The notes beneath the pieces are model-generated. The model saw only the letters and a program-made list of their open reading frames with translations, did not search any database and was not told where the DNA came from. Positions 1-64,000 of a DNA stretch of 64,000 bases are shown piece after piece; position 1 is the stretch's first letter, and the number at the start of each line of letters is the position of its first letter. The stretch comes from an uncultured Sphingomonadaceae bacterium. Its GTDB lineage: Bacteria > Pseudomonadota > Alphaproteobacteria > Sphingomonadales > Sphingomonadaceae. The stretch covers positions 496,001-560,000 of the forward strand of contig CANLUL010000001.1 of the NCBI GenBank assembly GCA_947494305.1. The letters are read 5' to 3'. The translations under genes were made by a program, and so were the position numbers.

Positions 1-953
1 TACGTCCACACTGGCTGATTATCACGGGATTCCGTTGGCAAAATCAGTGCCATCCCGCCGCCATCGGGCAGGGTGACTAGTTGCGCATTAAACAGATAGG
101 ACTTGATCGCATCTTCTAGGGTAACCTGATCCGCTGGAACGATGATAATTTCGACCTCCGGAAATTTTGCCCGTATTTCGGTATAAACAGTGTCGGGGTC
201 TTCGAAGGCTAGCTCATGTGTGAACAGCACTTGCTCATTCGCAACCGCCACCACGTCATTATGAAACGCTCCAGCGGCAATCGCAGTTTCAGATTGCTGG
301 GCAAAGACACATCGCTCAGGGTTCAGGCCGTGGCTGCGCGCAACTGCCTTGCTTGCTTCCAGATGCTGGCGAGCGGGGAAGGGGCCGCCGGTTTTGCCGT
401 AGACGAATATCTCAATACCGCTTTGATCATGTGCATTGCAAAGCCGCATATGATTGGCTGCCCCTTCATCACCAAAAGGTGAGGGGATGGGATCGTGAAC
501 AGAAAAATACTTTGAATTTCCAAAGGTCAATTTCAGCTGAGCTAGCGTTCCGGCCCACTCATGACTGCGATGGGGCATGGTTTGCAAGTTGGCGACTGTC
601 AGGTGACATTTCCCATGTGCATCTGGTGCGGGCGAAACGGTGGCTGCATTGGCGGCCCACATCGAAGAGGCGGAATATGAGGCCGCACGCATATGTGGCT
701 CTGCACTTTCAACGTCGGAAGCCAGCGTCTCGAGCCATCTGGTGTTGGGGCGATCGAGCGGCATAAAAAAACCCTGCGCCAAGCCTAAATCCATATTGTG
801 CCGCATCTTGGCAATGCCTTGCAGCGCTGCTTCCCGCGGATAGGCCACTTCTCCGGCATTTGTGGCAGAGGCAATATTGCCTAGGCTCAATCCGGCATAG
901 TTGTGACTCGGTCCGATTATGCCGTCAAAGTTGATTTCGACCAATTTACTCAT
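1..953 (-). CDS. astB: N-succinylarginine dihydrolase, C-terminus cut off by window edge
   Basis: Second enzyme of the arginine succinyltransferase (AST) pathway: hydrolyses N2-succinylarginine to succinylornithine, ammonia and CO2 in the cytoplasm. I translated it by hand. It opens MSKLVEINFDGIIGPSHNYA, the family N-terminus, and continues with GDEGAANHMRLC (carrying the catalytic Glu of the family) and GAFHNDVVAVANEQVLF (catalytic His). About 317 codons are present; the family is about 440 residues, so the last quarter with the nucleophilic Cys lies outside the window. The start ATG overlaps the astA stop as ATGA, indicating translational coupling. Identification is firm; completeness cannot be judged. 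Confidence 0.95.
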   Translation of the reverse strand, partial: MSKLVEINFDGIIGPSHNYAGLSLGNIASATNAGEVAYPREAALQGIAKMRHNMDLGLAQGFFMPLDRPNTRWLETLASDVESAEPHMRAASYSASSMWAANAATVSPAPDAHGKCHLTVANLQTMPHRSHEWAGTLAQLKLTFGNSKYFSVHDPIPSPFGDEGAANHMRLCNAHDQSGIEIFVYGKTGGPFPARQHLEASKAVARSHGLNPERCVFAQQSETAIAAGAFHNDVVAVANEQVLFTHELAFEDPDTVYTEIRAKFPEVEIIIVPADQVTLEDAIKSYLFNAQLVTLPDGGGMALILPTESRDNQPVWT

Positions 954-1960
954 CGCGGGATATATCTCACAGTATCGCCAGCGCTAAGGCCGATATTATC
1001 AGCGGCCTCGCCATCAATGGTCAGGCCATCCTCGGTTTCTTCAATCATCGCATAGGTCGCCTGGAAATCGTTCAGATGGCCGTGTGAGATTATCGCTTTG
1101 GTTTTACCGACATCTATCGAACTGATCTTTGCCTCTTTGCTGTTGCGCACACTGGTCACATCATCGGTCTTCGCAATCATAGTTGGCCCACCGTCAAAAA
1201 TATCGACATAGCCATCATATGAAAAATTCTCATTTTCCAGCATTCGCATAGCCGCCCGTCCATTAGGATGTGGAATTCCAATTGCCGCGCGTGCTGTCTC
1301 ACTCAGCATGGCGGTGTAGATCGGATGTTTAGGCATTAAATCGGCAATGAATTGATTGCCGTGAATGGCGTTGAAATAATCTGCTTCTTGAAATGTCATA
1401 CCAAAAAAGCGTCCCGCCAGGCCGTCCCAAAATGGCGAACCTCCGGCTTCATCAATAACTCCGCGCAGTTCGGCAAATATTTTATCACCAAATCTTGGTC
1501 GATGCTCTTTGACAAATAAGTAGCGACTGCGAGCCAGCAACATACCCAAACCGCCAGCCCGTTCATTGGGATGCAGGAACAGCCCCCCAACTTCACTGGA
1601 TCCCTCCAGATCTGTGACAAGTGACAACATCTGCGCACTGAACGTCCGATCCAACTCCTTACTTGTTTGCGACAAGGTGCTGAGGCGATAGGAATAGAAA
1701 GGCCAACTTTGTCCCACTTTGGTGAAAAGTTGAGATGTTCCGCGGACGACACCTGTGTCGACATTTTCCAAAACCATCACAAATAAGTCGTTGCCTTGTT
1801 CATCGGTCGTTCGGTCAAAGGCGCGCTGAGATCTGTCTAGCTTTGACGTCAAAGAAGGCTTGTCGGCTGGCAGATTAGTAAAACCACCACCAGTCAGTTT
1901 CGCCATTTCATAAAGATGCTGCAGATCTTCCATTCGCGCTGCGCGTATTCTGAAACTCAT
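950..1960 (-). CDS. astA: Arginine N-succinyltransferase
   Basis: First step of the AST pathway: transfers succinyl from succinyl-CoA to the alpha-amino group of arginine, allowing use of arginine as nitrogen and carbon source. The 336-residue product has the usual family length. The N-terminus contains AKLTGGGFTNLPADKPSL, typical of AstA, and the middle holds a GNAT-like acyl-CoA segment (GGLFLHPNERAGGLGMLLA, about residues 127-145). It overlaps the upstream M20 hydrolase by 4 bases (ATGA) and the downstream astB in the same way, so the three are one operon on the minus strand. No regulatory site was recognised inside the window. Confidence 0.96.
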   Translation of the reverse strand: MSFRIRAARMEDLQHLYEMAKLTGGGFTNLPADKPSLTSKLDRSQRAFDRTTDEQGNDLFVMVLENVDTGVVRGTSQLFTKVGQSWPFYSYRLSTLSQTSKELDRTFSAQMLSLVTDLEGSSEVGGLFLHPNERAGGLGMLLARSRYLFVKEHRPRFGDKIFAELRGVIDEAGGSPFWDGLAGRFFGMTFQEADYFNAIHGNQFIADLMPKHPIYTAMLSETARAAIGIPHPNGRAAMRMLENENFSYDGYVDIFDGGPTMIAKTDDVTSVRNSKEAKISSIDVGKTKAIISHGHLNDFQATYAMIEETEDGLTIDGEAADNIGLSAGDTVRYIPR

Positions 1961-3165
1961 AATCCCCCTCGTTCGGCGATACGCATGATCGTAAGCGCCG
2001 ATAACTGTGTCCGTTCGACCAGGCTGTCGACAATCAGAAACTCGTCAGAACTATGAATAGCTCCCCCGCGAACGCCCATAGTATCGACCACTGGTATGCC
2101 GCAAGCTGCGATATTGTTACCATCGCAAACACCGCCGGTTCCGCGCCAATTTATATCTAAACCCAATTCTGCGCCACATTGCTTAACCAGACCAAAGAGT
2201 TTTTGCGCCTGAGCATCGATCGGTTTTGGAGGGCGACCAAAACCGCCGTGGCAATGGACATCCAAATCATGCTCTTCGGCGATCAGTTGAACCAGATTGT
2301 CCAAAGTTAGTTGAGCTTCCTTCTGATCTTCCATCGACTTGGGACGAAAATTTACGCGCAAAATACAATGATCCGGGACTGCATTATTGGGGCCACCGCC
2401 GTCGATTTTTGCCGGATTCACACTCAATCCATCCCGGTGCAAAGTCTTGAGTCGCAATGCCATGTCGGCCGCCGCAATCAGGGCGTTACGCCCCTCATCC
2501 GGATTACGGCCTGCATGTGCACTTTTGCCGGTAAAGATAATTGAGAAGTTTCCACTACCACCGCGCTCTCCAGCAAGAGTTCCATCAGGCAGAGCAGGTT
2601 CGTAGGTGAGGGCAGCAATCTTTCCGTGAGCGAGTTGTTCGATAAGCTTTGCAGAGGAGCCTGAGCCTACTTCTTCATCGCTATTGATCATCACGTCATA
2701 GCCGATCCGCTTCGCGATATCGCTATTTTCCAGCAATTGCAGGGCGCCCAACATGGTGGAGAGGCCACCCTTCATATCTGCCAAGCCCGGGCCGTTCAAA
2801 ACTCCGGGCTCGCGTTCCGAAACCTGCTGAAACGGATGGTCTGAGGGGAAAACTGTATCCATATGGCCAGTGAGCAAAATACGAATATTGGCTTCGGGCC
2901 GTACAGAGATTGTCAGATGCTCTCCCCGCTCTATGTGATCAATAGTGCCATTGGTGCGAACTATTTCGACTGGCTCAGGTGCAACCAAATTAACTTTGCC
3001 CGGCAATACGGAAAAAGCGTCAGCAAGCAGCTTCCCTACTTTTCTTACGCCATCCAAATTTGTTGTGCCGCTGTTAATTTTTGACCAAATTAGGGTGCGA
3101 TCTAGCAATGGAAGCGCTTCTGCCTGTTGAAGCACCGAAGCATATGATGTCACTGATGAGCTCAT
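1957..3165 (-). CDS. M20-family metallohydrolase in the AST operon (possible desuccinylase)
   Basis: A zinc-dependent amidohydrolase of the M20 (ArgE/DapE/carboxypeptidase G2-like) family, 402 residues. Visible ligands and catalytic residues: H101 and D103 in TGHMDTVFP, D130 in GLADMKGG, the DEE motif at 163-165 (NSDEEVGSGS), E189, dimer-domain H217 in KSAHAGRNPDEG, and a late His in GAIHSSDEF. It is the first gene of the operon and overlaps astA by 4 bases. Canonical AstE (succinylglutamate desuccinylase) is an M14-like enzyme, so this M20 protein could be a non-orthologous replacement acting on succinylglutamate or another N-acyl amino acid. Family is firm; substrate is inferred from context only. 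Confidence 0.85.
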   Translation of the reverse strand: MSSSVTSYASVLQQAEALPLLDRTLIWSKINSGTTNLDGVRKVGKLLADAFSVLPGKVNLVAPEPVEIVRTNGTIDHIERGEHLTISVRPEANIRILLTGHMDTVFPSDHPFQQVSEREPGVLNGPGLADMKGGLSTMLGALQLLENSDIAKRIGYDVMINSDEEVGSGSSAKLIEQLAHGKIAALTYEPALPDGTLAGERGGSGNFSIIFTGKSAHAGRNPDEGRNALIAAADMALRLKTLHRDGLSVNPAKIDGGGPNNAVPDHCILRVNFRPKSMEDQKEAQLTLDNLVQLIAEEHDLDVHCHGGFGRPPKPIDAQAQKLFGLVKQCGAELGLDINWRGTGGVCDGNNIAACGIPVVDTMGVRGGAIHSSDEFLIVDSLVERTQLSALTIMRIAERGGL

Positions 3166-3230
3166 TGTGATTTGATAGCAGTTGTAACCAGTTTATGTCA
3201 CCCACTTCATTGATTTTATGCTAGGTCTTC

Positions 3231-3653
3231 TTATTCCCTAGCAGCTGCCATTGCCGTGACTAGGCCATCGGAAATTTCCTGCCATACTTCTAGTTCTTCG
3301 ACTTCGGTTTCAGGGATTGTCTCTTTGATTACTGCAGCCGCAGATTGCACCAGACCGACATACCATTCGTGATTGATACGCAAGGTTTCCTCATGATGCG
3401 AAACCGATGATCCAAAGATGATCTCTATTTCGAAGCGCCGCTCTAGCCAATACATTAAACAATAAAGCACGCTATCTACCATCTCGGCTTCTAAAGAGGT
3501 TGATCGTCCGTTTCCGTGCTCTTCAAAAGATGATTTGGCCTCTGGAAATTGTTTATAGTAATGCCGCATCGTTGGCTGAGTGATGTCGCCCAACAATTCG
3601 GCCGCCCGCTCAAGGCTGTTTTCCAATCGTGCTTTTTTCTGTTCGAGGTTCAT
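3231..3653 (-). CDS. Small all-helical protein, possibly globin-like
   Basis: Product not firmly recognised, 140 residues, no signal peptide or membrane segment. Predicted helical throughout and rich in Glu. The sequence MRHYYKQFPEAKSSFEEHG resembles the A-B helix region of bacterial globins (a helix, then FPEAK..F), and the C-terminal third (NHEWYVGLVQSAAAVIKETI followed by EVWQEISDGLVTAMAAARE) resembles globin G and H helices. A candidate proximal histidine lies in SVSHHEETLRINHEWY. Whether haem is bound cannot be told from sequence; it may be a non-haem globin-fold sensor. It stands alone, 65 bases downstream of the M20 hydrolase start and divergent from malate synthase G. Confidence 0.6.
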   Translation of the reverse strand: MNLEQKKARLENSLERAAELLGDITQPTMRHYYKQFPEAKSSFEEHGNGRSTSLEAEMVDSVLYCLMYWLERRFEIEIIFGSSVSHHEETLRINHEWYVGLVQSAAAVIKETIPETEVEELEVWQEISDGLVTAMAAARE

Positions 3654-3830
3654 TGGTTTCTAATACCATCAGTTTCCTGAATTGCATTGAGAATGACGTG
3701 AACTGTAGCATTTACAATCGGAATTGTGGGCGGCATAGGGTGAGGCGATTCTTCCCCAGAATATTTCATCGTCATATAGTTAGCGTCAGAACTGCCGACG
3801 CTGCATCAGTTTGTTCAAAGGGAAACAGGA

Positions 3831-5945
3831 ATGTCCAAGTATATCAGTCAAAACGGTATCCAGGTTGCGCACGAACTTTTCGATTTCATCAATGAACGTG
3901 CTTTGCCGGGAACGGGAGTGGATCAAGATCATTTCTGGTCTGGTTTCTCGAAATTGTTGGCTCAATTTGCAAGCCGGAACAGCGAGTTACTGGTCGAGCG
4001 GCAAACGCTGCAATCGAAAATAGACGACTGGCATATTGCGCGCAAAGGACAACCGATTGATCAGTCGGAGTACCAGGATTTTTTGCGGGAAATTGGTTAT
4101 CTGGTGGAAGAGCCAGCGCGGTTTGCGATCACGACGGAGAATGTTGATCCCGAAATCGCGACCATTGCTGGGCCGCAATTGGTTGTACCATCGCTCAACG
4201 ATCGGTTTGTCCTCAATGCTGCCAATGCGCGCTGGGGTAGTCTTTATGATGCATTCTACGGAACCGACGCATTGGATGCACCGCCAGCGAAACCGGGCGG
4301 CTACGATCCAGAGCGAGGTGCCCATGTGGTCAAAGCTGCCAAAGCGATATTAGATGAGATTGTGCCACTCGCTGATGGCCTGAAGTGGGCCGATTTAGGC
4401 GATCCATCCAATGGAATCCCCATTGCAGATAACAGTCAATATATTGGCCATAGCGAAAAGGGGCGATTGTTCCGCCACAACGGACTGCACGTCGAAGTGG
4501 TTTTTGATCCCGAGCATCCCATCGGCAAGGATGATCCGTCGGATATCGCAGATGTTGTCATGGAATCTGCGCTTACCGCTATTATCGATATGGAAGATAG
4601 TGTTGCAGCAGTGGATGCCGAAGACAAGACACTCGCTTACTCCAATTGGCTCGGCTTAATGCGCGGTGACCTGGATGCCTCATTTGAGAAAGGTGGCAAG
4701 ACCGTTTCGCGCAAAGCCAACCCTGATCGTGCTTATGTCGATCCCGACGGAAACGATTTTTCATTGCCCGGACGCAGCTTGTTATTTGTCCGCAATGTCG
4801 GGCATCTGATGACCAATCCTGCCGTGTTACTTGCCAACGGATATGAAGCTCCCGAAGGATTGCTCGATGGCGTGTTCACCAGCTTGATCGCAATGCATGA
4901 TATCAAAGGTCTTGGCGAGTTGAGGAATAGCCGTGCGGGCTCGATCTATATTGTGAAACCAAAAATGCACGGACCCGAAGAATGTGCGTTCACCAACGAT
5001 CTGTTCGATGCGGTTGAGAATCTGCTTGGATTGGATCGCAACACAATCAAGGTCGGTGTGATGGATGAAGAACGCCGGACATCTGCTAACTTGGCGGCCT
5101 GTATCCATGCGGTTAAAGATCGTGTCGTTTTCATCAACACTGGTTTCCTCGACCGTACGGGCGATGAGATTCATACCTCGATGCAGGGCGGCGCTATGCT
5201 GGCCAAAGGTGATATCAAAAATAGTGACTGGATCGCAGCCTACGAGCAGCGAAATGTTGCTATCGGTCTGAACTGCGGCATGTCTGGTAAGGCGCAGATC
5301 GGTAAGGGTATGTGGGCGGCCCCCGACATGATGGCCGATATGATGGAGCAGAAAATCGGACATCCGATGACCGGCGCTAACACTGCCTGGGTCCCCAGTC
5401 CAACTGCGGCGACTTTGCATGCCATTCACTATCACCGTGTGGATGTTTTTGATCGCCAAAAGAAAGTGGCAGGTGAGGGTGTTGCTCCTCTTGAGAAACT
5501 GCTGACTATTCCCTTTGCTGATGGCCACAACTGGTCGGATGAAGAAGTTGAACGCGAACTGGACAATAATGCACAGGGCATTTTGGGATATGTGGTGCGC
5601 TGGATAGATCAAGGTATTGGTTGTTCGAAAGTTCCGGATATCCATGATGTTGGATTGATGGAAGACCGCGCCACACTACGCATTTCATCGCAGCATATGG
5701 CCAACTGGATGCTCCACGGTGTTTGCAGCGCTGAGCAGGTGGAGACTGCCTTGTTGCGCATGGCAGCAAAGGTGGATGATCAAAATGCGGGTGATCCGCT
5801 ATATCGCCCGATGGCGCCGAATCCGGAAGCAAGCCTGGCTTTTCAGGCAGCGCGGGATTTGGTGTTTAAGGGCGTTGAACAGCCCAGCGGGTATACCGAA
5901 CCACTGTTGCACGCATATCGCTTGAAGCTGAAAGCGGCCGGTTAA
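3831..5945 (+). CDS. glcB: Malate synthase G
   Basis: Condenses glyoxylate with acetyl-CoA to malate (glyoxylate shunt, glycolate use). The 704-residue length is that of the monomeric G isoform (about 720), not the shorter A isoform. Characteristic segments: [16 protein letters not shown], the catalytic Arg in [17 protein letters not shown] (near residue 322), [51 protein letters not shown], and the catalytic Asp in [17 protein letters not shown] (near 611). The start is preceded by a short-spaced AGGA. It converges on rsmA with a 4-base overlap of stop regions, leaving no room for an intergenic terminator. No isocitrate lyase gene is nearby. Confidence 0.97.
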
Positions 5946-6769
5946 GAAAGCATTCGGGCCAGCTCGACAAACTGGGCAACACTTACGGTTTCGGGGCGCT
6001 GCGTTTCTTTGATACCAACTGCGTCGAGGGCTTCCACTGCGCCTTTCAGGTTCTTCAAACTCTGCCGAAGCATTTTTCGCCTTTGGCTGAACGCATGTTG
6101 CGTGAGTTTTTCTAAAACGGCTGGATTTACGCCGTCTGGCTGTTCTTTTGGAACGAGATGGACAATTGCCGACATAACTTTGGGCGGAGGTGTGAAGGCG
6201 GAACGATGCACGGTCATCGCAAGCTTCGTCTCACAGCGCCACTGAGAAAGTATCGATAATCTCCCATAGGCGTTTGAACCGGCATCCGCGGCAATCCGTT
6301 CCGCAACTTCGCGTTGAAACATGAGGGTGAGAGATTTCCAATTTGGCTTCCAAGTATCTGAAGAAAGCCATTTTATTAGCAAAGCTGATCCGACATTATA
6401 TGGCAAATTGGAGACAATGTGGAAAGGAGAATTAAACAACTTATCCAAGTCAATTTTGAGAGCATCCTCGCTAATAACGGACAACTGATTCGGGAAGTGT
6501 TGATCCAGTTCCGCAAGTGCTGGTAAACATCTTTCATCCTTTTCAACCGCTGTAACCTGAGCACCCGCCAGTAGCAACGCTTGTGTCAATCCGCCAGGCC
6601 CCGGACCAACTTCAAAGACATTTTCTCCCTTCAAATCACCGGGAACTTCAGCAATTCTATTTAGAAGTTGGCGGTCGAGGAGGAAATTTTGACCCAGCAC
6701 TTTGCTGGCAGTCAAACCATGTTTCTTAATGGTTTCCCGAAGTGGCGGTAGTTCGCTCGGGTCGGTCAA
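5942..6769 (-). CDS. rsmA: 16S rRNA dimethyladenosine transferase
   Basis: KsgA/RsmA dimethylates two adjacent adenosines near the 3' end of 16S rRNA late in small-subunit assembly, using S-adenosylmethionine. The 275 residues fit the family. Seen: [19 protein letters not shown] near the N-terminus, SAM-binding [19 protein letters not shown] (about 51-70), and catalytic motif [17 protein letters not shown] (about 121-135), followed by FQREVAERI and [12 protein letters not shown]. It is the last gene of the lptD-surA-pdxA-rsmA operon, overlapping pdxA by 4 bases, an arrangement conserved across proteobacteria. Identification is firm. Confidence 0.97.
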
Positions 6770-7770
6770 TTTTCAGATTTCATGCGGTTGGAGATTGCCG
6801 TTTTTGCCATCTGAATTGCGGCAATCATAGAACGGGGATCGGCGGTGTTTTTACCAGCGATGTTAAAGGCGGTGCCATGATCGGGCGATGTTCGGACAAT
6901 CGGCAAACCCAAAGTCATGTTCACGCCATCGAAAAAATGTAGTGTTTTGAGCGGGACCAGTGCTTGATCATGATAAGGACATAGAGCGACATCATATTTT
7001 GCGCGCGCTTCCTCATGAAACATTGTGTCTGCTGGCAATGGATCGGTTATGTCGATACCCCTGGAGCGCAGTTCATCTATGGCGGGTTGCATGGTCTGCC
7101 GTTCCTCGTCGCCAAGGTTTCCATCTTCTCCAGCGTGTGGGTTTAATCCCGCAATCGCAATGCGTGGTTTTTCAATTCCAAAATTGCGTTTCATTGCCTT
7201 ATCGGCTGCGGCGCCACGAGCAACAATGAGATCTTGGGTAAGATTTAAAGGTACGTCCTTTAGCGGAATATGTGTAGTCATTGGAATAACACGCAGAGAG
7301 GGGCCTGCGAGCATCATCACGGCATTCTCTCGAGCAATTCCGCAGCGCTCGGAAACAAATTCTGTCTGACCTGGATAACGAAATCCTACTTGATAAAGCT
7401 GGGATTTGGAAACTGGTGCAGTGACGATCGCGCTAGCGTCAGCAGACCTGGCAAGGCCGCAAGCAATCTCCAGTGAATGGAGGGCGCATTGCGCATCATC
7501 CAGCTGCGGAGCGCCAGGGGTTGCTGCCTTACCTTCATGGATATTAAGAACTGGCAGAGAGGAAGAAAATAGATCGCCTGCCTCTGACGGTTCGGAAATT
7601 TTTACTACGGGAACAAGATCCAATGCTGCAAAATCGGCAACATTGCCTGCCACAAAAAATGGATGCAGATTGCGTTCTTTGCGCTGAAGCCAGGCTTTGC
7701 TAATTATTTCTGGCCCGATCCCAGCCGGATCACCGCAGGAAATGACGAACGGTTTTTCGCCGCCTGCCAT
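6766..7770 (-). CDS. pdxA: 4-hydroxythreonine-4-phosphate dehydrogenase
   Basis: Catalyses the NAD-dependent oxidation of 4-phosphohydroxy-L-threonine in the DXP-dependent route to pyridoxal phosphate. Product of 334 residues. Family hallmarks: CGDPAGIGPEII near residue 12, TAPVSKSQLYQVGF, metal-binding TTHIPLKDVPLNL, GLNPHAGEDG, CPYHDQALVPLKTL and RTSPDHGTAFNIAG near the C-terminus, supplying the conserved metal-ligand histidines. The start codon overlaps the surA stop by one base (TAATG) and the end overlaps rsmA, so translation is coupled. Some PdxA2 paralogues act on other substrates, but the operon context supports true PdxA. Confidence 0.96.
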   Translation of the reverse strand: MAGGEKPFVISCGDPAGIGPEIISKAWLQRKERNLHPFFVAGNVADFAALDLVPVVKISEPSEAGDLFSSSLPVLNIHEGKAATPGAPQLDDAQCALHSLEIACGLARSADASAIVTAPVSKSQLYQVGFRYPGQTEFVSERCGIARENAVMMLAGPSLRVIPMTTHIPLKDVPLNLTQDLIVARGAAADKAMKRNFGIEKPRIAIAGLNPHAGEDGNLGDEERQTMQPAIDELRSRGIDITDPLPADTMFHEEARAKYDVALCPYHDQALVPLKTLHFFDGVNMTLGLPIVRTSPDHGTAFNIAGKNTADPRSMIAAIQMAKTAISNRMKSEN

Positions 7771-9134
7771 TAATTATATTCGATAATGGCGTCGCGTCGC
7801 AGATCACGCAAGTAAATTTGAGCACGCTTGTTGACGCGCTCATTTTCCAACTGTGACATTATTTGATCGAACGATGGTGCTGCAGCTGATTGCGGATCAT
7901 CGCGACCGCAAAGTATCAAAACGCGCACACCTTCTGCTACTGAGCCAAAAGGCTGGCTGGCTTGTCCGATGGACAGCTCAGCGATTGTGCCTTGTAAAGG
8001 CCCCGGCAGATCACGTAACCGAACCTGATCATTGTCGACGATAGTTGCTCCGAGCGCGGTAGCTACCTCGTTTGCGGCTCCGCACCCTTTGATGTTTTGG
8101 GTAGCCGTTGCGAACTGATTTGCCCGCGCTGCTGCCTGTTCTTCCGTTGTCCCTTGCGGAAAGCTAATAGCTAGCTGTTTTAGACTCAAAATTGCGTTGC
8201 GAGGGTCTGCTACCAAAATTTGACGTTGGTCAATTAGATATAGAATCGAGAACCCTCCGGGCACTGGGACTGGCCCAACAACTTGGCCAACCTGCATTTG
8301 AGTGGCAACCTCTGCGAGTGATTGAGGTAATTGAGCCGGCCTTACCCAACCCAAATCACCGCCAGTTGCAGCAGTTGAAGCTTCGGAGAACTGACGCGCA
8401 TAGGCGACAAATGAGCCTCCGCCGCGAATTTGTTCCAAGATATTTTTCATGTTCTCGTCAACTTGCGCGGACGTCTCCTGAGACGCTGACATGTAGATTT
8501 CACCAATACGATATTCCGTGCTGCCCTTCGATGCGTTGAGGCGCTCGATAATCGTATTTACTTCTTCATCTCCAACATTGATGAAAGGTTGAATGTTGCG
8601 GCGTAGTAGTCGGCTCCAAGCCAATTCACCTTTAATCTGTCGTTTTAGGGTGTCCGTCGAAGAGCCTTGGGTACGCAGATATTGATCAAAGGCATCAATA
8701 TCTTGTTTAAAGTTCTGCTGTGCAACCTGCTGAAAAGTCGATTCTACCTCGGCTTCTGCGATAGTTATTTCATTCGCTTCAGCTTCCTGGATTTGTAACG
8801 TTTCATCAATTAGATTGCGTAGCACCTGTAAACGCAGTCTTTTCCGCTCTTCATCAGCAACTGTGCCTCCGTTCGCGGCTACGATCAGCGCTAACCGGTG
8901 GTTGACGTCTGTACCGGTAATAATATCGCCATTAACAACCGCTGTGGCTCTTCGGATATTCGGATTATTTTCACCAAAAATTGTCAGTTGATCCGGAATA
9001 TTTAGTCCAGTGGAAGGAACCGATCCATCACTAACGGTTTGGGCATTACCAACAGCAGATAAAGCTAATCCTGCTCCAACAACAATTGCAATAGTTGACC
9101 GATTTAAGATTTCTTTGATACGTATAAATTTCAT
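7770..9134 (-). CDS. surA: Periplasmic chaperone/peptidyl-prolyl isomerase SurA
   Basis: Periplasmic chaperone for outer-membrane beta-barrels. The 454-residue precursor begins with a basic n-region (MKFIRIKEILNRS) and a hydrophobic core ending about residue 31 (GNAQ), a Sec signal peptide. A SurA_N helical domain with ATAVVNGDIITGTDVNHRL and LIDETLQIQEAEANEITI follows, then a parvulin (rotamase) domain at roughly 200-300 (GEIYMSAS, QFSEASTAATGGDLGWV, VPVPGGFSILYLID). A second, degenerate parvulin-like segment covers about 310-415. It sits downstream of lptD, whose product is a known SurA client. Identification is firm from domains plus context. Confidence 0.94.
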   Translation of the reverse strand: MKFIRIKEILNRSTIAIVVGAGLALSAVGNAQTVSDGSVPSTGLNIPDQLTIFGENNPNIRRATAVVNGDIITGTDVNHRLALIVAANGGTVADEERKRLRLQVLRNLIDETLQIQEAEANEITIAEAEVESTFQQVAQQNFKQDIDAFDQYLRTQGSSTDTLKRQIKGELAWSRLLRRNIQPFINVGDEEVNTIIERLNASKGSTEYRIGEIYMSASQETSAQVDENMKNILEQIRGGGSFVAYARQFSEASTAATGGDLGWVRPAQLPQSLAEVATQMQVGQVVGPVPVPGGFSILYLIDQRQILVADPRNAILSLKQLAISFPQGTTEEQAAARANQFATATQNIKGCGAANEVATALGATIVDNDQVRLRDLPGPLQGTIAELSIGQASQPFGSVAEGVRVLILCGRDDPQSAAAPSFDQIMSQLENERVNKRAQIYLRDLRRDAIIEYN

Positions 9135-9234
9135 TTTTCGTTTCTTTTCAAAACGTTAATATTGATTCTGATACTCATATAAAGGGTTGCTGCTGAACCC
9201 AATATGAGCGTTCCATTAGTTATACTTTCACGCC

Positions 9235-11448
9235 TTACACACCCAAGTTCCGCAATGCCAGTCGGAAGAGGAAAGTACTGCCTCGTTGTGCATCCCCCGT
9301 ATCCTCATAATCATATCGCCAAGTTACACCCATTGATAGGCATCCATCGTCATACGCGACGCCCAATCGATGACGAACTGGATCATAACCATCTGCAACA
9401 GATATCGGATCCTCCCGGCGATCAGTTAGATCAACAATAGCAGATCCAAAGACGGACCAATATTTGTCAATCTGATAGCGGCCTCCAATCCGAATTTCTT
9501 CCCGATCTCGAAGATCTTCCAATGCTGGTCCGATGTTTCGATTCAAGCGCAAATAACCGATTTGTGCGTAGGTGCTTCGGCTACCAACGGTCGCGTCAAT
9601 TTCATTGCGACGGATGGCCAAGCTGCTTTTGTCGAGACGAAAGCGGTGCGTGAACTTGACAATATCTTTGAACCGCACATTTGTCCGACCCACGATATCC
9701 GAGAACCGTTCTGACAATCCCGTTCCATCCGGGACAATGTTGCTGTTGTTAGCAAGGCGATAACTCTGACCGACAATTGCATTGACCGCCAAGTTTGGTC
9801 GATTAAGTTGCCATTCTAGGCCGTATGTGGCCCGGACATTGTCTTCATACCGATCGTAGCCGGGGAAACGATTTAAAGCGAAAAGGTTGCTGTCTTCCAA
9901 ATCTACGGCCCGGGCATCTTCGTTTGGAATTGAAAGATTCGCCAATCCCGGTGTCGCGACCAACTGCACCCGCGGTGTTATGGTTTGGGTTCCCCCAAAG
10001 GCCTCACCAATTAAAGGCCACTTTACATCAATGGCTGCACTGGCAATGGCGCGAGTTTGCCAACCGCTACGCCCCCTGTAAACGGCCGTTTCATTCAATG
10101 CATTGTCGTCGCTATGATATACATCTCCACGCGCAAATCCGGTGAAAGTGATTTCTTGCCCGGAGCCAGTTAACTTTCGCAAATCCCATCGCGCGGAGGC
10201 AAAGGCCCTTTGCGTATCTTGTCCCTCAGTTCGTTCTATCGCCAGGCTATTCACTTGAATCTGGGTTCTTCCGCCCAAGACGGGTTCGGCAAATCGCTTT
10301 CGATAGTCAATAACTGGAAGAACGATCGGTACGCGATTTTGTGGATCGTTTGCACGAAGGGTTTGAAAAGCCCAACCGGCAATTGAGAAATAGCTGCTAC
10401 TGCTTACGCGTTCCGCACTAATTGTTGAACGCAGGCTGTCATCGTCACTAATATCATATCGCCTCAGGAACGTCCGATCACTAACAAGCCTTGCCGATTG
10501 TGATAGGGTCCATTTATCGTTGATCCGAAAACGTCCACTAGTAGCAAAATAACCGCGAAAATCACGTTGTGAATTCGAAGCCGCAGCGGTGTTACCTGTT
10601 GCAATACGGGAGCTAGAAGTTGCGTAACCAGTTAACTGAAACGCGCCTTTTTCGTCCAAATATCGATAGGTACCGCTTAACATCGGCGCCACATCGGTGA
10701 AGACATGTGCTCTAAGAGTGGCATCTTCATTGGGTGCTATATTGAAATAATAAGGGATTGAGAAGGATGCGCCATTTGCAGCGCTAAATTTAACATTTGG
10801 TACCAAAATTCCGCTGCGATTTTCGTTACTCACAGGGTGAGAAAGACCGGGTAACGGAATGACGGGTAATCCAAAAATCTCAATACGCGCACCATCGTAG
10901 TTGACGCGCTTCTTGATCGGGTCGTAGCGGACTTTCACCGCCTTGATCTGCCAGCTTGGATTTTTGGGGCAACCGTCTTCGGTAGTAACAGCGCAAGCCG
11001 TATAGGCCGCGTTATCTAACGCCAATGCGCCATCGGCAAATCGTTCTCCGCGTTGTGCGGCGAGTCGGCTACCATCCTCAAGCACCAGCAACAGGTTGTC
11101 GATCATACCATCGCGCAGGCTATCAGTTAACTCGATGCTGTCGCCATAAGCGGTGTCGCCATCCGGGCTAGTAGAGCGAATATTGCCCGATGCGGTAACC
11201 TTGCCTGATTTGCGATTCCAAACAACTTTTTCGGCTTGAAGTTTATAGCCTTGTCGATCAAGAATCACATTGCCTTCGGCCGTTACAACGTCATTTTCAA
11301 AATCATAGTCTAATTGGTCCGCACTAAACTCTATCTGTTGGTTATTGATAGTTTTCGGTTCTTCGCTATTTTGCGCTAACAAAATTGCCCCAGAAGTTGG
11401 AATCACCAACCCAATGACGGATGCTATCAGAGCGATCGGAAATTTCAT
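9235..11448 (-). CDS. lptD: Outer-membrane LPS-assembly protein LptD
   Basis: Beta-barrel that with LptE inserts lipopolysaccharide, or an equivalent glycolipid, into the outer leaflet. The 737-residue precursor has a signal peptide (about 1-25, ending ILLAQ), an OstA/beta-jellyroll domain (about 38-145, IEFSADQLDYDFENDVVTAE, VILDRQGYKLQAEKVVWN), then a C-terminal barrel. Cysteines in AYTACAVTTEDGCPKNP and in YDDGCLSMGVTWRYDYE near the C-terminus are placed for the inter-domain disulfides known from E. coli LptD. It starts the lptD-surA-pdxA-rsmA operon, with a 100-base gap before surA. Sphingomonads often carry glycosphingolipid instead of LPS, so the physiological cargo is open. Confidence 0.94.
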   Translation of the reverse strand: MKFPIALIASVIGLVIPTSGAILLAQNSEEPKTINNQQIEFSADQLDYDFENDVVTAEGNVILDRQGYKLQAEKVVWNRKSGKVTASGNIRSTSPDGDTAYGDSIELTDSLRDGMIDNLLLVLEDGSRLAAQRGERFADGALALDNAAYTACAVTTEDGCPKNPSWQIKAVKVRYDPIKKRVNYDGARIEIFGLPVIPLPGLSHPVSNENRSGILVPNVKFSAANGASFSIPYYFNIAPNEDATLRAHVFTDVAPMLSGTYRYLDEKGAFQLTGYATSSSRIATGNTAAASNSQRDFRGYFATSGRFRINDKWTLSQSARLVSDRTFLRRYDISDDDSLRSTISAERVSSSSYFSIAGWAFQTLRANDPQNRVPIVLPVIDYRKRFAEPVLGGRTQIQVNSLAIERTEGQDTQRAFASARWDLRKLTGSGQEITFTGFARGDVYHSDDNALNETAVYRGRSGWQTRAIASAAIDVKWPLIGEAFGGTQTITPRVQLVATPGLANLSIPNEDARAVDLEDSNLFALNRFPGYDRYEDNVRATYGLEWQLNRPNLAVNAIVGQSYRLANNSNIVPDGTGLSERFSDIVGRTNVRFKDIVKFTHRFRLDKSSLAIRRNEIDATVGSRSTYAQIGYLRLNRNIGPALEDLRDREEIRIGGRYQIDKYWSVFGSAIVDLTDRREDPISVADGYDPVRHRLGVAYDDGCLSMGVTWRYDYEDTGDAQRGSTFLFRLALRNLGV

Positions 11449-11494
11449 CGACTGACTGTCCTACCTCATTTATCCCGAAAGTGGTTCACAATTA

Positions 11495-11520
11495 GATTGC
11501 AAGCAACAGAGCTTGCGATC
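11495..11520 (-). other. Hairpin upstream of lptD
   Basis: The 271-base gap between the divergent lptD and pepA genes holds a perfectly spaced stem-loop: 10-base arms (9 Watson-Crick pairs and one wobble) around a 6-base loop, 47-72 bases upstream of the lptD start. It has no U-run, so it is not an obvious terminator; it could be a leader structure in the lptD mRNA or an inverted-repeat protein site. No open reading frame in the gap is convincing. Confidence 0.4.
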
Positions 11521-11719
11521 GTTATCGTGCCTATTGCACCAGAAACAATTGGCTGCAATCCATCTTTGGCATAATTTGATGAATGGTTGATTGATAGAGT
11601 TAGGATGGAAAACTCCACCATTGCAAATCCACCCTTGATCTTTCATGGAATGCCCAAACAAATCCCTGGCCTGAGACTAGGTAATTAACTCTGCCAGAAT
11701 TGAAAAGGACGGACTCCCC

Positions 11720-13177
11720 ATGATGATTGCATTTGCCAACGACTGCCCGAAAAATGCCGATGTGCTGGTTTTTGCCATTGCCAAAGACGCTCTCGATGAG
11801 GCCGAACTTGCAATTGAACAAGCGGACCTTGTGCTTAGTGCCGCAAAGACAGCCAGATTTGAAGGCAAGCCTGGAGAGGTTTTTGAAACATTTGTGGAAG
11901 AGTCTGGCACAGTTAAGCGAGTGATTTTGGCTGGAATAGGTAAAGGAAAAAGGCTGAATGTAGAATCTGCCGGTGGATCAATGGTCGCAAAAATTCTTAC
12001 TTCTGGGGCAAAACATCTGGCTATTCACCAAAGCGGAATGGACCAGTGGCAGCTGGCGCGATTTGTGTTTGGTGCGAAACTGAGAAGTTGGCGGATTGAC
12101 AAATACCGCACGACAATGCCGGAAAAACAAAAACCGACATTGGAAGCTATCACCGTCCTGGACCAGAATCTGGAGACAGCGAAGGAATGGCAAGACCTTA
12201 ATGCTGTTTCAGAAGGTGTGGCGCTCACCCGTGAATTGGTGGCCGAACCCGCCAACGTGATTTATCCGGAGAGCTTTGTTGCGCGCTGCGAAGAACTAAA
12301 GGATCTGGGCGTAGAGTTTCAGGTTCTCGACCAGGAAGAAATGGAAAAACTTGGTATGGGAGCGTTACTCGGCGTTTCCCAAGGCTCGGTAAAACCGCCA
12401 CGCATGCTAGCGATGCGTTGGGACGGAACAAATGGAAGCCAGAAACGACCGCTTGCCCTAGTTGGCAAAGGTGTAACGTTTGATACTGGCGGCATTTCCT
12501 TGAAACCCGGCCCCGGTATGGGTGATATGAAGTTCGATATGGGCGGGGCAGGAGCTGTGGCCGGTACGATGAAAGCCCTAGCAGGGCGTAAGGCCAATGT
12601 GCATGTCGTTGGTGTTTGCGGGCTGGTTGAAAATATGCCTGATGGCAATGCTCAGCGACCTGGTGACGTTGTTACCAGCATGAGTGGTCAGACAATTGAA
12701 GTTTTAAATACCGATGCAGAAGGTCGCCTCGTGCTTTCTGATGCCTTGCACTGGACACAGGAAGAATTTGATCCCGAAGTTGTAATCAATCTGGCAACTC
12801 TGACGGGTGCTATTATCATCTCTCTGGGCGATCAGCATGCGGGTTGCTTCTGCAATGACGATGATTTGGCTGAGGATCTTCTGGAGGCCGGGAAAAAGTC
12901 GGGCGACCCACTCTGGCGCTTCCCGCTAAATGCTGCCTATGACAAGCAGATAAACTCCCCCATTGCCGACATGCAGAATATTGGTGGTAAAGGAGCGGGG
13001 TCGATTACCGCCGCTCAATTCCTACAGCGCTTTATTAAGGATGGTGTAAAATGGTCGCATCTTGATATTGCCGGGATGGTTTGGGCTGATAAACCCGGCC
13101 CTCTATGGGATAAGGGCGCAACAGGCTATGGTGTTCGGCTACTCAATCAATATATTACGGACAACTTTGAAAAATGA
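11720..13177 (+). CDS. pepA: Leucyl aminopeptidase (M17)
   Basis: Cytosolic two-metal aminopeptidase of the M17 family, releasing N-terminal residues from peptides; in some bacteria PepA also binds DNA. The 485-residue protein has the usual N-terminal macro-like domain and a C-terminal catalytic domain with LVGKGVTFDTGGISLKPG (catalytic Lys and metal Asp), MKFDMGGAGAVAGTMKAL, and the M17 signature NTDAEGRLVLSDAL (metal Asp/Glu and catalytic Arg). The start is preceded by AAGGACGGA. It leads a plus-strand group with holC, a common alphaproteobacterial arrangement. Identification is firm. Confidence 0.96.
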   Translation: MMIAFANDCPKNADVLVFAIAKDALDEAELAIEQADLVLSAAKTARFEGKPGEVFETFVEESGTVKRVILAGIGKGKRLNVESAGGSMVAKILTSGAKHLAIHQSGMDQWQLARFVFGAKLRSWRIDKYRTTMPEKQKPTLEAITVLDQNLETAKEWQDLNAVSEGVALTRELVAEPANVIYPESFVARCEELKDLGVEFQVLDQEEMEKLGMGALLGVSQGSVKPPRMLAMRWDGTNGSQKRPLALVGKGVTFDTGGISLKPGPGMGDMKFDMGGAGAVAGTMKALAGRKANVHVVGVCGLVENMPDGNAQRPGDVVTSMSGQTIEVLNTDAEGRLVLSDALHWTQEEFDPEVVINLATLTGAIIISLGDQHAGCFCNDDDLAEDLLEAGKKSGDPLWRFPLNAAYDKQINSPIADMQNIGGKGAGSITAAQFLQRFIKDGVKWSHLDIAGMVWADKPGPLWDKGATGYGVRLLNQYITDNFEK

Positions 13178-13215
13178 AGCCTGGTTTAAAGACCATAGTG
13201 AATTGAATTTGCGAT

Positions 13216-13653
13216 ATGCAAGTTGATTTTTATCATCTGACCCGAGACCCTGCTGAAAAGTTGGTGCCAGTGCTGGCATCCAAATGCCTTGATGCCGACG
13301 AAAAAATACTCATAGTTTCGGACGAAGAAGACCAAAAAGCCCAGTTAAGTAATGCCTTGTGGAGCCATAGTGCCACTAGTTTTCTGGCAAATGATGTAAG
13401 TGGATCAGAACAGGAAGCGCATCAGCCAATCCTGATTTCAGATCAATGCCATCCGGCTAACGCTGCGGAATTCATTTTGCTTTCTGACGGGAAGTGGCGC
13501 GGTGAAGCACTTGATTTTAAACGCGCTTTCTATCTGTTTGCTGATGACAAAATAGAGGAAGCTCGCACAGCATGGCGCGAACTATCTGCCAATTCGGATG
13601 TTACTTCGCGATATTGGAAACAGGATGGCAGTCGCTGGGTGGAAGGCCCATGA
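13216..13653 (+). CDS. holC: DNA polymerase III chi subunit
   Basis: Chi subunit of the clamp-loader complex, linking the polymerase III holoenzyme to single-strand binding protein. The 145-residue product has the short family length, with an N-terminus MQVDFYHLTRDPAEKLVPVL matching HolC, and a middle HQPILISDQCHPANAAEFIL and FYLFADDKIEEARTAWREL typical of the C-terminal half. It lies 38 bases downstream of pepA, the neighbour usual in alphaproteobacteria. No unusual features. Confidence 0.9.
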   Translation: MQVDFYHLTRDPAEKLVPVLASKCLDADEKILIVSDEEDQKAQLSNALWSHSATSFLANDVSGSEQEAHQPILISDQCHPANAAEFILLSDGKWRGEALDFKRAFYLFADDKIEEARTAWRELSANSDVTSRYWKQDGSRWVEGP

Positions 13654-13719
13654 TTTGCGTATCCAGATAAACATGGGTATTCGATCAATCGGTCGCGTTT
13701 TGAATATGGAATTTTAATC

Positions 13720-14220
13720 ATGAAGAAATTGCTGATCCTTCCTGCAGCGGCATTGATTGCCTCATGCGGGAGCAATGACGAAGTCGCTTCAGGGACATTT
13801 ACTGATGGAGATGGCAATGAAGGCAGCTACTCCGTTAGCGGTGATGATGAAAATGCCGAGATGACCTTCAAATCCGAAGATGGTGAGGTCAAATTCACTA
13901 CCGGAAACAAAGCATCTGAAGATTTGCCAATGGGTGTTAAGTTATACCCCGGTGCGAATGTCCAGACTAGCATCAAGGGCATGGGCGATGGTCAGTCTGG
14001 TGCCATGGTTGTTTTTAAAAGCGATGACGATCAAGATAAGGTCTTGGGGTTTTACCGGGACCAGATGCAATCTCTTGGAATAGACGTCCGGACCGAAGTT
14101 AGCACTGGTGATATGAAAATGATTGGTGGTGAGCAGAAGGATGGTAAAGTGTTTAACGTTTCCGTCACCAAAGAATCGAATGGCGGGGTTATTGTAAACT
14201 TGTTGATCGGCGGAAAATAG
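13720..14220 (+). CDS. Putative lipoprotein of unknown function
   Basis: Not assigned to a named family. The 166-residue precursor starts MKKLLILPAAALIASCGSND, a type II signal peptide with lipobox IASC, so the mature protein should be lipidated at Cys16. The mature part is acidic, rich in Asp, Glu and Gly (DGDGNEGSYSVSGDDENAEM), then turns into a compact domain with KLYPGANVQTSIKGMGDGQS and DQDKVLGFYRDQMQSLGIDV, which resembles periplasmic small alpha/beta domains found in sphingomonad hypothetical proteins. It follows holC by 66 bases and may be separately transcribed. Convergent with the ribosomal oxygenase gene. Confidence 0.75.
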   Translation: MKKLLILPAAALIASCGSNDEVASGTFTDGDGNEGSYSVSGDDENAEMTFKSEDGEVKFTTGNKASEDLPMGVKLYPGANVQTSIKGMGDGQSGAMVVFKSDDDQDKVLGFYRDQMQSLGIDVRTEVSTGDMKMIGGEQKDGKVFNVSVTKESNGGVIVNLLIGGK

Positions 14221-14262
14221 AATATAATTCAATGCCTTAATAGGCTCTTAAGATATATTCTC

Positions 14263-15411
14263 TTACTTTTTGTCGAGATACAAGCTGCCCTGATTATACA
14301 ACAAGTTGAGCAGCGCGATAGCATTAGACGATTTAGCATAATTCATTGGGTCATCGATTTCATCCAAGGCGCAAATTGTTTCGGCCAATTTCACGACATC
14401 TTTCGCACATTCGAACATCTCGCCATCTACAAATAGCACCAATGCATTTGATCGATGTCGAATAAATGAATAGCGGCTGGCTGGATTTTTTTTCAAAGCC
14501 TGTCCTGCTCTGATTTCACTAAGTAATTTTTCGGTGGACATAGGGTTTTCAGGTGCCCAGTCGACTTCAGGATATTTGACTGCGCTGTTATATCGACCGA
14601 ACCATTCAGCGAAATCGTCCCGATCTGCCAAATTTGCGGTCACCATATTGTGCAATCGATCAATGGCTTTGGGAAGGATTTCACCCGGATTTTCCTGCAT
14701 CTCAAGATCAGGGTCACTGTAACGATCATCTTCGATATCGGCGGGCTTTTCATCAACCCAGTGGCTAAGCAAGTCTGTTTTAGAAGGCGCACGAAAACCA
14801 ATGGAATAGGTCATGCAGTCCTGTCCGAGAGCCACGCCATTGTGAGATAGTCCCGGCGGAATATACAAAATGTCACCCGGCTCGCAAACCCACTCATCCA
14901 AGGCTTCGAATTCTGCGAGCAGTTTTAACTGATCATTTGATATGAGTTTGGAATTTTCATCACAAACTGCGCCGACTTGCCAGCGGCGCTTTCCCAGTCC
15001 TTGTATCAAAAAAACATCATATTGATCGAAATGCGGTCCGACCCCGCCGTCTTCGGCTGCATAGCTGACCATGACATCATCAATACGCCAGTCTGGTATG
15101 AACCGAAAGGGTTGGATCAATGCCGCTACTTGCGAAACATAATGGTCAACGGCTTGTACTAGCAATGTCCAGTGCCTGTTTCCCAGGTCGCTGAAACGAG
15201 ACTCAGCGAGCGGGCCATGTTCGACTTTCCAGTCATCATCCGCTTGGATAACCAGTCGCGATTCAATGTCGTCTTCGCAAGCCAGTCCAGCCAATTCATC
15301 GGGCTCCAGAGGATTGTGCCATTCATTCCAGGGATTTCGGATAAAAAGCGGTTTCTTCTGCCAATAATCGCGGAGGAACGTCTCTGCGTCAAAATTCTCG
15401 AGTTTCAGCAC
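14263..15411 (-). CDS. roxA: Cupin-fold 2-oxoglutarate oxygenase, ribosomal protein L16 arginine hydroxylase type
   Basis: JmjC-type Fe(II)/2-oxoglutarate oxygenase; the family member YcfD/RoxA hydroxylates an arginine of ribosomal protein L16. Length 382 (E. coli 373). The N-terminus FLRDYWQKKPLFIRNPW is the family signature, and the metal triad is visible as HFDQYDVFL (HxD) and the distal His in PPGLSHNGVALG. The C-terminal part contains a winged-helix-like segment. It begins with GTG at 15411, 17 bases after the sugar dehydrogenase stop on the same strand, so probably co-transcribed. The molecular target is inferred from the family. Confidence 0.88.
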   Translation of the reverse strand: MLKLENFDAETFLRDYWQKKPLFIRNPWNEWHNPLEPDELAGLACEDDIESRLVIQADDDWKVEHGPLAESRFSDLGNRHWTLLVQAVDHYVSQVAALIQPFRFIPDWRIDDVMVSYAAEDGGVGPHFDQYDVFLIQGLGKRRWQVGAVCDENSKLISNDQLKLLAEFEALDEWVCEPGDILYIPPGLSHNGVALGQDCMTYSIGFRAPSKTDLLSHWVDEKPADIEDDRYSDPDLEMQENPGEILPKAIDRLHNMVTANLADRDDFAEWFGRYNSAVKYPEVDWAPENPMSTEKLLSEIRAGQALKKNPASRYSFIRHRSNALVLFVDGEMFECAKDVVKLAETICALDEIDDPMNYAKSSNAIALLNLLYNQGSLYLDKK

Positions 15412-15428
15412 AATAGCAAAGCAGAAAG

Positions 15429-16631
15429 CTATTTCGGAACGACGCGCAGTATCTTGCTATCTTTACCGCCATTATCTTCGGTCAGGAGGTAAAGATAACC
15501 ATCGGGACCACTTCTCACGTCACGGAACCTTGCATCCAATTCGCCAAACAGTTCCATTTGTTTGCCCAGAGAACCGTCGGCACTCATATCGACATGCCGA
15601 ACGTGCTTGAGCGCCAGCGCGGAAAGAAACAGATCACCCTGCCATTTGGGAAACGCTTCTCCCGCATATTGTGCAAAGCCAGACGGAGCGATCGATGGCG
15701 TAAAGTGGACGAGCGATTGCTCGGTTCCATCAAGCGCTTCGAAGGGAGAGACACGACCACCCGAATAGTCGAGTGCATAGGTGACGGTTGGCCACCCATA
15801 ATTGGCCGCTTTTTTGATATGATTGATTTCGTCGCCGCCAGCGGGGCCGTGTTCATTGGACAAGATTCGGCCATCTGAGATCAGGAGGATACCCTGCGGA
15901 TTACGATGTCCATAGGACCAGATTTCCGGCAACGCGCCTTCCTTGTTTACAAAGGGATTATTGGCCGGGATGGATCCGTCATCATTGAGCCGGACAATTT
16001 TTCCGAAATGGTTATCGAGTTTCTGCGCTTCCTCACGAAAGTGGAAAGCATCTCCTACGGGCATTAGCAACGATCCATCCGGCAGGAACGTGATGCGGGC
16101 ACCATAGTGATTCCCCTGAACTCGCGATGGTGAAGCGGTAAATAATTGCCTGCCGTTAATGAGTTTTAACTCTTCACCGTCTCCATTCAGTTCGAAGCGC
16201 GTGAGTATCAATGTGTTTTCGTCGTCAGGTTGTTTCCCGGTATAGCTGATATAGACTAGCTTGTTGGCTTCGAACTCTGGATGCAGCACAATGTCAAACA
16301 ATCCCGCTTGCATTCCTGCACCAAAATGAACTTTGGGAAACTGCTCTCCGGAGTTGAAATCATAAATTACCTTGTGCGTTCCATCTGGTTGAACATGCAG
16401 CAATTTGCCTGTTCGCTCCGTCACCAACATGGTGGCATCGGGTAAAAACGCCAGAGACCACGGGTGATCAAGACCATCTGCAACGGTTTGGATCTCGTAG
16501 TTGATGGGAGGCGCATCTGCTCTTCCGGCCAACTGGCTGGTCTTTTCACCGCTGGTTGACGCTCCATTGTTTGAGCATGCAGCCATTGATCCGATGGCTA
16601 GACAGGCGAGGGTGAATTTCATCAAATGCAT
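15429..16631 (-). CDS. PQQ-dependent aldose sugar dehydrogenase-like lipoprotein
   Basis: Six-bladed beta-propeller of the soluble glucose/aldose sugar dehydrogenase (YliI/Asd) family, oxidising sugars with pyrroloquinoline quinone. From the ATG at 16631, which has GGAG 9 bases upstream (a GTG at 16646 is possible), it encodes 400 residues. The leader ends MAACSNNG, a probable lipobox. Seen: GLDHPWSLAFLPDATMLVTERTGKL (shown in two parts here: GLDHPWSLAFLPD and MLVTERTGKL), YGARITFLPDGSLLMPVGD, SYGHRNPQGILL, EHGPAGGDEINHI and NYGWPTVTYALDYSG, matching propeller loops with PQQ and calcium ligands. Whether the host makes PQQ is unknown. Confidence 0.88.
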   Translation of the reverse strand: MHLMKFTLACLAIGSMAACSNNGASTSGEKTSQLAGRADAPPINYEIQTVADGLDHPWSLAFLPDATMLVTERTGKLLHVQPDGTHKVIYDFNSGEQFPKVHFGAGMQAGLFDIVLHPEFEANKLVYISYTGKQPDDENTLILTRFELNGDGEELKLINGRQLFTASPSRVQGNHYGARITFLPDGSLLMPVGDAFHFREEAQKLDNHFGKIVRLNDDGSIPANNPFVNKEGALPEIWSYGHRNPQGILLISDGRILSNEHGPAGGDEINHIKKAANYGWPTVTYALDYSGGRVSPFEALDGTEQSLVHFTPSIAPSGFAQYAGEAFPKWQGDLFLSALALKHVRHVDMSADGSLGKQMELFGELDARFRDVRSGPDGYLYLLTEDNGGKDSKILRVVPK

Positions 16632-16753
16632 ATTCAGTTTCTCCACAACGTTCCCAACCTATCAAAGATGATGTGCAATTTGTCCACTGGCTTCATTACT
16701 CTTGATCCGCAGGTGAAAGTGGCTACCGTTTAGCTCGAAAGTGGAGAAACGAT

Positions 16754-17188
16754 ATGGCGGCGACAATTAGATTCCTGTTTGGACTTTTGGGAGGAGCAGT
16801 TGCAGCCTATATTCTGGCAAATTTGTTCAACTCTCAGTTTGTCATCAATGCCCATAACGTGCCGGTGAGTTTTAGCGACCGTTTCAATATGACTATGTTC
16901 GATCTTTCGAACATGTACCTCTATCTGGTGATAATATTGGTTTCATTTCTGATAGCATTTGGGATCGCCGGATTGCTGAAGCGCTTTTTGCCAAAACTAT
17001 CGACTGTTGCTTACCCTATAGCCGGTGCTGCCGCCATCGGAACGGCGCTTGGGTTTATGTATGCAACCTTTCAAACGGTGCCCATCAGCGGAGCACGATC
17101 GACATTGGGATTCCTCTCTCAGGTCGTGGCAGGCGGCTTTGGTGGTTGGGTATATGGAAAGATATTGTTGCGCCGGAAAGCAACCTGA
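16754..17188 (+). CDS. Four-helix inner-membrane protein of unknown function
   Basis: Not recognised. 144 residues with four likely membrane segments: about 5-24 (FLFGLLGGAVAAYILANLF), 55-77 (YLYLVIILVSFLIAFGIAGL), 87-107 (AYPIAGAAAIGTALGFMYA) and 120-138 (GFLSQVVAGGFGGWVYGKI). Glycine-rich helices suggest tight packing. The C-terminus is basic (LLRRKAT) and likely cytoplasmic. The ATG has GGAG 7 bases upstream. It is divergent from the sugar dehydrogenase and converges with the DUF1295 gene 5 bases further on. No motif points to a function. Confidence 0.75.
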   Translation: MAATIRFLFGLLGGAVAAYILANLFNSQFVINAHNVPVSFSDRFNMTMFDLSNMYLYLVIILVSFLIAFGIAGLLKRFLPKLSTVAYPIAGAAAIGTALGFMYATFQTVPISGARSTLGFLSQVVAGGFGGWVYGKILLRRKAT

Positions 17189-17193
17189 AAAAA

Positions 17194-18051
17194 TCATTTC
17201 GGTGGTTTTGGGAAGAGCACAGGTGTTTTTGCAAGATATTCCTGAAAAGCCGGCTCATCGCCCCACCGTTCTTTGGCGACCTTAGCGAGCAGCGGAACAC
17301 CGCTAATGCGGGTGAGAAGGAAAAAGACAAACAGTGGAGAGATGATTGTCAGCCATTGCCAGCCGCTTAACAAAGGCAATGACGCAACGGTGATACCGGT
17401 CCACAGCAAGATTTCTCCAAAATAATTGGGGTGTCTCGACCAAGCCCAAAGGCCAGTGTTGATGAAACGCCCCTTATTCTCTGGATTGGCTCGGAATTTC
17501 GATTTTTGATTGTCGGCAACCACTTCGAACAGGAAGCCTGCGATCCACAGGGAAAAGCCAACAATCGCAAAAATATCAATCGGAAGGCGAGTGCTGGATG
17601 TGATGATCATCAGTGCGCTAGCAACCGTTAGAGCGACCCAAGTGCCTTGCATTGTCCATGTGACAAGGAACCGCAACGGGTTAGTTTTAATCTTGTCAAA
17701 GCGTACGTCTTTGCCATCTCCGCTGATCCGGCGAAACAGGAAGGTGCCGAGCCTACTAGCCCAAATAACTACCATGAGAGCAACTATGATCGCACGCAGA
17801 TCAAGTGGTGCAGACAACCAGCAAGCTGCAACAATCACCGTCAAATAGGTAAGGGAACCGGTCAAATCATAATATTTTTCGGTCTGAAAGATACTCGCCG
17901 GGATGAACGCCAACCAGTTTACCGCAAAAGCAAATATTCCGCAGAGGAGAAATACTGGCAGGGATCCGATCGTAGTTCCCCCTTGGCTTCCACCCCAAGC
18001 CACACTCAGACCAATGGCTACTGCAGTAATGATGGAGATGATCGATTTCAT
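17194..18051 (-). CDS. DUF1295 / steroid 5-alpha-reductase-like membrane protein
   Basis: Integral membrane protein of the DUF1295 family, related to the C-terminal methyltransferase/reductase fold of steroid 5-alpha-reductases and isoprenylcysteine methyltransferases. I place the start at the ATG at 18051, which has GGGGGAAG upstream, giving 285 residues; an upstream in-frame start at 18117 lacks such a site. About six to seven hydrophobic segments are seen. The C-terminal signature is present: FEVVADNQKSKFRANPENKGRFINTG (read as FEVVADNQKSKFR and GRFINTGLWAWSRHPNYFGE), followed by NLLLL-type helices and EERWG-like KERWGDEPAFQEYLAKT. Substrate unknown. Confidence 0.85.
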   Translation of the reverse strand: MKSIISIITAVAIGLSVAWGGSQGGTTIGSLPVFLLCGIFAFAVNWLAFIPASIFQTEKYYDLTGSLTYLTVIVAACWLSAPLDLRAIIVALMVVIWASRLGTFLFRRISGDGKDVRFDKIKTNPLRFLVTWTMQGTWVALTVASALMIITSSTRLPIDIFAIVGFSLWIAGFLFEVVADNQKSKFRANPENKGRFINTGLWAWSRHPNYFGEILLWTGITVASLPLLSGWQWLTIISPLFVFFLLTRISGVPLLAKVAKERWGDEPAFQEYLAKTPVLFPKPPK

Positions 18052-18151
18052 ATGGTTTCTTCCCCCGTAAAATAAGCGAACTTTTCGCCCTGATACACAA
18101 TACCTTTCTATTAGCATTGCCGATCGTGGACACTACTGTCAAAGGGTCAAA

Positions 18152-18697
18152 ATGTCGCGATTGATCCTCTTTAACAAGCCTTATGGTGTGCTTTCGCAGT
18201 TTACAGACAAAGGGTCTCCAACAAAACGGCAAACACTTTCAGATTTTATTGATGTGCCCGGCGTCTATCCTGCGGGCCGCCTCGACCGAGATAGTGAAGG
18301 TTTGCTGCTGCTGACAGACGACGGAAAACTGCAATCTCGGATCGCTGATCCGAAACATAAAATGCCAAAGACCTATCTTGCACAAGTCGAGGGTGAGGCT
18401 GGGGAAGAGGCATTGAACAAGCTTCGAGCTGGTGTTGAGTTAAAGGATGGTATCACGCGTCCTGCAGAAGTCGAACCTATTGCCGAGCCAGAGCTTTGGC
18501 CACGCAATCCACCAATTCGGGTGAGAAAGACAGTGCCCGATTCTTGGCTCAAATTGACCATTATCGAAGGAAAAAACCGTCAAGTGCGCCGTATGACGGC
18601 AGCGGTTGATCTTCCAACCCTGCGCTTGGTTCGGTGGCAGGTGGGAGAATGGCTTTTGGATGATCTAAAACCCGGAGAATGGCGGGACGCCATCTAA
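18152..18697 (+). CDS. rluE: 23S rRNA pseudouridine synthase, RluE type
   Basis: RsuA/RluB/E-family pseudouridine synthase. The 181-residue protein has no S4 RNA-binding domain, like E. coli RluE, which modifies U2457 of 23S rRNA. Seen: start [19 protein letters not shown], catalytic loop [19 protein letters not shown] with the active-site Asp (about residue 45), KTYLAQVEG, and [16 protein letters not shown] near the C-terminus. It stands 80 bases upstream of ndk and divergent from the DUF1295 gene. Exact target uridine is inferred from the family. Confidence 0.93.
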
Positions 18698-18777
18698 CTG
18701 CAAAACTTGCCATGTTGCAGTGCAGCGGCTAAGGGCGGCGCAACTTTTCAACAAACCCCAAAATATGGAGCTTTATC

Positions 18778-19200
18778 ATGGCCGTAACACGGACATTTTC
18801 GATCATTAAACCCGATGCCACCCGCCGCAACATTACCGGCGCTGTTACCAAGATGCTGGAAGAAGCTGGCCTGCGTGTCGTTGCTTCAAAACGCATCCAC
18901 ATGACCAAAGAACAGGCCGAAGGTTTCTACGCAGTGCACAAAGAGCGCCCTTTCTTCGGTGAACTGGTTGATTTCATGACCAGTGGGCCTTCCGTTGTGC
19001 AGGTTCTGGAAGGCGAGAATGCGATGCAGGCCAACCGCGACATCATGGGTGCAACCAATCCTGCAGACGCTGCTCCCGGCACAATCCGTAAGGAACTGGC
19101 CGAAAGTTTGGAAGCCAATTCGGTCCACGGATCAGACAGTGAAGAAAATGCAGCGATCGAAATCGCTTATTTCTTTAACGAAGACGAGATTGTTGGCTAA
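18778..19200 (+). CDS. ndk: Nucleoside diphosphate kinase
   Basis: Transfers gamma-phosphate between nucleoside triphosphates and diphosphates through a phosphohistidine. Length 140 matches the family. Seen: start [37 protein letters not shown], and the active-site signature NSVHGSDS with the phosphorylated histidine at residue 117. A strong hairpin follows the stop codon and probably ends the transcript before the LOV-HTH gene. Firm identification. Confidence 0.98.
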
Positions 19201-19217
19201 AACCAATTGAAAAGATT

Positions 19218-19250
19218 GCAAGCGGGGCGTGAATAGTCCCGCTTGCTTAT
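19218..19250 (+). terminator. Hairpin terminator after ndk
   Basis: A perfect 9-base inverted repeat (19218-19226 with 19238-19246, GC-rich arm GCAAGCGGG) encloses an 11-base loop and begins 17 bases after the ndk stop codon. The downstream U-run is weak (TTAT). It most likely ends ndk transcription and separates it from the LOV-HTH gene that starts 32 bases later. Confidence 0.7.
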
Positions 19251-19278
19251 CACTACCATATTGAGATAGCGTGGCTTT

Positions 19279-19923
19279 ATGGCTGACGACAATCTCGAGT
19301 TTCCTAAATCGGTGGACATTTCCGAACCCGATCCTGCGGTTCAGGCTATGATCGAAAACAGCCCCATAGCCTCGGTAGTGAGCAATCCGCGTCTGCCGGA
19401 CAATCCGCTCGTTGCCGTCAACAAAGCGTTCTGCGAACTGACCGGTTATGATCAGAAATTCATTCTTGGCCGCAATTGCCGTTTTCTCTCTGGAGAAGCG
19501 ACAGAACCATGGTTGACCGAAGAAATCCGGCGTGGTGTTCGTGAACAAAAGTCGGTTTTGGTTGAAATATTGAATTACAAAAAGGATGGTACGCCGTTCC
19601 AAAACGCTGTTCTCGTTGCCCCAATGTTTGATGATGATGGCGAACTGAAATATTTCCTTGGCTCGCAGGTCGAAATCGAAAGCGATGCACCGAGCCTCAA
19701 TAAAGCCCGCCGGATGCGCGCGGTAGAGATTGTCAAAGATCTGTCCAAGCGCCAGCGCGAGGTTCTTCAATATATCGCCCAGGGTATGCTCAACAAACAG
19801 ATCGCCTATGAGCTTGATCTAAGCGAGCGAACCATAAAAATGCATCGATCGATATTGATGAAACGTCTCAATGTTCCCAGCGCCGCTGACATGGTTCGGT
19901 TGGCTGTGGAAGCAGGAATGTAG
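19279..19923 (+). CDS. Blue-light LOV-HTH transcription regulator, EL222-like
   Basis: A short photoreceptor-transcription factor. The 214 residues divide into an N-terminal LOV (flavin-binding PAS) domain, about 20-140, and a LuxR-type helix-turn-helix, about 155-214. The LOV signature [10 protein letters not shown] carries the photoreactive cysteine at residue 67 that forms a flavin adduct under blue light; flavin-contact Asn and Gln are placed in [18 protein letters not shown] and FLGSQVEIE. The HTH reads [20 protein letters not shown] and [15 protein letters not shown]. Length, order and wording closely match EL222 of Erythrobacter litoralis (222 residues), which dimerises and binds DNA on illumination. 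Targets are unknown. Confidence 0.95.
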
Positions 19924-20176
19924 GCATACGGACCATTGACCGTATCGCTTCTTTGGATCCAGCAGGCTAAATGAAAAATTAGCATCGCGGGCGAGGCTTT
20001 TGTATTTACTGGGGTCGCACTCACGAAACGAATTTTGATCGACATATCCTCCCTCCTCCTTTGTCGATCGAAAGGTAGCTTGTCCGCGATGTGCTTTTCC
20101 CACCGTTAAATTTTTTTGTATTTTTTAGTTTTAGAAGACACTGTCTAGGCTAAGAGATCAAATTGCACACGGGCTG

Positions 20177-22168
20177 CTACCCTTTATAATTTTTCCCAAT
20201 GTAGCGGGTTAGCGGCGTATCCGTGCGCCATTTTGGACCACGCGGATTTTTCGTATCATATACGACTACGTTTTCCAGCACGCGCTTCACATAGTTTCGG
20301 GTTTCCGAAATTGGGATATTTTCTATCCATTTTATCCAATCGATACCGCCCATCCGTGGGTCGCCATTGCGGCGCAGGAAGCGGTTTACGTTGCCGGGTC
20401 CGGCGTTATAGGCCGCGATAGCAAGCGGGTAGCTACCGCCATAATAGTTGAGCATCCGCTGAAAATAACCGCTGCCAAGGCGAATATTATATTGCGGGTC
20501 GCCGGTGAGGGATGCGAATTTATAACTCAGACCAGCTTTGCCGGATTGCTCGCGCGCGGTTCCAGGCATTAACTGCATCAAGCCACGTGCGCCAGCATGG
20601 CTGACTGCTCCTTGTGCAAACTGGCTTTCCTGGCGGGTTATTGCGTGAATAATCGTCCAGCTGCTTTCATGACCAAATGGGACAGACATGGTCGGGAACG
20701 CGGTTTCATCAATCGGACCAACGTTTGAGCTCAACGCGCTGATTCCCTTGATGACGCCCAGATCACGGGCACCGATCCGTCGAGAAAAGTCGCTCAATAA
20801 AATATAGTCTTTCGCAGTTTCGGCATTGGCCGCCAGAGCGCGGTGAAATTTTATTTGCTCTTTCCAAGGCGCTGTCCTGGTCGCGGCTTTGGCAGCAACT
20901 GCCAGTGGTTGTTGTTCAAAGCTGCTCTGATCTGCTTGGGCAATTTCAACTGCAGGTTTGCGACTAAACTCGGGCAGTGGACGATTCAACCGCTCATGCG
21001 CAAGCTGCCCATAGAAATATGCTGGAAACTGTGCAGCCTTCTCAAAATAGGCATTGGCTTTATCATTTTGGCGGGCTTCTACAGCAGCACGACCAGCCCA
21101 GTAATAGCCTTTGGAACGGATATTGGGGCTGTTGTATGATCGAGCATAACGATCAAACATTTCTACAGCGCGATCCGGCCTGTTTTGATTATTGAGTGCG
21201 ACATTGCCCGCTAGCCAGGTTAAATCTGAATAGCGATCACGGACCCGGCTGTTTTCTTCAGCAATGTTTGTATTTGGTTCGTAGGCATCGTCGACTTTGG
21301 ATGCGATATTATAGGCAAGCGTCCATTGCTTGTCATTGGCCGCCGCCTTTGCGTTCAACAACAGGGATTGATACCAGGTTTCCGGCTTCTGCGGTTTGAC
21401 TCGCAACACTGGACGATCTGCGAGTAAGCGTCGAGCAGAGAAACTCTGGCCTTTATCGCGCAGATAGCGTGATCGGTCCACCAAATAGCCAGCATCATCA
21501 CGAGCGATAGCACCAACTGCACTCGCTTTGGCATTGGCATCCGGCGCATTTGTCAATTGAGCCAACCTTGCATCAAATACTAGTCGCTGACTTGTGGATG
21601 TTAATCCAAGCTGCCTCCGTGCAGCTTTATTGGCGCGGGCCCAAAGCAGAGCATTCATCCGCTCATCATGATCTGCAATAGAAAGTACCGAGCTAAAGCG
21701 CTCTATCATTGCGCTCTCAACTGTATCCGTCAGCGTACCTCCACGCCAAGCTTTGCGAGCCATCGCATTGGCTTCTTCGCGTCGGCCTTGGTTAAGTAGA
21801 GCGACAGCATATTTGGCAGCGCCGACGTTGGTGGTCGGTGCATATTTTTCGAAAAAGGTAATTACACGCCCGGGTGAGAAACTGGCAATGTTGATCGCCT
21901 GTTCTGCGTTGCGACGCATTCGCGATTCTTCTGGCCAGCCAGGAAAGGTCATTAGAAAACCGGCATAGTCTTCGAAGGAATAATTGTCGGAGCCGGTTAA
22001 TACGCGCCAACGTTGTAGACCCAGAACCGGGTTCCCACCCGTCGGATCGGACAGGCCGCTACCACCACTTTGCCAGCCAGCCTGTTCGCCGGCATATTCG
22101 GCAGCCATACAGGTGGCGGGTGTTAAAAGAAGCGCGGCTATAACAATTCTTGATACCATGCTGGACAT
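20177..22168 (-). CDS. slt: Soluble lytic murein transglycosylase
   Basis: Cleaves the glycan strand of peptidoglycan in the periplasm with formation of 1,6-anhydro-muramic acid. I start at the ATG at 22168, which has AAGGAG upstream, rather than a GTG at 22207; this gives 663 residues with signal peptide MSSMVSRIVIAALLLTPATC ending MA|AEYAG. A long alpha-superhelical (tetratricopeptide-like) region fills about 60-500. The C-terminal goose-lysozyme-like domain contains the catalytic Glu in ITRQESQFAQGAVSHAGARG, then GLMQLMPGTA and AIAAYNAGPGNVNRF. Divergent from dapA. The family call is firm. Confidence 0.93.
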   Translation of the reverse strand: MSSMVSRIVIAALLLTPATCMAAEYAGEQAGWQSGGSGLSDPTGGNPVLGLQRWRVLTGSDNYSFEDYAGFLMTFPGWPEESRMRRNAEQAINIASFSPGRVITFFEKYAPTTNVGAAKYAVALLNQGRREEANAMARKAWRGGTLTDTVESAMIERFSSVLSIADHDERMNALLWARANKAARRQLGLTSTSQRLVFDARLAQLTNAPDANAKASAVGAIARDDAGYLVDRSRYLRDKGQSFSARRLLADRPVLRVKPQKPETWYQSLLLNAKAAANDKQWTLAYNIASKVDDAYEPNTNIAEENSRVRDRYSDLTWLAGNVALNNQNRPDRAVEMFDRYARSYNSPNIRSKGYYWAGRAAVEARQNDKANAYFEKAAQFPAYFYGQLAHERLNRPLPEFSRKPAVEIAQADQSSFEQQPLAVAAKAATRTAPWKEQIKFHRALAANAETAKDYILLSDFSRRIGARDLGVIKGISALSSNVGPIDETAFPTMSVPFGHESSWTIIHAITRQESQFAQGAVSHAGARGLMQLMPGTAREQSGKAGLSYKFASLTGDPQYNIRLGSGYFQRMLNYYGGSYPLAIAAYNAGPGNVNRFLRRNGDPRMGGIDWIKWIENIPISETRNYVKRVLENVVVYDTKNPRGPKWRTDTPLTRYIGKNYKG

Positions 22169-22271
22169 TTTGGGGGTAGGCTCCTTATCAGGCGCTGAAC
22201 GGTTCACTATATGTTTGTTAATCTAATATTTGTCTTGGCGAATAACTAACCAAGAATAAAGGAGTAAATCC

Positions 22272-23147
22272 ATGTTTTCCGGCTCAATTCCGGCTCTGGC
22301 GACTCCCTTTTGCGACGGAGCGTTTGCCGAAGGTGTTTTTCGTGATTTTGTCGATTGGCAGATCGATCAAGGTAGTCGTGCGTTGGTGCCTTGTGGCACG
22401 ACCGGCGAAGCCGCTACTTTAAGCTTTGAGGAGCATTTTGAGGTTGTGCGTGTTTGCGTGGAACAGGCGAATGGACGGGTCCCCGTCATTGCTGGTTGTG
22501 GATCTAATGACACGCGCATTGCCTTAAAGAATATGAATAGAGCCAAAGAAGTAGGTGCGGATGCTGCCTTGGTAGTTCCGCCCTATTACAACAAACCGAA
22601 TCAAGCCGGTATCCTGGCCCATTTTGAAACACTACTTGATAACTGTGATTTGCCGATAGTGCTTTACAACGTGCCTAGCAGAACAGTTTCCGATATCGCC
22701 GTGGATACTATGGCTAAACTAGCCAAGCATCCCAATATAGTTGGTGTGAAAGATGCGACTGCTGACATGGATCGGGTAAGCGCTCAAAGGGAAGCGTGCG
22801 GACCGGAGTTTTGTCAGATATCTGGAAACGACTATCTAACTTTGGGTTACATGGCGATGGGAGGAACTGGCTGTATTTCGGTTACCGCCAATGTCGCGCC
22901 GAAATTATGCGCCGAGTTTGTCGATGCATGTATAGCCGGTAACTATGACAAGGCTCTGGAGTATCAAGATAAGCTTTATCCTCTGCATAGTGCTATGTTT
23001 GCTGATGCGTCGCCAGGACCGGCAAAATATGCCTTGTCACGCGTGATGGACACGTTCACCACCGATCTGCGATTGCCCATGACACCTCCATCCGATGACG
23101 CTAAGAAAGTCATCGACGCCGCGCTTGAGGGCGCTGGCCTAATCTAA
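22272..23147 (+). CDS. dapA: 4-hydroxy-tetrahydrodipicolinate synthase
   Basis: First committed step of the diaminopimelate/lysine pathway: condenses pyruvate with aspartate semialdehyde. Length 291, as usual. Seen: [12 protein letters not shown] at the start, [36 protein letters not shown], catalytic Tyr in VLYNVPSRT and the Schiff-base lysine in [14 protein letters not shown] (about 160). The start has AAAGGAG upstream. The stop overlaps the smpB start by one base (TAATG), so the two are coupled. Confidence 0.97.
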
Positions 23148-23629
23148 TGGCAAAGCCGCGCGTTCAGGAATTTGATAAGCAGAAGATCGTCGCCGAAAAC
23201 CGGCGCGCGCGCTATGATTATCATCTTGAAGAAAAGTTTGAAGCCGGGATTATGTTGACCGGGACAGAAGTCAAATCTCTAAGATTTGGATCAGGCGCAA
23301 TTGCTGAAAGCTATGCTGAGGTAAAAGATGACGAAGTTTGGCTGATCAACGCTAATATCCCCGAATGGAGCCATGGCAACCGTCATAATCATACGCCGAC
23401 GCGCCCGCGAAAATTACTACTCAACCGGCGAGAGATTAACAAATTTTATGGCGCTGTTAATCGCAAGGGTATGACGATTGTACCTTTGAGTATCTATTTC
23501 AACGGTAAGGGTCGTGCAAAACTTGAATTGGCCTTGGCCAAAGGTAAGAAGGCGCCGGACAAACGCCAAACCGAGAAGGATCGGGACTGGAAGCGGCAGC
23601 AAGGCCGATTGATGCGCGAACATGGGTAG
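23147..23629 (+). CDS. smpB: SsrA (tmRNA)-binding protein
   Basis: Binds tmRNA and delivers it to stalled ribosomes for trans-translation. Length 160. Family features: [71 protein letters not shown], and the basic tail [19 protein letters not shown] that folds into a helix near the decoding centre. The start ATG overlaps the dapA stop; the end overlaps the next gene by 8 bases. The tmRNA gene itself is not in this window. Confidence 0.97.
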
Positions 23630-24233
23630 TCACAATGTAAATCCTCCGCCTAAGGATTGGGGCGCACGCACCATAAAGCGCATTGTCGCTTGGGTGAATA
23701 AAAGCATGCCAACCCGTTCCGGTATGGCTAACAACAAATATCTGAAGCCTATCGCACATCGTTTTTTGAGATCAGATTTGTGGCGGTTTACCAGACGGTC
23801 AGTCCCGCGTGGCGTGGCGTTGGGGATGTTGGCTGCGTTTTTGATCCCGGTGGGACAGATATTCGTTGCGGTGTTTCTCGCACTACCGGTTAGGGCCAAT
23901 GTTCCGGTAGCGGCTTTAACAACTTTCATAACTAATCCCTTCACTTACCCATTTTGGATTGCCGCAGCCAATCAGATCGGGAAATTTGTTTTGCGCATTG
24001 ACGCGATGACTTTTGGACAACCTTTAAATACACAGATGCGCAGCGAGTTTGGCGAATGGCTTAGCTGGTTCGTGCGTGAAGCCGGGGTCACAGCGTTTGG
24101 TTTTTTGTGCCTAGCCATTTTCTTTGCGGCTATCGGCTATCTAGTGAGTTCTTTCGGCTGGCGCTGGTGGGTTGGTCGAAAACGATCAAAGCGTCTAGAT
24201 GCACTTAAACTGAAGAGGGTCGAACATGAATAG
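23622..24233 (+). CDS. DUF2062 membrane protein
   Basis: A DUF2062-family inner-membrane protein, function unknown, 203 residues. The family segment [20 protein letters not shown] leads into hydrophobic stretches at about 65-90 ([21 protein letters not shown]), 100-125 ([20 protein letters not shown]) and 150-175 ([20 protein letters not shown]). The C-terminus is basic ([14 protein letters not shown]). The gene starts inside the last codons of smpB and ends next to cckA, a conserved sphingomonad order that suggests an envelope-related role without proving one. Confidence 0.85.
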
Positions 24234-24241
24234 GCGTGGCA

Positions 24242-26656
24242 ATGGCGACTAAAATACAAAATGACCTGACCTTGCTTAGCCAAAGCACGCGAAAAGAGGC
24301 GATTGATGTCCGTATTCGGGCGGCGTTGCTTGGTGTGGCCATTTTGACATCCTTGGGGATATTATACTGGCAAGTGCAAAACACCGCTTTGTTATTTGCT
24401 TTTCTTGCTCTTGTTATCACGATTGGAGCTGTTGTTTTTTTTCTTCGCCCACAAACAACCACAAAGGACGAAGATGTAGCCGAAGTTGCCGATTGGGCCG
24501 TTACCCGCATGGTAGCCGATCAATCCGATGTAGGATTGGCTGTTACTGATCGAGCCGGCCGGTTGGTTTGCGCCAATGAGCTTTTTACAAAATGGTTTAA
24601 CGGTCCAGCGATTCCACCGCAACTTCCGGTACAAGACGGGGGCAACGAATTGCTGGCTACTGCTGGACGTGATGCTTGGCGCGATGGTCGCGGTTATGCC
24701 GAGGGGCTGAAACGTGGTGTCGCTGAATATGATGCACGAGTGCTGCGAGCTGGGCAGGGCGATGAATATCTGCTTTGGCAATTCAAGCCTAAAATTCGCG
24801 CTGATGTCCTTGATGATATGACTCGCCTGGTTGGGGGAGCAGGTGGTCGGGCACTTTCCGAGGCCGGAATTATGGCAACTGTGATGGGCGGCGAAGGACG
24901 GATTAGAACTTCAAACCAAGCTTTTGCCCTGCGCGCAACGGGCCGCACTGAAGCTAACATTTCAGGTCGCAATTTTATTAATTTTCTGCGCTCCGATAAC
25001 AAAGGCGGAATATATTTTGAACGCGAAGGCAGGCATGGTTCTCCCGTTCGTTTGTTCCATATCCCGCTTGATAGGGATAAGGAAAAGGCGCCAGCGCTAA
25101 TCCTACTAATTGATGATGACGGCGGAATGGTCGAGCGTGGCAAGGCGCTCGAGCAAGTAGAATCGATGTTGTCACTGCTACCATTGGGATTGGCTATTAC
25201 TGATCGCGATGGCAGATTCATTTTTCTCAATGAAGCATTTGGTCGAACAGCTGGTGTTAGGGAGGGTGAAAAACCGCTCTATCCAGGCGATTTGATGATC
25301 AAGGAGGATAAATCTGCAGTTGCCGACGCTGTCCGTCGCTATGCAACTGGGCAACCTTTGTCAGGTGATCTTGCTGTGCGCCTTCGCAATGGTGATGAAG
25401 AGCCAGTAGCTTTGGGCATTGCCGGTGTTCGGGGCCTTGGTGATGCGGCCGTACTACTTTCCATCAAGGACAACAGTGAAGAATCAAAACTGAAATCTCA
25501 AGTCGCTCAGGCAACCAAAATGCAAGCTGTGGGGCAATTGGCGGGAGGTGTTGCCCATGATTTCAACAATATTCTGACTGCTATTATTGGTCATTGTGAC
25601 CTAATGCTACTTCGGCATGCGCCGGGCGATAGCGATTATGATGACATTATGCAGGTCAAGAACAACAGCAATCGCGCAGCCGGCTTGACACGGCAATTGC
25701 TCGCATTTTCCAGGCAGCAAACATTGCGACCCCAAGTGTTGCAATTACCGGATGTTGTGGCCGATGTTTCCAATCTGCTGAAGCGATTACTGGCGGATGA
25801 TGTTGAGTTGGAATTGAAGCATGGTCGTAATTTGGGGTTGGTGCGTGCAGATCCCGGACAATTGGAGCAGGTGATTATCAACTTGGGCGTGAATGCCCGC
25901 GATGCGATGCCCAGTGGCGGGAAGATTTCGATTAGCACCAAAGCAGTATCGGCTGCTGATGTCCGAAGTTTGAAGAGCGATATTCTGCCGGTTGGTGACT
26001 ATACGGCATTGTTCGTTACAGATACCGGAAAGGGTATTCCGCCAGAGATTATTGGTAAGATTTTCGAGCCATTTTTCACAACAAAGGATGTCGGAAAGGG
26101 AACTGGTCTTGGGCTTTCAACCGTCTACGGCATAGTTAAACAATCTGGCGGATATATCTTTGCCGATTCGACACCAGGAGAGGGTACAACGTTCTCCATC
26201 TATTTCCCCGTTCATAAACAAGTGGGCGAAAAAACAGCAAAGCTGGAACAAGTTAGCAAAGCTTCGACCAAGAAAGAACTTTGGGGTAGTGGCCATATTC
26301 TGTTGGTGGAAGATGAGGACATGGTACGCGCAGTTGCCGAACGTGCTTTGACGCGTCAGGGCTATACCGTAGCTACTGCAAGTGATGGCGAAGAAGGTTT
26401 AAACCATCTCGCCGGTGAAGATCATTTTGATATGATTGTTTCCGATGTGGTCATGCCCAATATGGACGGCCCCGCTATGGCAAGGGCGGTTCGAAAGCAA
26501 TATCCGGATATGCCGATTCTGTTTATGTCCGGATATGCCGAGGAGCAGCTTCGTAAGTCGATTAACCTCGACAATGTCGCATTTCTTCCCAAACCATTCT
26601 CTGTTGCACAAATTGCTGAGGCCGTCGGAGAGGTTTTGGCCGAACATGCAAAATGA
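24242..26656 (+). CDS. cckA: Hybrid sensor histidine kinase CckA
   Basis: Cell-cycle hybrid kinase/phosphatase that feeds phosphate through ChpT to CtrA in alphaproteobacteria. I use the ATG at 24242 (804 residues); GTG at 24236 is an alternative. Order: two membrane helices (about 20-65), PAS-like regions (about 90-400), HisKA with the phosphorylated His near 439 in [20 protein letters not shown], HATPase with [21 protein letters not shown] and [20 protein letters not shown], and a C-terminal receiver domain with the phospho-Asp near 733 in [13 protein letters not shown] and the KPF end. It follows DUF2062 and precedes recA. Confidence 0.95.
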
Positions 26657-26719
26657 CGTCGTGAGAATATCATTTAATTCAAACATTTCAATGTCATAAT
26701 AGAAGGTAAAAAAATATAT

Positions 26720-26734
26720 GTTCTTCCCTTGTTC
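26720..26734. promoter_or_regulatory. LexA (SOS) box of recA
   Basis: Exact GTTC-N7-GTTC direct repeat, the alphaproteobacterial LexA recognition pattern, 76 bases upstream of the recA ATG. Its second half overlaps the -35 hexamer of the promoter listed next, so repressor binding would block transcription. An additional 6-base palindrome (TTGTTC/GAACAA, 26729-26745) overlaps it. Confidence 0.88.
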
Positions 26735-26757
26735 TCATAGAACAAATGCGGTACATA
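26729..26757 (+). promoter_or_regulatory. Probable recA promoter
   Basis: A -35 TTGTTC (26729-26734) and a -10 TACATA (26752-26757) separated by exactly 17 bases. The -35 lies within the LexA box, as expected for an SOS gene. Predicted transcription start near 26764, leaving a leader of about 46 bases with a GAAGGGG ribosome-binding site. Confidence 0.65.
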
Positions 26758-26809
26758 ATGTTCCTCATTGATTGCAATGACAGAAACATTTAGCGAAGGG
26801 GACAGGCAA

Positions 26810-27895
26810 ATGGCTACCAATCTAAAAGTAGTAGAATCGGAAAATCAATTGAATTCATCTGACAGGCAGAAGGCGCTCGACGCTGCATTGGCGCAAATTG
26901 ATCGCGCTTTCGGAAAAGGCTCGGCAATGAAACTCGGTTCGCGTGAAGCGTTAGAGATCGAAGCTATCTCTACCGGTTCCTTGGGACTGGATATTGCATT
27001 GGGTATCGGGGGATTGCCTAAAGGACGCGTCATCGAAGTTTATGGGCCGGAAAGCTCCGGTAAGACCACGTTGGCTTTGCATGTTATTGCTGAAGCGCAA
27101 AAAAATGGCGGTACTGCAGCTTTTGTTGATGCAGAGCATGCGCTTGATCCGGTTTATGCAAAGGCACTTGGTGTTAATACCGATGAGTTGATTATCTCTC
27201 AGCCTGATACCGGTGAGCAGGCATTGGAAATAACCGATACTTTGGTGCGTTCGAACGCGATTGACATATTGGTCGTTGATTCGGTTGCCGCATTGGTTCC
27301 ACGCGCAGAAATTGAAGGCGAAATGGGGGATACCCATGTTGGCCTACAAGCCCGTTTGATGAGTCAGGCGCTTCGTAAGCTAACCGGTTCGATCAGCCGC
27401 TCCAAGTGCATGGTTATCTTCATCAACCAGATTCGGATGAAAATTGGCGTGATGTATGGCAGCCCAGAGACCACGTCTGGCGGTAATGCACTGAAATTCT
27501 ATGCTTCGGTGCGCCTTGATATTCGCCGTACCGGCCAGATTAAGGAACGTGACGATATTGTCGGTAACTCTACCCGTGTCAAAGTGGTCAAGAACAAGGT
27601 GGCTCCACCGTTTAAGCAGGTTGAGTTTGATATCATGTATGGGCTGGGTATTTCCAAAGTTGGCGAGATTATCGATCTTGGTGTTAAAGCTGGAGTGGTC
27701 GAAAAATCAGGCTCATGGTTCTCTTATGACTCCATCCGCATTGGGCAGGGACGGGAGAATAGTAAACGCTATCTGTTGGAAAACCCGGAAATCATGGAGA
27801 GACTGGAAAAGCAAATTCGCGGTGAACAGGAAGAAATCGCCGAGGAAATGATGACTGGTCCCATTGGCAAAGCTGATGATGGAGATGATTCTTAA
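26810..27895 (+). CDS. recA: Recombinase RecA
   Basis: Strand-exchange ATPase of homologous recombination and co-protease for LexA self-cleavage. The start is set at the ATG at 26810, 8 bases after GAAGGGG, giving 361 residues; upstream in-frame codons (TTG 26768, ATG 26777) would add an atypical N-terminus. Seen: [20 protein letters not shown], Walker [20 protein letters not shown] (from about residue 79), Walker [19 protein letters not shown], and loop 2 near [20 protein letters not shown]. The C-terminus is acidic (KADDGDDS). A LexA box and promoter lie directly upstream. Confidence 0.98.
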
Positions 27896-27905
27896 TATTC
27901 GATAT

Positions 27906-27940
27906 GAATGCGGAGCGATGTTAATCTCCCGCATTTACGT
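27906..27940 (+). terminator. Stem-loop just after recA
   Basis: Begins 11 bases past the recA stop. Arms AATGCGGAG (27907-27915) and CTCCCGCATT (27926-27935) pair over 9 bases with one bulged C around a 10-base loop, followed by a short TTT. A plausible intrinsic terminator for recA. Confidence 0.55.
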
Positions 27941-27990
27941 AACAAATCAAATTTGCCGGATCACTCCCCCCTGAGGCGATTATCGGCAAC

Positions 27991-28032
27991 GGGCCGTCCT
28001 TCTGTCCCCCCGACATTCAGGACGGTCCTTTC
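27991..28032 (+). terminator. Second stem-loop between recA and alaS
   Basis: Ten-base GC-rich arms (27991-28000 and 28019-28028) pair with one mismatch around an 18-base C-rich loop and end in TTTC. It may be a backup terminator for recA. The rest of the 265-base gap shows no coding potential. Confidence 0.45.
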
Positions 28033-28160
28033 ATATTTGGCTGCACTATTGGTTGTTTGCGTTTCGCAGTGGATATCGTCAAATATATGCACTTGGTCGA
28101 AATGAGAATTGGACCGTAATCAGCATTGTAAAGCGCCGACGCCTCGCTTAAATCCCATCT

Positions 28161-30809
28161 ATGCAAACTACCAATGATATCCGGCGTTCATTTCTTGAAT
28201 ATTTTGGTGATCAAGGTCACGCAATTGTGCCTTCATCTCCGCTTGTGCCCCATAACGATCCGACACTCATGTTCGTGAACGCAGGCATGGTCCCGTTCAA
28301 GAATGTCTTTACCGGTGTTGAAAAGAGTGAATTCAACACTGCAACATCCAGTCAGAAATGTGTCCGTGCGGGTGGTAAACATAACGATTTGGACAATGTT
28401 GGATATACAGCCCGCCACCACACTTTTTTTGAAATGCTTGGGAATTTCTCATTTGGCGATTATTTCAAGGAACAGGCAATCCACAATGCTTGGGAATTGA
28501 TTACGAAGGTTTGGGGTATTTCTGCGGAGAAACTGACCGCAACTGTCTATCACACAGATGACGAAGCTTTTGATCTCTGGAAGAAAATATCTGGTCTTCC
28601 GGACGAGCGAATTATCCGTATTGCGACCAATGACAACTTTTGGTCAATGGGCGACACGGGACCTTGTGGCCCCTGTAGTGAGATATTTTACGACCATGGT
28701 GACCATATAGACGGCGGACCGCCGGGAAGCCCGAATGAAGATGGTGACCGGTTTGTGGAAATCTGGAATCTCGTATTCATGCAATATGATCAGAATGCTG
28801 ATGGCGAGCGATCTGATTTACCAAAACCATCCATCGACACAGGCATGGGTTTGGAACGAGTTGCTGCGGTTCTGCAAGGCACACACGACAACTATGATAT
28901 TGACCTTTTCAAGGCTCTGATTGCAGAGTCTGGATCAATAACCGGAACACATACTAATGGCGATAATAGAGCGAGCCACCGTGTTATTGCGGATCATCTT
29001 CGTGCTTCCTCGTTCTTGGTGGCTGATGGTGTACTGCCAGGCAATGAAGGGCGCGGCTATGTCCTGCGGCGGATTATGCGCCGTGCAATGCGACATGCGC
29101 ATTTACTGGGAGCAAAAGACCCGTTGATGCATAGGCTTGTGGGGGCGCTCACTGGTGAAATGGGCAATGCGTTTCCAGAGTTGATCCGAGCAAAACCGCT
29201 CATTGAAGAAACACTGCTGCGTGAGGAGACCAATTTCCGACGGACGTTGGACAATGGGTTGAAGCTTCTCGATGCAGAAATTGCCGATATGAACGATGGT
29301 GATACTCTGCCCGGTGAGACGGCGTTTAAGCTCTACGACACTTACGGCTTTCCATATGACCTGACTGAAGACGCCCTTCGTGCACAATCCTTGCATGTTG
29401 ACCGCGCCGGATTTGATGCTGCGATGGCTGAACAGAAAGCTGCAGCCCGAGCTGCCTGGAAAGGGTCTGGAGAACAGGCATCTGACGCAATCTGGTTTGA
29501 TATTGCTGAGCGCGAAGGCAGTACGGAGTTTACAGGCTATACTGCAGAGGAAGGCGAGGGCGTTGTTGTAGCCTTGGTTAAGGACGGGGAAGAAGTGCAA
29601 TCTGCCGGCGTCGGCGATGAGCTTTTCTTGCTGTCCAATCAAACGCCATTTTACGGTGAAAGTGGTGGTCAGATGGGCGACAGTGGAGTGATTGCAGGAA
29701 CGGATGATTTGAACGCGATTGTTTCAGGCACTACAAAACCTTTGGGTCGGCTGCATGCGCATCACATAAAAATCGGAACTGGCACAGTATCAGTGGGTGA
29801 TACCATACATCTCGACGTAGATGGCACACGCAGAACTGAATTGCGTGCCAATCACAGCGCAACCCATTTGTTGCACAAGGCTTTGCGCGATCGTTTGGGT
29901 GATCATGTCACGCAAAAAGGAAGTTTGGTAGCACCCGATAGGCTACGTTTTGATTTCTCTCATCCGGTGGCTTTGACATCCGAAGAGATTCGGCAGGTAG
30001 AGACGGATGTGAATGCGCAAATTCGCGGAAACGAAGCAGTTGTGACGCGGTTGATGAGTCCTGATGATGCTGTTGCTGCTGGAGCGCTTGCTCTATTCGG
30101 CGAAAAATACGGCGACGAGGTGCGCGTGTTATCGATGGGCAAAGAAGATACCGTCGATTATTCGGTCGAACTTTGCGGCGGTACGCATGTTACAGCACTC
30201 GGGGATATTGGAGTGTTTGTTGTGATTTCCGAATCAGCAGTTTCTAGCGGTATCCGGCGTATTGAGGGGCTGACTGGAGAAACCGCGAGACTATGGCTTT
30301 CGGGACGAGATGATAAACTGAAAACCATAGCTGCAGTATTGAAGGCATCGCCGGAAGAAGCGGCGGATCGTGTCGCTTTGTTGGTAGATGAACGTAAAAA
30401 GCTTGAGCGTGAACTGGCCGAAGCTAAAAAATCTTTGGCTCTTGCCGGTGATGGAGGCGGCGCACCTGAAGCAACTGATGAAACGATTGGCGATGTCCAG
30501 TTTAATGGTCAAGTGATCGAAGGTCTAAATCCGAAAGAACTTCGCGGACTAATTGACGATGCGAAGAAGAAGATGGGAAGTGGCGTTGGTGCTCTGATAG
30601 CTGTCAACGATGGTAAAGCTGCCGTTGCTGTCGGTGTGACCGATGATCTCACGGATCGCTTTAGTGCTGTGGATTTAGTGCAAGCGGGTGTCGCAGCCGT
30701 TGGTGGCAAAGGTGGTGGTGGGCGCCCTGATATGGCCCAAGGTGGAGGCCCAGATGGTGCTAAAGCAGAAGATGCAATGACTGCTATTAAGTCTGTGCTT
30801 TTGGGGTGA
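28161..30809 (+). CDS. alaS: Alanyl-tRNA synthetase
   Basis: Charges tRNA-Ala and edits mis-acylated Ser/Gly. Full length at 882 residues. Seen: start [20 protein letters not shown], class II core [19 protein letters not shown] and [24 protein letters not shown]; the editing domain zinc motif in [15 protein letters not shown] and later [16 protein letters not shown]; and a C-terminal coiled-coil plus glycine-rich DHHA1-like end ([17 protein letters not shown]). The 3' end overlaps the convergent antiporter gene by 23 bases. No clear Shine-Dalgarno sequence precedes the ATG. Firm identification. Confidence 0.98.
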
Positions 30810-32619
30810 GTTCGCTCTCTGTTGAGGCCTTTTCATCCTTTATTACATTAGAGATAGATTTTAAGATTGGTTCTTCTTCAAGTTGGCCTTCTGATTGGAT
30901 GTGACGCCTTAACTCATCACGCTTTTCGTGAATGGACGCGATGACCGGCCCCATGGCCACGCCATTCTCGACGAGCACTGCTTCTGAGAGTTGCAACGAT
31001 CCTTCGAGCGCTTCCGGAACCGCATCCGTTGCCCCAGCTTGATATAGTTCCGCAGCATGGTCAATATCACGCGCTCGTGCAATGATCGGAAGATCGGGGA
31101 TCCATGCACGTACTTTCTTGACCAGTTGTACCGATAACACCGGTTCATCCATCGTGAGAACAAGAGCATTAGCGTGGCCCAATCGCAGCTTGTCGAGCAT
31201 TTCGTTGCGAGCGACATTGCCAAAGATGATCGGGTATCCGCCACGTCTTGCTCTAGCAACGGTATCGATATTGGAATCTACAGCCAAGAATTCTTGATCA
31301 TGTGTCTTCAACATATCTGCAACAAGGTGGCCAACCCGCCCAAATCCAATGATAATGGTCTGTTTGGCCTCTATAGGTTTCTCATCGAGTGACGGTTCTC
31401 CACCACCACGCATTTCAACACGGCGAGCCATGTCATGACCGAAGCGTGCCAATAGCGGTGTGATAGTAAGGCCAATAGCGGTCACAATTTGCCAGAATGC
31501 CGCAGTTTGCGGTTGAATTACTTGCGCTTGCGCAGCGGCGGCCAGAACGATCAGGGTCGTTTCTGATGGGCTGGCCATCAAAACACCGGCTTCGGTAGCT
31601 GTTCCTATTCGTGCTCCTGCGAAACGAAGAAGGCCGCCGGTTACAATCGCCTTGACGATAACCACGCCTACAACTGCGGTCACCAATGTAGCCCAGTTTT
31701 CCCATATTACACGTAGATCAATTTGCATGCCCACGGTGATCAGGAACACGCCCAGTGCTAGGCCTTTGAACGGTTCTGTGATAACCTCAACTTCGCCGTG
31801 ATACTCTGTTTCTGCTATCAATAGACCCGCGAGTAACGCGCCAACAATTGGCGATAATCCCGTGGCGGCCGTGGCTAGACTAGCCAATATTATCACCAGA
31901 AGACTAACTGCGAGGAATAGTTCCGGACTTTTAGTGCGTGCCGCTTGCGCAAATATCTTTGGTAAGAGCAATCGACCCAATACCAGCATCGCCAAAATGA
32001 CAAGCCCGCTCCAAAGCAAGGTCTGCCCCAATTCGTCCCAGCTACCCCCTGAGCCGACCACCGGTGAAATCGCACCCAACAGGAAGATGATCGGCACGAT
32101 GGCTACATCTTCAAAAAGCAACATTGCCAGGGCCGCTTTGCCAACCGGGCTTTTGGTTCCGGACATTGGCAGTACAAGTGCGGTAGAGGACAATGCCAGT
32201 GCGAGGCCCAATCCAACCGCACCTTCCCAATTTTGTTGAGGATAGCCATAGAGGAAAATCGCTCCGCCAATAATCGCTGCGGATATGGAAAGTTCCGCAG
32301 CACCAACGCCGAAGACGAGCCTTCGCAGGGACCACAGGCGTTTGAATGACAGTTCTAATCCAATTGAGAACAGCAGCAGTATAATTCCGAACTCAGCGAA
32401 AGGCGCAATAGCTTCTCGATCGTTGATGGTCATATATTGCAACCAATCATATTGACCTTGCAGTGAGCCGAGACCAGATGGCCCAAGTAAAATGCCGACA
32501 AGTATGAACCCGATTATGGGAGTGATTCGAAACCTTGCGAAAGCGGGAATGATGAGGCCTGCGGCACCCAAAATGACTATGGCATCGATGAAAGCTGGAT
32601 TTTCAAGAGGACTGTGCAT
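30787..32619 (-). CDS. CPA2-type monovalent cation:proton antiporter (Kef-like) with TrkA-N domain
   Basis: Inner-membrane antiporter of the CPA2 family (KefB/KefC/YbaL type), likely moving K+ or Na+ against protons. The 610 residues begin with about 12 membrane helices (to about 390), including [35 protein letters not shown] and [21 protein letters not shown] cytoplasmic TrkA-N/RCK nucleotide-binding domain follows (about 412-530) with [21 protein letters not shown] short acidic tail ends the protein. Its last 23 coding bases overlap alaS on the other strand. Ion specificity cannot be deduced. Confidence 0.92.
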
Positions 32620-32678
32620 GAAAGACTTTATACGCGGTTCATGCTATTTGTCAGCAAGTTACATGTTGGAGATTGCGA

Positions 32679-33896
32679 ATGAGTGACATTGACCATGATG
32701 TCCTGATAGTTGGCGGCGGGCCTGCCGGAATGATGGCCGGGCTATTGTTTGCTCGCGCCGGACTAAAGGTAACCGTTCTAGAGAAACATGCTGATTTCCT
32801 TCGTGATTTTCGTGGTGATACCGTTCATCCCTCGACCCTGGAGCTATTTCACCAGTTGGGGTTTCTCGAAGATCTTCTAAAACTACCGCATAGCCGATTG
32901 GATGAAGCTTATGTTCACATGGCTGGCCGGAAGATGAAAGTGGTCGATTTTATGCATCTGCCAGTTTCGGCTCCATTTATTGCGATGATGCCCCAGTGGG
33001 ATTTGCTCGACTTTATGGCGACCAAGGCATCAGGATATCCCGGATTTGAACTGCGTATGGGAACTGAGGCGGTTGATATTACTTTAGATGAAAAAGAACG
33101 GGTTTCCGGGGTAACAACACTCTCGGAGGAAACACTAAGAGCCAAATTAGTGATCGCTGCCGATGGCCGGAGATCGATATTGCGCGGAAAAGCAAAGTTG
33201 CCGCTCGAGGATATCGGTGCACCAATGGATGTATTCTGGTTCCGCGTTGATAAACCCGCAGGGGTTGGCGGTGATGTGTTCGGTACCGTTCAAGTTGGTC
33301 GTTTCATGGTTATGATCGATAGAAACGACTATTATCAATGCGCTTTCATATTCAACAAGGGGCAGGCGGAAGAAGTCAAGGAAGCTGGTCTGGAAGCGTT
33401 CAGGGCGAACCTCAGATCATTAGCTCCCAATCTGGGAAAGGCTTTTGAGCAGATTCAAAATTGGGATCAGGTGAAGACGCTGCAGGTCTCGCTGGATCGT
33501 TTGAAAGAGTGGCACAGACCCGGGCTTCTTGCAATTGGCGATGCAGCACATGCCATGTCACCGATTGCCGGAGTCGGGATCAATATCGCGGTTCAGGATG
33601 CTGTAACAGCAGCCAATGTTCTGGCTGGCCCAATGATGAAGGGAGCCGATCCGGACCAACTTCTCGGACAGGTGTATGACCGGCGAATCAAACCAGTAAA
33701 GCGCATGCAGGCTTTTCAGAAATTTGCTCAGGACAATGTCATTGCCCCTTTGCTCGCCCGCACGAGACCGATAGAGAAACCGTTCTTACCGCTCAAGATA
33801 ATGAATGCAATGCCTTTGCTAAGGCGTATCCTTGGACATATCATTGGAATGGGATTCGGGCGAGAGGATATCCAGTCGCCCGATGTGTTTAACTAG
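32679..33896 (+). CDS. FAD-dependent monooxygenase (PHBH/UbiH-like fold)
   Basis: Class A flavoprotein monooxygenase-like enzyme. The ATG at 32679 has GGAG 8 bases upstream and is preferred over the in-frame TTG at 32673; 405 residues. Seen: the Rossmann dinucleotide motif DVLIVGGGPAGMMAGLLFA at the N-terminus, VIAADGRRSILR (DG motif) near 160, and the second FAD motif LAIGDAAHAMSPIAGVGINI near 285. The substrate is unknown; similar sphingomonad proteins are annotated only as FAD-dependent oxidoreductases. It stands alone between a divergent antiporter and the convergent icd. Confidence 0.88.
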   Translation: MSDIDHDVLIVGGGPAGMMAGLLFARAGLKVTVLEKHADFLRDFRGDTVHPSTLELFHQLGFLEDLLKLPHSRLDEAYVHMAGRKMKVVDFMHLPVSAPFIAMMPQWDLLDFMATKASGYPGFELRMGTEAVDITLDEKERVSGVTTLSEETLRAKLVIAADGRRSILRGKAKLPLEDIGAPMDVFWFRVDKPAGVGGDVFGTVQVGRFMVMIDRNDYYQCAFIFNKGQAEEVKEAGLEAFRANLRSLAPNLGKAFEQIQNWDQVKTLQVSLDRLKEWHRPGLLAIGDAAHAMSPIAGVGINIAVQDAVTAANVLAGPMMKGADPDQLLGQVYDRRIKPVKRMQAFQKFAQDNVIAPLLARTRPIEKPFLPLKIMNAMPLLRRILGHIIGMGFGREDIQSPDVFN

Positions 33897-33905
33897 CCAG
33901 AATTC

Positions 33906-35123
33906 CTACCAGCTATTCATCTCTTTTTCGAGATTGGAACGAATGGCTTCGAAAAATTGCTCTGTAGTCATCCAAGACTGGTCGGGTCCGATCAAAATCG
34001 CAAGATCTTTGGTCATATCGCCATTTTCTACGGTCTGAATGCATACGCGTTCCAAAGTCTCTGCAAAACGCGTGACTTCAGGTGTTTCGTCAAACTTGCC
34101 GCGATAGATGAGGCCGCGCGTCCAGGCGAAAATGGAAGCGATCGGGTTTGTGGATGTCGCTTTGCCTTGCTGGTGCTGGCGATAGTGACGGGTAACGGTA
34201 CCGTGGGCGGCTTCTGCTTCCACGGTTTGTCCGTCTGGTGTCATCAGGACTGATGTCATCAGTCCAAGTGAACCGAATCCCTGTGCTACTGTGTCTGACT
34301 GCACATCGCCGTCATAGTTTTTGCAGGCCCAGACAAATTTACCCGACCATTTCATTGCCGAAGCAACCATGTCGTCAATCAAGCGGTGTTCGTAATCTAT
34401 TCCGGCTTTTTCAAAGTCGGCTTTAAACTCCTGTTCAAACACCTCTTCAAACAAGTCTTTGAAGCGGCCGTCATATTTTTTCATGATGGTGTTTTTGGTC
34501 GAGAGATAAACAGGCCATGCGCGCTGTAGACCATAGTTCATGCTGGCGCGTGCAAAATCACGAATTGAATCATCTAGATTGTACATCGCCATAGCGACGC
34601 CCGCGGACGGGAATTGAAACACTTCTTCATCCTGCACACTGCCATCGTCGCCTTCAAAAATTAACCGAAGTTTGCCAGGGCCCGGAACCAGCATGTCCGT
34701 TGCGCGATACTGGTCGCCAAATGCATGGCGCCCAATCACAATCGGGTCCGTCCAACCAGGTACCAGGCGCGGAACATTGTCGATTACAATTGGTTCACGA
34801 AAAACAACACCGCCCAAAATGTTCCGAATGGTGCCGTTAGGAGACTTCCACATCCGCTTCAGATCAAACTCTTCAACGCGTGCTTCATCGGGCGTAATGG
34901 TCGCACATTTTACGCCGACGCCGTGCTTTTTGATCGCGTTAGCAGCGTCAACGGTGATCTTGTCATTCGTTTGATCGCGTTTCTCAACGGACAAGTCATA
35001 ATAATGCAGATCAATGTCGAGATAAGGTTCAATCAGTTTTTCGCGGATCCATTGCCAGATGATGCGTGTCATTTCGTCGCCATCAAGTTCGACAACTGGA
35101 TTTTTGACCTTAATTTTCGACAT
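33906..35123 (-). CDS. icd: NADP-dependent isocitrate dehydrogenase (eukaryote-like type)
   Basis: TCA-cycle enzyme converting isocitrate to 2-oxoglutarate with NADPH. Length 405 and the start [20 protein letters not shown] place it in the homodimeric subfamily shared with eukaryotes rather than the E. coli type. Seen: [39 protein letters not shown], and the metal-ligand region [20 protein letters not shown] with [20 protein letters not shown]. Divergent from psd across a 182-base gap with no recognised site. Firm identification. Confidence 0.97.
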
Positions 35124-35305
35124 AGAAACAGTTCTTTCCTGAATATAGTATTTAGGGAGGATCCTTAAGTTGGAAGTCTCTTAGCAAAGATCGCTATTTG
35201 TTCAACCATCTGTTGTACCAAATAACAGGTGATTGTTGGAAATATGCTAAAGCAAAAGTGTCAGCGAGTGTTGTCATAGCAACACGCTGTCCCTAAGTAG
35301 CCCTC

Positions 35306-36040
35306 ATGGCAATCGAGAAATATAACAATAAGGGTGTTGGTGAAGCTAAATGGTCTTTCCCGCCGGTTCACCCTGAAGGGCGCAAGTTTGCAGTCATTGC
35401 AGCGGGCATAACGGCGATTTTCGCATTTATGGCTTGGGAAACCTTGGCATGGCCTATGGCAGGTGTCACCGCATGGGTGTTGGCATTTTTTCGCGATCCG
35501 AAGCGTGTAACACCATTGGATGATAAATTTATTGTCGCTCCAGCAGATGGTTTAGTAAATTTGATTACGCCGGTTAAGGCCCCGCCAGAATTGCAAGGCG
35601 ACGGCGGTTTAGGTGATGAAGAAATGTTGCGCGTTTCCATATTTATGAGTGTGTTTGATGTGCATATTAATCGCACGCCGATAGAAGGTACGATTAAGCG
35701 CGTTGCATATATATCTGGAAAATTCCTGAATGCTGATTTGGACAAAGCCAGCGAAGACAATGAACGTCAGCATTTTCTGGTTGAACGCAATGATGGTTTG
35801 AAGATCGGTTTTACCCAAATCGCTGGATTGGTTGCGCGAAGGATTATGTCCTTTGTGAAAGAAGGTGATTTTGTTGCCGCGGGTCAGAGAATAGGTTTGA
35901 TCCGCTTTGGCAGCCGTGTTGATGTTTACCTTCCCAAAGGAACGACACCAAGCGTAGTGCTTGGACAGCGCACAATTGCCGGTGAAACGATTATAGCAGA
36001 AATTGGAACTGCGCGCGAAATTGAAGGTGTTGGCCAATAG
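35306..36040 (+). CDS. psd: Phosphatidylserine decarboxylase proenzyme
   Basis: Makes phosphatidylethanolamine from phosphatidylserine. The 244-residue product is the short, membrane-anchored type. A hydrophobic segment occurs at about 30-60, then [38 protein letters not shown] (conserved His) and, near the C-terminus, the self-cleavage site in [14 protein letters not shown], where the serine of GS becomes the pyruvoyl cofactor. The stop overlaps the GTG start of pssA by one base, so the two consecutive steps of PE synthesis are coupled. Confidence 0.96.
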
Positions 36041-36828
36041 TGGCTGAAAATGATGCCAAGCGTCCCGAGCGGGGCATTTCTTTGAGATCATTTGCACCCA
36101 ATGCCGTGACTGCTCTGGCATTGTGTGTAGGTCTAAGCAGTGTACGCTTCGCGTATCTCGAAAATTGGGTTTTAGCGGCAGGTGCCATTGTTCTAGCCGG
36201 GATATTGGACGGACTTGATGGTCGTGTAGCACGGTTGCTCAATGCGCAAAGTCGATTTGGTGCTGAACTGGATTCTCTTTCGGATGTTATCGCATTTGGC
36301 GTCGCGCCGGCACTAGTCATGTTTTTTTGGTCCACGCAGCATATGCCACAATTCGGATGGATGTTGTCGCTTACAATGGCGGTTGGCTGTGCACTTCGAC
36401 TAGCAAGGTTCAACGCACATATTGATGATGAGGAAGATCAACCTCACAAGTCGGCAGGTTTTCTAACAGGAATACCAGCTCCCGTTGGGGCAGGTCTTGC
36501 CATGCTTCCACTGTATCTTTGGATGATCACCGATCTCGAAATATTCCGGCACTATAGTATCGTCGCACCGTGGATCGTTGTTATTGCATTTTTGCTCATC
36601 TCAAACACGGCAACCTACAGCTGGTCATCCTTGCGCCTAAGAAAGAACATTCGGCTAGAGGCTCTGGCAATAGTAGCTTTGGCAGGCGTTGCACTGATCA
36701 ACAATCCTTGGATCATGTTGACCGGGATTAGTGTTGGCTACCTTATCTTGATCCCATTTAGCATCAGGAGTTATGCTAAAGTTAAGCGGCAGCGGAAAGC
36801 TGAGTTGGTTGTAAGCCGCGATTCTTAG
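36040..36828 (+). CDS. pssA: CDP-diacylglycerol--serine O-phosphatidyltransferase
   Basis: Integral membrane enzyme making phosphatidylserine, the substrate of the upstream gene product. Starts with GTG overlapping the psd stop. The 262 residues contain several membrane helices and the CDP-alcohol phosphotransferase motif in ILDGLDGRVARLLNAQSRFG continuing AELDSLSDVIAFGVAPA (D-G-x2-A-R-x8-G-x3-D-x3-D). The 3' end overlaps the minus-strand small membrane protein gene by 47 bases. Firm identification. Confidence 0.95.
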   Translation: MAENDAKRPERGISLRSFAPNAVTALALCVGLSSVRFAYLENWVLAAGAIVLAGILDGLDGRVARLLNAQSRFGAELDSLSDVIAFGVAPALVMFFWSTQHMPQFGWMLSLTMAVGCALRLARFNAHIDDEEDQPHKSAGFLTGIPAPVGAGLAMLPLYLWMITDLEIFRHYSIVAPWIVVIAFLLISNTATYSWSSLRLRKNIRLEALAIVALAGVALINNPWIMLTGISVGYLILIPFSIRSYAKVKRQRKAELVVSRDS

Positions 36829-37021
36829 CAATAACCTGATGGGGTTTGATCGTCCGCACCTTTAACGGCGGTTGAGCAATAATGGTCGGAGATTCTTCGT
36901 TCAACCTGTTCAACAAAACCTGTGCAATCCGCTCGCGATATCCGAAAAACATCAAGCCAATGACCAGCAGTGAGCCGGTTAGGGCGATAGCGAAGAATGA
37001 AGCGATTGCGAATCCTAGCAT
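36782..37021 (-). CDS. Small single-pass membrane protein under LexA-box array
   Basis: Not recognised as a named family. 79 residues: one membrane helix at about 2-27 (GFAIASFFAIALTGSLLVIG), then a basic amphipathic stretch (YRERIAQVLLNRLNEE), then a Pro- and Lys-rich tail. Support for reality: an ATG with TAGGT upstream, a TTGACA -35 hexamer at 37079-37084 on this strand, and four GTTC/GAAC half-sites immediately upstream at exact 11-base steps. Small SOS-induced membrane proteins such as SidA and DidA of Caulobacter block division, which suggests by analogy a damage-induced division inhibitor; no sequence similarity is claimed. The 3' end overlaps pssA antisense by 47 bases. Confidence 0.72.
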   Translation of the reverse strand: MLGFAIASFFAIALTGSLLVIGLMFFGYRERIAQVLLNRLNEESPTIIAQPPLKVRTIKPHQVIAKNRGLQPTQLSAAA

Positions 37022-37037
37022 GTAAATACCTATCTAT

Positions 37038-37084
37038 GTTCTTTCTATGAACGCACAATGTTCTATTAATGTTCCTCCTGTCAA
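37038..37084. promoter_or_regulatory. Phased LexA half-site array with embedded -35 element
   Basis: Half-sites GTTC at 37038, GAAC at 37049, GTTC at 37060 and GTTC at 37071 start exactly 11 bases apart; 37060-37074 is an exact GTTC-N7-GTTC LexA box identical in pattern to that of recA. On the minus strand a consensus -35 TTGACA lies at 37079-37084, so the array covers the spacer, -10 and start region of the promoter for the 79-residue membrane protein. No good -10 could be picked. Confidence 0.8.
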
Positions 37085-37293
37085 GGAAAATTTTATAGAA
37101 CATAGGTTGTACGCACGATGAATCTTTAAAGTTACAGCACAGCTTACGATTTTTTGGTTGCATTCCAGGCCTCACATCTTTAACGCGCCCTTCATTCCAC
37201 ATGGAAAGCGCTCATACCGGTGCTGATGCCGGCCTTTCAGGTCGTTTGATGTTCTCAGCTTTCCAGAGGCATAACCGGATAAGGAGAAGTACT

Positions 37294-38316
37294 ATGGCGG
37301 CCCCTGTCGTCACTCTACAGCAATTGATTGAAGCCGGAGCGCATTTCGGCCACCAGACCCACCGCTGGAACCCGAAGATGAAACCATATATCTTCGGCGC
37401 CCGCAACAGCGTCCACATTCTTGATCTTTCACAGAGCGTTCCTCTGTTTGCACGAGCATTGGACTTTATTGCCAATGCTGTGTCTTCAGGCGGCAAGGTG
37501 CTCTTCGTTGGCACAAAGCGTCAGGCACAAGAACCTATCGCTGAAGCAGCGCGTATGAGCGGACAGCATTTCGTCAACCACCGTTGGCTCGGCGGTATGC
37601 TTACCAACTGGAAAACTATTTCAAACTCGATTCGCCGGATGAAGACTCTTGAAGAGCAACTTTCTGGTGACATGGCAGGCTTCACTAAGAAAGAAGCTTT
37701 GCAGATGACCCGTGAGCGGGACAAGTTGGAACTGTCTTTGGGCGGTATCCGTGACATGGGTGGAATTCCCGATGTCATGTTCGTAATCGATGCAAACAAG
37801 GAAGAGCTTGCGATTAAGGAAGCCAATGTTTTGGGTATTCCAGTTGTTGCGATCCTCGACTCCAACGTTGATCCTTCCGGCATTGCGTTCCCGGTTCCTG
37901 GTAATGACGATGCGGCACGTGCCATTCGTCTTTACTGTGAATCTGTTGCAGCCGCGGCCACTAAAGGTGGTCAGGATGCAGCCGTAGCATCTGGCAAGGA
38001 CTTGGGCGCGGCAGTAGCTCCGCCGGTAGAAGCGATTGTTTCCAGCGAAGCCAATGCAAGTGCAATGGCATCTGGTGAAGAAGCAGCGGTGGCAGAAATT
38101 GCCGAGAAGGCCGTTGAAGAGAAACCTGCTGAAGAAGCAAAAGCTGAACCTGTTGAAGCTCCTGCTAAGGAAGAGCCAAAAGCAGAAGAAAAACCAGCTG
38201 AAGAAAAAGCACCTGCCAAAAAAGCAGCGGCGAAAAAACCAACGGCCAAAAAGGCTCCAGCTAAGAAAGCTGCGGCCAAAAAGGATGATGACAAGAAAGC
38301 CGACGAAAAGGCCTAA
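37294..38316 (+). CDS. rpsB: 30S ribosomal protein S2 with long low-complexity tail
   Basis: Small-subunit protein S2. The ATG at 37294 follows AAGGAG at ideal spacing; the longer upstream frame is not translated signal. Of 340 residues, the first 225 or so are S2: [72 protein letters not shown] (in pieces). The remaining about 115 are an Ala/Lys/Glu/Pro tail that first alternates acidic and basic patches ([20 protein letters not shown]) and ends in histone-H1-like [20 protein letters not shown]. Standard S2 is about 240-260 residues, so this is an unusual extension. First gene of the rpsB-tsf-pyrH-frr group. Confidence 0.96.
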
Positions 38317-38368
38317 GCTTGAAGCGTCCTTGAGTAGTCATATATTGGCTGCATAAGAAAAATGGTAA

Positions 38369-38396
38369 TGGGGCGGCAAATATGTCGCCCCAATTG
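38369..38396 (+). terminator. Hairpin between rpsB and tsf (attenuator or partial terminator)
   Basis: Arms 38369-38377 and 38384-38392 pair over 9 bases (one wobble) with a GGGGCG core and a 6-base AT loop, followed only by AATT. Position between a highly expressed ribosomal gene and tsf suggests partial termination or mRNA stabilisation. Confidence 0.5.
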
Positions 38397-38431
38397 CACA
38401 TTCCCCACACGAGAAAATTGAGGAACATATA

Positions 38432-39355
38432 ATGGCTATTACAGCAGCAGCAGTAAAAGAACTGCGTGAGCGCACCGGCGCTGGCATGATGGATTGCAAA
38501 AAGGCATTGAACGAAACCAATGGCGACGTTGAAGCGGCAGTTGATTTGCTGCGCACCAAAGGCTTGGCCGCAGCTCAGAAAAAATCTAGCCGTACCGCAG
38601 CTGAAGGCCTCGTTGGCGTTGCCGTTGAAGGCACAAAAGGCGTCGCCGTTGAAGTAAACAGCGAAACCGACTTTGTTGCCAAGAATGAACAGTTCCAGGA
38701 ATTTGTAAGCAATGTTACCAATGTGGCATTGGGGCTTGGCAGCGATGATGTAGAGGTGCTTGCCGCCGCCGACTATCCAACCGGTGGCACGGTTCAGGAA
38801 ACGCTGACCAATAACATTGCAACTATTGGTGAAAACCAGGCTGTTCGCCGGATGAAAACGGTTGCTGTATCAAGCGGCCTGATAGTGCCTTACATGCATA
38901 ATGCTGTGACCCCGACTATGGGTAAAATCGGCGTGCTCGTTGCGTTGGAAAGCACCGCCGGTGCAGATGTTCTGGAACCGCTCGGCAAGCAGATCGCAAT
39001 GCATATTGCTGCTGCATTCCCACAGGCGTTGAATGCGGATGGATTGGATCAGGACATGCTGGATCGGGAGCGTGCAATCGCAACTGAAAAAGCCGCTGAA
39101 TCTGGCAAGCCAGAGAATATCGTAGAAAAAATGGTCGATGGTGCGATGGCAAAATTTGCTAAAGAAAATGCGCTACTTAGCCAGATATTCGTCATGGATA
39201 ACAAGACTCCCATTGCTCAGGTTGTTGAGCAAGCTGGCAAAGATGCTGGCGCAGAAATCAAGCTAACCGATTATGTTCGCTTCCAGCTTGGTGAAGGTAT
39301 TGAGAAAAAAGAAGAAGATTTTGCTGCAGAAGTTGCAGCAGTAGCAGGCGCATAA
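38432..39355 (+). CDS. tsf: Translation elongation factor Ts
   Basis: Nucleotide exchange factor for EF-Tu. Length 307. Seen: [40 protein letters not shown] (UBA-like N domain), the core [19 protein letters not shown] with the TDFV motif that contacts EF-Tu, and [20 protein letters not shown] with [11 protein letters not shown] in the second half. GAGG precedes the ATG. Follows rpsB as in most bacteria and is followed by a strong terminator. Confidence 0.97.
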
Positions 39356-39394
39356 TCGTCTTCCACAAAATTTCGAGCGGTAACGCTTGGCAGC

Positions 39395-39432
39395 ATGGCG
39401 CGGACTATCTATGGTCTGCGCCATTGTTGTTT
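39395..39432 (+). terminator. Rho-independent terminator after tsf
   Basis: Arms 39395-39405 and 39414-39424 form an 11-base stem (one wobble) with an 8-base loop, followed by TGTTGTTTT. The best intrinsic terminator seen in the window; it separates rpsB-tsf from pyrH-frr. Confidence 0.82.
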
Positions 39433-39470
39433 TGTAGCCGGGAGCATGATTCCGGCGGGATGGGATTTGC

Positions 39471-40193
39471 ATGAATAGACCGGCGTTCAAGCGTATTTTG
39501 CTCAAGCTATCCGGAGAGGCCCTGATGGGTTCTGGCGAGTTTGGCATTGATACCGAAACTGTTACGCGTGTCGCTGATGAAGTGAAGGCTGCAAAAGAAG
39601 CGGGATTTGAACTTTGCCTAGTCATTGGCGGTGGAAATATATTCCGCGGCGTGGCTGGAGCTGCAGGCGGAATGGACCGTGCTCAGGCCGACTATATGGG
39701 AATGTTGGCGACGGTGATGAACGCACTGGCGATGCAAAATGCTCTCGAACAAATCGGTGTGCACACCCGGGTACAATCGGCGATTGAAATGGACCAAGTT
39801 TGCGAGCCGGTTATCAGGCGCCGTGCGCTGCGGCACTTGGAAAAAGGCAGGGTGGTTATCTTTGCTGCAGGTGTCGGCAGCCCTTACTTCACTACAGATA
39901 GCGGTGCGGCCTTGAGGGCGGCGGAGATGCAATGCGATGCCTTGCTAAAAGGTACCAGTGTCGATGGTGTCTACAACAGCGATCCAAAAACCAATGCTGA
40001 TGCGGTGCGTTATGATCAAGTTAGCTACGACACGGTGCTCAGCGACAATTTGAAGGTGATGGATGCCAGCGCTATCGCACTTTGCAGAGATAATGACATT
40101 CCGATAGTGGTGTTCTCCATTAGGGAGCAGGGTAATCTTGCGAAAGTGCTTAGCGGCGCGGGAACTGCAACCGTTGTTGGCAAAGTAAATTAG
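39471..40193 (+). CDS. pyrH: Uridylate kinase
   Basis: Hexameric UMP kinase of pyrimidine nucleotide synthesis. Length 240. Seen: [80 protein letters not shown] and [20 protein letters not shown], then [14 protein letters not shown]. All are family landmarks of the amino-acid kinase fold. Precedes frr by 18 bases. Confidence 0.97.
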
Positions 40194-40211
40194 GTAATAG
40201 AGGGAAGACTG

Positions 40212-40769
40212 ATGGCACAATATGATAAAGCTGCTCTGCAAAAGCGGATGAACAGTACATTGGAGGCGCTGAAGCATGACCTCAGCGGTTTGCGCACAGG
40301 GCGTGCGAATATCGCCTTGCTGGATTCTATTACAGTGGAAGTTTATGGCGCCAATATGCCGCTCAATCAGGTTGCGACAGTGTCTGTTCCTGAACCACGA
40401 ATGCTCTCGGTACAGGTCTGGGACAAGAGCAATATTCAACCGGTAGAAAAATCAATCCGATCTGCCGGCCTTGGTTTGAATCCGATGGTTGATGGACCCA
40501 ATATTCGATTGCCTATTCCTGATCTTACCGAAGAACGCCGCAAAGAACTTGCGAAGCTAACCGGTCAGTTCGCTGAGAAAGCACGTATTGCCATAAGAAA
40601 TGTCAGACGTGATGGCATGGATGACCTGAAAGCTGATGAAAACAAAAAAGAAATTAGCGAAGATGATAAAAAACGCCTGGAAACTGAAGTGCAAAAACTA
40701 ACCGATGAAATGATTGCAGAAGCCGATAAGCTGTCATCGGAAAAAGAGCAGGAAATCCTGACGCAGTGA
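40212..40769 (+). CDS. frr: Ribosome recycling factor
   Basis: Splits post-termination ribosomes with EF-G. Length 185 is exact for the family. Seen: LEALKHDLSGLRTGRANIAL, VEVYGANMPLNQVATVSVPE, RMLSVQVWDKSNIQPVEKSI, and LGLNPMVDGPNIRLPIPDLT followed by the basic helical ERRKELAKLTGQFAEKARIA. A strong AGAGGGAAG site precedes the ATG. The stop overlaps the uppS GTG start by 4 bases. Confidence 0.97.
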   Translation: MAQYDKAALQKRMNSTLEALKHDLSGLRTGRANIALLDSITVEVYGANMPLNQVATVSVPEPRMLSVQVWDKSNIQPVEKSIRSAGLGLNPMVDGPNIRLPIPDLTEERRKELAKLTGQFAEKARIAIRNVRRDGMDDLKADENKKEISEDDKKRLETEVQKLTDEMIAEADKLSSEKEQEILTQ

Positions 40770-41533
40770 AGCTAGGGCGATCCAAATCTGGATCGGAAGA
40801 TCAACGGGACAGCGCTGACAATGCTGCTGATCCGACTTACGGCGCACGCCATATTGCGATTATTATGGATGGCAATGGTCGTTGGGCAAAACGCAAGCAT
40901 TTGCCGCGAGCTATGGGACATAAAAAGGGCGTGGAAGCCGTACGTCAAATTGTCCGCGATGCCGGTGAGATGGGAGTTGAAGCTTTAACGCTCTATGCAT
41001 TCTCATCTGAAAACTGGAACCGACCTGAGGATGAAGTCAGTGACCTAATGGGACTGCTCCGGCAATATATCCAATCTGATCTTAATGAGTTTCTGGAAAA
41101 TGGTGTTCGGCTAAAAGTAATAGGCAATTATCAGGCGCTTGCACCCGATATCGTGTCTATGATCGACGACGCTTTGAGAAAAACTGCCAGTAACAAAAAA
41201 ATGACTGTTGCTGTGGCCTTGAACTATGGTGCGCAGGATGAGCTTGTTCGTGTCACGCAAAAGCTGGCACAATCGGTCAGCGATGGTGACATTAAGGCAG
41301 ATCAAATCACTAACGAACATATTTCTCAAAGATTGGATACGTCAGGCCTTCCTCCGCTTGATTTGCTTATCCGAACTTCCGGCGAGTTACGCCTTTCCAA
41401 CTTCCTGCTGTGGCAATCGGCTTATTCAGAACTCTATTTCACCGATACACTTTGGCCGGATTTTGACAGGAAAGAGCTGGAAAATGCGCTGAAATCATTT
41501 GGCGAGAGAGATCGCCGGTACGGCGGAAGATAG
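40766..41533 (+). CDS. uppS: Undecaprenyl diphosphate synthase
   Basis: Cis-prenyltransferase producing the lipid carrier for peptidoglycan and surface polysaccharides. 255 residues from a GTG overlapping the frr stop (GTGA). Seen: HIAIIMDGNGRWAKRKHLPR (catalytic Asp and diphosphate-binding Arg), MGHKKGVEAVRQIV, LTLYAFSSENWNRPEDEVSD, and LLIRTSGELRLSNFLLWQSA ending YSELYFTDTLWPDF. Abuts cdsA without a gap. Confidence 0.96.
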   Translation: MKLGRSKSGSEDQRDSADNAADPTYGARHIAIIMDGNGRWAKRKHLPRAMGHKKGVEAVRQIVRDAGEMGVEALTLYAFSSENWNRPEDEVSDLMGLLRQYIQSDLNEFLENGVRLKVIGNYQALAPDIVSMIDDALRKTASNKKMTVAVALNYGAQDELVRVTQKLAQSVSDGDIKADQITNEHISQRLDTSGLPPLDLLIRTSGELRLSNFLLWQSAYSELYFTDTLWPDFDRKELENALKSFGERDRRYGGR

Positions 41534-42340
41534 ATGGATAAACCGCAACCTGCTCCTGCCAAAATTCAAACCAATGAGTTAAAGACCCGGATCATTGTGG
41601 GGGTTCTTTTGATCGCAGCCGCAGTGCTAGCTGAATATTTTGGTGGCGTTCTTTTGTGGCTATTGGTCGTTTTGATGTCGCTTGGTATTATCGGCGAATG
41701 GGCCAATTTAACGGGACGGAAAGAAAATCGGAAACTGGCGATGTACGCGCTCTCCGTGCCGTTGGCGATTATGTCGCCATGGGCCGCAGGGCCTTCCTTT
41801 TTGGCGCTTGGCCTGATCATGGGGGCCGCAATATTTGTGGCGGCCTTCGATCGATCGCTGAAGCTTGCGGCCGGTATTTTTTACGCTGGCCTCCCTGCTT
41901 TGGCGATTATTTATCTTCGTGAAATCGACAATGGACTTTTGATAGTATTCTGGACACTGGCATTGGTATGGGCAACGGATATAGGTGCGTATTTCTCTGG
42001 CCGTGCGATTGGTGGACCAAAGCTGGCACCAAAGCATAGTCCAAACAAGACTTGGGCTGGTTTGATTGGTGGTGTCATATTGACGGCCGCGATTAGTTTT
42101 TATCTCCACGCCTATTGGGGGCTGCCCTTCTATTTCGTTTTGCTTAGCATTCCTCTGGCCGTTCTGGCCCAAATGGGAGATCTTTTTGAGAGTTGGTTGA
42201 AGCGCAAAGCCGGTGCGAAGGATAGTGGGACGGTTTTCCCCGGCCATGGCGGCGTGATGGATCGTCTGGATGGTTTGATTCCGGTGGCACCCGTTGTAGC
42301 CGCGCTGATGTTATACGAAAACTTTCAGGCGGCCTTATGA
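41534..42340 (+). CDS. cdsA: Phosphatidate cytidylyltransferase
   Basis: Makes CDP-diacylglycerol, the precursor used by PssA. Integral membrane protein of 268 residues with about seven hydrophobic segments, for example IIVGVLLIAAAVLAEYFGGV and LWLLVVLMSLGIIGEWANL. The signature region is AISFYLHAY... preceded by PKHSPNKTWAGLIGGVILT, with ATDIGAYFSGRAIGG and the C-terminal SWLKRKAGAKDSGTVFPGHG, GGVMDRLDGLI. Starts right after the uppS stop; its stop overlaps dxr (ATGA). Confidence 0.95.
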   Translation: MDKPQPAPAKIQTNELKTRIIVGVLLIAAAVLAEYFGGVLLWLLVVLMSLGIIGEWANLTGRKENRKLAMYALSVPLAIMSPWAAGPSFLALGLIMGAAIFVAAFDRSLKLAAGIFYAGLPALAIIYLREIDNGLLIVFWTLALVWATDIGAYFSGRAIGGPKLAPKHSPNKTWAGLIGGVILTAAISFYLHAYWGLPFYFVLLSIPLAVLAQMGDLFESWLKRKAGAKDSGTVFPGHGGVMDRLDGLIPVAPVVAALMLYENFQAAL

Positions 42341-43497
42341 CCCGATCAATATCGATTTTTGGAGCTACCGGCTCAGTCGGGACATCCACGCTTGATCTGA
42401 TCCGTATCGAACGAGAAAATTATGAAATCTTGGCTCTAACGGCCAACGAAAACGCGGCGGAGCTGGCTCGGTTAGCGATTGAATTTGATGCAAAATTGGC
42501 TGTGGTCGCCGAGCCAAGTCAGCTCGAAGCACTTCAAAAGCATTTGTCAGGAACGAACATCAAGGTTGCTGCTGGTGCAAGCAGCCTGCTGGAAGCAGCG
42601 GCAATGAGTGCGGATTGGACCATGGCAGCAATTGTTGGATGTGCTGGCCTTCCTCCCACGCTGGAAGCCCTTAGATGCGGTAAAACAGTCGCCTTGGCGA
42701 ATAAAGAGGCGCTGGTATCGGCGGGGGCGCTTATGATGGCGGAGGCACGGGCAGCAGGTGCTACACTGCTACCGGTGGATTCGGAACACAACGCCATCTT
42801 CCAATCGCTTCAAGGTGGCCGGATTGATCAGGTTCGCAAAATCACTCTAACGGCCAGTGGTGGTCCTTTCCGAACGTGGCAGCGTGAAGATATGGCGGCC
42901 GTTACCCCGGAGCAGGCGGTCGCTCACCCCAATTGGGAGATGGGTGCCAAAATTTCCGTCGATAGTGCGACAATGATGAACAAGGGTTTGGAGCTAATCG
43001 AAGCGCATTACCTATTTCCGGTTGGCCTAGAAAATATCCAGATACTGGTTCATCCACAGTCCGTGATCCACTCGATGGTCGAATATAAAGACCGTTCTAC
43101 ATTGGCTCAATTGGGATCACCGGACATGAAAATACCTATTGCAAATACACTGGCGTGGCCAGAACGTATGGTGACTGAATGTGAACCACTTGATCTAGCT
43201 GCGATCGGCAAACTGGAATTTGAAGCACCTGATGAAGAGCGCTTTCCGGCGTTAGCCCTGGCGCGAACTGCAATTGAAGAGGGTACGGGAAAGCCAGCTA
43301 TCTTGAATGCGGCCAACGAAGTGGCTGTTGCTGCGTTTCTCGAGAAATCTATTCAGTTTCTCGAAATCACCGAGATTGTATCACGAGTGTTAGATAGCTA
43401 TAGCCCACCGAAGCCGACGGCTTTGGATGATATTTTTGCAATTGACGAAGAAGCAAGGGCGCGAGCTGAGGAAATGGTTGAGGGTATGAAAGTATGA
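42337..43497 (+). CDS. dxr: 1-deoxy-D-xylulose 5-phosphate reductoisomerase
   Basis: Second step of the MEP isoprenoid pathway, NADPH-dependent, giving 2-C-methyl-D-erythritol 4-phosphate. Length 386. Seen: SIFGATGSVGTSTLDLI (NADPH fold), CGKTVALANKEALVSAGALM, LLPVDSEHNAIFQSLQG (metal Asp/Glu), ITLTASGGPFRTWQ and NWEMGAKISVDSATMMNKGL, then HPQSVIHSMVEYKD. All catalytic segments are present. Overlaps cdsA and rseP by 4 bases on either side; the latter provides undecaprenyl precursor flow with uppS nearby. Confidence 0.97.
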   Translation: MTRSISIFGATGSVGTSTLDLIRIERENYEILALTANENAAELARLAIEFDAKLAVVAEPSQLEALQKHLSGTNIKVAAGASSLLEAAAMSADWTMAAIVGCAGLPPTLEALRCGKTVALANKEALVSAGALMMAEARAAGATLLPVDSEHNAIFQSLQGGRIDQVRKITLTASGGPFRTWQREDMAAVTPEQAVAHPNWEMGAKISVDSATMMNKGLELIEAHYLFPVGLENIQILVHPQSVIHSMVEYKDRSTLAQLGSPDMKIPIANTLAWPERMVTECEPLDLAAIGKLEFEAPDEERFPALALARTAIEEGTGKPAILNAANEVAVAAFLEKSIQFLEITEIVSRVLDSYSPPKPTALDDIFAIDEEARARAEEMVEGMKV

Positions 43498-44615
43498 TGG
43501 AAAATCCAGGTTTCCTTTTAACCATCTTTGCGTTCTTGATCGTAATTGGTGTGCTGGTTTTTGTGCACGAAATGGGGCACTATCTCGTTGGTCGATGGTG
43601 CGGAGTTAAGGTTGAGACGTTCGCCATTGGATTCGGCAAAGAAATTACGGGATGGACTGACAAAAGAGGTACAAGATGGAAGCTCTGTGCTTTGCCACTG
43701 GGTGGTTATTGCCAGTTTGCAGGAGATATGGATCCAGCAAGTACCCCCAATGAGGAATGGCAAAAGCTGCCCGAAGAAGATCGTAATCAATCTTTCCAAT
43801 CCAAATCTTTATTGCAGCGATCAGCGATCGTGTTTGCTGGACCGGCGATAAACTTCATTTTTGCGATACTGATATTCATGGGCTTTGCCCTGGCAATTGG
43901 CCACCCCAGCACCCCATCCATCGCAGGCACTGTACAAGCGGGAAGCAGTGCTGCCGCAATGGGCATGCAAGAGGGTGATCGTATTGTTGCTATTGACGAT
44001 GATGCAGTGGATCGGTTTGAAGAGCTTCAGCAAAAAATAACACTGATTCCCGGCCAACAGGTCGCGTTGACAATTGAGCGCGATGGAAAACAGCTTCAAT
44101 TGGAAGGTGAAATTGGCACTTTCATGGTGAAAGATCGATTTAAAAATGAATACCCTATCGGTCGATTGGGTATTGGCGGCACAGTGGAATTTCGCGATGT
44201 AACGCTACTGGAAGCCCCGGTTGTTGCGGTTGAACGCACCATTGGTGTTGTTGATATGATCTGGACTACTTTGGGTCAGGTCATCACAGGACAAAGATCG
44301 ATAAAAGAGCTTGGTGGTCCATTAAAAATTGCTCAAGTATCGGGCGAACAATTCGCGTTGGGCTTGAATAGTTTCATATTCTTCGTGGCGTTAATTTCAA
44401 TTAACTTAGGGTTCATCAACCTCCTGCCAATTCCGATGCTTGATGGAGGTCATCTGATGTTCTACGCGATTGAGGCAGTCAGGCGAAAGCCCGCTAGTCC
44501 AAAATTGCAGGAATGGGCCTTTAAGTCGGGTTTTGCGCTAGTGATGACGTTTATGTTGGTGGTGACATTTAATGACCTGACATCATTTGGCTTGTTCAAG
44601 GCGTTCTCGGGCTAA
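43494..44615 (+). CDS. rseP: Site-2 intramembrane metalloprotease RseP
   Basis: Cleaves membrane anchors such as anti-sigma factors within the bilayer. The 373 residues carry the HExxH motif in VFVHEMGHYLVGRWCGVKVE (about 23-42), KEITGWTDKRGTRWKLCALP, a hydrophobic helix with FAGPAINFIFAILIFMGFA, one PDZ domain (about 140-220, AAAMGMQEGDRIVAIDD), and the second metal motif INLLPIPMLDGGHLMFYAIE. E. coli RseP has two PDZ domains; only one is clear here. Conserved position upstream of bamA. Confidence 0.95.
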   Translation: MMENPGFLLTIFAFLIVIGVLVFVHEMGHYLVGRWCGVKVETFAIGFGKEITGWTDKRGTRWKLCALPLGGYCQFAGDMDPASTPNEEWQKLPEEDRNQSFQSKSLLQRSAIVFAGPAINFIFAILIFMGFALAIGHPSTPSIAGTVQAGSSAAAMGMQEGDRIVAIDDDAVDRFEELQQKITLIPGQQVALTIERDGKQLQLEGEIGTFMVKDRFKNEYPIGRLGIGGTVEFRDVTLLEAPVVAVERTIGVVDMIWTTLGQVITGQRSIKELGGPLKIAQVSGEQFALGLNSFIFFVALISINLGFINLLPIPMLDGGHLMFYAIEAVRRKPASPKLQEWAFKSGFALVMTFMLVVTFNDLTSFGLFKAFSG

Positions 44616-44672
44616 TTGCCCATTGATTGCAAGGCCGGATTGGGGCAGGGGGTTCGCAAAGTCGGAGCAGTG

Positions 44673-47489
44673 ATGTTTCGGCTTATCATTTTGGGTTTAA
44701 GGCGTGAAAGCGAGTTGTTGGTGAACCATAAGAAAAAGCTTCTGCCAGTATTGATGTGTGGCACGATTTTGACCGGATTTGCTTATCCGGTATCTGCGCA
44801 GGAATCTCAGACGGTTCCTGCCGGACCCGTAATTGACAATAGTATAAGATCAATTGTTGTGAGCGGTTCCCAAAGGCTCGAGCCGACGACGGTGCTGTCA
44901 TATATGCAGCTTCGTGTGGGACAAACTTATACGCAGGAGTCTGCCGACCAAGCGCTTAAAGATCTTTTTGAAACAGAATTGTTCAAGGATGTCAGTATCC
45001 GTAATGACGCCGGCGTCGTTACCATTGATGTCATTGAAAACCCTGTGATCAATCGAATATTGTTGGAAGGCAACAAACGGATTAAGGAAGATAAGATCTA
45101 TCCAGAGATCCGTTTGGCTCCACGCCAGATTTTCACCCGTTCGAAGGTTCGTGCAGATGTTGCTCGGATTGTCGAACTGTACAAACGTAAAGGCCGTTTT
45201 GCTGCCAGCGTTGAACCTAAAATGGTTCAGCTTGATCAAAACCGTGTCGATATTGTATTTGAAATCAACGAAGGTCCGAAATCCAAAGTCCAGCAGATAA
45301 ATATTATAGGCAATGAAGAATTCTCCGACAGCAGTCTGCGCGGCGAGATGGCAACCAAGCAAGCTCGTTGGCATCGTTTCTTCAGTTCCAGCGATACATA
45401 TGATCCAGATCGTTTGGCGTTTGACCAACAGAAATTACGGCAGTTTTATCTGACCGAAGGTTATGCCGATTTTCGGGTAATTTCTGCGGTGGCCGAACTA
45501 ACGCCTGATAAAAAAGATTTCATTATCACCTATGTGGTTGAAGAAGGACAGCGCTATAAGTTTGGCGAAGTGAAGGTGGAAAGCGATATTCGTGATTTTA
45601 CATCCGAATCGCTAGCGCCTTTATTGCCGATGGAGGCGGGAGATTTTTACGACGCAAAGCAGGTTGAGGATACAGTTGAGTCACTTTCTGAAACCGCTGG
45701 TCTATTTGGCTATGCTTTTGCAGACGTAAGACCGCAATTCGATCGCAGCAAAGAAGACTTGACGATGAGTATTGTCTTCAAAGTTGCTGAAACACCTCGC
45801 GTGTATGTGGAGCGCGTTGATATCAACGGTAACACATTGACTGTGGACAAAGTCGTCCGCCGCGAGTTTCGTTTGAATGAGGGCGATGCCTTCAACAGCT
45901 TCCAGGTCAAACGTTCTGCCAATCGTATAAAATCACTAGGATTCTTCCAGGAAGAACTGGAAATTGAGCAGAAGCAAGGCAGTGCTCCAGACCGCATCAT
46001 CTTGGAAGCCAATGTCGAGGAACGGGCTACCGGTGAACTGCAATTGTCTGCTGGTTTCTCAAGTGTTGAAAACTTCATTTTGCAAGCATCTGTTCGGCAG
46101 CGTAACTTTCGCGGCAAAGGACAGGAACTGAGAGCCAGTGTCAGTTATTCAAACTTCTCGCAAGCGATAGAACTTGGATTTACGGAGCCGTATCTGTTTG
46201 ATCGCAATATAGCGGTTGGTGTGGATGTTTTTAGGCGTGATTTAAACAGTTTTGGATTCGGAAACACAGGTGATCGTCGAACCACTTTTGAACAGTTGAC
46301 AACTGGGTTCCAAGTCCGTGCCGGTGTGCCGATCACAGAATATTTTTCGGCTTCGCTACGCTACGGCCTAAGTTTTGATGATGTGACGCTCGATCGCAAT
46401 CTGTTTTTCACGGATCTAGACGGTGATGGCCTGCCAGGTAACAGTGCAAATGATACTTGTGATCCATTGCGGGCGGGGCGTTTTCTCTGTGACGCAATAG
46501 GTAAGCGAACTACGTCTTCTTTAGGCGCATCTTTGATATATGATGATCGAAATAGCCGAATTCGTCCAACCAAAGGCCAAACGGTTGTTGGAAGCATTGA
46601 TTTTGCTGGTTTGGGTGGCAGTGTTAAATATCTGAGGGGGAGGTTGAATGCTTCCAAATATTGGAATGTGTTTGGCGGTTTTATTTTCTCGATAAGCGGA
46701 GAAGGTGGCTATATTCATCCTCTGGAAGACCGGACCGTAACGCCGGGTGATGGTATTGACGATGTTCGCTTAACGGATCGTTTCTTCCTTGGGGAACCCC
46801 AAATACGAGGTTTTGATATTCGCGGCGTTGGACCTCGGATCATTCGAAACAGCTTCATTACCCCAGAAATTGTAAATGGGGAAATTGTCAATCAATTAGC
46901 TGATTTGGACACGATACGCGCCACGAACAATGGTTTCAGTGATGATGCAATTGGCGGCAGGGCCTATTACCTTGGAAGAGCCGAGTTGGAAATTCCGTTG
47001 GGTTCTGGGGCCAGAGAGTTAGGGCTTCGTCCGTCGATTTTTGTCGATGCCGGCGCAGTGTTCAACGTTACCGCACCGGTCCTTGTGAGCAGCCAAGCTG
47101 CCGGAACGGCAAACTTATTTGATGCAGCTGGGAACATCTTGACCGAGCCAGCTCTGGACGCCAACAACATGCCGATTCTAGATGCGAATGGCATGCCCGT
47201 CTTTCAAAATCAAACAGGCACCGGTGCTCTGTTTTTCCGAACTGATGTTAATGGGGATATAGTTCAAACCATTGATGCAACTAACGCTGCTGGTGTCGCC
47301 AATACTAGAGTTTTGAATTTCCAAGAGCAGTTTTTCGGTGATTCGGCTAAACCTCGTGTTTCTGTCGGTATTGGTGTAAACTGGAACTCGCCATTTGGTC
47401 CGTTCAGGATTGATGTCGCTAGAGCCCTGCTAAAAGAACCAGGCGATGATACGAAATTATTCACATTTAATGTAGGAACACAATTCTAA
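44673..47489 (+). CDS. bamA: Outer-membrane assembly factor BamA
   Basis: Central barrel of the BAM complex inserting outer-membrane proteins. I choose ATG 44673 (GGAG upstream); GTG 44721 would give a cleaner signal peptide (NHKKKLLPVLMCGTILTGFA ending SAQ). About 938 residues, longer than E. coli (810). Five POTRA domains (roughly first 420 residues; IRSIVVSGSQRLEPTTVLSY begins the first) precede a 16-strand barrel with EPQIRGFDIRGVGPR (the VRGF/Y loop 6 element) and the C-terminal strand DTKLFTFNVGTQF. Extra length lies in barrel loops, including DLDGDGLPGNSAND and a repeated LDANNMPILDANGMPV segment. Confidence 0.95.
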   Translation: MFRLIILGLRRESELLVNHKKKLLPVLMCGTILTGFAYPVSAQESQTVPAGPVIDNSIRSIVVSGSQRLEPTTVLSYMQLRVGQTYTQESADQALKDLFETELFKDVSIRNDAGVVTIDVIENPVINRILLEGNKRIKEDKIYPEIRLAPRQIFTRSKVRADVARIVELYKRKGRFAASVEPKMVQLDQNRVDIVFEINEGPKSKVQQINIIGNEEFSDSSLRGEMATKQARWHRFFSSSDTYDPDRLAFDQQKLRQFYLTEGYADFRVISAVAELTPDKKDFIITYVVEEGQRYKFGEVKVESDIRDFTSESLAPLLPMEAGDFYDAKQVEDTVESLSETAGLFGYAFADVRPQFDRSKEDLTMSIVFKVAETPRVYVERVDINGNTLTVDKVVRREFRLNEGDAFNSFQVKRSANRIKSLGFFQEELEIEQKQGSAPDRIILEANVEERATGELQLSAGFSSVENFILQASVRQRNFRGKGQELRASVSYSNFSQAIELGFTEPYLFDRNIAVGVDVFRRDLNSFGFGNTGDRRTTFEQLTTGFQVRAGVPITEYFSASLRYGLSFDDVTLDRNLFFTDLDGDGLPGNSANDTCDPLRAGRFLCDAIGKRTTSSLGASLIYDDRNSRIRPTKGQTVVGSIDFAGLGGSVKYLRGRLNASKYWNVFGGFIFSISGEGGYIHPLEDRTVTPGDGIDDVRLTDRFFLGEPQIRGFDIRGVGPRIIRNSFITPEIVNGEIVNQLADLDTIRATNNGFSDDAIGGRAYYLGRAELEIPLGSGARELGLRPSIFVDAGAVFNVTAPVLVSSQAAGTANLFDAAGNILTEPALDANNMPILDANGMPVFQNQTGTGALFFRTDVNGDIVQTIDATNAAGVANTRVLNFQEQFFGDSAKPRVSVGIGVNWNSPFGPFRIDVARALLKEPGDDTKLFTFNVGTQF

Positions 47490-48154
47490 TGACTATATCA
47501 GCAAAAACACTTTTGAAATCGGCGGCGCTCGCAGTTGCGACCGTTTCAGCATCGGTAGTTGTTACCGCTCCCGCCGCAGCTCAATCGCGCACTAGTATTG
47601 CGGTTGCCAACTATGAGGCAGCAGTCGTTCAATCACAGGCATATCAGAATGCTGCCAATCAGATGAAAACCACGTACAAGGCAGACATTGACGCTGCAAC
47701 TGCCCGTGCAACGGCTCTGCAAGCAGAAATTAAACCGCTGATTGATGCCTATACTGCAGCGGCTCAACAACCAGGTGCTACCCCGCAGTCCGTTCAACCG
47801 CAAGCACAGGCAGTTCAACAGAAGCGAGCAGCCGGTCAGCAAGAATTGGCTCAGTTACAAAGGCGTGTGACACTTGCTACAGCATATGTTGAAGAGCAGG
47901 TTGGAAAACAACTTAACGCGGCTATTCGCGCTTCCATGAAAGCAAAAAATGTTGATTTGGTTCTTCAACCGCAAGCGATTATTGCACGAGAGCCCTATGT
48001 AGATATTACTGCAGATATCGTAAGCGAACTTAACAAATTGGTTCCTTCAGCACAAATTGTCCCACCAGCGGGTTGGCAACCGGGTCAGGCTCAGCAGCAA
48101 GCTCAACAACAGGCTCAACAGCCACCAGCCGCTGCTCAACCTTCAGGGCGCTAG
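47489..48154 (+). CDS. skp: OmpH/Skp-family periplasmic chaperone
   Basis: Periplasmic holding chaperone for outer-membrane proteins. 221 residues: signal peptide to about 31 (SVVVTAPAAAQS), then RTSIAVANYEAAVVQSQAYQ, a long helical hairpin forming the tentacles (about 50-150, Gln/Ala-rich), and LVLQPQAIIAREPYVDITAD in the body. The C-terminus is an unusual Gln/Ala/Pro-rich tail (AQQQAQQQAQQPPAAAQPS). The start overlaps the bamA stop by one base; the pair is conserved. Confidence 0.9.
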   Translation: MTISAKTLLKSAALAVATVSASVVVTAPAAAQSRTSIAVANYEAAVVQSQAYQNAANQMKTTYKADIDAATARATALQAEIKPLIDAYTAAAQQPGATPQSVQPQAQAVQQKRAAGQQELAQLQRRVTLATAYVEEQVGKQLNAAIRASMKAKNVDLVLQPQAIIAREPYVDITADIVSELNKLVPSAQIVPPAGWQPGQAQQQAQQQAQQPPAAAQPSGR

Positions 48155-48163
48155 TTAACGCGT

Positions 48164-48622
48164 ATGTCTGAAACGCTTGACTATGATGTAACCAAGGTGA
48201 TGGCGGTGCTGCCGCATCGCTATCCCATGTTGCTGGTTGATCGGGTGGAAGAGATTGTCAAAGACGAATCCATCCGCGCGATAAAAGCGGTCAGCATGAA
48301 CGAAGGCTTTTTTCAGGGCCATTTCCCTGGACGGCCCATCATGCCGGGTGTTTTGATTGTGGAAGCATTGGCTCAGGCGGCTGGTGTTCTGGCAATGGAA
48401 AGCCTTGGATTGGTTGATTCCGGTAAGTTGGTTTATTTCATGGCGATAGACGGTGCCAAGTTTCGCAATCCCGTGGAACCCGGCTGTTTATTGTCTTTGA
48501 ACGTCGAGTTTGTCCAAAAGCGAGCAACTGTTTGTAAATTTGCGGGAAAGGCGATGGTCGGCGATAAAGTGGCAGCCCAAGCCAATTTTACCGCGATGAT
48601 CGCAGACCCTCCCAAGAGTTAG
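48164..48622 (+). CDS. fabZ: 3-hydroxyacyl-ACP dehydratase FabZ
   Basis: Dehydratase of type II fatty acid synthesis. Length 152. Seen: [20 protein letters not shown], the catalytic His and hot-dog helix in [34 protein letters not shown], and the catalytic-Glu region [20 protein letters not shown]. It follows skp by 9 bases. In many Gram-negatives lpxD stands between skp and fabZ; here it is absent. Confidence 0.96.
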
Positions 48623-48732
48623 ACAAAAGCAAAAGAATCTTGCGCTTTTCCAGAGTCGCGGCTAATGCGCCGCTTCTATCCGAAAAATTCGCTTTGGGTC
48701 TGGTCGGAAACCAGCCCGCAATGGAGCAGAAA

Positions 48733-48963
48733 ATGAAAAAAGATACGCATCCCGATTATCACATGATCACGGTTCAAATGACCGATGGGACAAAATTCGA
48801 AACCCGCTCAACCTGGGGCAAAGAAGGCGACACGCTGCAATTGGACATCGATCCAACTTCGCACCCTGCATGGACCGGCGGTAACCAGCGTCTGCTTGAT
48901 CAAGGCGGACAGGTCGCGCGCTTCAACAAGCGTTTTGGCGGATTGTCACTCAAGAAAAATTAG
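48733..48963 (+). CDS. rpmE: 50S ribosomal protein L31
   Basis: Large-subunit protein L31, 76 residues from the ATG at 48733 (GGAG upstream); the frame is open further back to 48640 without support. Seen: [60 protein letters not shown] and [12 protein letters not shown]. The zinc-type CxxC pair is absent, so this is the C- (zinc-free) form. Follows fabZ by 110 bases. Confidence 0.96.
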
Positions 48964-48999
48964 TGGGTTGTTGATTGGCGGTGCAATCGCATCGTTCAA

Positions 49000-49947
49000 T
49001 CACCACAATTGGCTGTCGCCAAGCCAGGGCTTAAGAAGCTTCAGCTTCTTGCGATAAATTGTTGCGGCCTGCTCAGGCGTAGTTTTAACCAATTGCAGCT
49101 TGGATCCCGGTCTCAACTGACCAATCAAATGTCGATCTGCTTTGATGACTTGCGCAATACGGGGATATCCACCCGTCGTTTGTGCATCGGGGCCGAGTAA
49201 AAATGGTTTTCCGCTAGGTGGACATTGGATAACGCCCGGAAAGACGGCACTGCTTTGTATTGGGCCAGAGTCTTCGGTTTCTAAGATTTTTCCGTTCAGC
49301 ATTAATCCCATTCGACTCATTCTTTGATCTACGTCCCAACTTGTTTGAAAGAGACTGGTCTGTGCATCTTGGTTTAGTCGATGAAATTCGGGCCCCACAG
49401 TCACGCGAACTATCATGTTGTTTGTTATCGATGGAACAAACTGAGTTGGTGTAGATTGTTCTGAATAGCTTTCACCACGGAATTGTTTGACTGCCAAAAT
49501 ATCTCCATCTTGCAACGCTCTTCCATGAAAGCCTCCCAATGCGGCCGGTTGATAGGTCGATCTGGTGCCCATCACCGCATCTACATCAACTTGCCCGGAA
49601 ATTGCCAAATAGGAGCGGCATCCTTTTTGCGCTGGACCAATGGTGATCTCGTCAGCCTCTGAAATTAAAATGGATATGTGATGCGATTGAACCTCATCAT
49701 TGATTCGAAAATCACAATGTGCCCCCGTTAAAGCAATGATAGCCGTTGCTTCGGAACATAATTTGGCACCGTTCAGAGAAATTTCCAAGGCGACATCGTT
49801 TGAACTGTTTCCAACCAAATTGTTTGCCAATGCTAAGGACAGGCTATCAGCTGCGCCCGCGGCGGGTACTCCGATATGTCTATGCCCGCGAAAGGGAGCG
49901 CTCTGTAAGGTGGTTTGCAGGCCGGCTTTGACAACGCGCAAACTCAT
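49000..49947 (-). CDS. pxpC: 5-oxoprolinase subunit C (biotin-dependent carboxyltransferase-like)
   Basis: Third subunit of the prokaryotic ATP-dependent 5-oxoprolinase, KipA/allophanate hydrolase subunit 2 fold. 315 residues. Seen: RVVKAGLQTTLQSAPFRGHR, HIGVPAAGAADSLSLALANN, EISLNGAKL, SYLAISGQVDVDAVMGTRST, and IQCPPSGKPFLLGPDAQTTG followed by GGYPRIAQVI. Its start overlaps the pxpB stop by 4 bases. The set pxpA-B-C converts 5-oxoproline to glutamate. Confidence 0.93.
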   Translation of the reverse strand: MSLRVVKAGLQTTLQSAPFRGHRHIGVPAAGAADSLSLALANNLVGNSSNDVALEISLNGAKLCSEATAIIALTGAHCDFRINDEVQSHHISILISEADEITIGPAQKGCRSYLAISGQVDVDAVMGTRSTYQPAALGGFHGRALQDGDILAVKQFRGESYSEQSTPTQFVPSITNNMIVRVTVGPEFHRLNQDAQTSLFQTSWDVDQRMSRMGLMLNGKILETEDSGPIQSSAVFPGVIQCPPSGKPFLLGPDAQTTGGYPRIAQVIKADRHLIGQLRPGSKLQLVKTTPEQAATIYRKKLKLLKPWLGDSQLW

Positions 49948-50600
49948 AACAATTCTTCGAATTTGTTTTTATCTATGGCAACAAAGCGCACAGTCTGGCC
50001 AGCTGAGAGCAAGGCTGGAACTTGGCCATTGGCATCGAATAGTTTTGCCGGAGTTCTACCGATAATCGGCCAGCCGCCGGGACTGTCGAAAGAATAAACA
50101 CAGCTCTGGTGTCCAATCAATCCTATTGATCCGGCAGCAACATTCTGCCGTGGTTGGGGAAGGCGGCCGATATCGGGGATAGTATCCTCGGCTTGCAAAT
50201 ACCCAAAACCAGGCATGAACCCTAGCATGGTGACAGTGAATTCTAGTCCGCTGTGCCAGTGTGCGATGTCGTCCGGTTTGATTCCCATGCGATCCGCAAC
50301 CAATTCCTGGTCCGGGCCAAGGTCTGGATGATAGCAAACCGGAAGCTCGATTTCCGAATATTGCCTTGCGGTAGTCGGTGCGTAGGATGCCAACTGCTTT
50401 TCGAATAGCGCCAGTGCTTCGTTGGGCATTAGCAGCAGCGGATCAAACTGTACCGCAACCGACTGCAGCCCGCCAACAACTTCCATCCAATGTGTGTCAC
50501 CCCGAATTTGATCGCAAAGACCATATATGGTCTCAAGATCAGAAAAATCGACTGTCAGCCAATCATCACAAATGTGGATTTGTTTATTCGCTGGGGCCAT
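49944..50600 (-). CDS. pxpB: 5-oxoprolinase subunit B
   Basis: KipI/allophanate hydrolase subunit 1-like protein, 218 residues. Seen: ELPVCYHPDLGPDQELVADR, FTVTMLGFMPGFGYLQA (the conserved GF.PGF.YL motif), LPQPRQNVAAGSIGLIGHQS and YSFDSPGGWPIIGRTPAKLF. Overlaps pxpA by 17 bases and pxpC by 4. In Bacillus subtilis the homologue KipI inhibits the sporulation kinase KinA, but operon context here supports the metabolic role. Confidence 0.93.
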   Translation of the reverse strand: MAPANKQIHICDDWLTVDFSDLETIYGLCDQIRGDTHWMEVVGGLQSVAVQFDPLLLMPNEALALFEKQLASYAPTTARQYSEIELPVCYHPDLGPDQELVADRMGIKPDDIAHWHSGLEFTVTMLGFMPGFGYLQAEDTIPDIGRLPQPRQNVAAGSIGLIGHQSCVYSFDSPGGWPIIGRTPAKLFDANGQVPALLSAGQTVRFVAIDKNKFEELL

Positions 50601-51354
50601 AACTGACAGGCTCTATTCGAATACCCACTTGTTCCAGTTTTTTCCGCATCGCCTTGGCTGTCTGCAATGCGCCATTGCTGTCGGAATGGAGGCATAACGT
50701 CTGCGCCGAAACGTGAATGTTGTTCCCCTCGTTTGATATGATGGCCACGTTCATTGCCAGAGCTACCCCTTGCTTCAATCGATCCGCATCCTGTTCGATT
50801 ACTGCGCCGGTTTCGGTTCGTGAAACCAAGCGGGAGTTATCAGTATATTGTCTGTCAATAAATGCTTCTGCAATGAAGCGAACGCTCGCTGTCTCCGCTT
50901 TTCTTTGCAATACCGAATGCGGCATTCCGACCAACGGAAGGCGTTCAGAGATCGCTAGTTTTACCAAAATATCAGCCAGATGTTCCTGATCCTGAGCATC
51001 GTTGTAAAGCGCACCATGTGGTTTGATATGGTGCAACTGCATCGCAGATTCTGTGGCTGCAGTTTTAACGGCCTGCAGCTGGCTTTGCAGGGATTTCTCC
51101 AAATCTGTATCGGAGATATCAAGGCTAAGTCGTCCGAAATTTTCTCGATCAGGATAGGAAGGATGCGCGCCGGCTGCGACGGTCTTCTCCTTCGCAGCAA
51201 CCAGCATTCTCTTCATCAGCGCCATCGATCCGGCATGACCGCCACATGCAATATTACAGCTTGAGACAATATCCATCATCGCAAGATCACGAGTAACAGC
51301 ATCTTCGCCTTCATCTTCGCCCAAATCCGCATTCAGATCGATACTGTCATTCAT
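50584..51354 (-). CDS. pxpA: 5-oxoprolinase subunit A (LamB/YcsF family)
   Basis: Metal-dependent catalytic subunit of 5-oxoprolinase. Start set at the ATG at 51354, overlapping the stop of the NRAMP-like gene (ATGA) and giving the family N-terminus SIDLNADLGEDEGEDAVTRD; 256 residues. Further landmarks: IVSSCNIACGGHAGSMALMK, AGAHPSYPDRENFGRLSLDI, LHHIKPHGALYNDAQDQEHL and AEAFIDRQYTDNSRLVSRTE. Coupled upstream to the carrier and downstream to pxpB. Confidence 0.94.
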   Translation of the reverse strand: MNDSIDLNADLGEDEGEDAVTRDLAMMDIVSSCNIACGGHAGSMALMKRMLVAAKEKTVAAGAHPSYPDRENFGRLSLDISDTDLEKSLQSQLQAVKTAATESAMQLHHIKPHGALYNDAQDQEHLADILVKLAISERLPLVGMPHSVLQRKAETASVRFIAEAFIDRQYTDNSRLVSRTETGAVIEQDADRLKQGVALAMNVAIISNEGNNIHVSAQTLCLHSDSNGALQTAKAMRKKLEQVGIRIEPVSYGPSE

Positions 51355-52577
51355 GGCCAATATCCAAATGCACGCAATATCAATCGTGCTCCGAGCATGG
51401 TGGTAATAAGCAGTATGAAACAACCTGCAAGATTGGCAATCGCGCCATTGGCATGCTCGCCTAACAGCGTTTTGTTGTTCGCAAGCTTTAGGAGAAACAG
51501 TGTGACAATTGGGAGCAGTAAACCATTTGCGATTTGAGCCACAAGTATGATCTCAACCGGACTATAGTTCAGACTGGCTACAATCCCGCCGACCAGAAGC
51601 ACCGTTAGTGCTGTGAGACGGAAGACATTGAAGTGTTGGTTTTGTTGTCCCTTGTCCAATATCTCTTGCAAAATATATCCTGTTGCCAGCGGAGCAGTTA
51701 TTGCTGAGGTCAATCCTGCTGCGAACAAGCCCGCACCCAAAGCAATGGCGGCAAAGCTTCCGAATATTGGACTGATCTGTTCTGCCATATCAACAGCATT
51801 GTTGATCTCTGTATCGCTGCCAAACATGGCGGCTGCTGCCGTGGCCAATATGGTAATGGATACCAGTCCACCAATTCCTATGGATATCAGATTGTCTGTT
51901 TGTGCTTCGACCATCTGGCTTTCATCTTTCCAATGATCTTTGGCGGTCGCTGCGTGCAAGAAAAGATTATAGGGCACAATGGTTGTCCCGATCAAAGCGA
52001 TTGCCGTCAACAGGCCGCCGTCCGGAATCTGTGGTTGCAATCCGCTCAGCAGGGCCAACATGTCGGGCTTTGTCAGAATGAATGTAAGTATGAACGAGAG
52101 ACTCATGAAAAGAACCAGGCCTATGAGTATTTTTGTCAGCCATTTTGGATTACCCAACATAATCAACGAACCGGCCAATAGCACAATGACCAACACCAAA
52201 GCGGTTTTTGCTTCGTCAAGCGAACCATCCCCGATCGCCTGCAACCCAAGTACGGCACCGGAAATATTTCCGGCCTCATAAGCAGCATTGCCCAAAGCCA
52301 GTGCGGTTAACAAAATCAGAGCAATCAAACTTTTGAAAATGGGATTTGAAATGCTTTGCATCATGGCTTGTGCCAAGCCCATTTTGGACACCAATGCGAT
52401 CCGGACTGCGAATGATTGCAAAATGATAGTGGTTATGGTTGCGAACGCCAATGCCCAGATTAGAGCAAATCCGAAACTTGCACCTGCCAAGGTACATGCC
52501 GTAACTGTACCGGGACCAATAAAGGCTGCCGAAACCATCATACCTGGTCCAGGACGATATTTCTTCAGACTTATCAA
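51351..52577 (-). CDS. NRAMP-family-like carrier lacking the canonical metal-site residues
   Basis: Integral membrane protein of the NRAMP/LeuT-like fold, 408 residues, about 11 helices. Starts with TTG at 52577, with AGGGA upstream, 7 bases after the 2OG-oxygenase stop. True NRAMP manganese carriers have DPGN in helix 1 and a Met in helix 6 (MPHNLFLHS). Here helix 1 reads AAFIGPGTVTACT (G21-P22-G23-T24) and helix 6 IVPYNLFLHAATA (V201), so Asp, Asn and Met are all replaced. B. subtilis YcsG, a relative, likewise neighbours ycsF/kipI. Coupling with pxpABC suggests a non-metal substrate such as 5-oxoproline; this is inference. Confidence 0.85.
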   Translation of the reverse strand: MISLKKYRPGPGMMVSAAFIGPGTVTACTLAGASFGFALIWALAFATITTIILQSFAVRIALVSKMGLAQAMMQSISNPIFKSLIALILLTALALGNAAYEAGNISGAVLGLQAIGDGSLDEAKTALVLVIVLLAGSLIMLGNPKWLTKILIGLVLFMSLSFILTFILTKPDMLALLSGLQPQIPDGGLLTAIALIGTTIVPYNLFLHAATAKDHWKDESQMVEAQTDNLISIGIGGLVSITILATAAAAMFGSDTEINNAVDMAEQISPIFGSFAAIALGAGLFAAGLTSAITAPLATGYILQEILDKGQQNQHFNVFRLTALTVLLVGGIVASLNYSPVEIILVAQIANGLLLPIVTLFLLKLANNKTLLGEHANGAIANLAGCFILLITTMLGARLILRAFGYWP

Positions 52578-52584
52578 ACTGTGA

Positions 52585-53238
52585 TCATCCCTGTTCTGAG
52601 CCCTGCCAGGGCCATTGCTTTTCCCGAAACCATTTGGTGATTACATATTTTGTTCCACGACGCACCTTCATTCCGTGGTGTAGGGTAAGGCCATTGGGTT
52701 GGCCATTTTGATCCATATTGTTCCAACAGAGCAAAGTACCGGTTTGCGGCGTGAAACTCTTCTTCAATTGTGTGAACCGCGTTGCGCCTCCCGCTTCCGG
52801 TTCATTCAGGTAAATCATAAAGGTCCAAGTTCGCTGACCAGAAACGGAGCAGAATTTCTCATAATCCTGACCGTGCGGGTCGAAAAAGTCGGTATGTGCC
52901 TTAAATTCCTGACCAACTTCATATCGCTGGCCCTGCAATGGTTCACCAAAAACAGAATCAATATCCCCAAAGTCACAGATTTTCGTATCGATTTCAGTGA
53001 CGAAGGAGTTGGTATGATCCAAATCGCAAGTTTCGCTAGTCCGGAAATAATTGTCGCCATTGGGATCAGCAATGGTGGACGGCCGGCGATCTTGGTCAAT
53101 CAACGTGATAAGTTTTTCACACTCTATTGGTCGCAGGAAATTTTTGACGACACACAATTCCACTTGGCTGTGGGGGAAGCGTTGGACTTTGCCCAATGAC
53201 ACGAGGTAATCAGCTGCAGTCGTGTTTGATCCGGTCAT
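52585..53238 (-). CDS. Prolyl 4-hydroxylase-like 2-oxoglutarate/Fe(II) oxygenase
   Basis: P4Hc-type dioxygenase, 217 residues from ATG 53238 (a GAGGAG lies about 15 bases upstream; an extended start is possible). Seen: NFLRPIECEKLITLIDQDRR, FRTSETCDL, LQGQRYEVGQEFKAHTDFFD with the HxD pair (H115, D117), RTWTFMIYLNEPEAGGATRF, and the distal His and basic residue in LTLHHGMKVRRGTKYVITKW. First gene of a minus-strand set with the NRAMP-like carrier and pxpABC. Substrate unknown; relatives hydroxylate proline in proteins or small molecules. Confidence 0.87.
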   Translation of the reverse strand: MTGSNTTAADYLVSLGKVQRFPHSQVELCVVKNFLRPIECEKLITLIDQDRRPSTIADPNGDNYFRTSETCDLDHTNSFVTEIDTKICDFGDIDSVFGEPLQGQRYEVGQEFKAHTDFFDPHGQDYEKFCSVSGQRTWTFMIYLNEPEAGGATRFTQLKKSFTPQTGTLLCWNNMDQNGQPNGLTLHHGMKVRRGTKYVITKWFREKQWPWQGSEQG

Positions 53239-53334
53239 GCGATTATGTGCTAACTCCTCAATCCAGATTATATTAAAAGTGCCACATCGCAACCGCTCTT
53301 TCGGGTGAAAGCATAATTGGGTATACATAAAATC

Positions 53335-53952
53335 ATGAATGACATGGCCACCACCAGTAGCGAGAAAAACGGTTTTACGCTGATCGAGATGATGGTTGCG
53401 TTACTAATTTTCTCAATGCTTTCTGTTGCCGGTGTGATATTGCTGAGGGGTGCGGTGAACAACAGCGAGGTAACCGCTGAAAGTTTGAATGAGATGGCGG
53501 CAATGCAGCGTTTTGTCTCTCTTATGGAAGCGGATTTGAATCAGGTAATTGCTAGGACTTACCGTGATCAAAACGGCGATCGGACGGTCGCTTTTGCCGG
53601 TCAGGAGGACGACGATCAGTCAAATGTGTTTTTGGCATTCACTAGCGGCGGTCAAAGTAACGTCAACGACGCGCCTCGCTCAAATCTTCAACGTATTGAG
53701 TATCGACTGCGGGACCAAAAAATAGCGCGACTACATTATGAAATGATCGACGGTGGAGTGATCAGTGAACCGGCTGACTTATTGTCAGGGGTCTCTGGAT
53801 TGGAAATTCGCTATCGCGATAAAGGCGGTCTTTGGTTGAACGATTGGCGGACCGAGCGACTAACCGATTTACCAAGAGCGTTAGAATTGCAATTCATGCA
53901 AAATGGCCGGGCCTATCGTCACGTTTTCCTGGTTGGGACCGGGTACCTATGA
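53335..53952 (+). CDS. gspJ: Type II secretion minor pseudopilin GspJ
   Basis: Minor pseudopilin at the tip of the type II secretion pseudopilus. From ATG 53335 (a TTG at 53317 is possible), 205 residues. Prepilin peptidase site KNG|FTLIEMMVALLIFSML with the conserved Glu at +5, one membrane helix, then GspJ landmarks MQRFVSLMEADLNQVIARTY, LQRIEYRLRDQKIARLHYEM and LSGVSGLEIRYRDKGGLWLN. Its end overlaps gspK (ATGA). Missing around it: gspC-I and gspL-N, which usually form one operon. Confidence 0.92.
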   Translation: MNDMATTSSEKNGFTLIEMMVALLIFSMLSVAGVILLRGAVNNSEVTAESLNEMAAMQRFVSLMEADLNQVIARTYRDQNGDRTVAFAGQEDDDQSNVFLAFTSGGQSNVNDAPRSNLQRIEYRLRDQKIARLHYEMIDGGVISEPADLLSGVSGLEIRYRDKGGLWLNDWRTERLTDLPRALELQFMQNGRAYRHVFLVGTGYL

Positions 53953-54929
53953 GAGTTCCAGAAAAAGAACGCGGCGCTGCGCTGCTAACCGTTTTATTGC
54001 TTGTCGCCGTAATAGCGGTGTTGGCTGCGCACAGCATTGATCGGTTAGCTGGAGCAACAAAATTGGCGGCTAACTCAAGAGACTTGAGTCAAGCCAAATC
54101 CTATTTGATTGCCGCCGAATCTATTGGCATGCAAAGCGCAGAACAGTTGGTTGCCGTTTCGCCTGGAAGAATCACCAATCTGGGAGACTGGAATGGAAGT
54201 GAACAGAGTTTTCCCGTTCCCAGCGGTCTGATTCGTGCAACGCTTCGCGACGGTGGAAATTGTTTTAATATCAACAGTTTGGTGAAGCAGACTCAGGAGA
54301 TTTTTAGTCCGCGGCCAGAGGGAATTGAACAGTTTATTCGTTTGATGGGCTTACTCGACGTGCCGAGCAGAAGTGCGTTTGACATTGCTGCTGCCACCAC
54401 TGATTGGCTGGATAGCGATATGATAGCATCACCCGGCGGTGCAGAAGACGATCATTATCTTCAGCTGGAAAAGCCTTATCGCACGGCAAATACACTGATG
54501 ATGGATGTTAGTGAAATAAGGGCTGTGAAAGGCGTTACAGCGGAGATTTATCGCCAGCTTGCACCTTGGATATGTGCTTTGCCGACTTCAGATCTATCGC
54601 CGATAAATATCAATACTCTTCGCCCTGAGCAGGCCATTTTGTTGGCAATGTTGTCGGCAGGGAATATTGATATTGTGCGGGCGCGACAATTTCTGGCACA
54701 GCGCCCGGAGCTAGGATATGCGAGCTTGAACGATTTTTGGGCGCAGCCCTATCCAAGCAGCCTTGGTGCTTCTCCGGTAGTACAAAGTCAAATGAAGCTA
54801 ACCACTCGCTGGTTTCGTTTGGATGCATCTGTCGAGTTGCAAAGTGCACGAGTTGAAGAGAGGGTCCTCATCGATGTAGCCCGCCGTCCTGCTAAGCTAG
54901 TGTACCGGCAGCGTGGAGATAGGCTTTAA
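53949..54929 (+). CDS. gspK: Type II secretion minor pseudopilin GspK
   Basis: Largest minor pseudopilin, capping the pilus with GspI/J. From ATG 53949, overlapping the gspJ stop, 326 residues. Type IV pilin-like start KERG|AALLTVLLLVAVIAVL without Glu at +5, as is characteristic of GspK. Then NCFNINSLVKQTQ, FDIAAATTDWLDSDMIASPG, GAEDDHYLQLEKPYRTANT, SEIRAVKGVTAEIYRQLAPW and ININTLRPEQAILLAMLSAG, matching the family's helical domain and calcium site region. It is followed by tRNA-His, not gspL. Confidence 0.92.
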   Translation: MRVPEKERGAALLTVLLLVAVIAVLAAHSIDRLAGATKLAANSRDLSQAKSYLIAAESIGMQSAEQLVAVSPGRITNLGDWNGSEQSFPVPSGLIRATLRDGGNCFNINSLVKQTQEIFSPRPEGIEQFIRLMGLLDVPSRSAFDIAAATTDWLDSDMIASPGGAEDDHYLQLEKPYRTANTLMMDVSEIRAVKGVTAEIYRQLAPWICALPTSDLSPININTLRPEQAILLAMLSAGNIDIVRARQFLAQRPELGYASLNDFWAQPYPSSLGASPVVQSQMKLTTRWFRLDASVELQSARVEERVLIDVARRPAKLVYRQRGDRL

Positions 54930-54952
54930 TTTTTGTGATCCATGCTAAATAC

Positions 54953-54981
54953 TTGACGATTACCGCATTCCATCCCTATGG
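54953..54981 (+). promoter_or_regulatory. Probable tRNA-His promoter
   Basis: TTGACG (54953-54958) and CTATGG (54976-54981) with a 17-base spacer, about 40 bases before the tRNA. The -35 is near consensus; the -10 is weak. Confidence 0.45.
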
Positions 54982-55019
54982 AACGCGCCGCAGCAAATGG
55001 TTATCAGCTGCTGCCTATG

Positions 55020-55096
55020 GCGATTGTAGCTCAGTTGGTTAGAGCGCCGGTTTGTGGTACCGGAGGTCGGGGGTTCAAGACCCCTCAATCGCCCCA
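55020..55096 (+). tRNA. tRNA-His (GTG)
   Basis: Complete cloverleaf: acceptor GCGATTG pairs with CAATCGC, D arm GCTC/GAGC, anticodon stem CCGGT/ACCGG with loop TTGTGGT giving anticodon GTG, T arm GGGGG/CCCCT with TTCAAGA loop. Discriminator C73 and a genomically encoded CCA (55094-55096) follow. The base before the acceptor is G (55019), the encoded G-1 identity element of tRNA-His, pairing with C73. Confidence 0.97.
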
Positions 55097-55215
55097 TTTG
55101 GCTTTTCTTTTCATCATGCTAAGCAAGCCCGCGCAATTTACGTGACAAGATTGCTTTGAAATATTATTACGCAATTTCGATATTTAATTACTGACTGCCT
55201 GAGGGGGCGATACTA

Positions 55216-56268
55216 ATGTCTGTGATGTGGGAACTACAGGATTTTGATGGTCACGAGGCCGTTCACTTTTTTCATGATGTAAAAACAGGATTGCGCGCGA
55301 TTGTAGCGCTGCATAGCACACATCTCGGCCCTGGAGCTGGCGGAACGCGGTTTTGGCACTATGAAAATAGGGAGACCGCAGTGACTGACGCGCTGCGCCT
55401 ATCGCGCGGGATGAGTTTCAAAAATGCTATGGCAGGTCTTCCCATGGGTGGCGGCAAAGCTGTAATATTGGCAGACCGCCATCGGACAAAAACCCCCGAG
55501 ATGCTTGCTGCATTTGGTAGGATGATCGACTCGCTCGGTGGTAAATATGTGACGGCGGAAGATGTTGGTATGACCGCTGCAGATATGGTCGCGCTGACCA
55601 AGGAAACCAAATTTGTTTCTGGTCTTCCGGTTAAGAACTCTAGTGAAGCTGGTGGTGATCCAGGACCGTTTACTGCCATGGGTGTTTATCTAGGCGTGAA
55701 GGCTGCCGTAAAATACAAACTGGGCCGCGATGACATGGAAGATGTGCATGTCGCAATTCAGGGTGTCGGAAGCGTTGGCGGTGGTTTAGCGCGCTTGCTT
55801 GCCAAAGATGGCGCCAAACTGAGCATCGCTGATATTAATAAGGACCATGCAAATGGGTTGGCGAGCGAGATTGGCGCGGAGGTTGTTGGTCTCGATGAGA
55901 TTATGCGTTTGGAAGCAGATGTGTTTAGTCCCAATGCATTAGGTGCGATATTAGACAAAGTATCTATCGCACATTTAAATACTTCGATTGTTGCCGGCGG
56001 TGCGAACAATCAACTAGCAACGCCAGAAGATGGTCAGCGGATTTTCGACCGTGATATCTTGTTCGCGCCTGACTATGTTATCAATAGCGGTGGTATTATC
56101 AGCGTAGCTCTGGAATATCTAGATAGTGGTGACGTAGAAGATGTGAACAATAGGGTCGCTATGATTCCAGAACGTCTCACCAAAATTTGGGAAGAAAGTG
56201 CTGTATCCAAACTTCCTTCAGCAGAAGTTGCAGACAATATGGCGATGAAATTAATCGGGCGCGATTAG
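55216..56268 (+). CDS. Leucine/valine/phenylalanine-type amino-acid dehydrogenase
   Basis: NAD-dependent oxidative deamination of a branched-chain or aromatic amino acid (Leu/Val/Phe dehydrogenase group of the Glu/Leu/Phe/Val superfamily). 350 residues, the leucine dehydrogenase length. Seen: ALHSTHLGPGAGGTRFWHYE, catalytic lysines K69 and K81 in RGMSFKNAMAGLPMGGGKAV, TAEDVGMTAADMVAL, and the NAD fold VAIQGVGSVGGGLARLLAKD near 178. Substrate preference cannot be read. Abuts the convergent Tat-exported gene with no spacer. Confidence 0.92.
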   Translation: MSVMWELQDFDGHEAVHFFHDVKTGLRAIVALHSTHLGPGAGGTRFWHYENRETAVTDALRLSRGMSFKNAMAGLPMGGGKAVILADRHRTKTPEMLAAFGRMIDSLGGKYVTAEDVGMTAADMVALTKETKFVSGLPVKNSSEAGGDPGPFTAMGVYLGVKAAVKYKLGRDDMEDVHVAIQGVGSVGGGLARLLAKDGAKLSIADINKDHANGLASEIGAEVVGLDEIMRLEADVFSPNALGAILDKVSIAHLNTSIVAGGANNQLATPEDGQRIFDRDILFAPDYVINSGGIISVALEYLDSGDVEDVNNRVAMIPERLTKIWEESAVSKLPSAEVADNMAMKLIGRD

Positions 56269-57549
56269 TCAGGCAGAAGCTGGAAATACCGGCCAGCGGT
56301 CCACAATTGCTCCATTATCATAAACGGCAATATCGCCAAACTGCAGGAACACGGCTTCACTTTGGGTTGGGCGAAGAAATACGAAATCGTCTGGTTTGAG
56401 ATTGATGTTTTTACCACCATTCAGCATCTCCTGATTACTGGAACGGCCAAACGTTGAATTGTAACTCAACCCAGGAGGGTCTTCCGGATGTGCCAGCCAA
56501 TGACCACCATAGATAAAGACCGTCTTGTCCAAATTTTCATCCATTGCTTTTTTAGCGCTATCAGCGAATTCTAAACCTGGAATGCGCGTTTCATCGCTGG
56601 TTTTTATCACCGGCGTTGCGATGAAGGATGCAGGCTGAAACGGTTCTAGAAGGTCAGTGTCGAAATTCGTTGGTTTGACCAGTGCAGATCCAACAGAAAT
56701 TTCATTCGCGATATTGGTGTCGTTGTACAAACGATATGTCGGGCTTCCAGCGGCATTGCGGGTTGCGGTTTCTACCTTGGCTTCGTCAAAAACTGCCTTT
56801 GCTGAGGTCAGGGCTTCGTTGTAAACGTTCCATGCACCATTTTTCGCCCGGTCCCGCCATCCTAGCGCGGTTGGAAGAGCAGACAGGTGCGGCTCGTAAC
56901 CCATATACCCAGCAAATTCGAGGCGATTGGATTGGCGAATCTTCTCCAGCATACGGTTCAGATCATCGCCTGGTTCCATACCGCCACGATGCAGGCCGAC
57001 ATCCAATTCAATATTGACAGCCATATTGGTGCCATTGGCTTCGGCAATCGCTGCATATTGATCCAGTCTTTCCGGCGTGTCGATCAACCACTGAATCTTA
57101 TCTTTGGCATCTGCATTTTCCAAAGGTAGTTCTGCAAAGTAATTAAGAGCCGCTTGCGCTGGCAGGGGTTTGCCAACTAATTGACTAGTGTCCGGCATTT
57201 CTTGAGACAATGCTAGGAGCATAGGCTGGTTAAAGGTCATTAGGCGATCGGTGCCGCTGCGCTCCCGGACGTGGCGAAGAAGCTTAAGTGAGGGCAGGGA
57301 TTTCGCCACGATGCGATAACCCATGCCATCGGGCAGATCATTCATGACCTGATCGATATTCGCGTTGAGTCGATTTCGGTCTACCACGAGTGTAGGATGG
57401 GCAATCTTTGCTTCGATCAATGCCGTCTGCATTTTCAGAAAATAAGGATCGCGTGGGCCGCTGTTATCGGATGATCTACTCATTGTTATTGCTCCTCCTG
57501 CGACGACCACTCCGCCAATCAACATGTTTCTGCGGCTAAGTTTGGCCAT
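56269..57549 (-). CDS. Tat-exported DSD1 / D-threonine aldolase-like PLP enzyme
   Basis: Fold-type III PLP protein (alanine racemase N-domain, D-threonine aldolase/D-serine dehydratase group), 426 residues from ATG 57549 with GGGGAG upstream. Twin-arginine signal LSRRNMLIGGVVVAGGAITM. PLP lysine K83 in GYRIVAKSLPSLKLLRHV; THVDV-like region NIELDVGLHRGGMEPGDDLN; barrel strands AGYMGYEPHLSALPT. The C-terminal segment that carries an HxC metal pair in active family members (PNHSC-type) reads RPTQSEAVFLQFGDIAVYDN here. Its start is coupled to the lactone oxidase stop (TGATG). A periplasmic PLP enzyme is uncommon; activity is uncertain. Confidence 0.83.
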   Translation of the reverse strand: MAKLSRRNMLIGGVVVAGGAITMSRSSDNSGPRDPYFLKMQTALIEAKIAHPTLVVDRNRLNANIDQVMNDLPDGMGYRIVAKSLPSLKLLRHVRERSGTDRLMTFNQPMLLALSQEMPDTSQLVGKPLPAQAALNYFAELPLENADAKDKIQWLIDTPERLDQYAAIAEANGTNMAVNIELDVGLHRGGMEPGDDLNRMLEKIRQSNRLEFAGYMGYEPHLSALPTALGWRDRAKNGAWNVYNEALTSAKAVFDEAKVETATRNAAGSPTYRLYNDTNIANEISVGSALVKPTNFDTDLLEPFQPASFIATPVIKTSDETRIPGLEFADSAKKAMDENLDKTVFIYGGHWLAHPEDPPGLSYNSTFGRSSNQEMLNGGKNINLKPDDFVFLRPTQSEAVFLQFGDIAVYDNGAIVDRWPVFPASA

Positions 57550-58961
57550 CACGCTTCTCCCCAGATTTCGGCCAGATAGGGATTGGTAAACTTGCCCTGT
57601 GGATCCAATTCTTTGCGCAGATCGTTGAACGCGTCAAATTTTGGATAGAGTTCGCGTAGTTCTTTTGCTTTCAGACTATGCATTTTTCCCCAATGCGGCC
57701 GGCCGCCGTTTCTCCGCAAGATTGGTTCAAAATCTGTGAAGAGATAGGAGAAGTCTTCATCATAAGGTGCATGGATCGCAATAGAGAATTTGCGACCATC
57801 GTTAAATGGACTAAGCCACGCATTGTCGGGTGCCGTGACACGGGCTTCGATTGGGAAAAATGTATCTTTGCGGGATTCGATACTAGCGATAATTTCCTCG
57901 AGTGTTTCCAGACCCTTGTCGAGCGGCATATGATATTCAATTTCATTGAACTTATCGTTGCGCGTTGTAGCCAAAAGTTTCCATGCAGCATCGCTCATGT
58001 CTTCGACCTGACCTTCTTCCAGCTCGCCCTGCACAACCTTGCGCCGGAGCCATGGCCACCAACCTAGCGTATCACGCAGTTCTTTAAGATCGGCCAGAAT
58101 ATTATCATCCTCACCTGTCTGACGCCCTGTCACCTCACGTTCCCAAACGTCATGCTGAATGTATGCTCCATAGCCGGTATGCGGGAAATAGTAGATTTCG
58201 AAATTACGGTATTTTTGGGATAGACTGTCGAACTGGCCTAGCAGGTTTTCCAGTTTCATGAGGCCGGTTTGGCGACGGAGATTGAAGGCTTTTTCTACTT
58301 TCAGATCAAATCGAGTGATAACGCCAAGGCTGCCAAGGGATACTTTCCCTGCTTGAAACAGATCAGAATTATTGTCGACACTAGCGGTGACAATATCACC
58401 TGCCGGTGTAACTAGTTCGAATTCTTGAACATAGTCGTGGATTGCTGTCAGGTCATATCCCGTTCCATGGGTTGCTGTCGCAAAGCCGCCGGCAAGCGTT
58501 TGCACATCGATATCCGGGAGATTTGCAAAGCCAAGCCCTTGCTCGCTTAACAACTTCGCTGATTGTTGCAGTCGTGAGCCAGCACCAAATGACGCGGTTT
58601 GTTGTTCTGTGTCGTGGCGTATCATGCCCGATATAGCGCTAACATCGATCATGGTGCCTTCTGATGGGGCGAGGGCGGTGAAGCTATGGCCACTTCCAAC
58701 GGGCCTGATCGGCGCAGAAGATGTTTTGACAAGCTCAGCTACTTCGGCGGTGGTAGTTGGGAAGCTAATTTCTTTGGGAGTCGCCTTCAGAATTTCCGAC
58801 CAGTTCGTCCATGGACGTTCCCCATCAGCAGCTTCAGGCAATCCTGGACTAAAGTCATCGCGAGGATATTCTTTTCCGCTCCAGTGAATATGGCTAGCTG
58901 CTGGAATTGCGACGGCAGTTGCAGCTCCGCCTAAAAGTACCGTTCTGCGCGATAATCCCAT
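57549..58961 (-). CDS. Tat-exported sugar-lactone/alditol oxidase (D-arabinono-1,4-lactone oxidase family)
   Basis: VAO-fold FAD oxidase. I start at ATG 58961, six bases after AGGGGG, giving 470 residues; ATG 58967 and TTG 58988 are alternatives. Tat signal GLSRRTVLLGGAATAVAIPA. The FAD segment IRPVGSGHSFTALAPSEGTM contains H92, the position of covalent flavin attachment in related oxidases; QTLAGGFATATHGTGYDLTA follows. The ALO-type C-terminus includes GRPHWGKMHSLKAKELRELY and LRKELDPQGKFTNPYL. Upstream of the DSD1-like gene in one operon, divergent from a TetR regulator. Substrate unknown. Confidence 0.88.
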   Translation of the reverse strand: MGLSRRTVLLGGAATAVAIPAASHIHWSGKEYPRDDFSPGLPEAADGERPWTNWSEILKATPKEISFPTTTAEVAELVKTSSAPIRPVGSGHSFTALAPSEGTMIDVSAISGMIRHDTEQQTASFGAGSRLQQSAKLLSEQGLGFANLPDIDVQTLAGGFATATHGTGYDLTAIHDYVQEFELVTPAGDIVTASVDNNSDLFQAGKVSLGSLGVITRFDLKVEKAFNLRRQTGLMKLENLLGQFDSLSQKYRNFEIYYFPHTGYGAYIQHDVWEREVTGRQTGEDDNILADLKELRDTLGWWPWLRRKVVQGELEEGQVEDMSDAAWKLLATTRNDKFNEIEYHMPLDKGLETLEEIIASIESRKDTFFPIEARVTAPDNAWLSPFNDGRKFSIAIHAPYDEDFSYLFTDFEPILRRNGGRPHWGKMHSLKAKELRELYPKFDAFNDLRKELDPQGKFTNPYLAEIWGEA

Positions 58962-59043
58962 TTTCATCCCCCTGACTGTGTTTGCCAATGATCAGCTTCC
59001 AAATAGTCAATTGGCCATATTTCGGTTGCTGATACTATAAAAC

Positions 59044-59059
59044 GATAGTAATAACTACC
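59044..59059. promoter_or_regulatory. Inverted repeat, probable TetR-family operator
   Basis: GATAGT-AATA-ACTACC: 6-base arms with one mismatch around a 4-base spacer, between the divergent oxidase and TetR genes and 36 bases before the TetR start. A second looser repeat (TACCA/TGGTA) follows at 59056-59075. Placement suggests autoregulation and control of both directions. Confidence 0.6.
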
Positions 59060-59094
59060 ATATTGATTTTTGGTAAGTCAACGAGAAAGAAGTT

Positions 59095-59709
59095 ATGGAA
59101 TCAAGATTGGAGCCCGTCCGCAAAAAACCCCGCCAAAAAAGGTCGGAAGAAACGTTTGATCTAATTTTGGAAACGACGGCGGACTTGTTGGAGGAATTTG
59201 GTCTCGATAAATTGAACACTAATTTGATATGTGATCGCGCCGGACTAACGCCACCCGCACTCTATCGCTATTTTCCCAATAAATATGCAATATTGGAAGA
59301 GCTTGGGCGCCGATTGATGGATGCGCAAAACCAAGACGTTTTTAGATGGTTTACGGTGGACGGTACGGATTTGCGCGATGCACGAACCATTCAAAAAATT
59401 TTACGCGGTCAGTATGACGTGACATGTGCGCAAATAGGAGGGCAGTGGATTACGCGAGCATTGCATGCCTCTCCGAAACTGGCTGATATAAGGTTGCAAT
59501 CGCATGATGACATGGTGGGACAACTTGTTTTGGCTCAGATGCAAGATACACCCGAGGCAGATAAAGAGAGTCTAGAGCGGAAGTTTAGAATCACAACCGA
59601 AACGGGCTATGCGATTTTGGAGATGTTAAATGATCGTCCGAACCTCGATGTCGATAAGGTTTTGGAAGAGACTGGTGTGATGATCGCTTCAGTTCTGAAG
59701 GACATTTAA
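59095..59709 (+). CDS. TetR/AcrR-family transcription regulator
   Basis: 204 residues. N-terminal HTH at about 17-65: KRSEETFDLILETTADLLEE, KLNTNLICDRAGLTPPALYR, YFPNKYAILEELGRRLMD, the typical TetR pattern. The C-terminal ligand and dimer domain is helical with no recognised subfamily. Divergent from the Tat-exported oxidase pair across a 133-base gap holding an inverted repeat, so it probably represses that operon and itself in response to a sugar, lactone or amino-acid derived signal. Ligand unknown. Confidence 0.92.
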   Translation: MESRLEPVRKKPRQKRSEETFDLILETTADLLEEFGLDKLNTNLICDRAGLTPPALYRYFPNKYAILEELGRRLMDAQNQDVFRWFTVDGTDLRDARTIQKILRGQYDVTCAQIGGQWITRALHASPKLADIRLQSHDDMVGQLVLAQMQDTPEADKESLERKFRITTETGYAILEMLNDRPNLDVDKVLEETGVMIASVLKDI

Positions 59710-59823
59710 GTTACCTCTCAATGACCGGATATGAAAACCCTTGTCGCGTTCTGGCTATTCTGCCATCGGATATGGCAGTTATAACTGGTCGCACAGTAAT
59801 TTAGGTACTATCGACTTTTTCCA

Positions 59824-60540
59824 ATGCACGCTTACGCAAATCCTGCCCGATTCCTGTCACTAGCCAAACCGCTGACGTTTTGGTTTTTGATCCTTGGTAT
59901 CGTGATGATAGCCTTTGGCTCTGCCTACGGTATTTTGGCTGCACCGGCTGATCGGCTGATGGGAGACAGTGTGCGGATCCTCTATATCCATGTACCCACG
60001 GCTTGGCTTTCTATGGGCGGTTGGACATCAATAGCCGTTGCCAGCATCATCCAAATTGTTTGGCGTCATCCACTGGCGGCTGTTGCGGCAAGGGCAGTTG
60101 CTGTCCCAGGTGCGCTTTATACAGCTCTAGCTTTGATTACCGGCTCCATCTGGGCACGTCCAACATGGGGAACTTGGTGGGTTTGGGATGGTCGTATAAC
60201 ATCCATGTTGGTACTATTCTTCCTCTATCTTGCGTATATAGCGCTTGCCAATGCCAGTAGTGAAAAAGGCGGCGTGTCTCGAGTGACCGCGATTTTTGGT
60301 ATTGTGGGAGCGATTAACATTCCGATTATCAACCGATCAGTGGTGTGGTGGAATACATTGCATCAACCAGCGAGTATCACCACGGGTGGCTCCTCTATTG
60401 ATAGCGCCTTTCTATGGCCTTTGATGGTAAATGTCATTGGATTCAGCTTATTGTTCGGAGCAATCGTCCTGATGAGAATGCGAGCGATATTGGCAGAAAC
60501 GAAGGTTGAAGCGCGGCTGAGAAGGATGGCAGCAGAATGA
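59824..60540 (+). CDS. ccmC: Haem exporter membrane protein CcmC
   Basis: System I cytochrome c maturation: presents haem to CcmE at the periplasmic face. 238 residues, six membrane helices. Seen: VRILYIHVPTAWLSMGGWTS (first haem-ligand His), the WWD domain ARPTWGTWWVWDGRITSMLV, and INIPIINRSVVWWNTLHQPA (second His). Its stop overlaps the ccmD start (ATGA). ccmA and ccmB are not adjacent. Confidence 0.95.
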   Translation: MHAYANPARFLSLAKPLTFWFLILGIVMIAFGSAYGILAAPADRLMGDSVRILYIHVPTAWLSMGGWTSIAVASIIQIVWRHPLAAVAARAVAVPGALYTALALITGSIWARPTWGTWWVWDGRITSMLVLFFLYLAYIALANASSEKGGVSRVTAIFGIVGAINIPIINRSVVWWNTLHQPASITTGGSSIDSAFLWPLMVNVIGFSLLFGAIVLMRMRAILAETKVEARLRRMAAE

Positions 60541-60668
60541 ACCACTGGCCTTTTGTGATTGCATCTTATGCAATAGTACTGATTAGCACAGGTGGAGTGG
60601 TCCTATGGGCCTATACCGCGATGCGCCAATCGGAACAAAAAGCGGAACAGTTGAGCAAGAAAAAATGA
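60537..60668 (+). CDS. ccmD: Haem exporter small subunit CcmD
   Basis: Too short for most ORF callers: 43 residues, starting MNHWPFVIASYAIVLISTGG. One membrane helix (about 5-25, ending VVLWAY), then a basic, helical, cytoplasmic tail (RQSEQKAEQLSKKK), the CcmD pattern. It helps release holo-CcmE from CcmC. Both ends overlap neighbours by 4 bases (ccmC and ccmE), which fixes start and stop. Confidence 0.9.
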   Translation: MNHWPFVIASYAIVLISTGGVVLWAYTAMRQSEQKAEQLSKKK

Positions 60669-61114
60669 AGGCAAAACATCAACGATTGACGCTGGTCCTA
60701 TTGGCCGTCGCAGCTCTTCTTGGAGCGAGCTTATTGGCCGCGTATGCTTTGCAAGGCCAGGCCAGCTATTTCTACACGCCCTCCGATATAGCGAAAAAGC
60801 AACCAGAAGCGGGACAAGCGATTCGTCTTGGCGGTATGGTTGAAGAAGGTTCTATTCAACGTGGAGCTGATGGTGTCACTGTGAAATTTGTTGTCCATGA
60901 TGGAACATCTAAGCAGCCGGTCACTTACACCGGAATAACGCCGGATTTGTTTGTTGAAGGGTCGGGCGTTGTTGCAGATGGGAAGTTGACGGATGGAGGA
61001 GTGTTTGTGGCAGATACGTTGCTTGCCAAGCACGATGAAAATTACATTCCACGCGAGCTGGAAGGTATCGATATGACCGGTAAGCAGCATAAAACGGAAA
61101 CACTCGTCCAATGA
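60665..61114 (+). CDS. ccmE: Cytochrome c-type biogenesis haem chaperone CcmE
   Basis: Periplasmic, membrane-anchored haem carrier. From the ATG at 60665 that overlaps the ccmD stop, 149 residues. One N-terminal anchor (LTLVLLAVAALLGASLLAAY), then an OB-fold. The covalent haem-binding histidine is H123 in LLAKHDENYIPRE, with Tyr127 in its usual place. LGGMVEEGSI and VKFVVHDGT are family strands. Coupled to ccmF by a 4-base overlap. Confidence 0.96.
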   Translation: MKAKHQRLTLVLLAVAALLGASLLAAYALQGQASYFYTPSDIAKKQPEAGQAIRLGGMVEEGSIQRGADGVTVKFVVHDGTSKQPVTYTGITPDLFVEGSGVVADGKLTDGGVFVADTLLAKHDENYIPRELEGIDMTGKQHKTETLVQ

Positions 61115-63048
61115 TCGCAGAAGCTGGACTTATTGCCTTATGGCTGGCCGCTGCCTTAGCATTCCTGCAATTCGCCCTTTGTACCATTGGTTTAACCAAA
61201 GGGCAGGATCAGTTTTTCGCAGCGGTTAGGCCTGTGGCAATCGCGCAAGGTGTATTGGTAACCGTCTCATTCCTGTTACTTGTGTGGTTGTTCATACGGT
61301 CGGATATGTCGGTGCAACTTGTTGTATCGAACAGTGTGTCCATGAAGCCGTTAATTTACAAAATTTCTGGTACCTGGGGTAATCATGAAGGATCAATGCT
61401 GCTCTGGGTGGCGATCCTGGGCGTTGCGGGAGCGGCTATCGGGGTTTTTGAACGCACTTTGAAATTGCGGACATTGGTTACCACGCTCGCAGCGCAAGCC
61501 TTCATAAGTATTGGATTTTATGCCTACCTTTTGATCGCATCGAATCCATTTGAGCGGTCTTTTCCGGTTCCCGAGGATGGGCAGGGATTAAACCCCTTGC
61601 TGCAGGATATCGGCTTAGCACTTCACCCACCAACGCTCTACATAGGATATGTCGGCCTCTCCATCGCTTTTTCCTTTGCTGTGGGCGCGATGATCAACCG
61701 TGATGTTGGACCGGATTTTGCAAAGGCTATGCGTCCCTGGGTGCTTGGTGCTTGGGTTTTCTTGACGCTCGGAATTACAGCCGGAAGCTATTGGGCTTAC
61801 TATGAACTCGGTTGGGGCGGCTGGTGGTTCTGGGATCCGGTTGAGAATGCTTCGCTCATGCCTTGGTTGGCGGCGACGGCCTTGCTTCATTCGGTGACAG
61901 TATTGGCGACACGTGATGGTCTTAGAGCCTGGACTTTGATGCTTGCTGTTGTGGCATTTTCGATGTCGATGATAGGTACTTTCTTGGTGCGCTCCGGCGT
62001 GTTGACCAGCGTGCACGCATTCGCTGTCGATCCGGAAAGAGGTAGCTTCATCCTAGCCTTACTCGCGATTTATATCGGCGGCGCGATGGCACTGTTCGCC
62101 TTGCGCGTTGGTACTGTGAAGGAAGGCTCTCAATTTGAACCAATTAGTCGAGAGGGCTCACTGGTTGCAAACAACCTTTTGCTATCGGCTATATTGGGTA
62201 TTGTCTTTATTGGGACGCTCTACCCGCTGGTTGTCGAAGGGTTTACCGGAGAAATGATCTCCGTTGGGGCGCCTTACTTCAATCTTGCTACCGGTCCGGT
62301 GGCACTGATTTTGGTAGCCATAATGGCTGCAGGCCCTCTGCTGCGTTGGCGCAGGGACAAAGCCAAAGCCCTACTGAATCGAATTTCTATCCCAGTTTTC
62401 CTGACGGCCGCAGCTTTGTTTGCATTGGTGTTGTTTACGACAACAATGTCGGTGTTGTCATTGCTAGGACTGTCTTTGGCGGCTGGCATCGCTGTCGCCA
62501 GTTTTGCACCGCTGTGGAAACGCAACTTACGCCGAACTCCGATGCATACTTATGGCATGATCTTGGCTCACTTTGGGGTGGCCGTGGCATTGGTGGGAAT
62601 GGCATCGGAAAGCAGCTTTACCGAAGAAAAGTTGGTAGCTGCAACGCCCGGCGATGAAGTAACGGTCAATGACTGGAAGGTTAAACTACACGCCATTGAA
62701 CCTATGGCTGGACCTAACTGGACGGCGCTGGAAGCGCGTGTGACCGCTCAGTATGCAAATGGTACAAATTATGAAATTACGCCTCAGAACAGAATGTTCC
62801 CGGCCGCCCAGACCCAAACCAGCGAGGCTGCATTGCTGACCCGCTGGAATGGACAGCTTTATGTCGTGCTGGGCGATAGCGATGAGCAAGGGCGCTGGCA
62901 GTTACGTATTTGGTGGAAGCCCTTTGTCACAATGATATGGTTAGGCGGCGTGTTGATTGCCCTTGGTGGACTGCTGGCAATGGTCGGTCGTTTGCGGCGT
63001 GCCGTAAGGCAACGTAAACAGCGTGAATATGCCGAGGAGTGGATATGA
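61111..63048 (+). CDS. ccmF: Haem lyase subunit CcmF
   Basis: Large membrane protein that joins haem to apocytochrome c with CcmH/I. 645 residues, many membrane helices. Seen: SGTWGNHEGSMLLWVAILG, LLQDIGLALHPPTLYIGYVG (haem-ligand His region), the WWD motif WGGWWFWDPVENASLMPWLA, HSVTVLATRDGLRAWT, and FLVRSGVLTSVHAFAVDPER. The final helix and basic tail (RLRRAVRQRKQREY) end just before ccmG. Confidence 0.96.
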   Translation: MIAEAGLIALWLAAALAFLQFALCTIGLTKGQDQFFAAVRPVAIAQGVLVTVSFLLLVWLFIRSDMSVQLVVSNSVSMKPLIYKISGTWGNHEGSMLLWVAILGVAGAAIGVFERTLKLRTLVTTLAAQAFISIGFYAYLLIASNPFERSFPVPEDGQGLNPLLQDIGLALHPPTLYIGYVGLSIAFSFAVGAMINRDVGPDFAKAMRPWVLGAWVFLTLGITAGSYWAYYELGWGGWWFWDPVENASLMPWLAATALLHSVTVLATRDGLRAWTLMLAVVAFSMSMIGTFLVRSGVLTSVHAFAVDPERGSFILALLAIYIGGAMALFALRVGTVKEGSQFEPISREGSLVANNLLLSAILGIVFIGTLYPLVVEGFTGEMISVGAPYFNLATGPVALILVAIMAAGPLLRWRRDKAKALLNRISIPVFLTAAALFALVLFTTTMSVLSLLGLSLAAGIAVASFAPLWKRNLRRTPMHTYGMILAHFGVAVALVGMASESSFTEEKLVAATPGDEVTVNDWKVKLHAIEPMAGPNWTALEARVTAQYANGTNYEITPQNRMFPAAQTQTSEAALLTRWNGQLYVVLGDSDEQGRWQLRIWWKPFVTMIWLGGVLIALGGLLAMVGRLRRAVRQRKQREYAEEWI

Positions 63049-63572
63049 ACCGCTGGCTGCTCTGGGTTCCATTGGGATTGTTCGCTGTTTTTTTCGCAAT
63101 TGTCGCCGCTGGGTTGATGCGGCCCAAAGACAATATCGTTGAATCGAAAATGGTCGGCAAACCCATTCCAGAGTTTACATTACCGGCAGCAGTCGAGCAG
63201 CGACCGGCATTAAGCAGTACCAACTTAGCGACTGGTGAACCACAGATGCTCAATATTTTCGCTAGCTGGTGTGTGCCCTGTATAGCGGAAGCACCGCAAT
63301 TGCTGGAGCTGGAACGGGCAGGTGTGAAAATAAACGGCATAGCAAGCCGCGATACGCCGCAAGATATCGCCAATTTTCTCAACCGATGGGGCAATCCTTA
63401 TGCCCGTATCGGGACTGACGTGCGCAGTATTGTGCAACTGGAGTTGGGTTCTTCTGGCGTGCCAGAGACATTTATCGTCGATAGCAAAGGCGTGATTGTC
63501 CACCAACATGTTGGAGATATTCGTAAAGAAGATTTGCCTGAGCTTTTGAAGATATGGAAGGAAGCAGGATGA
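63045..63572 (+). CDS. ccmG: Thiol:disulfide interchange protein CcmG/DsbE
   Basis: Membrane-anchored periplasmic thioredoxin that reduces apocytochrome CXXCH. Start ATG 63045 (GAGGAG upstream), overlapping the ccmF stop; 175 residues. N-terminal anchor (LLWVPLGLFAVFFAIVAAGL), thioredoxin fold with active site ASWCVPCIAEAP (C76, C79), and GVPETFIVDSKGVIVHQHVG with the cis-Pro. Confidence 0.95.
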   Translation: MNRWLLWVPLGLFAVFFAIVAAGLMRPKDNIVESKMVGKPIPEFTLPAAVEQRPALSSTNLATGEPQMLNIFASWCVPCIAEAPQLLELERAGVKINGIASRDTPQDIANFLNRWGNPYARIGTDVRSIVQLELGSSGVPETFIVDSKGVIVHQHVGDIRKEDLPELLKIWKEAG

Positions 63573-63979
63573 AACATCTGATGGTATTGTTTGCGCTTTT
63601 GACCGCTGCGCCGTTGGTTGCCCAAAGTGCTTTGCCAGCTTCACCCTATGCACACCAACAGTTGGCTGATCCCAACAAGGAAGCCGAAGCGCGAGCGTTG
63701 ATGGATGAACTCCGTTGTCTAAAATGTCAAAGTCAATCCATCGCCGATAGCAATGCGCCGATGGCTGGTGATATGCGTAGTCAGGTGCGTGAGCGTATCG
63801 CTGCAGGTGAAACACCGGAAGAAGTGCGGAGTTGGCTCATTGAACGCTACGGCGATTGGGTGTCTTACAACCCACAGGTAAACGCACTGACCTGGCCCCT
63901 TTGGGCGGCTCCACTGATACTGCTAATCCTAGCAGTCTGGTTGGCTCGTGGTCGGTTTCGTCGTCGGAAGGATAAATAA
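63569..63979 (+). CDS. ccmH: Cytochrome c-type biogenesis protein CcmH (short form)
   Basis: Haem-lyase partner handling apocytochrome thiols. Start ATG 63569 overlaps the ccmG stop; 136 residues. Signal sequence to about 19 (LMVLFALLTAAPLVAQ), redox motif LRCLKCQSQSIADSNAPMA (C50, C53), RSWLIERYGDWVSYNP, and one C-terminal membrane helix (ALTWPLWAAPLILLILAVW). It lacks the TPR part, which is probably the next gene. Confidence 0.94.
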   Translation: MKHLMVLFALLTAAPLVAQSALPASPYAHQQLADPNKEAEARALMDELRCLKCQSQSIADSNAPMAGDMRSQVRERIAAGETPEEVRSWLIERYGDWVSYNPQVNALTWPLWAAPLILLILAVWLARGRFRRRKDK

Positions 63980-64000
63980 TGGGTTGGATCATTCTTCTGG
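63979..64000 (+). CDS. Start of next ccm gene, probably ccmI (window edge)
   Basis: ATG overlaps the ccmH stop by one base (TAATG) and opens MGWIILL, a hydrophobic start as expected for CcmI/CycH, which usually follows a short CcmH. Only seven codons are visible, so the call rests on position. Confidence 0.55.

Follow-up and report, generated by a model that had tools for sequence, protein, structure and literature searches.

What does a small membrane protein do whose promoter carries four LexA-type half-sites at one fixed spacing, and is that array an operator of LexA at all? The gene lies in a stretch of 64,000 nucleotides from an uncultured Sphingomonadaceae bacterium, hereafter the window, where an ORF with its ATG start at 37021 (36782–37021, minus strand) encodes 79 amino acids. 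Its 3′ end overlaps by 47 bp the convergent gene pssA (phosphatidylserine synthase; 36040–36828, plus strand; NCBIfam TIGR00473, E 9.3e-29), whose score of 100.5 bits is just under the TIGR00473 cut-off of 107. The divergent neighbour is rpsB (30S ribosomal protein S2; 37294–38316, plus strand), assigned by NCBIfam TIGR01011 (E 4.3e-93) and synteny. Ahead of rpsB, the Rfam rpsB model RF01815 gives a weak match at 37198–37290 on the plus strand (24.4 bits, gathering 40, E 0.014), and a CATTCCACATGG-like stretch before the gene recurs by eye in several relatives.

The half-site array and its likely repressor

On the plus strand the half-sites are GTTC (37038–37041), GAAC (37049–37052), GTTC (37060–37063) and GTTC (37071–37074), spaced exactly 11 bp apart; on the minus strand, that of the gene, their order 5′ to 3′ is GAAC, GAAC, GTTC, GAAC, and they are numbered here in that direction. 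The first-pass annotation had reported four half-sites, one per 11 bases, an exact GTTC-N7-GTTC pair and a consensus TTGACA upstream of the array on the gene's strand, and each of these reads as it was described. Half-sites 1 and 2 make up a candidate LexA box, GAAC-N7-GAAC (37060–37074, minus strand; the plus-strand GTTC-N7-GTTC pair 37060/37071), placed between a −35 element TTGACA (37079–37084, minus strand, read from 37084 to 37079) and a probable −10 element CATTGT (37055–37060, minus strand). The latter was assigned by eye 18 nt from the −35, shares the last base of half-site 2 and is CATTAA in many relatives. Half-sites 3 and 4 (37038–37052, minus strand), two helical turns from this box, are a putative operator as well; the pair 37038/37049 reads GTTC-N7-GAAC on either strand and is not a canonical box.

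The four-fold array is beyond chance, with the phased pattern occurring once in the window and in 0 of 60 first-order Markov simulations of 64 kb. Boxes of two half-sites are near chance level (4 in the window versus 1.9 expected), so that one such box carries no weight unless it is conserved. The array had also been proposed to hold two LexA dimers; since half-sites 3 and 4 stand in mixed orientation, which is not a known box, this can only be inferred.

Searching the source genome for GAAC-N7-GAACA gave 31 matches versus 19 for the reversed control, and many of the matches are therefore chance. Some of the 30 loci taken have the motif at a gene start or shortly ahead of it. The genes concerned are lexA, recA, uvrA, radA and pcrA/uvrD, together with those of a cytosine methyltransferase and a radical SAM protein of PA0069 type; uvrA and pcrA/uvrD are truncated at the edge of the locus and fall below the full-length cut-offs. 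Across seven families of the order, the motif was found within about 70 nt upstream of the first domain of lexA in 16 of 17 genomes, the sole miss being L061 (family f8). The array motif also agrees with the alphaproteobacterial LexA box in the available text of published studies (PMC12700426, PMC7987155, PMC3091678), one of which puts the SOS promoters of Caulobacter with only one box at about 97% (PMC12700426), making double boxes notable. As the same motif is shared with lexA, recA, uvrA, radA and pcrA/uvrD of its own genome, we regard the array as very likely a LexA operator, and the LexA control claimed by the first-pass annotation is, with its conserved half-sites, well supported by comparison. 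It is conceivable that a different repressor recognizing the same half-site binds in place of LexA, as the non-canonical orientation of the second pair might indicate, but the motif would then stand by coincidence at the genes just named and, in 16 of 17 genomes, upstream of lexA, and we consider such a repressor highly unlikely.

Two side observations concern other boxes in this genome. The recA gene (about 26768–27895, plus strand) has its own LexA box at 26719–26734 of the window, followed, at most 45 bp from its start, by two more half-sites that are not in 11-bp phase, and a LexA-type box at L036 (G000:C1:213489-213504) lies 25 nt before a cytosine-5 DNA methyltransferase.

Conservation in the genus and spread through the family

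The first-pass annotation had suggested looking for orthologues, and for the phased array ahead of them, in Sphingomonadales. A protein search of 60 relatives found orthologues in 30 of the 32 genomes of the source genus, its own included, and in 0 of the 28 genomes outside it; the two genus genomes without a match are 67% and 73% complete. Group records, covering 16 loci, include Parasphingorhabdus flavimaris, a Sphingorhabdus sp. and an assembly labelled Sphingopyxis. NCBI taxonomy places Parasphingorhabdus in Sphingorhabdaceae, and the wider GTDB family used here (f1) we take to be Sphingomonadaceae. Seven close pairs, which partly overlap because sequences are shared among them, gave dN/dS values of 0.12–0.43. 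Together with the orthologues this rules out a chance ORF, and by sequence comparison the gene is real and conserved. Residues invariant in the genus are M1, L2, F10, I21, M24, F25, Y28, I32, V35, A78 and A79.

The array is kept along with the protein. Half-sites 1, 2 and 4, and with them the candidate box, are intact in 30/30 genus loci, and half-site 3 is GTTC in 25 of the 30 (otherwise three GCTC, one GTAT and one AATC). The distance from the start of half-site 1 to the ATG is 52 nt in 29 loci and 53 nt in the remaining one, and TTGAC followed by the box, oriented towards the ORF, is present in all 30, the −35 element being 9–10 nt ahead of half-site 1. The expected phased array is thus present throughout the genus; beyond it the four-fold pattern gives way to one or more GAAC-N7-GAAC boxes.

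A profile of the 30 genus proteins matched at least 41 of 397 family genomes at E 0.05 (15 of 96 genera), and a second profile of 31 rows matched at least 110 of 396 order genomes at E 0.01 (24 of 84 genera), and 109 of these genomes belong to the source family. The sole genome outside the family, G052 (E 0.005), was rejected for a stop inside the match. Both searches scored the best 14 candidates per genome, so misses are expected. Outside the genus, the profile hits gave 102 loci with 93 distinct proteins, 84 of which have rpsB or pssA in the locus; among order-profile places that had no locus yet, the 60 with the lowest E-values were taken in and the 27 weakest left out, as were 11 such places from the family-profile search. 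Most profile-hit loci contain pssA, a conserved neighbour, and most keep the synteny with psd-pssA.

A box (GAAC-N7-GAAC or GTTC-N7-GTTC) lies at most 250 bp upstream in 81 of the 84 syntenic proteins, compared with 5 of 952 control windows, mostly coding, from the same loci. Since only protein sequences went into the profiles, the box provides a test independent of them. A perfect box is absent from L090, L127 and L130. TTGAC stands just before the box in 62 of the 84. One box is usual outside the genus, with two or more in 22/84, and in 13 of 23 multi-box loci the first two box starts are 21–25 bp apart, a separation of roughly two helical turns. The four-fold array itself was observed in the source genus only. 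In L155 and L157 (genus g99), three GAAC-N7-GAAC boxes precede the small gene, one of them 20–21 nt from the start codon.

Nine distinct proteins have neither rpsB nor pssA in the locus, and five keep the box, suggesting that it belongs to the small gene and not to rpsB. These five look genuine (L088, L160, L171, L184 and L194); L151, L156, L159 and L190 have no box and were excluded, being either second copies or matches interrupted by stops. L156 (G149:C1:2218405-2218611) and L159 (G599:C1:87186-87350) are second, possibly paralogous matches beside the main gene, and lack the Ala-Ala end found in other members (see below) as well as the LexA box.

We also examined the region upstream of rpsB in 40 genomes; of the 41 rpsB matches, G043 lies at the end of a contig and was left out. 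Among 23 family genomes that were negative by profile, 18 have a divergent ORF of 70–111 aa with a transmembrane segment and a box, and 17 of these 18 end in Ala-Ala; no such gene was found beside rpsB in the other five (L250, L256, L259, L262 and L263). In other families of the order no box was found within 1.3 kb upstream of rpsB (0/17 genomes, one with a weak profile match), and class-wide a box was near 1 of the 30 rpsB matches taken as loci, at −1134. The profile itself matched 39 of 385 class genomes, but spread beyond the family was rejected, since only G000 and G145 were convincing and both belong to the source family; the other 40 places had E-values of 4.4e-4 or worse, 29 of them in open frames of more than 150 codons. 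Judged by these comparisons the gene is family-wide and divergent from rpsB. Its members vary greatly in sequence while keeping a single N-terminal membrane helix, conserved along one face, a basic tail and a C-terminal Ala-Ala.

Could the boxes instead regulate rpsB, or be leftovers, with the ORF incidental? They do lie in the upstream region shared with rpsB, and single boxes in the window are about as frequent as chance predicts. Against this, TTGAC and box are aimed at the ORF in 30/30 genus loci and 62/84 others, dN/dS is below 0.5, and the rpsB genes of other families have the near absence of boxes given above. An operator of rpsB was rejected on the five loci that keep the box without rpsB, and we find this explanation scarcely credible.

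Protein anatomy and the C-terminal end

The predicted N-terminal transmembrane helix spans residues 2–27 (36941–37018, minus strand), and in the AlphaFold2 model one helix runs from residue 2 to about 42, with block-mean pLDDT values of 93, 97 and 86 over residues 1–30 and 71 over residues 31–40. The tail is modelled at low confidence (mean 69.2, pTM 0.37). Hydropathy and the modelled helix thus favour the single-pass membrane protein that had been claimed. Conservation along residues 3–36 is periodic with a peak at 96 degrees, and the permutation fraction at 100 degrees is 0.0004 in the genus and 0.0027 in 59 diverse members; for residues 3–28 alone the signal is weaker (0.0074 and 0.024, respectively). 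The conserved helix positions are F10, G16, I21, M24/F25, Y28, I32 and V35. One conserved helix face is as expected of a protein-binding helix, and such a face could bind any membrane protein. Mean net charge is about 0 for residues 1–25 and +5.6 from residue 28 to the end, and by the positive-inside rule the basic tail is predicted to be cytoplasmic.

No convincing family was found for 31 members scanned against Pfam and NCBIfam: at E 0.1, Pfam gave four weak matches (best E 0.011), each in one member only and none of them LysM. PHROG gave no match for 3 members, and a comparison with PDB showed no similarity to any solved protein. Membership in these families was rejected, and the protein represents a new family whose proposed role is of a familiar kind.

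The tail is variable apart from its end, which is often Leu-Arg-Ala-Ala-Ala. The terminal Ala-Ala-Ala (36785–36793, minus strand) is a putative ClpXP-type C-degron whose Ala-Ala is common to diverged relatives: 78 of the 84 syntenic relatives end in Ala-Ala, and 83 have the final Ala. By comparison, Ala-Ala accounts for 28 of 1344 tail dipeptides and ends 4 of 292 other ORFs of at least 200 aa, chosen mechanically from the window and 44 regions (most of them of other families), and 0 of 45 control ORFs inside the window. The ClpX C-degrons tabulated in PMC8138137 end in LAA or VAA or are poly-Ala. The tmRNA of this genome, located on the same contig some 0.7 kb ahead of the window, specifies the tag ANDNEALAVAA, which ends in VAA. 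Turnover by ClpXP through this end would fit a releasable brake, which would need such an end, though the conserved Ala-Ala could serve something else.

A proposed division brake, its rivals and its relatives

We propose that the protein is an SOS-induced membrane checkpoint that acts as a brake on the late divisome and is cleared by ClpXP, a reading to which we assign a probability of about 55% and in which LexA binding, induction, topology, divisome target and ClpXP turnover are inferred. In an undamaged cell, LexA on the box between −35 and −10 would block the promoter, reinforced in the source genus by the second phased pair. Upon DNA damage, RecA would trigger LexA cleavage and the gene would be expressed, and the protein would enter the inner membrane with its short N-terminus outside and its basic tail in the cytoplasm. 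The conserved helix face would then dock on a membrane protein, most likely of the FtsW/FtsI/FtsN septal wall-synthesis complex, and hold division. Once the damage is over, ClpXP would recognize the C-terminal x-Ala-Ala and clear the brake, allowing division to resume.

A LexA-controlled membrane toxin, one that depolarizes or perturbs the membrane and makes damaged cells dormant instead of blocking the divisome, has precedent in TisB and DinQ of E. coli, which are small, LexA-regulated and single-TM according to the sources available. We think a toxin unlikely here, since a one-faced conserved helix, a long basic tail and a conserved Ala-Ala better suit a protein partner and regulated turnover, and an Rfam scan of 801 bp listed no antitoxin RNA. 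Alternatively, the protein might, once induced by SOS, regulate a different membrane enzyme; PssA/Psd in phospholipid synthesis would be one case, and the psd-pssA synteny of most profile-hit loci and the overlapping 3′ ends in the window would point to it. The two genes are convergent and not co-transcribed, however, and the box persists in five relatives whose loci contain neither pssA nor rpsB, making this rather improbable. SulA was rejected as an identity, with PF03846 found in 0 of 12 genomes and the control matched in E. coli.

Returning to the division brake, the first-pass annotation had likened the gene to SidA and DidA of Caulobacter crescentus, and the likeness stands for SidA, which is SOS-induced, but not for the regulation of DidA, which is SOS-independent and hence a poor comparison in that respect (PMC4211646, in the text available). 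SidA is a LexA-controlled small inner-membrane protein, as is predicted here; it has no action on FtsZ assembly, and the alphaproteobacterial LexA box is shared (PMC4211646, PMC12700426). At 29 aa, SidA is shorter than the 70–111 aa found here. DidA, at 71 aa, is a damage-induced division inhibitor with one transmembrane helix, but it is controlled by DriD, whereas the sphingomonad gene has conserved LexA boxes; SidA acts on FtsW and DidA on FtsN (PMC4211646). YneA of Bacillus subtilis, like SosA and ChiZ, is an SOS-induced bitopic membrane protein, again as predicted here; its transmembrane segment binds TM7 of FtsW, and it is rapidly removed by proteases (PMC13396833, in part). In low-confidence models SidA, SosA and ChiZ also sit on FtsW, SidA on the other side of TM7, from which those authors suggest FtsW as a common target (PMC13396833). 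Unlike YneA, which has a C-terminal LysM outside the cell and is turned over by CtpA/DdcP, the sphingomonad protein has no LysM match, a tail predicted to be cytoplasmic and a ClpXP-like end. SulA of E. coli likewise inhibits division under LexA control and has a degradation signal at its C-terminus (PMC8138137 for the degron, in part). It differs in being a soluble FtsZ inhibitor cleared by Lon. The resemblance to TisB and DinQ, also LexA-controlled and single-TM, ends with their being toxins under antisense RNA. They are also shorter than the sphingomonad protein, and we know of no comparable conserved tail end in them.

In Caulobacter, sidA is presumably CC1927, which lies beside dnaE. The dnaE gene is CC1926 (PMC1839093). 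Similar genes were sought in 40 regions reaching at most 10 kb ahead of rpsB, 39 of them from class genomes and one from Sphingomonadales, with dnaE recognized solely by a frame of more than 1050 codons and an FVHLR-like start. On these criteria dnaE was identified in 27 of the 40 regions (26 class, one Sphingomonadales; two short), and the other 13 were not counted. Seven of the 27, all from the class set (L303, L311, L312, L320, L323, L324 and L329), have a LexA box and an ORF of 29–47 aa with one hydrophobic segment 190–400 nt before dnaE; they are alike in layout and several are Trp-rich, so the SidA-type family is perhaps wider than Caulobacter. No such ORF was accepted in 40 Sphingomonadales loci from 39 genomes (24 in-family loci from 23 genomes and 16 from other families). 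L367 alone matched formally, but it resembles the 3′ end of a lolC-like gene and was set aside by eye, as was a box inside dnaE of L361. The seven ORFs are SidA-like by position and size, and profiles gave no match between them and the sphingomonad protein, which differs in being divergent from rpsB and in its basic tail, the ORFs before dnaE having no long one. The two kinds of gene never occur together in the sample, which suggests that the rpsB-divergent gene may have replaced the SidA-type gene.

In the literature searched, which included few subscription papers, no SOS division inhibitor is described for sphingomonads and the gene is undescribed; a Sphingopyxis transcriptome lists SOS genes, and in its available text the small gene is not among them (PMC6472365). 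Our wider proposal, tentative and held at somewhat less than even odds, is that sphingomonads have an SOS division checkpoint of their own, a fast-evolving brake fixed between pssA and rpsB that replaced the SidA-type gene and carries an ssrA-like degron. If so, the brake would be timed by LexA at its birth and by ClpXP at its death, and the SidA-type gene would have been kept before dnaE by some other Alphaproteobacteria. Given the fast sequence divergence, homology alone would miss many members, and position, LexA box and Ala-Ala end together find them. The family would allow two ideas to be tested: that bacteria lacking SulA commonly use a one-helix protein to block the late divisome as an SOS brake, and that such a protein can time its own removal through an encoded ssrA-like end. 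In many sphingomonads, a large group known for pollutant breakdown, a small membrane protein probably pauses division during DNA repair.
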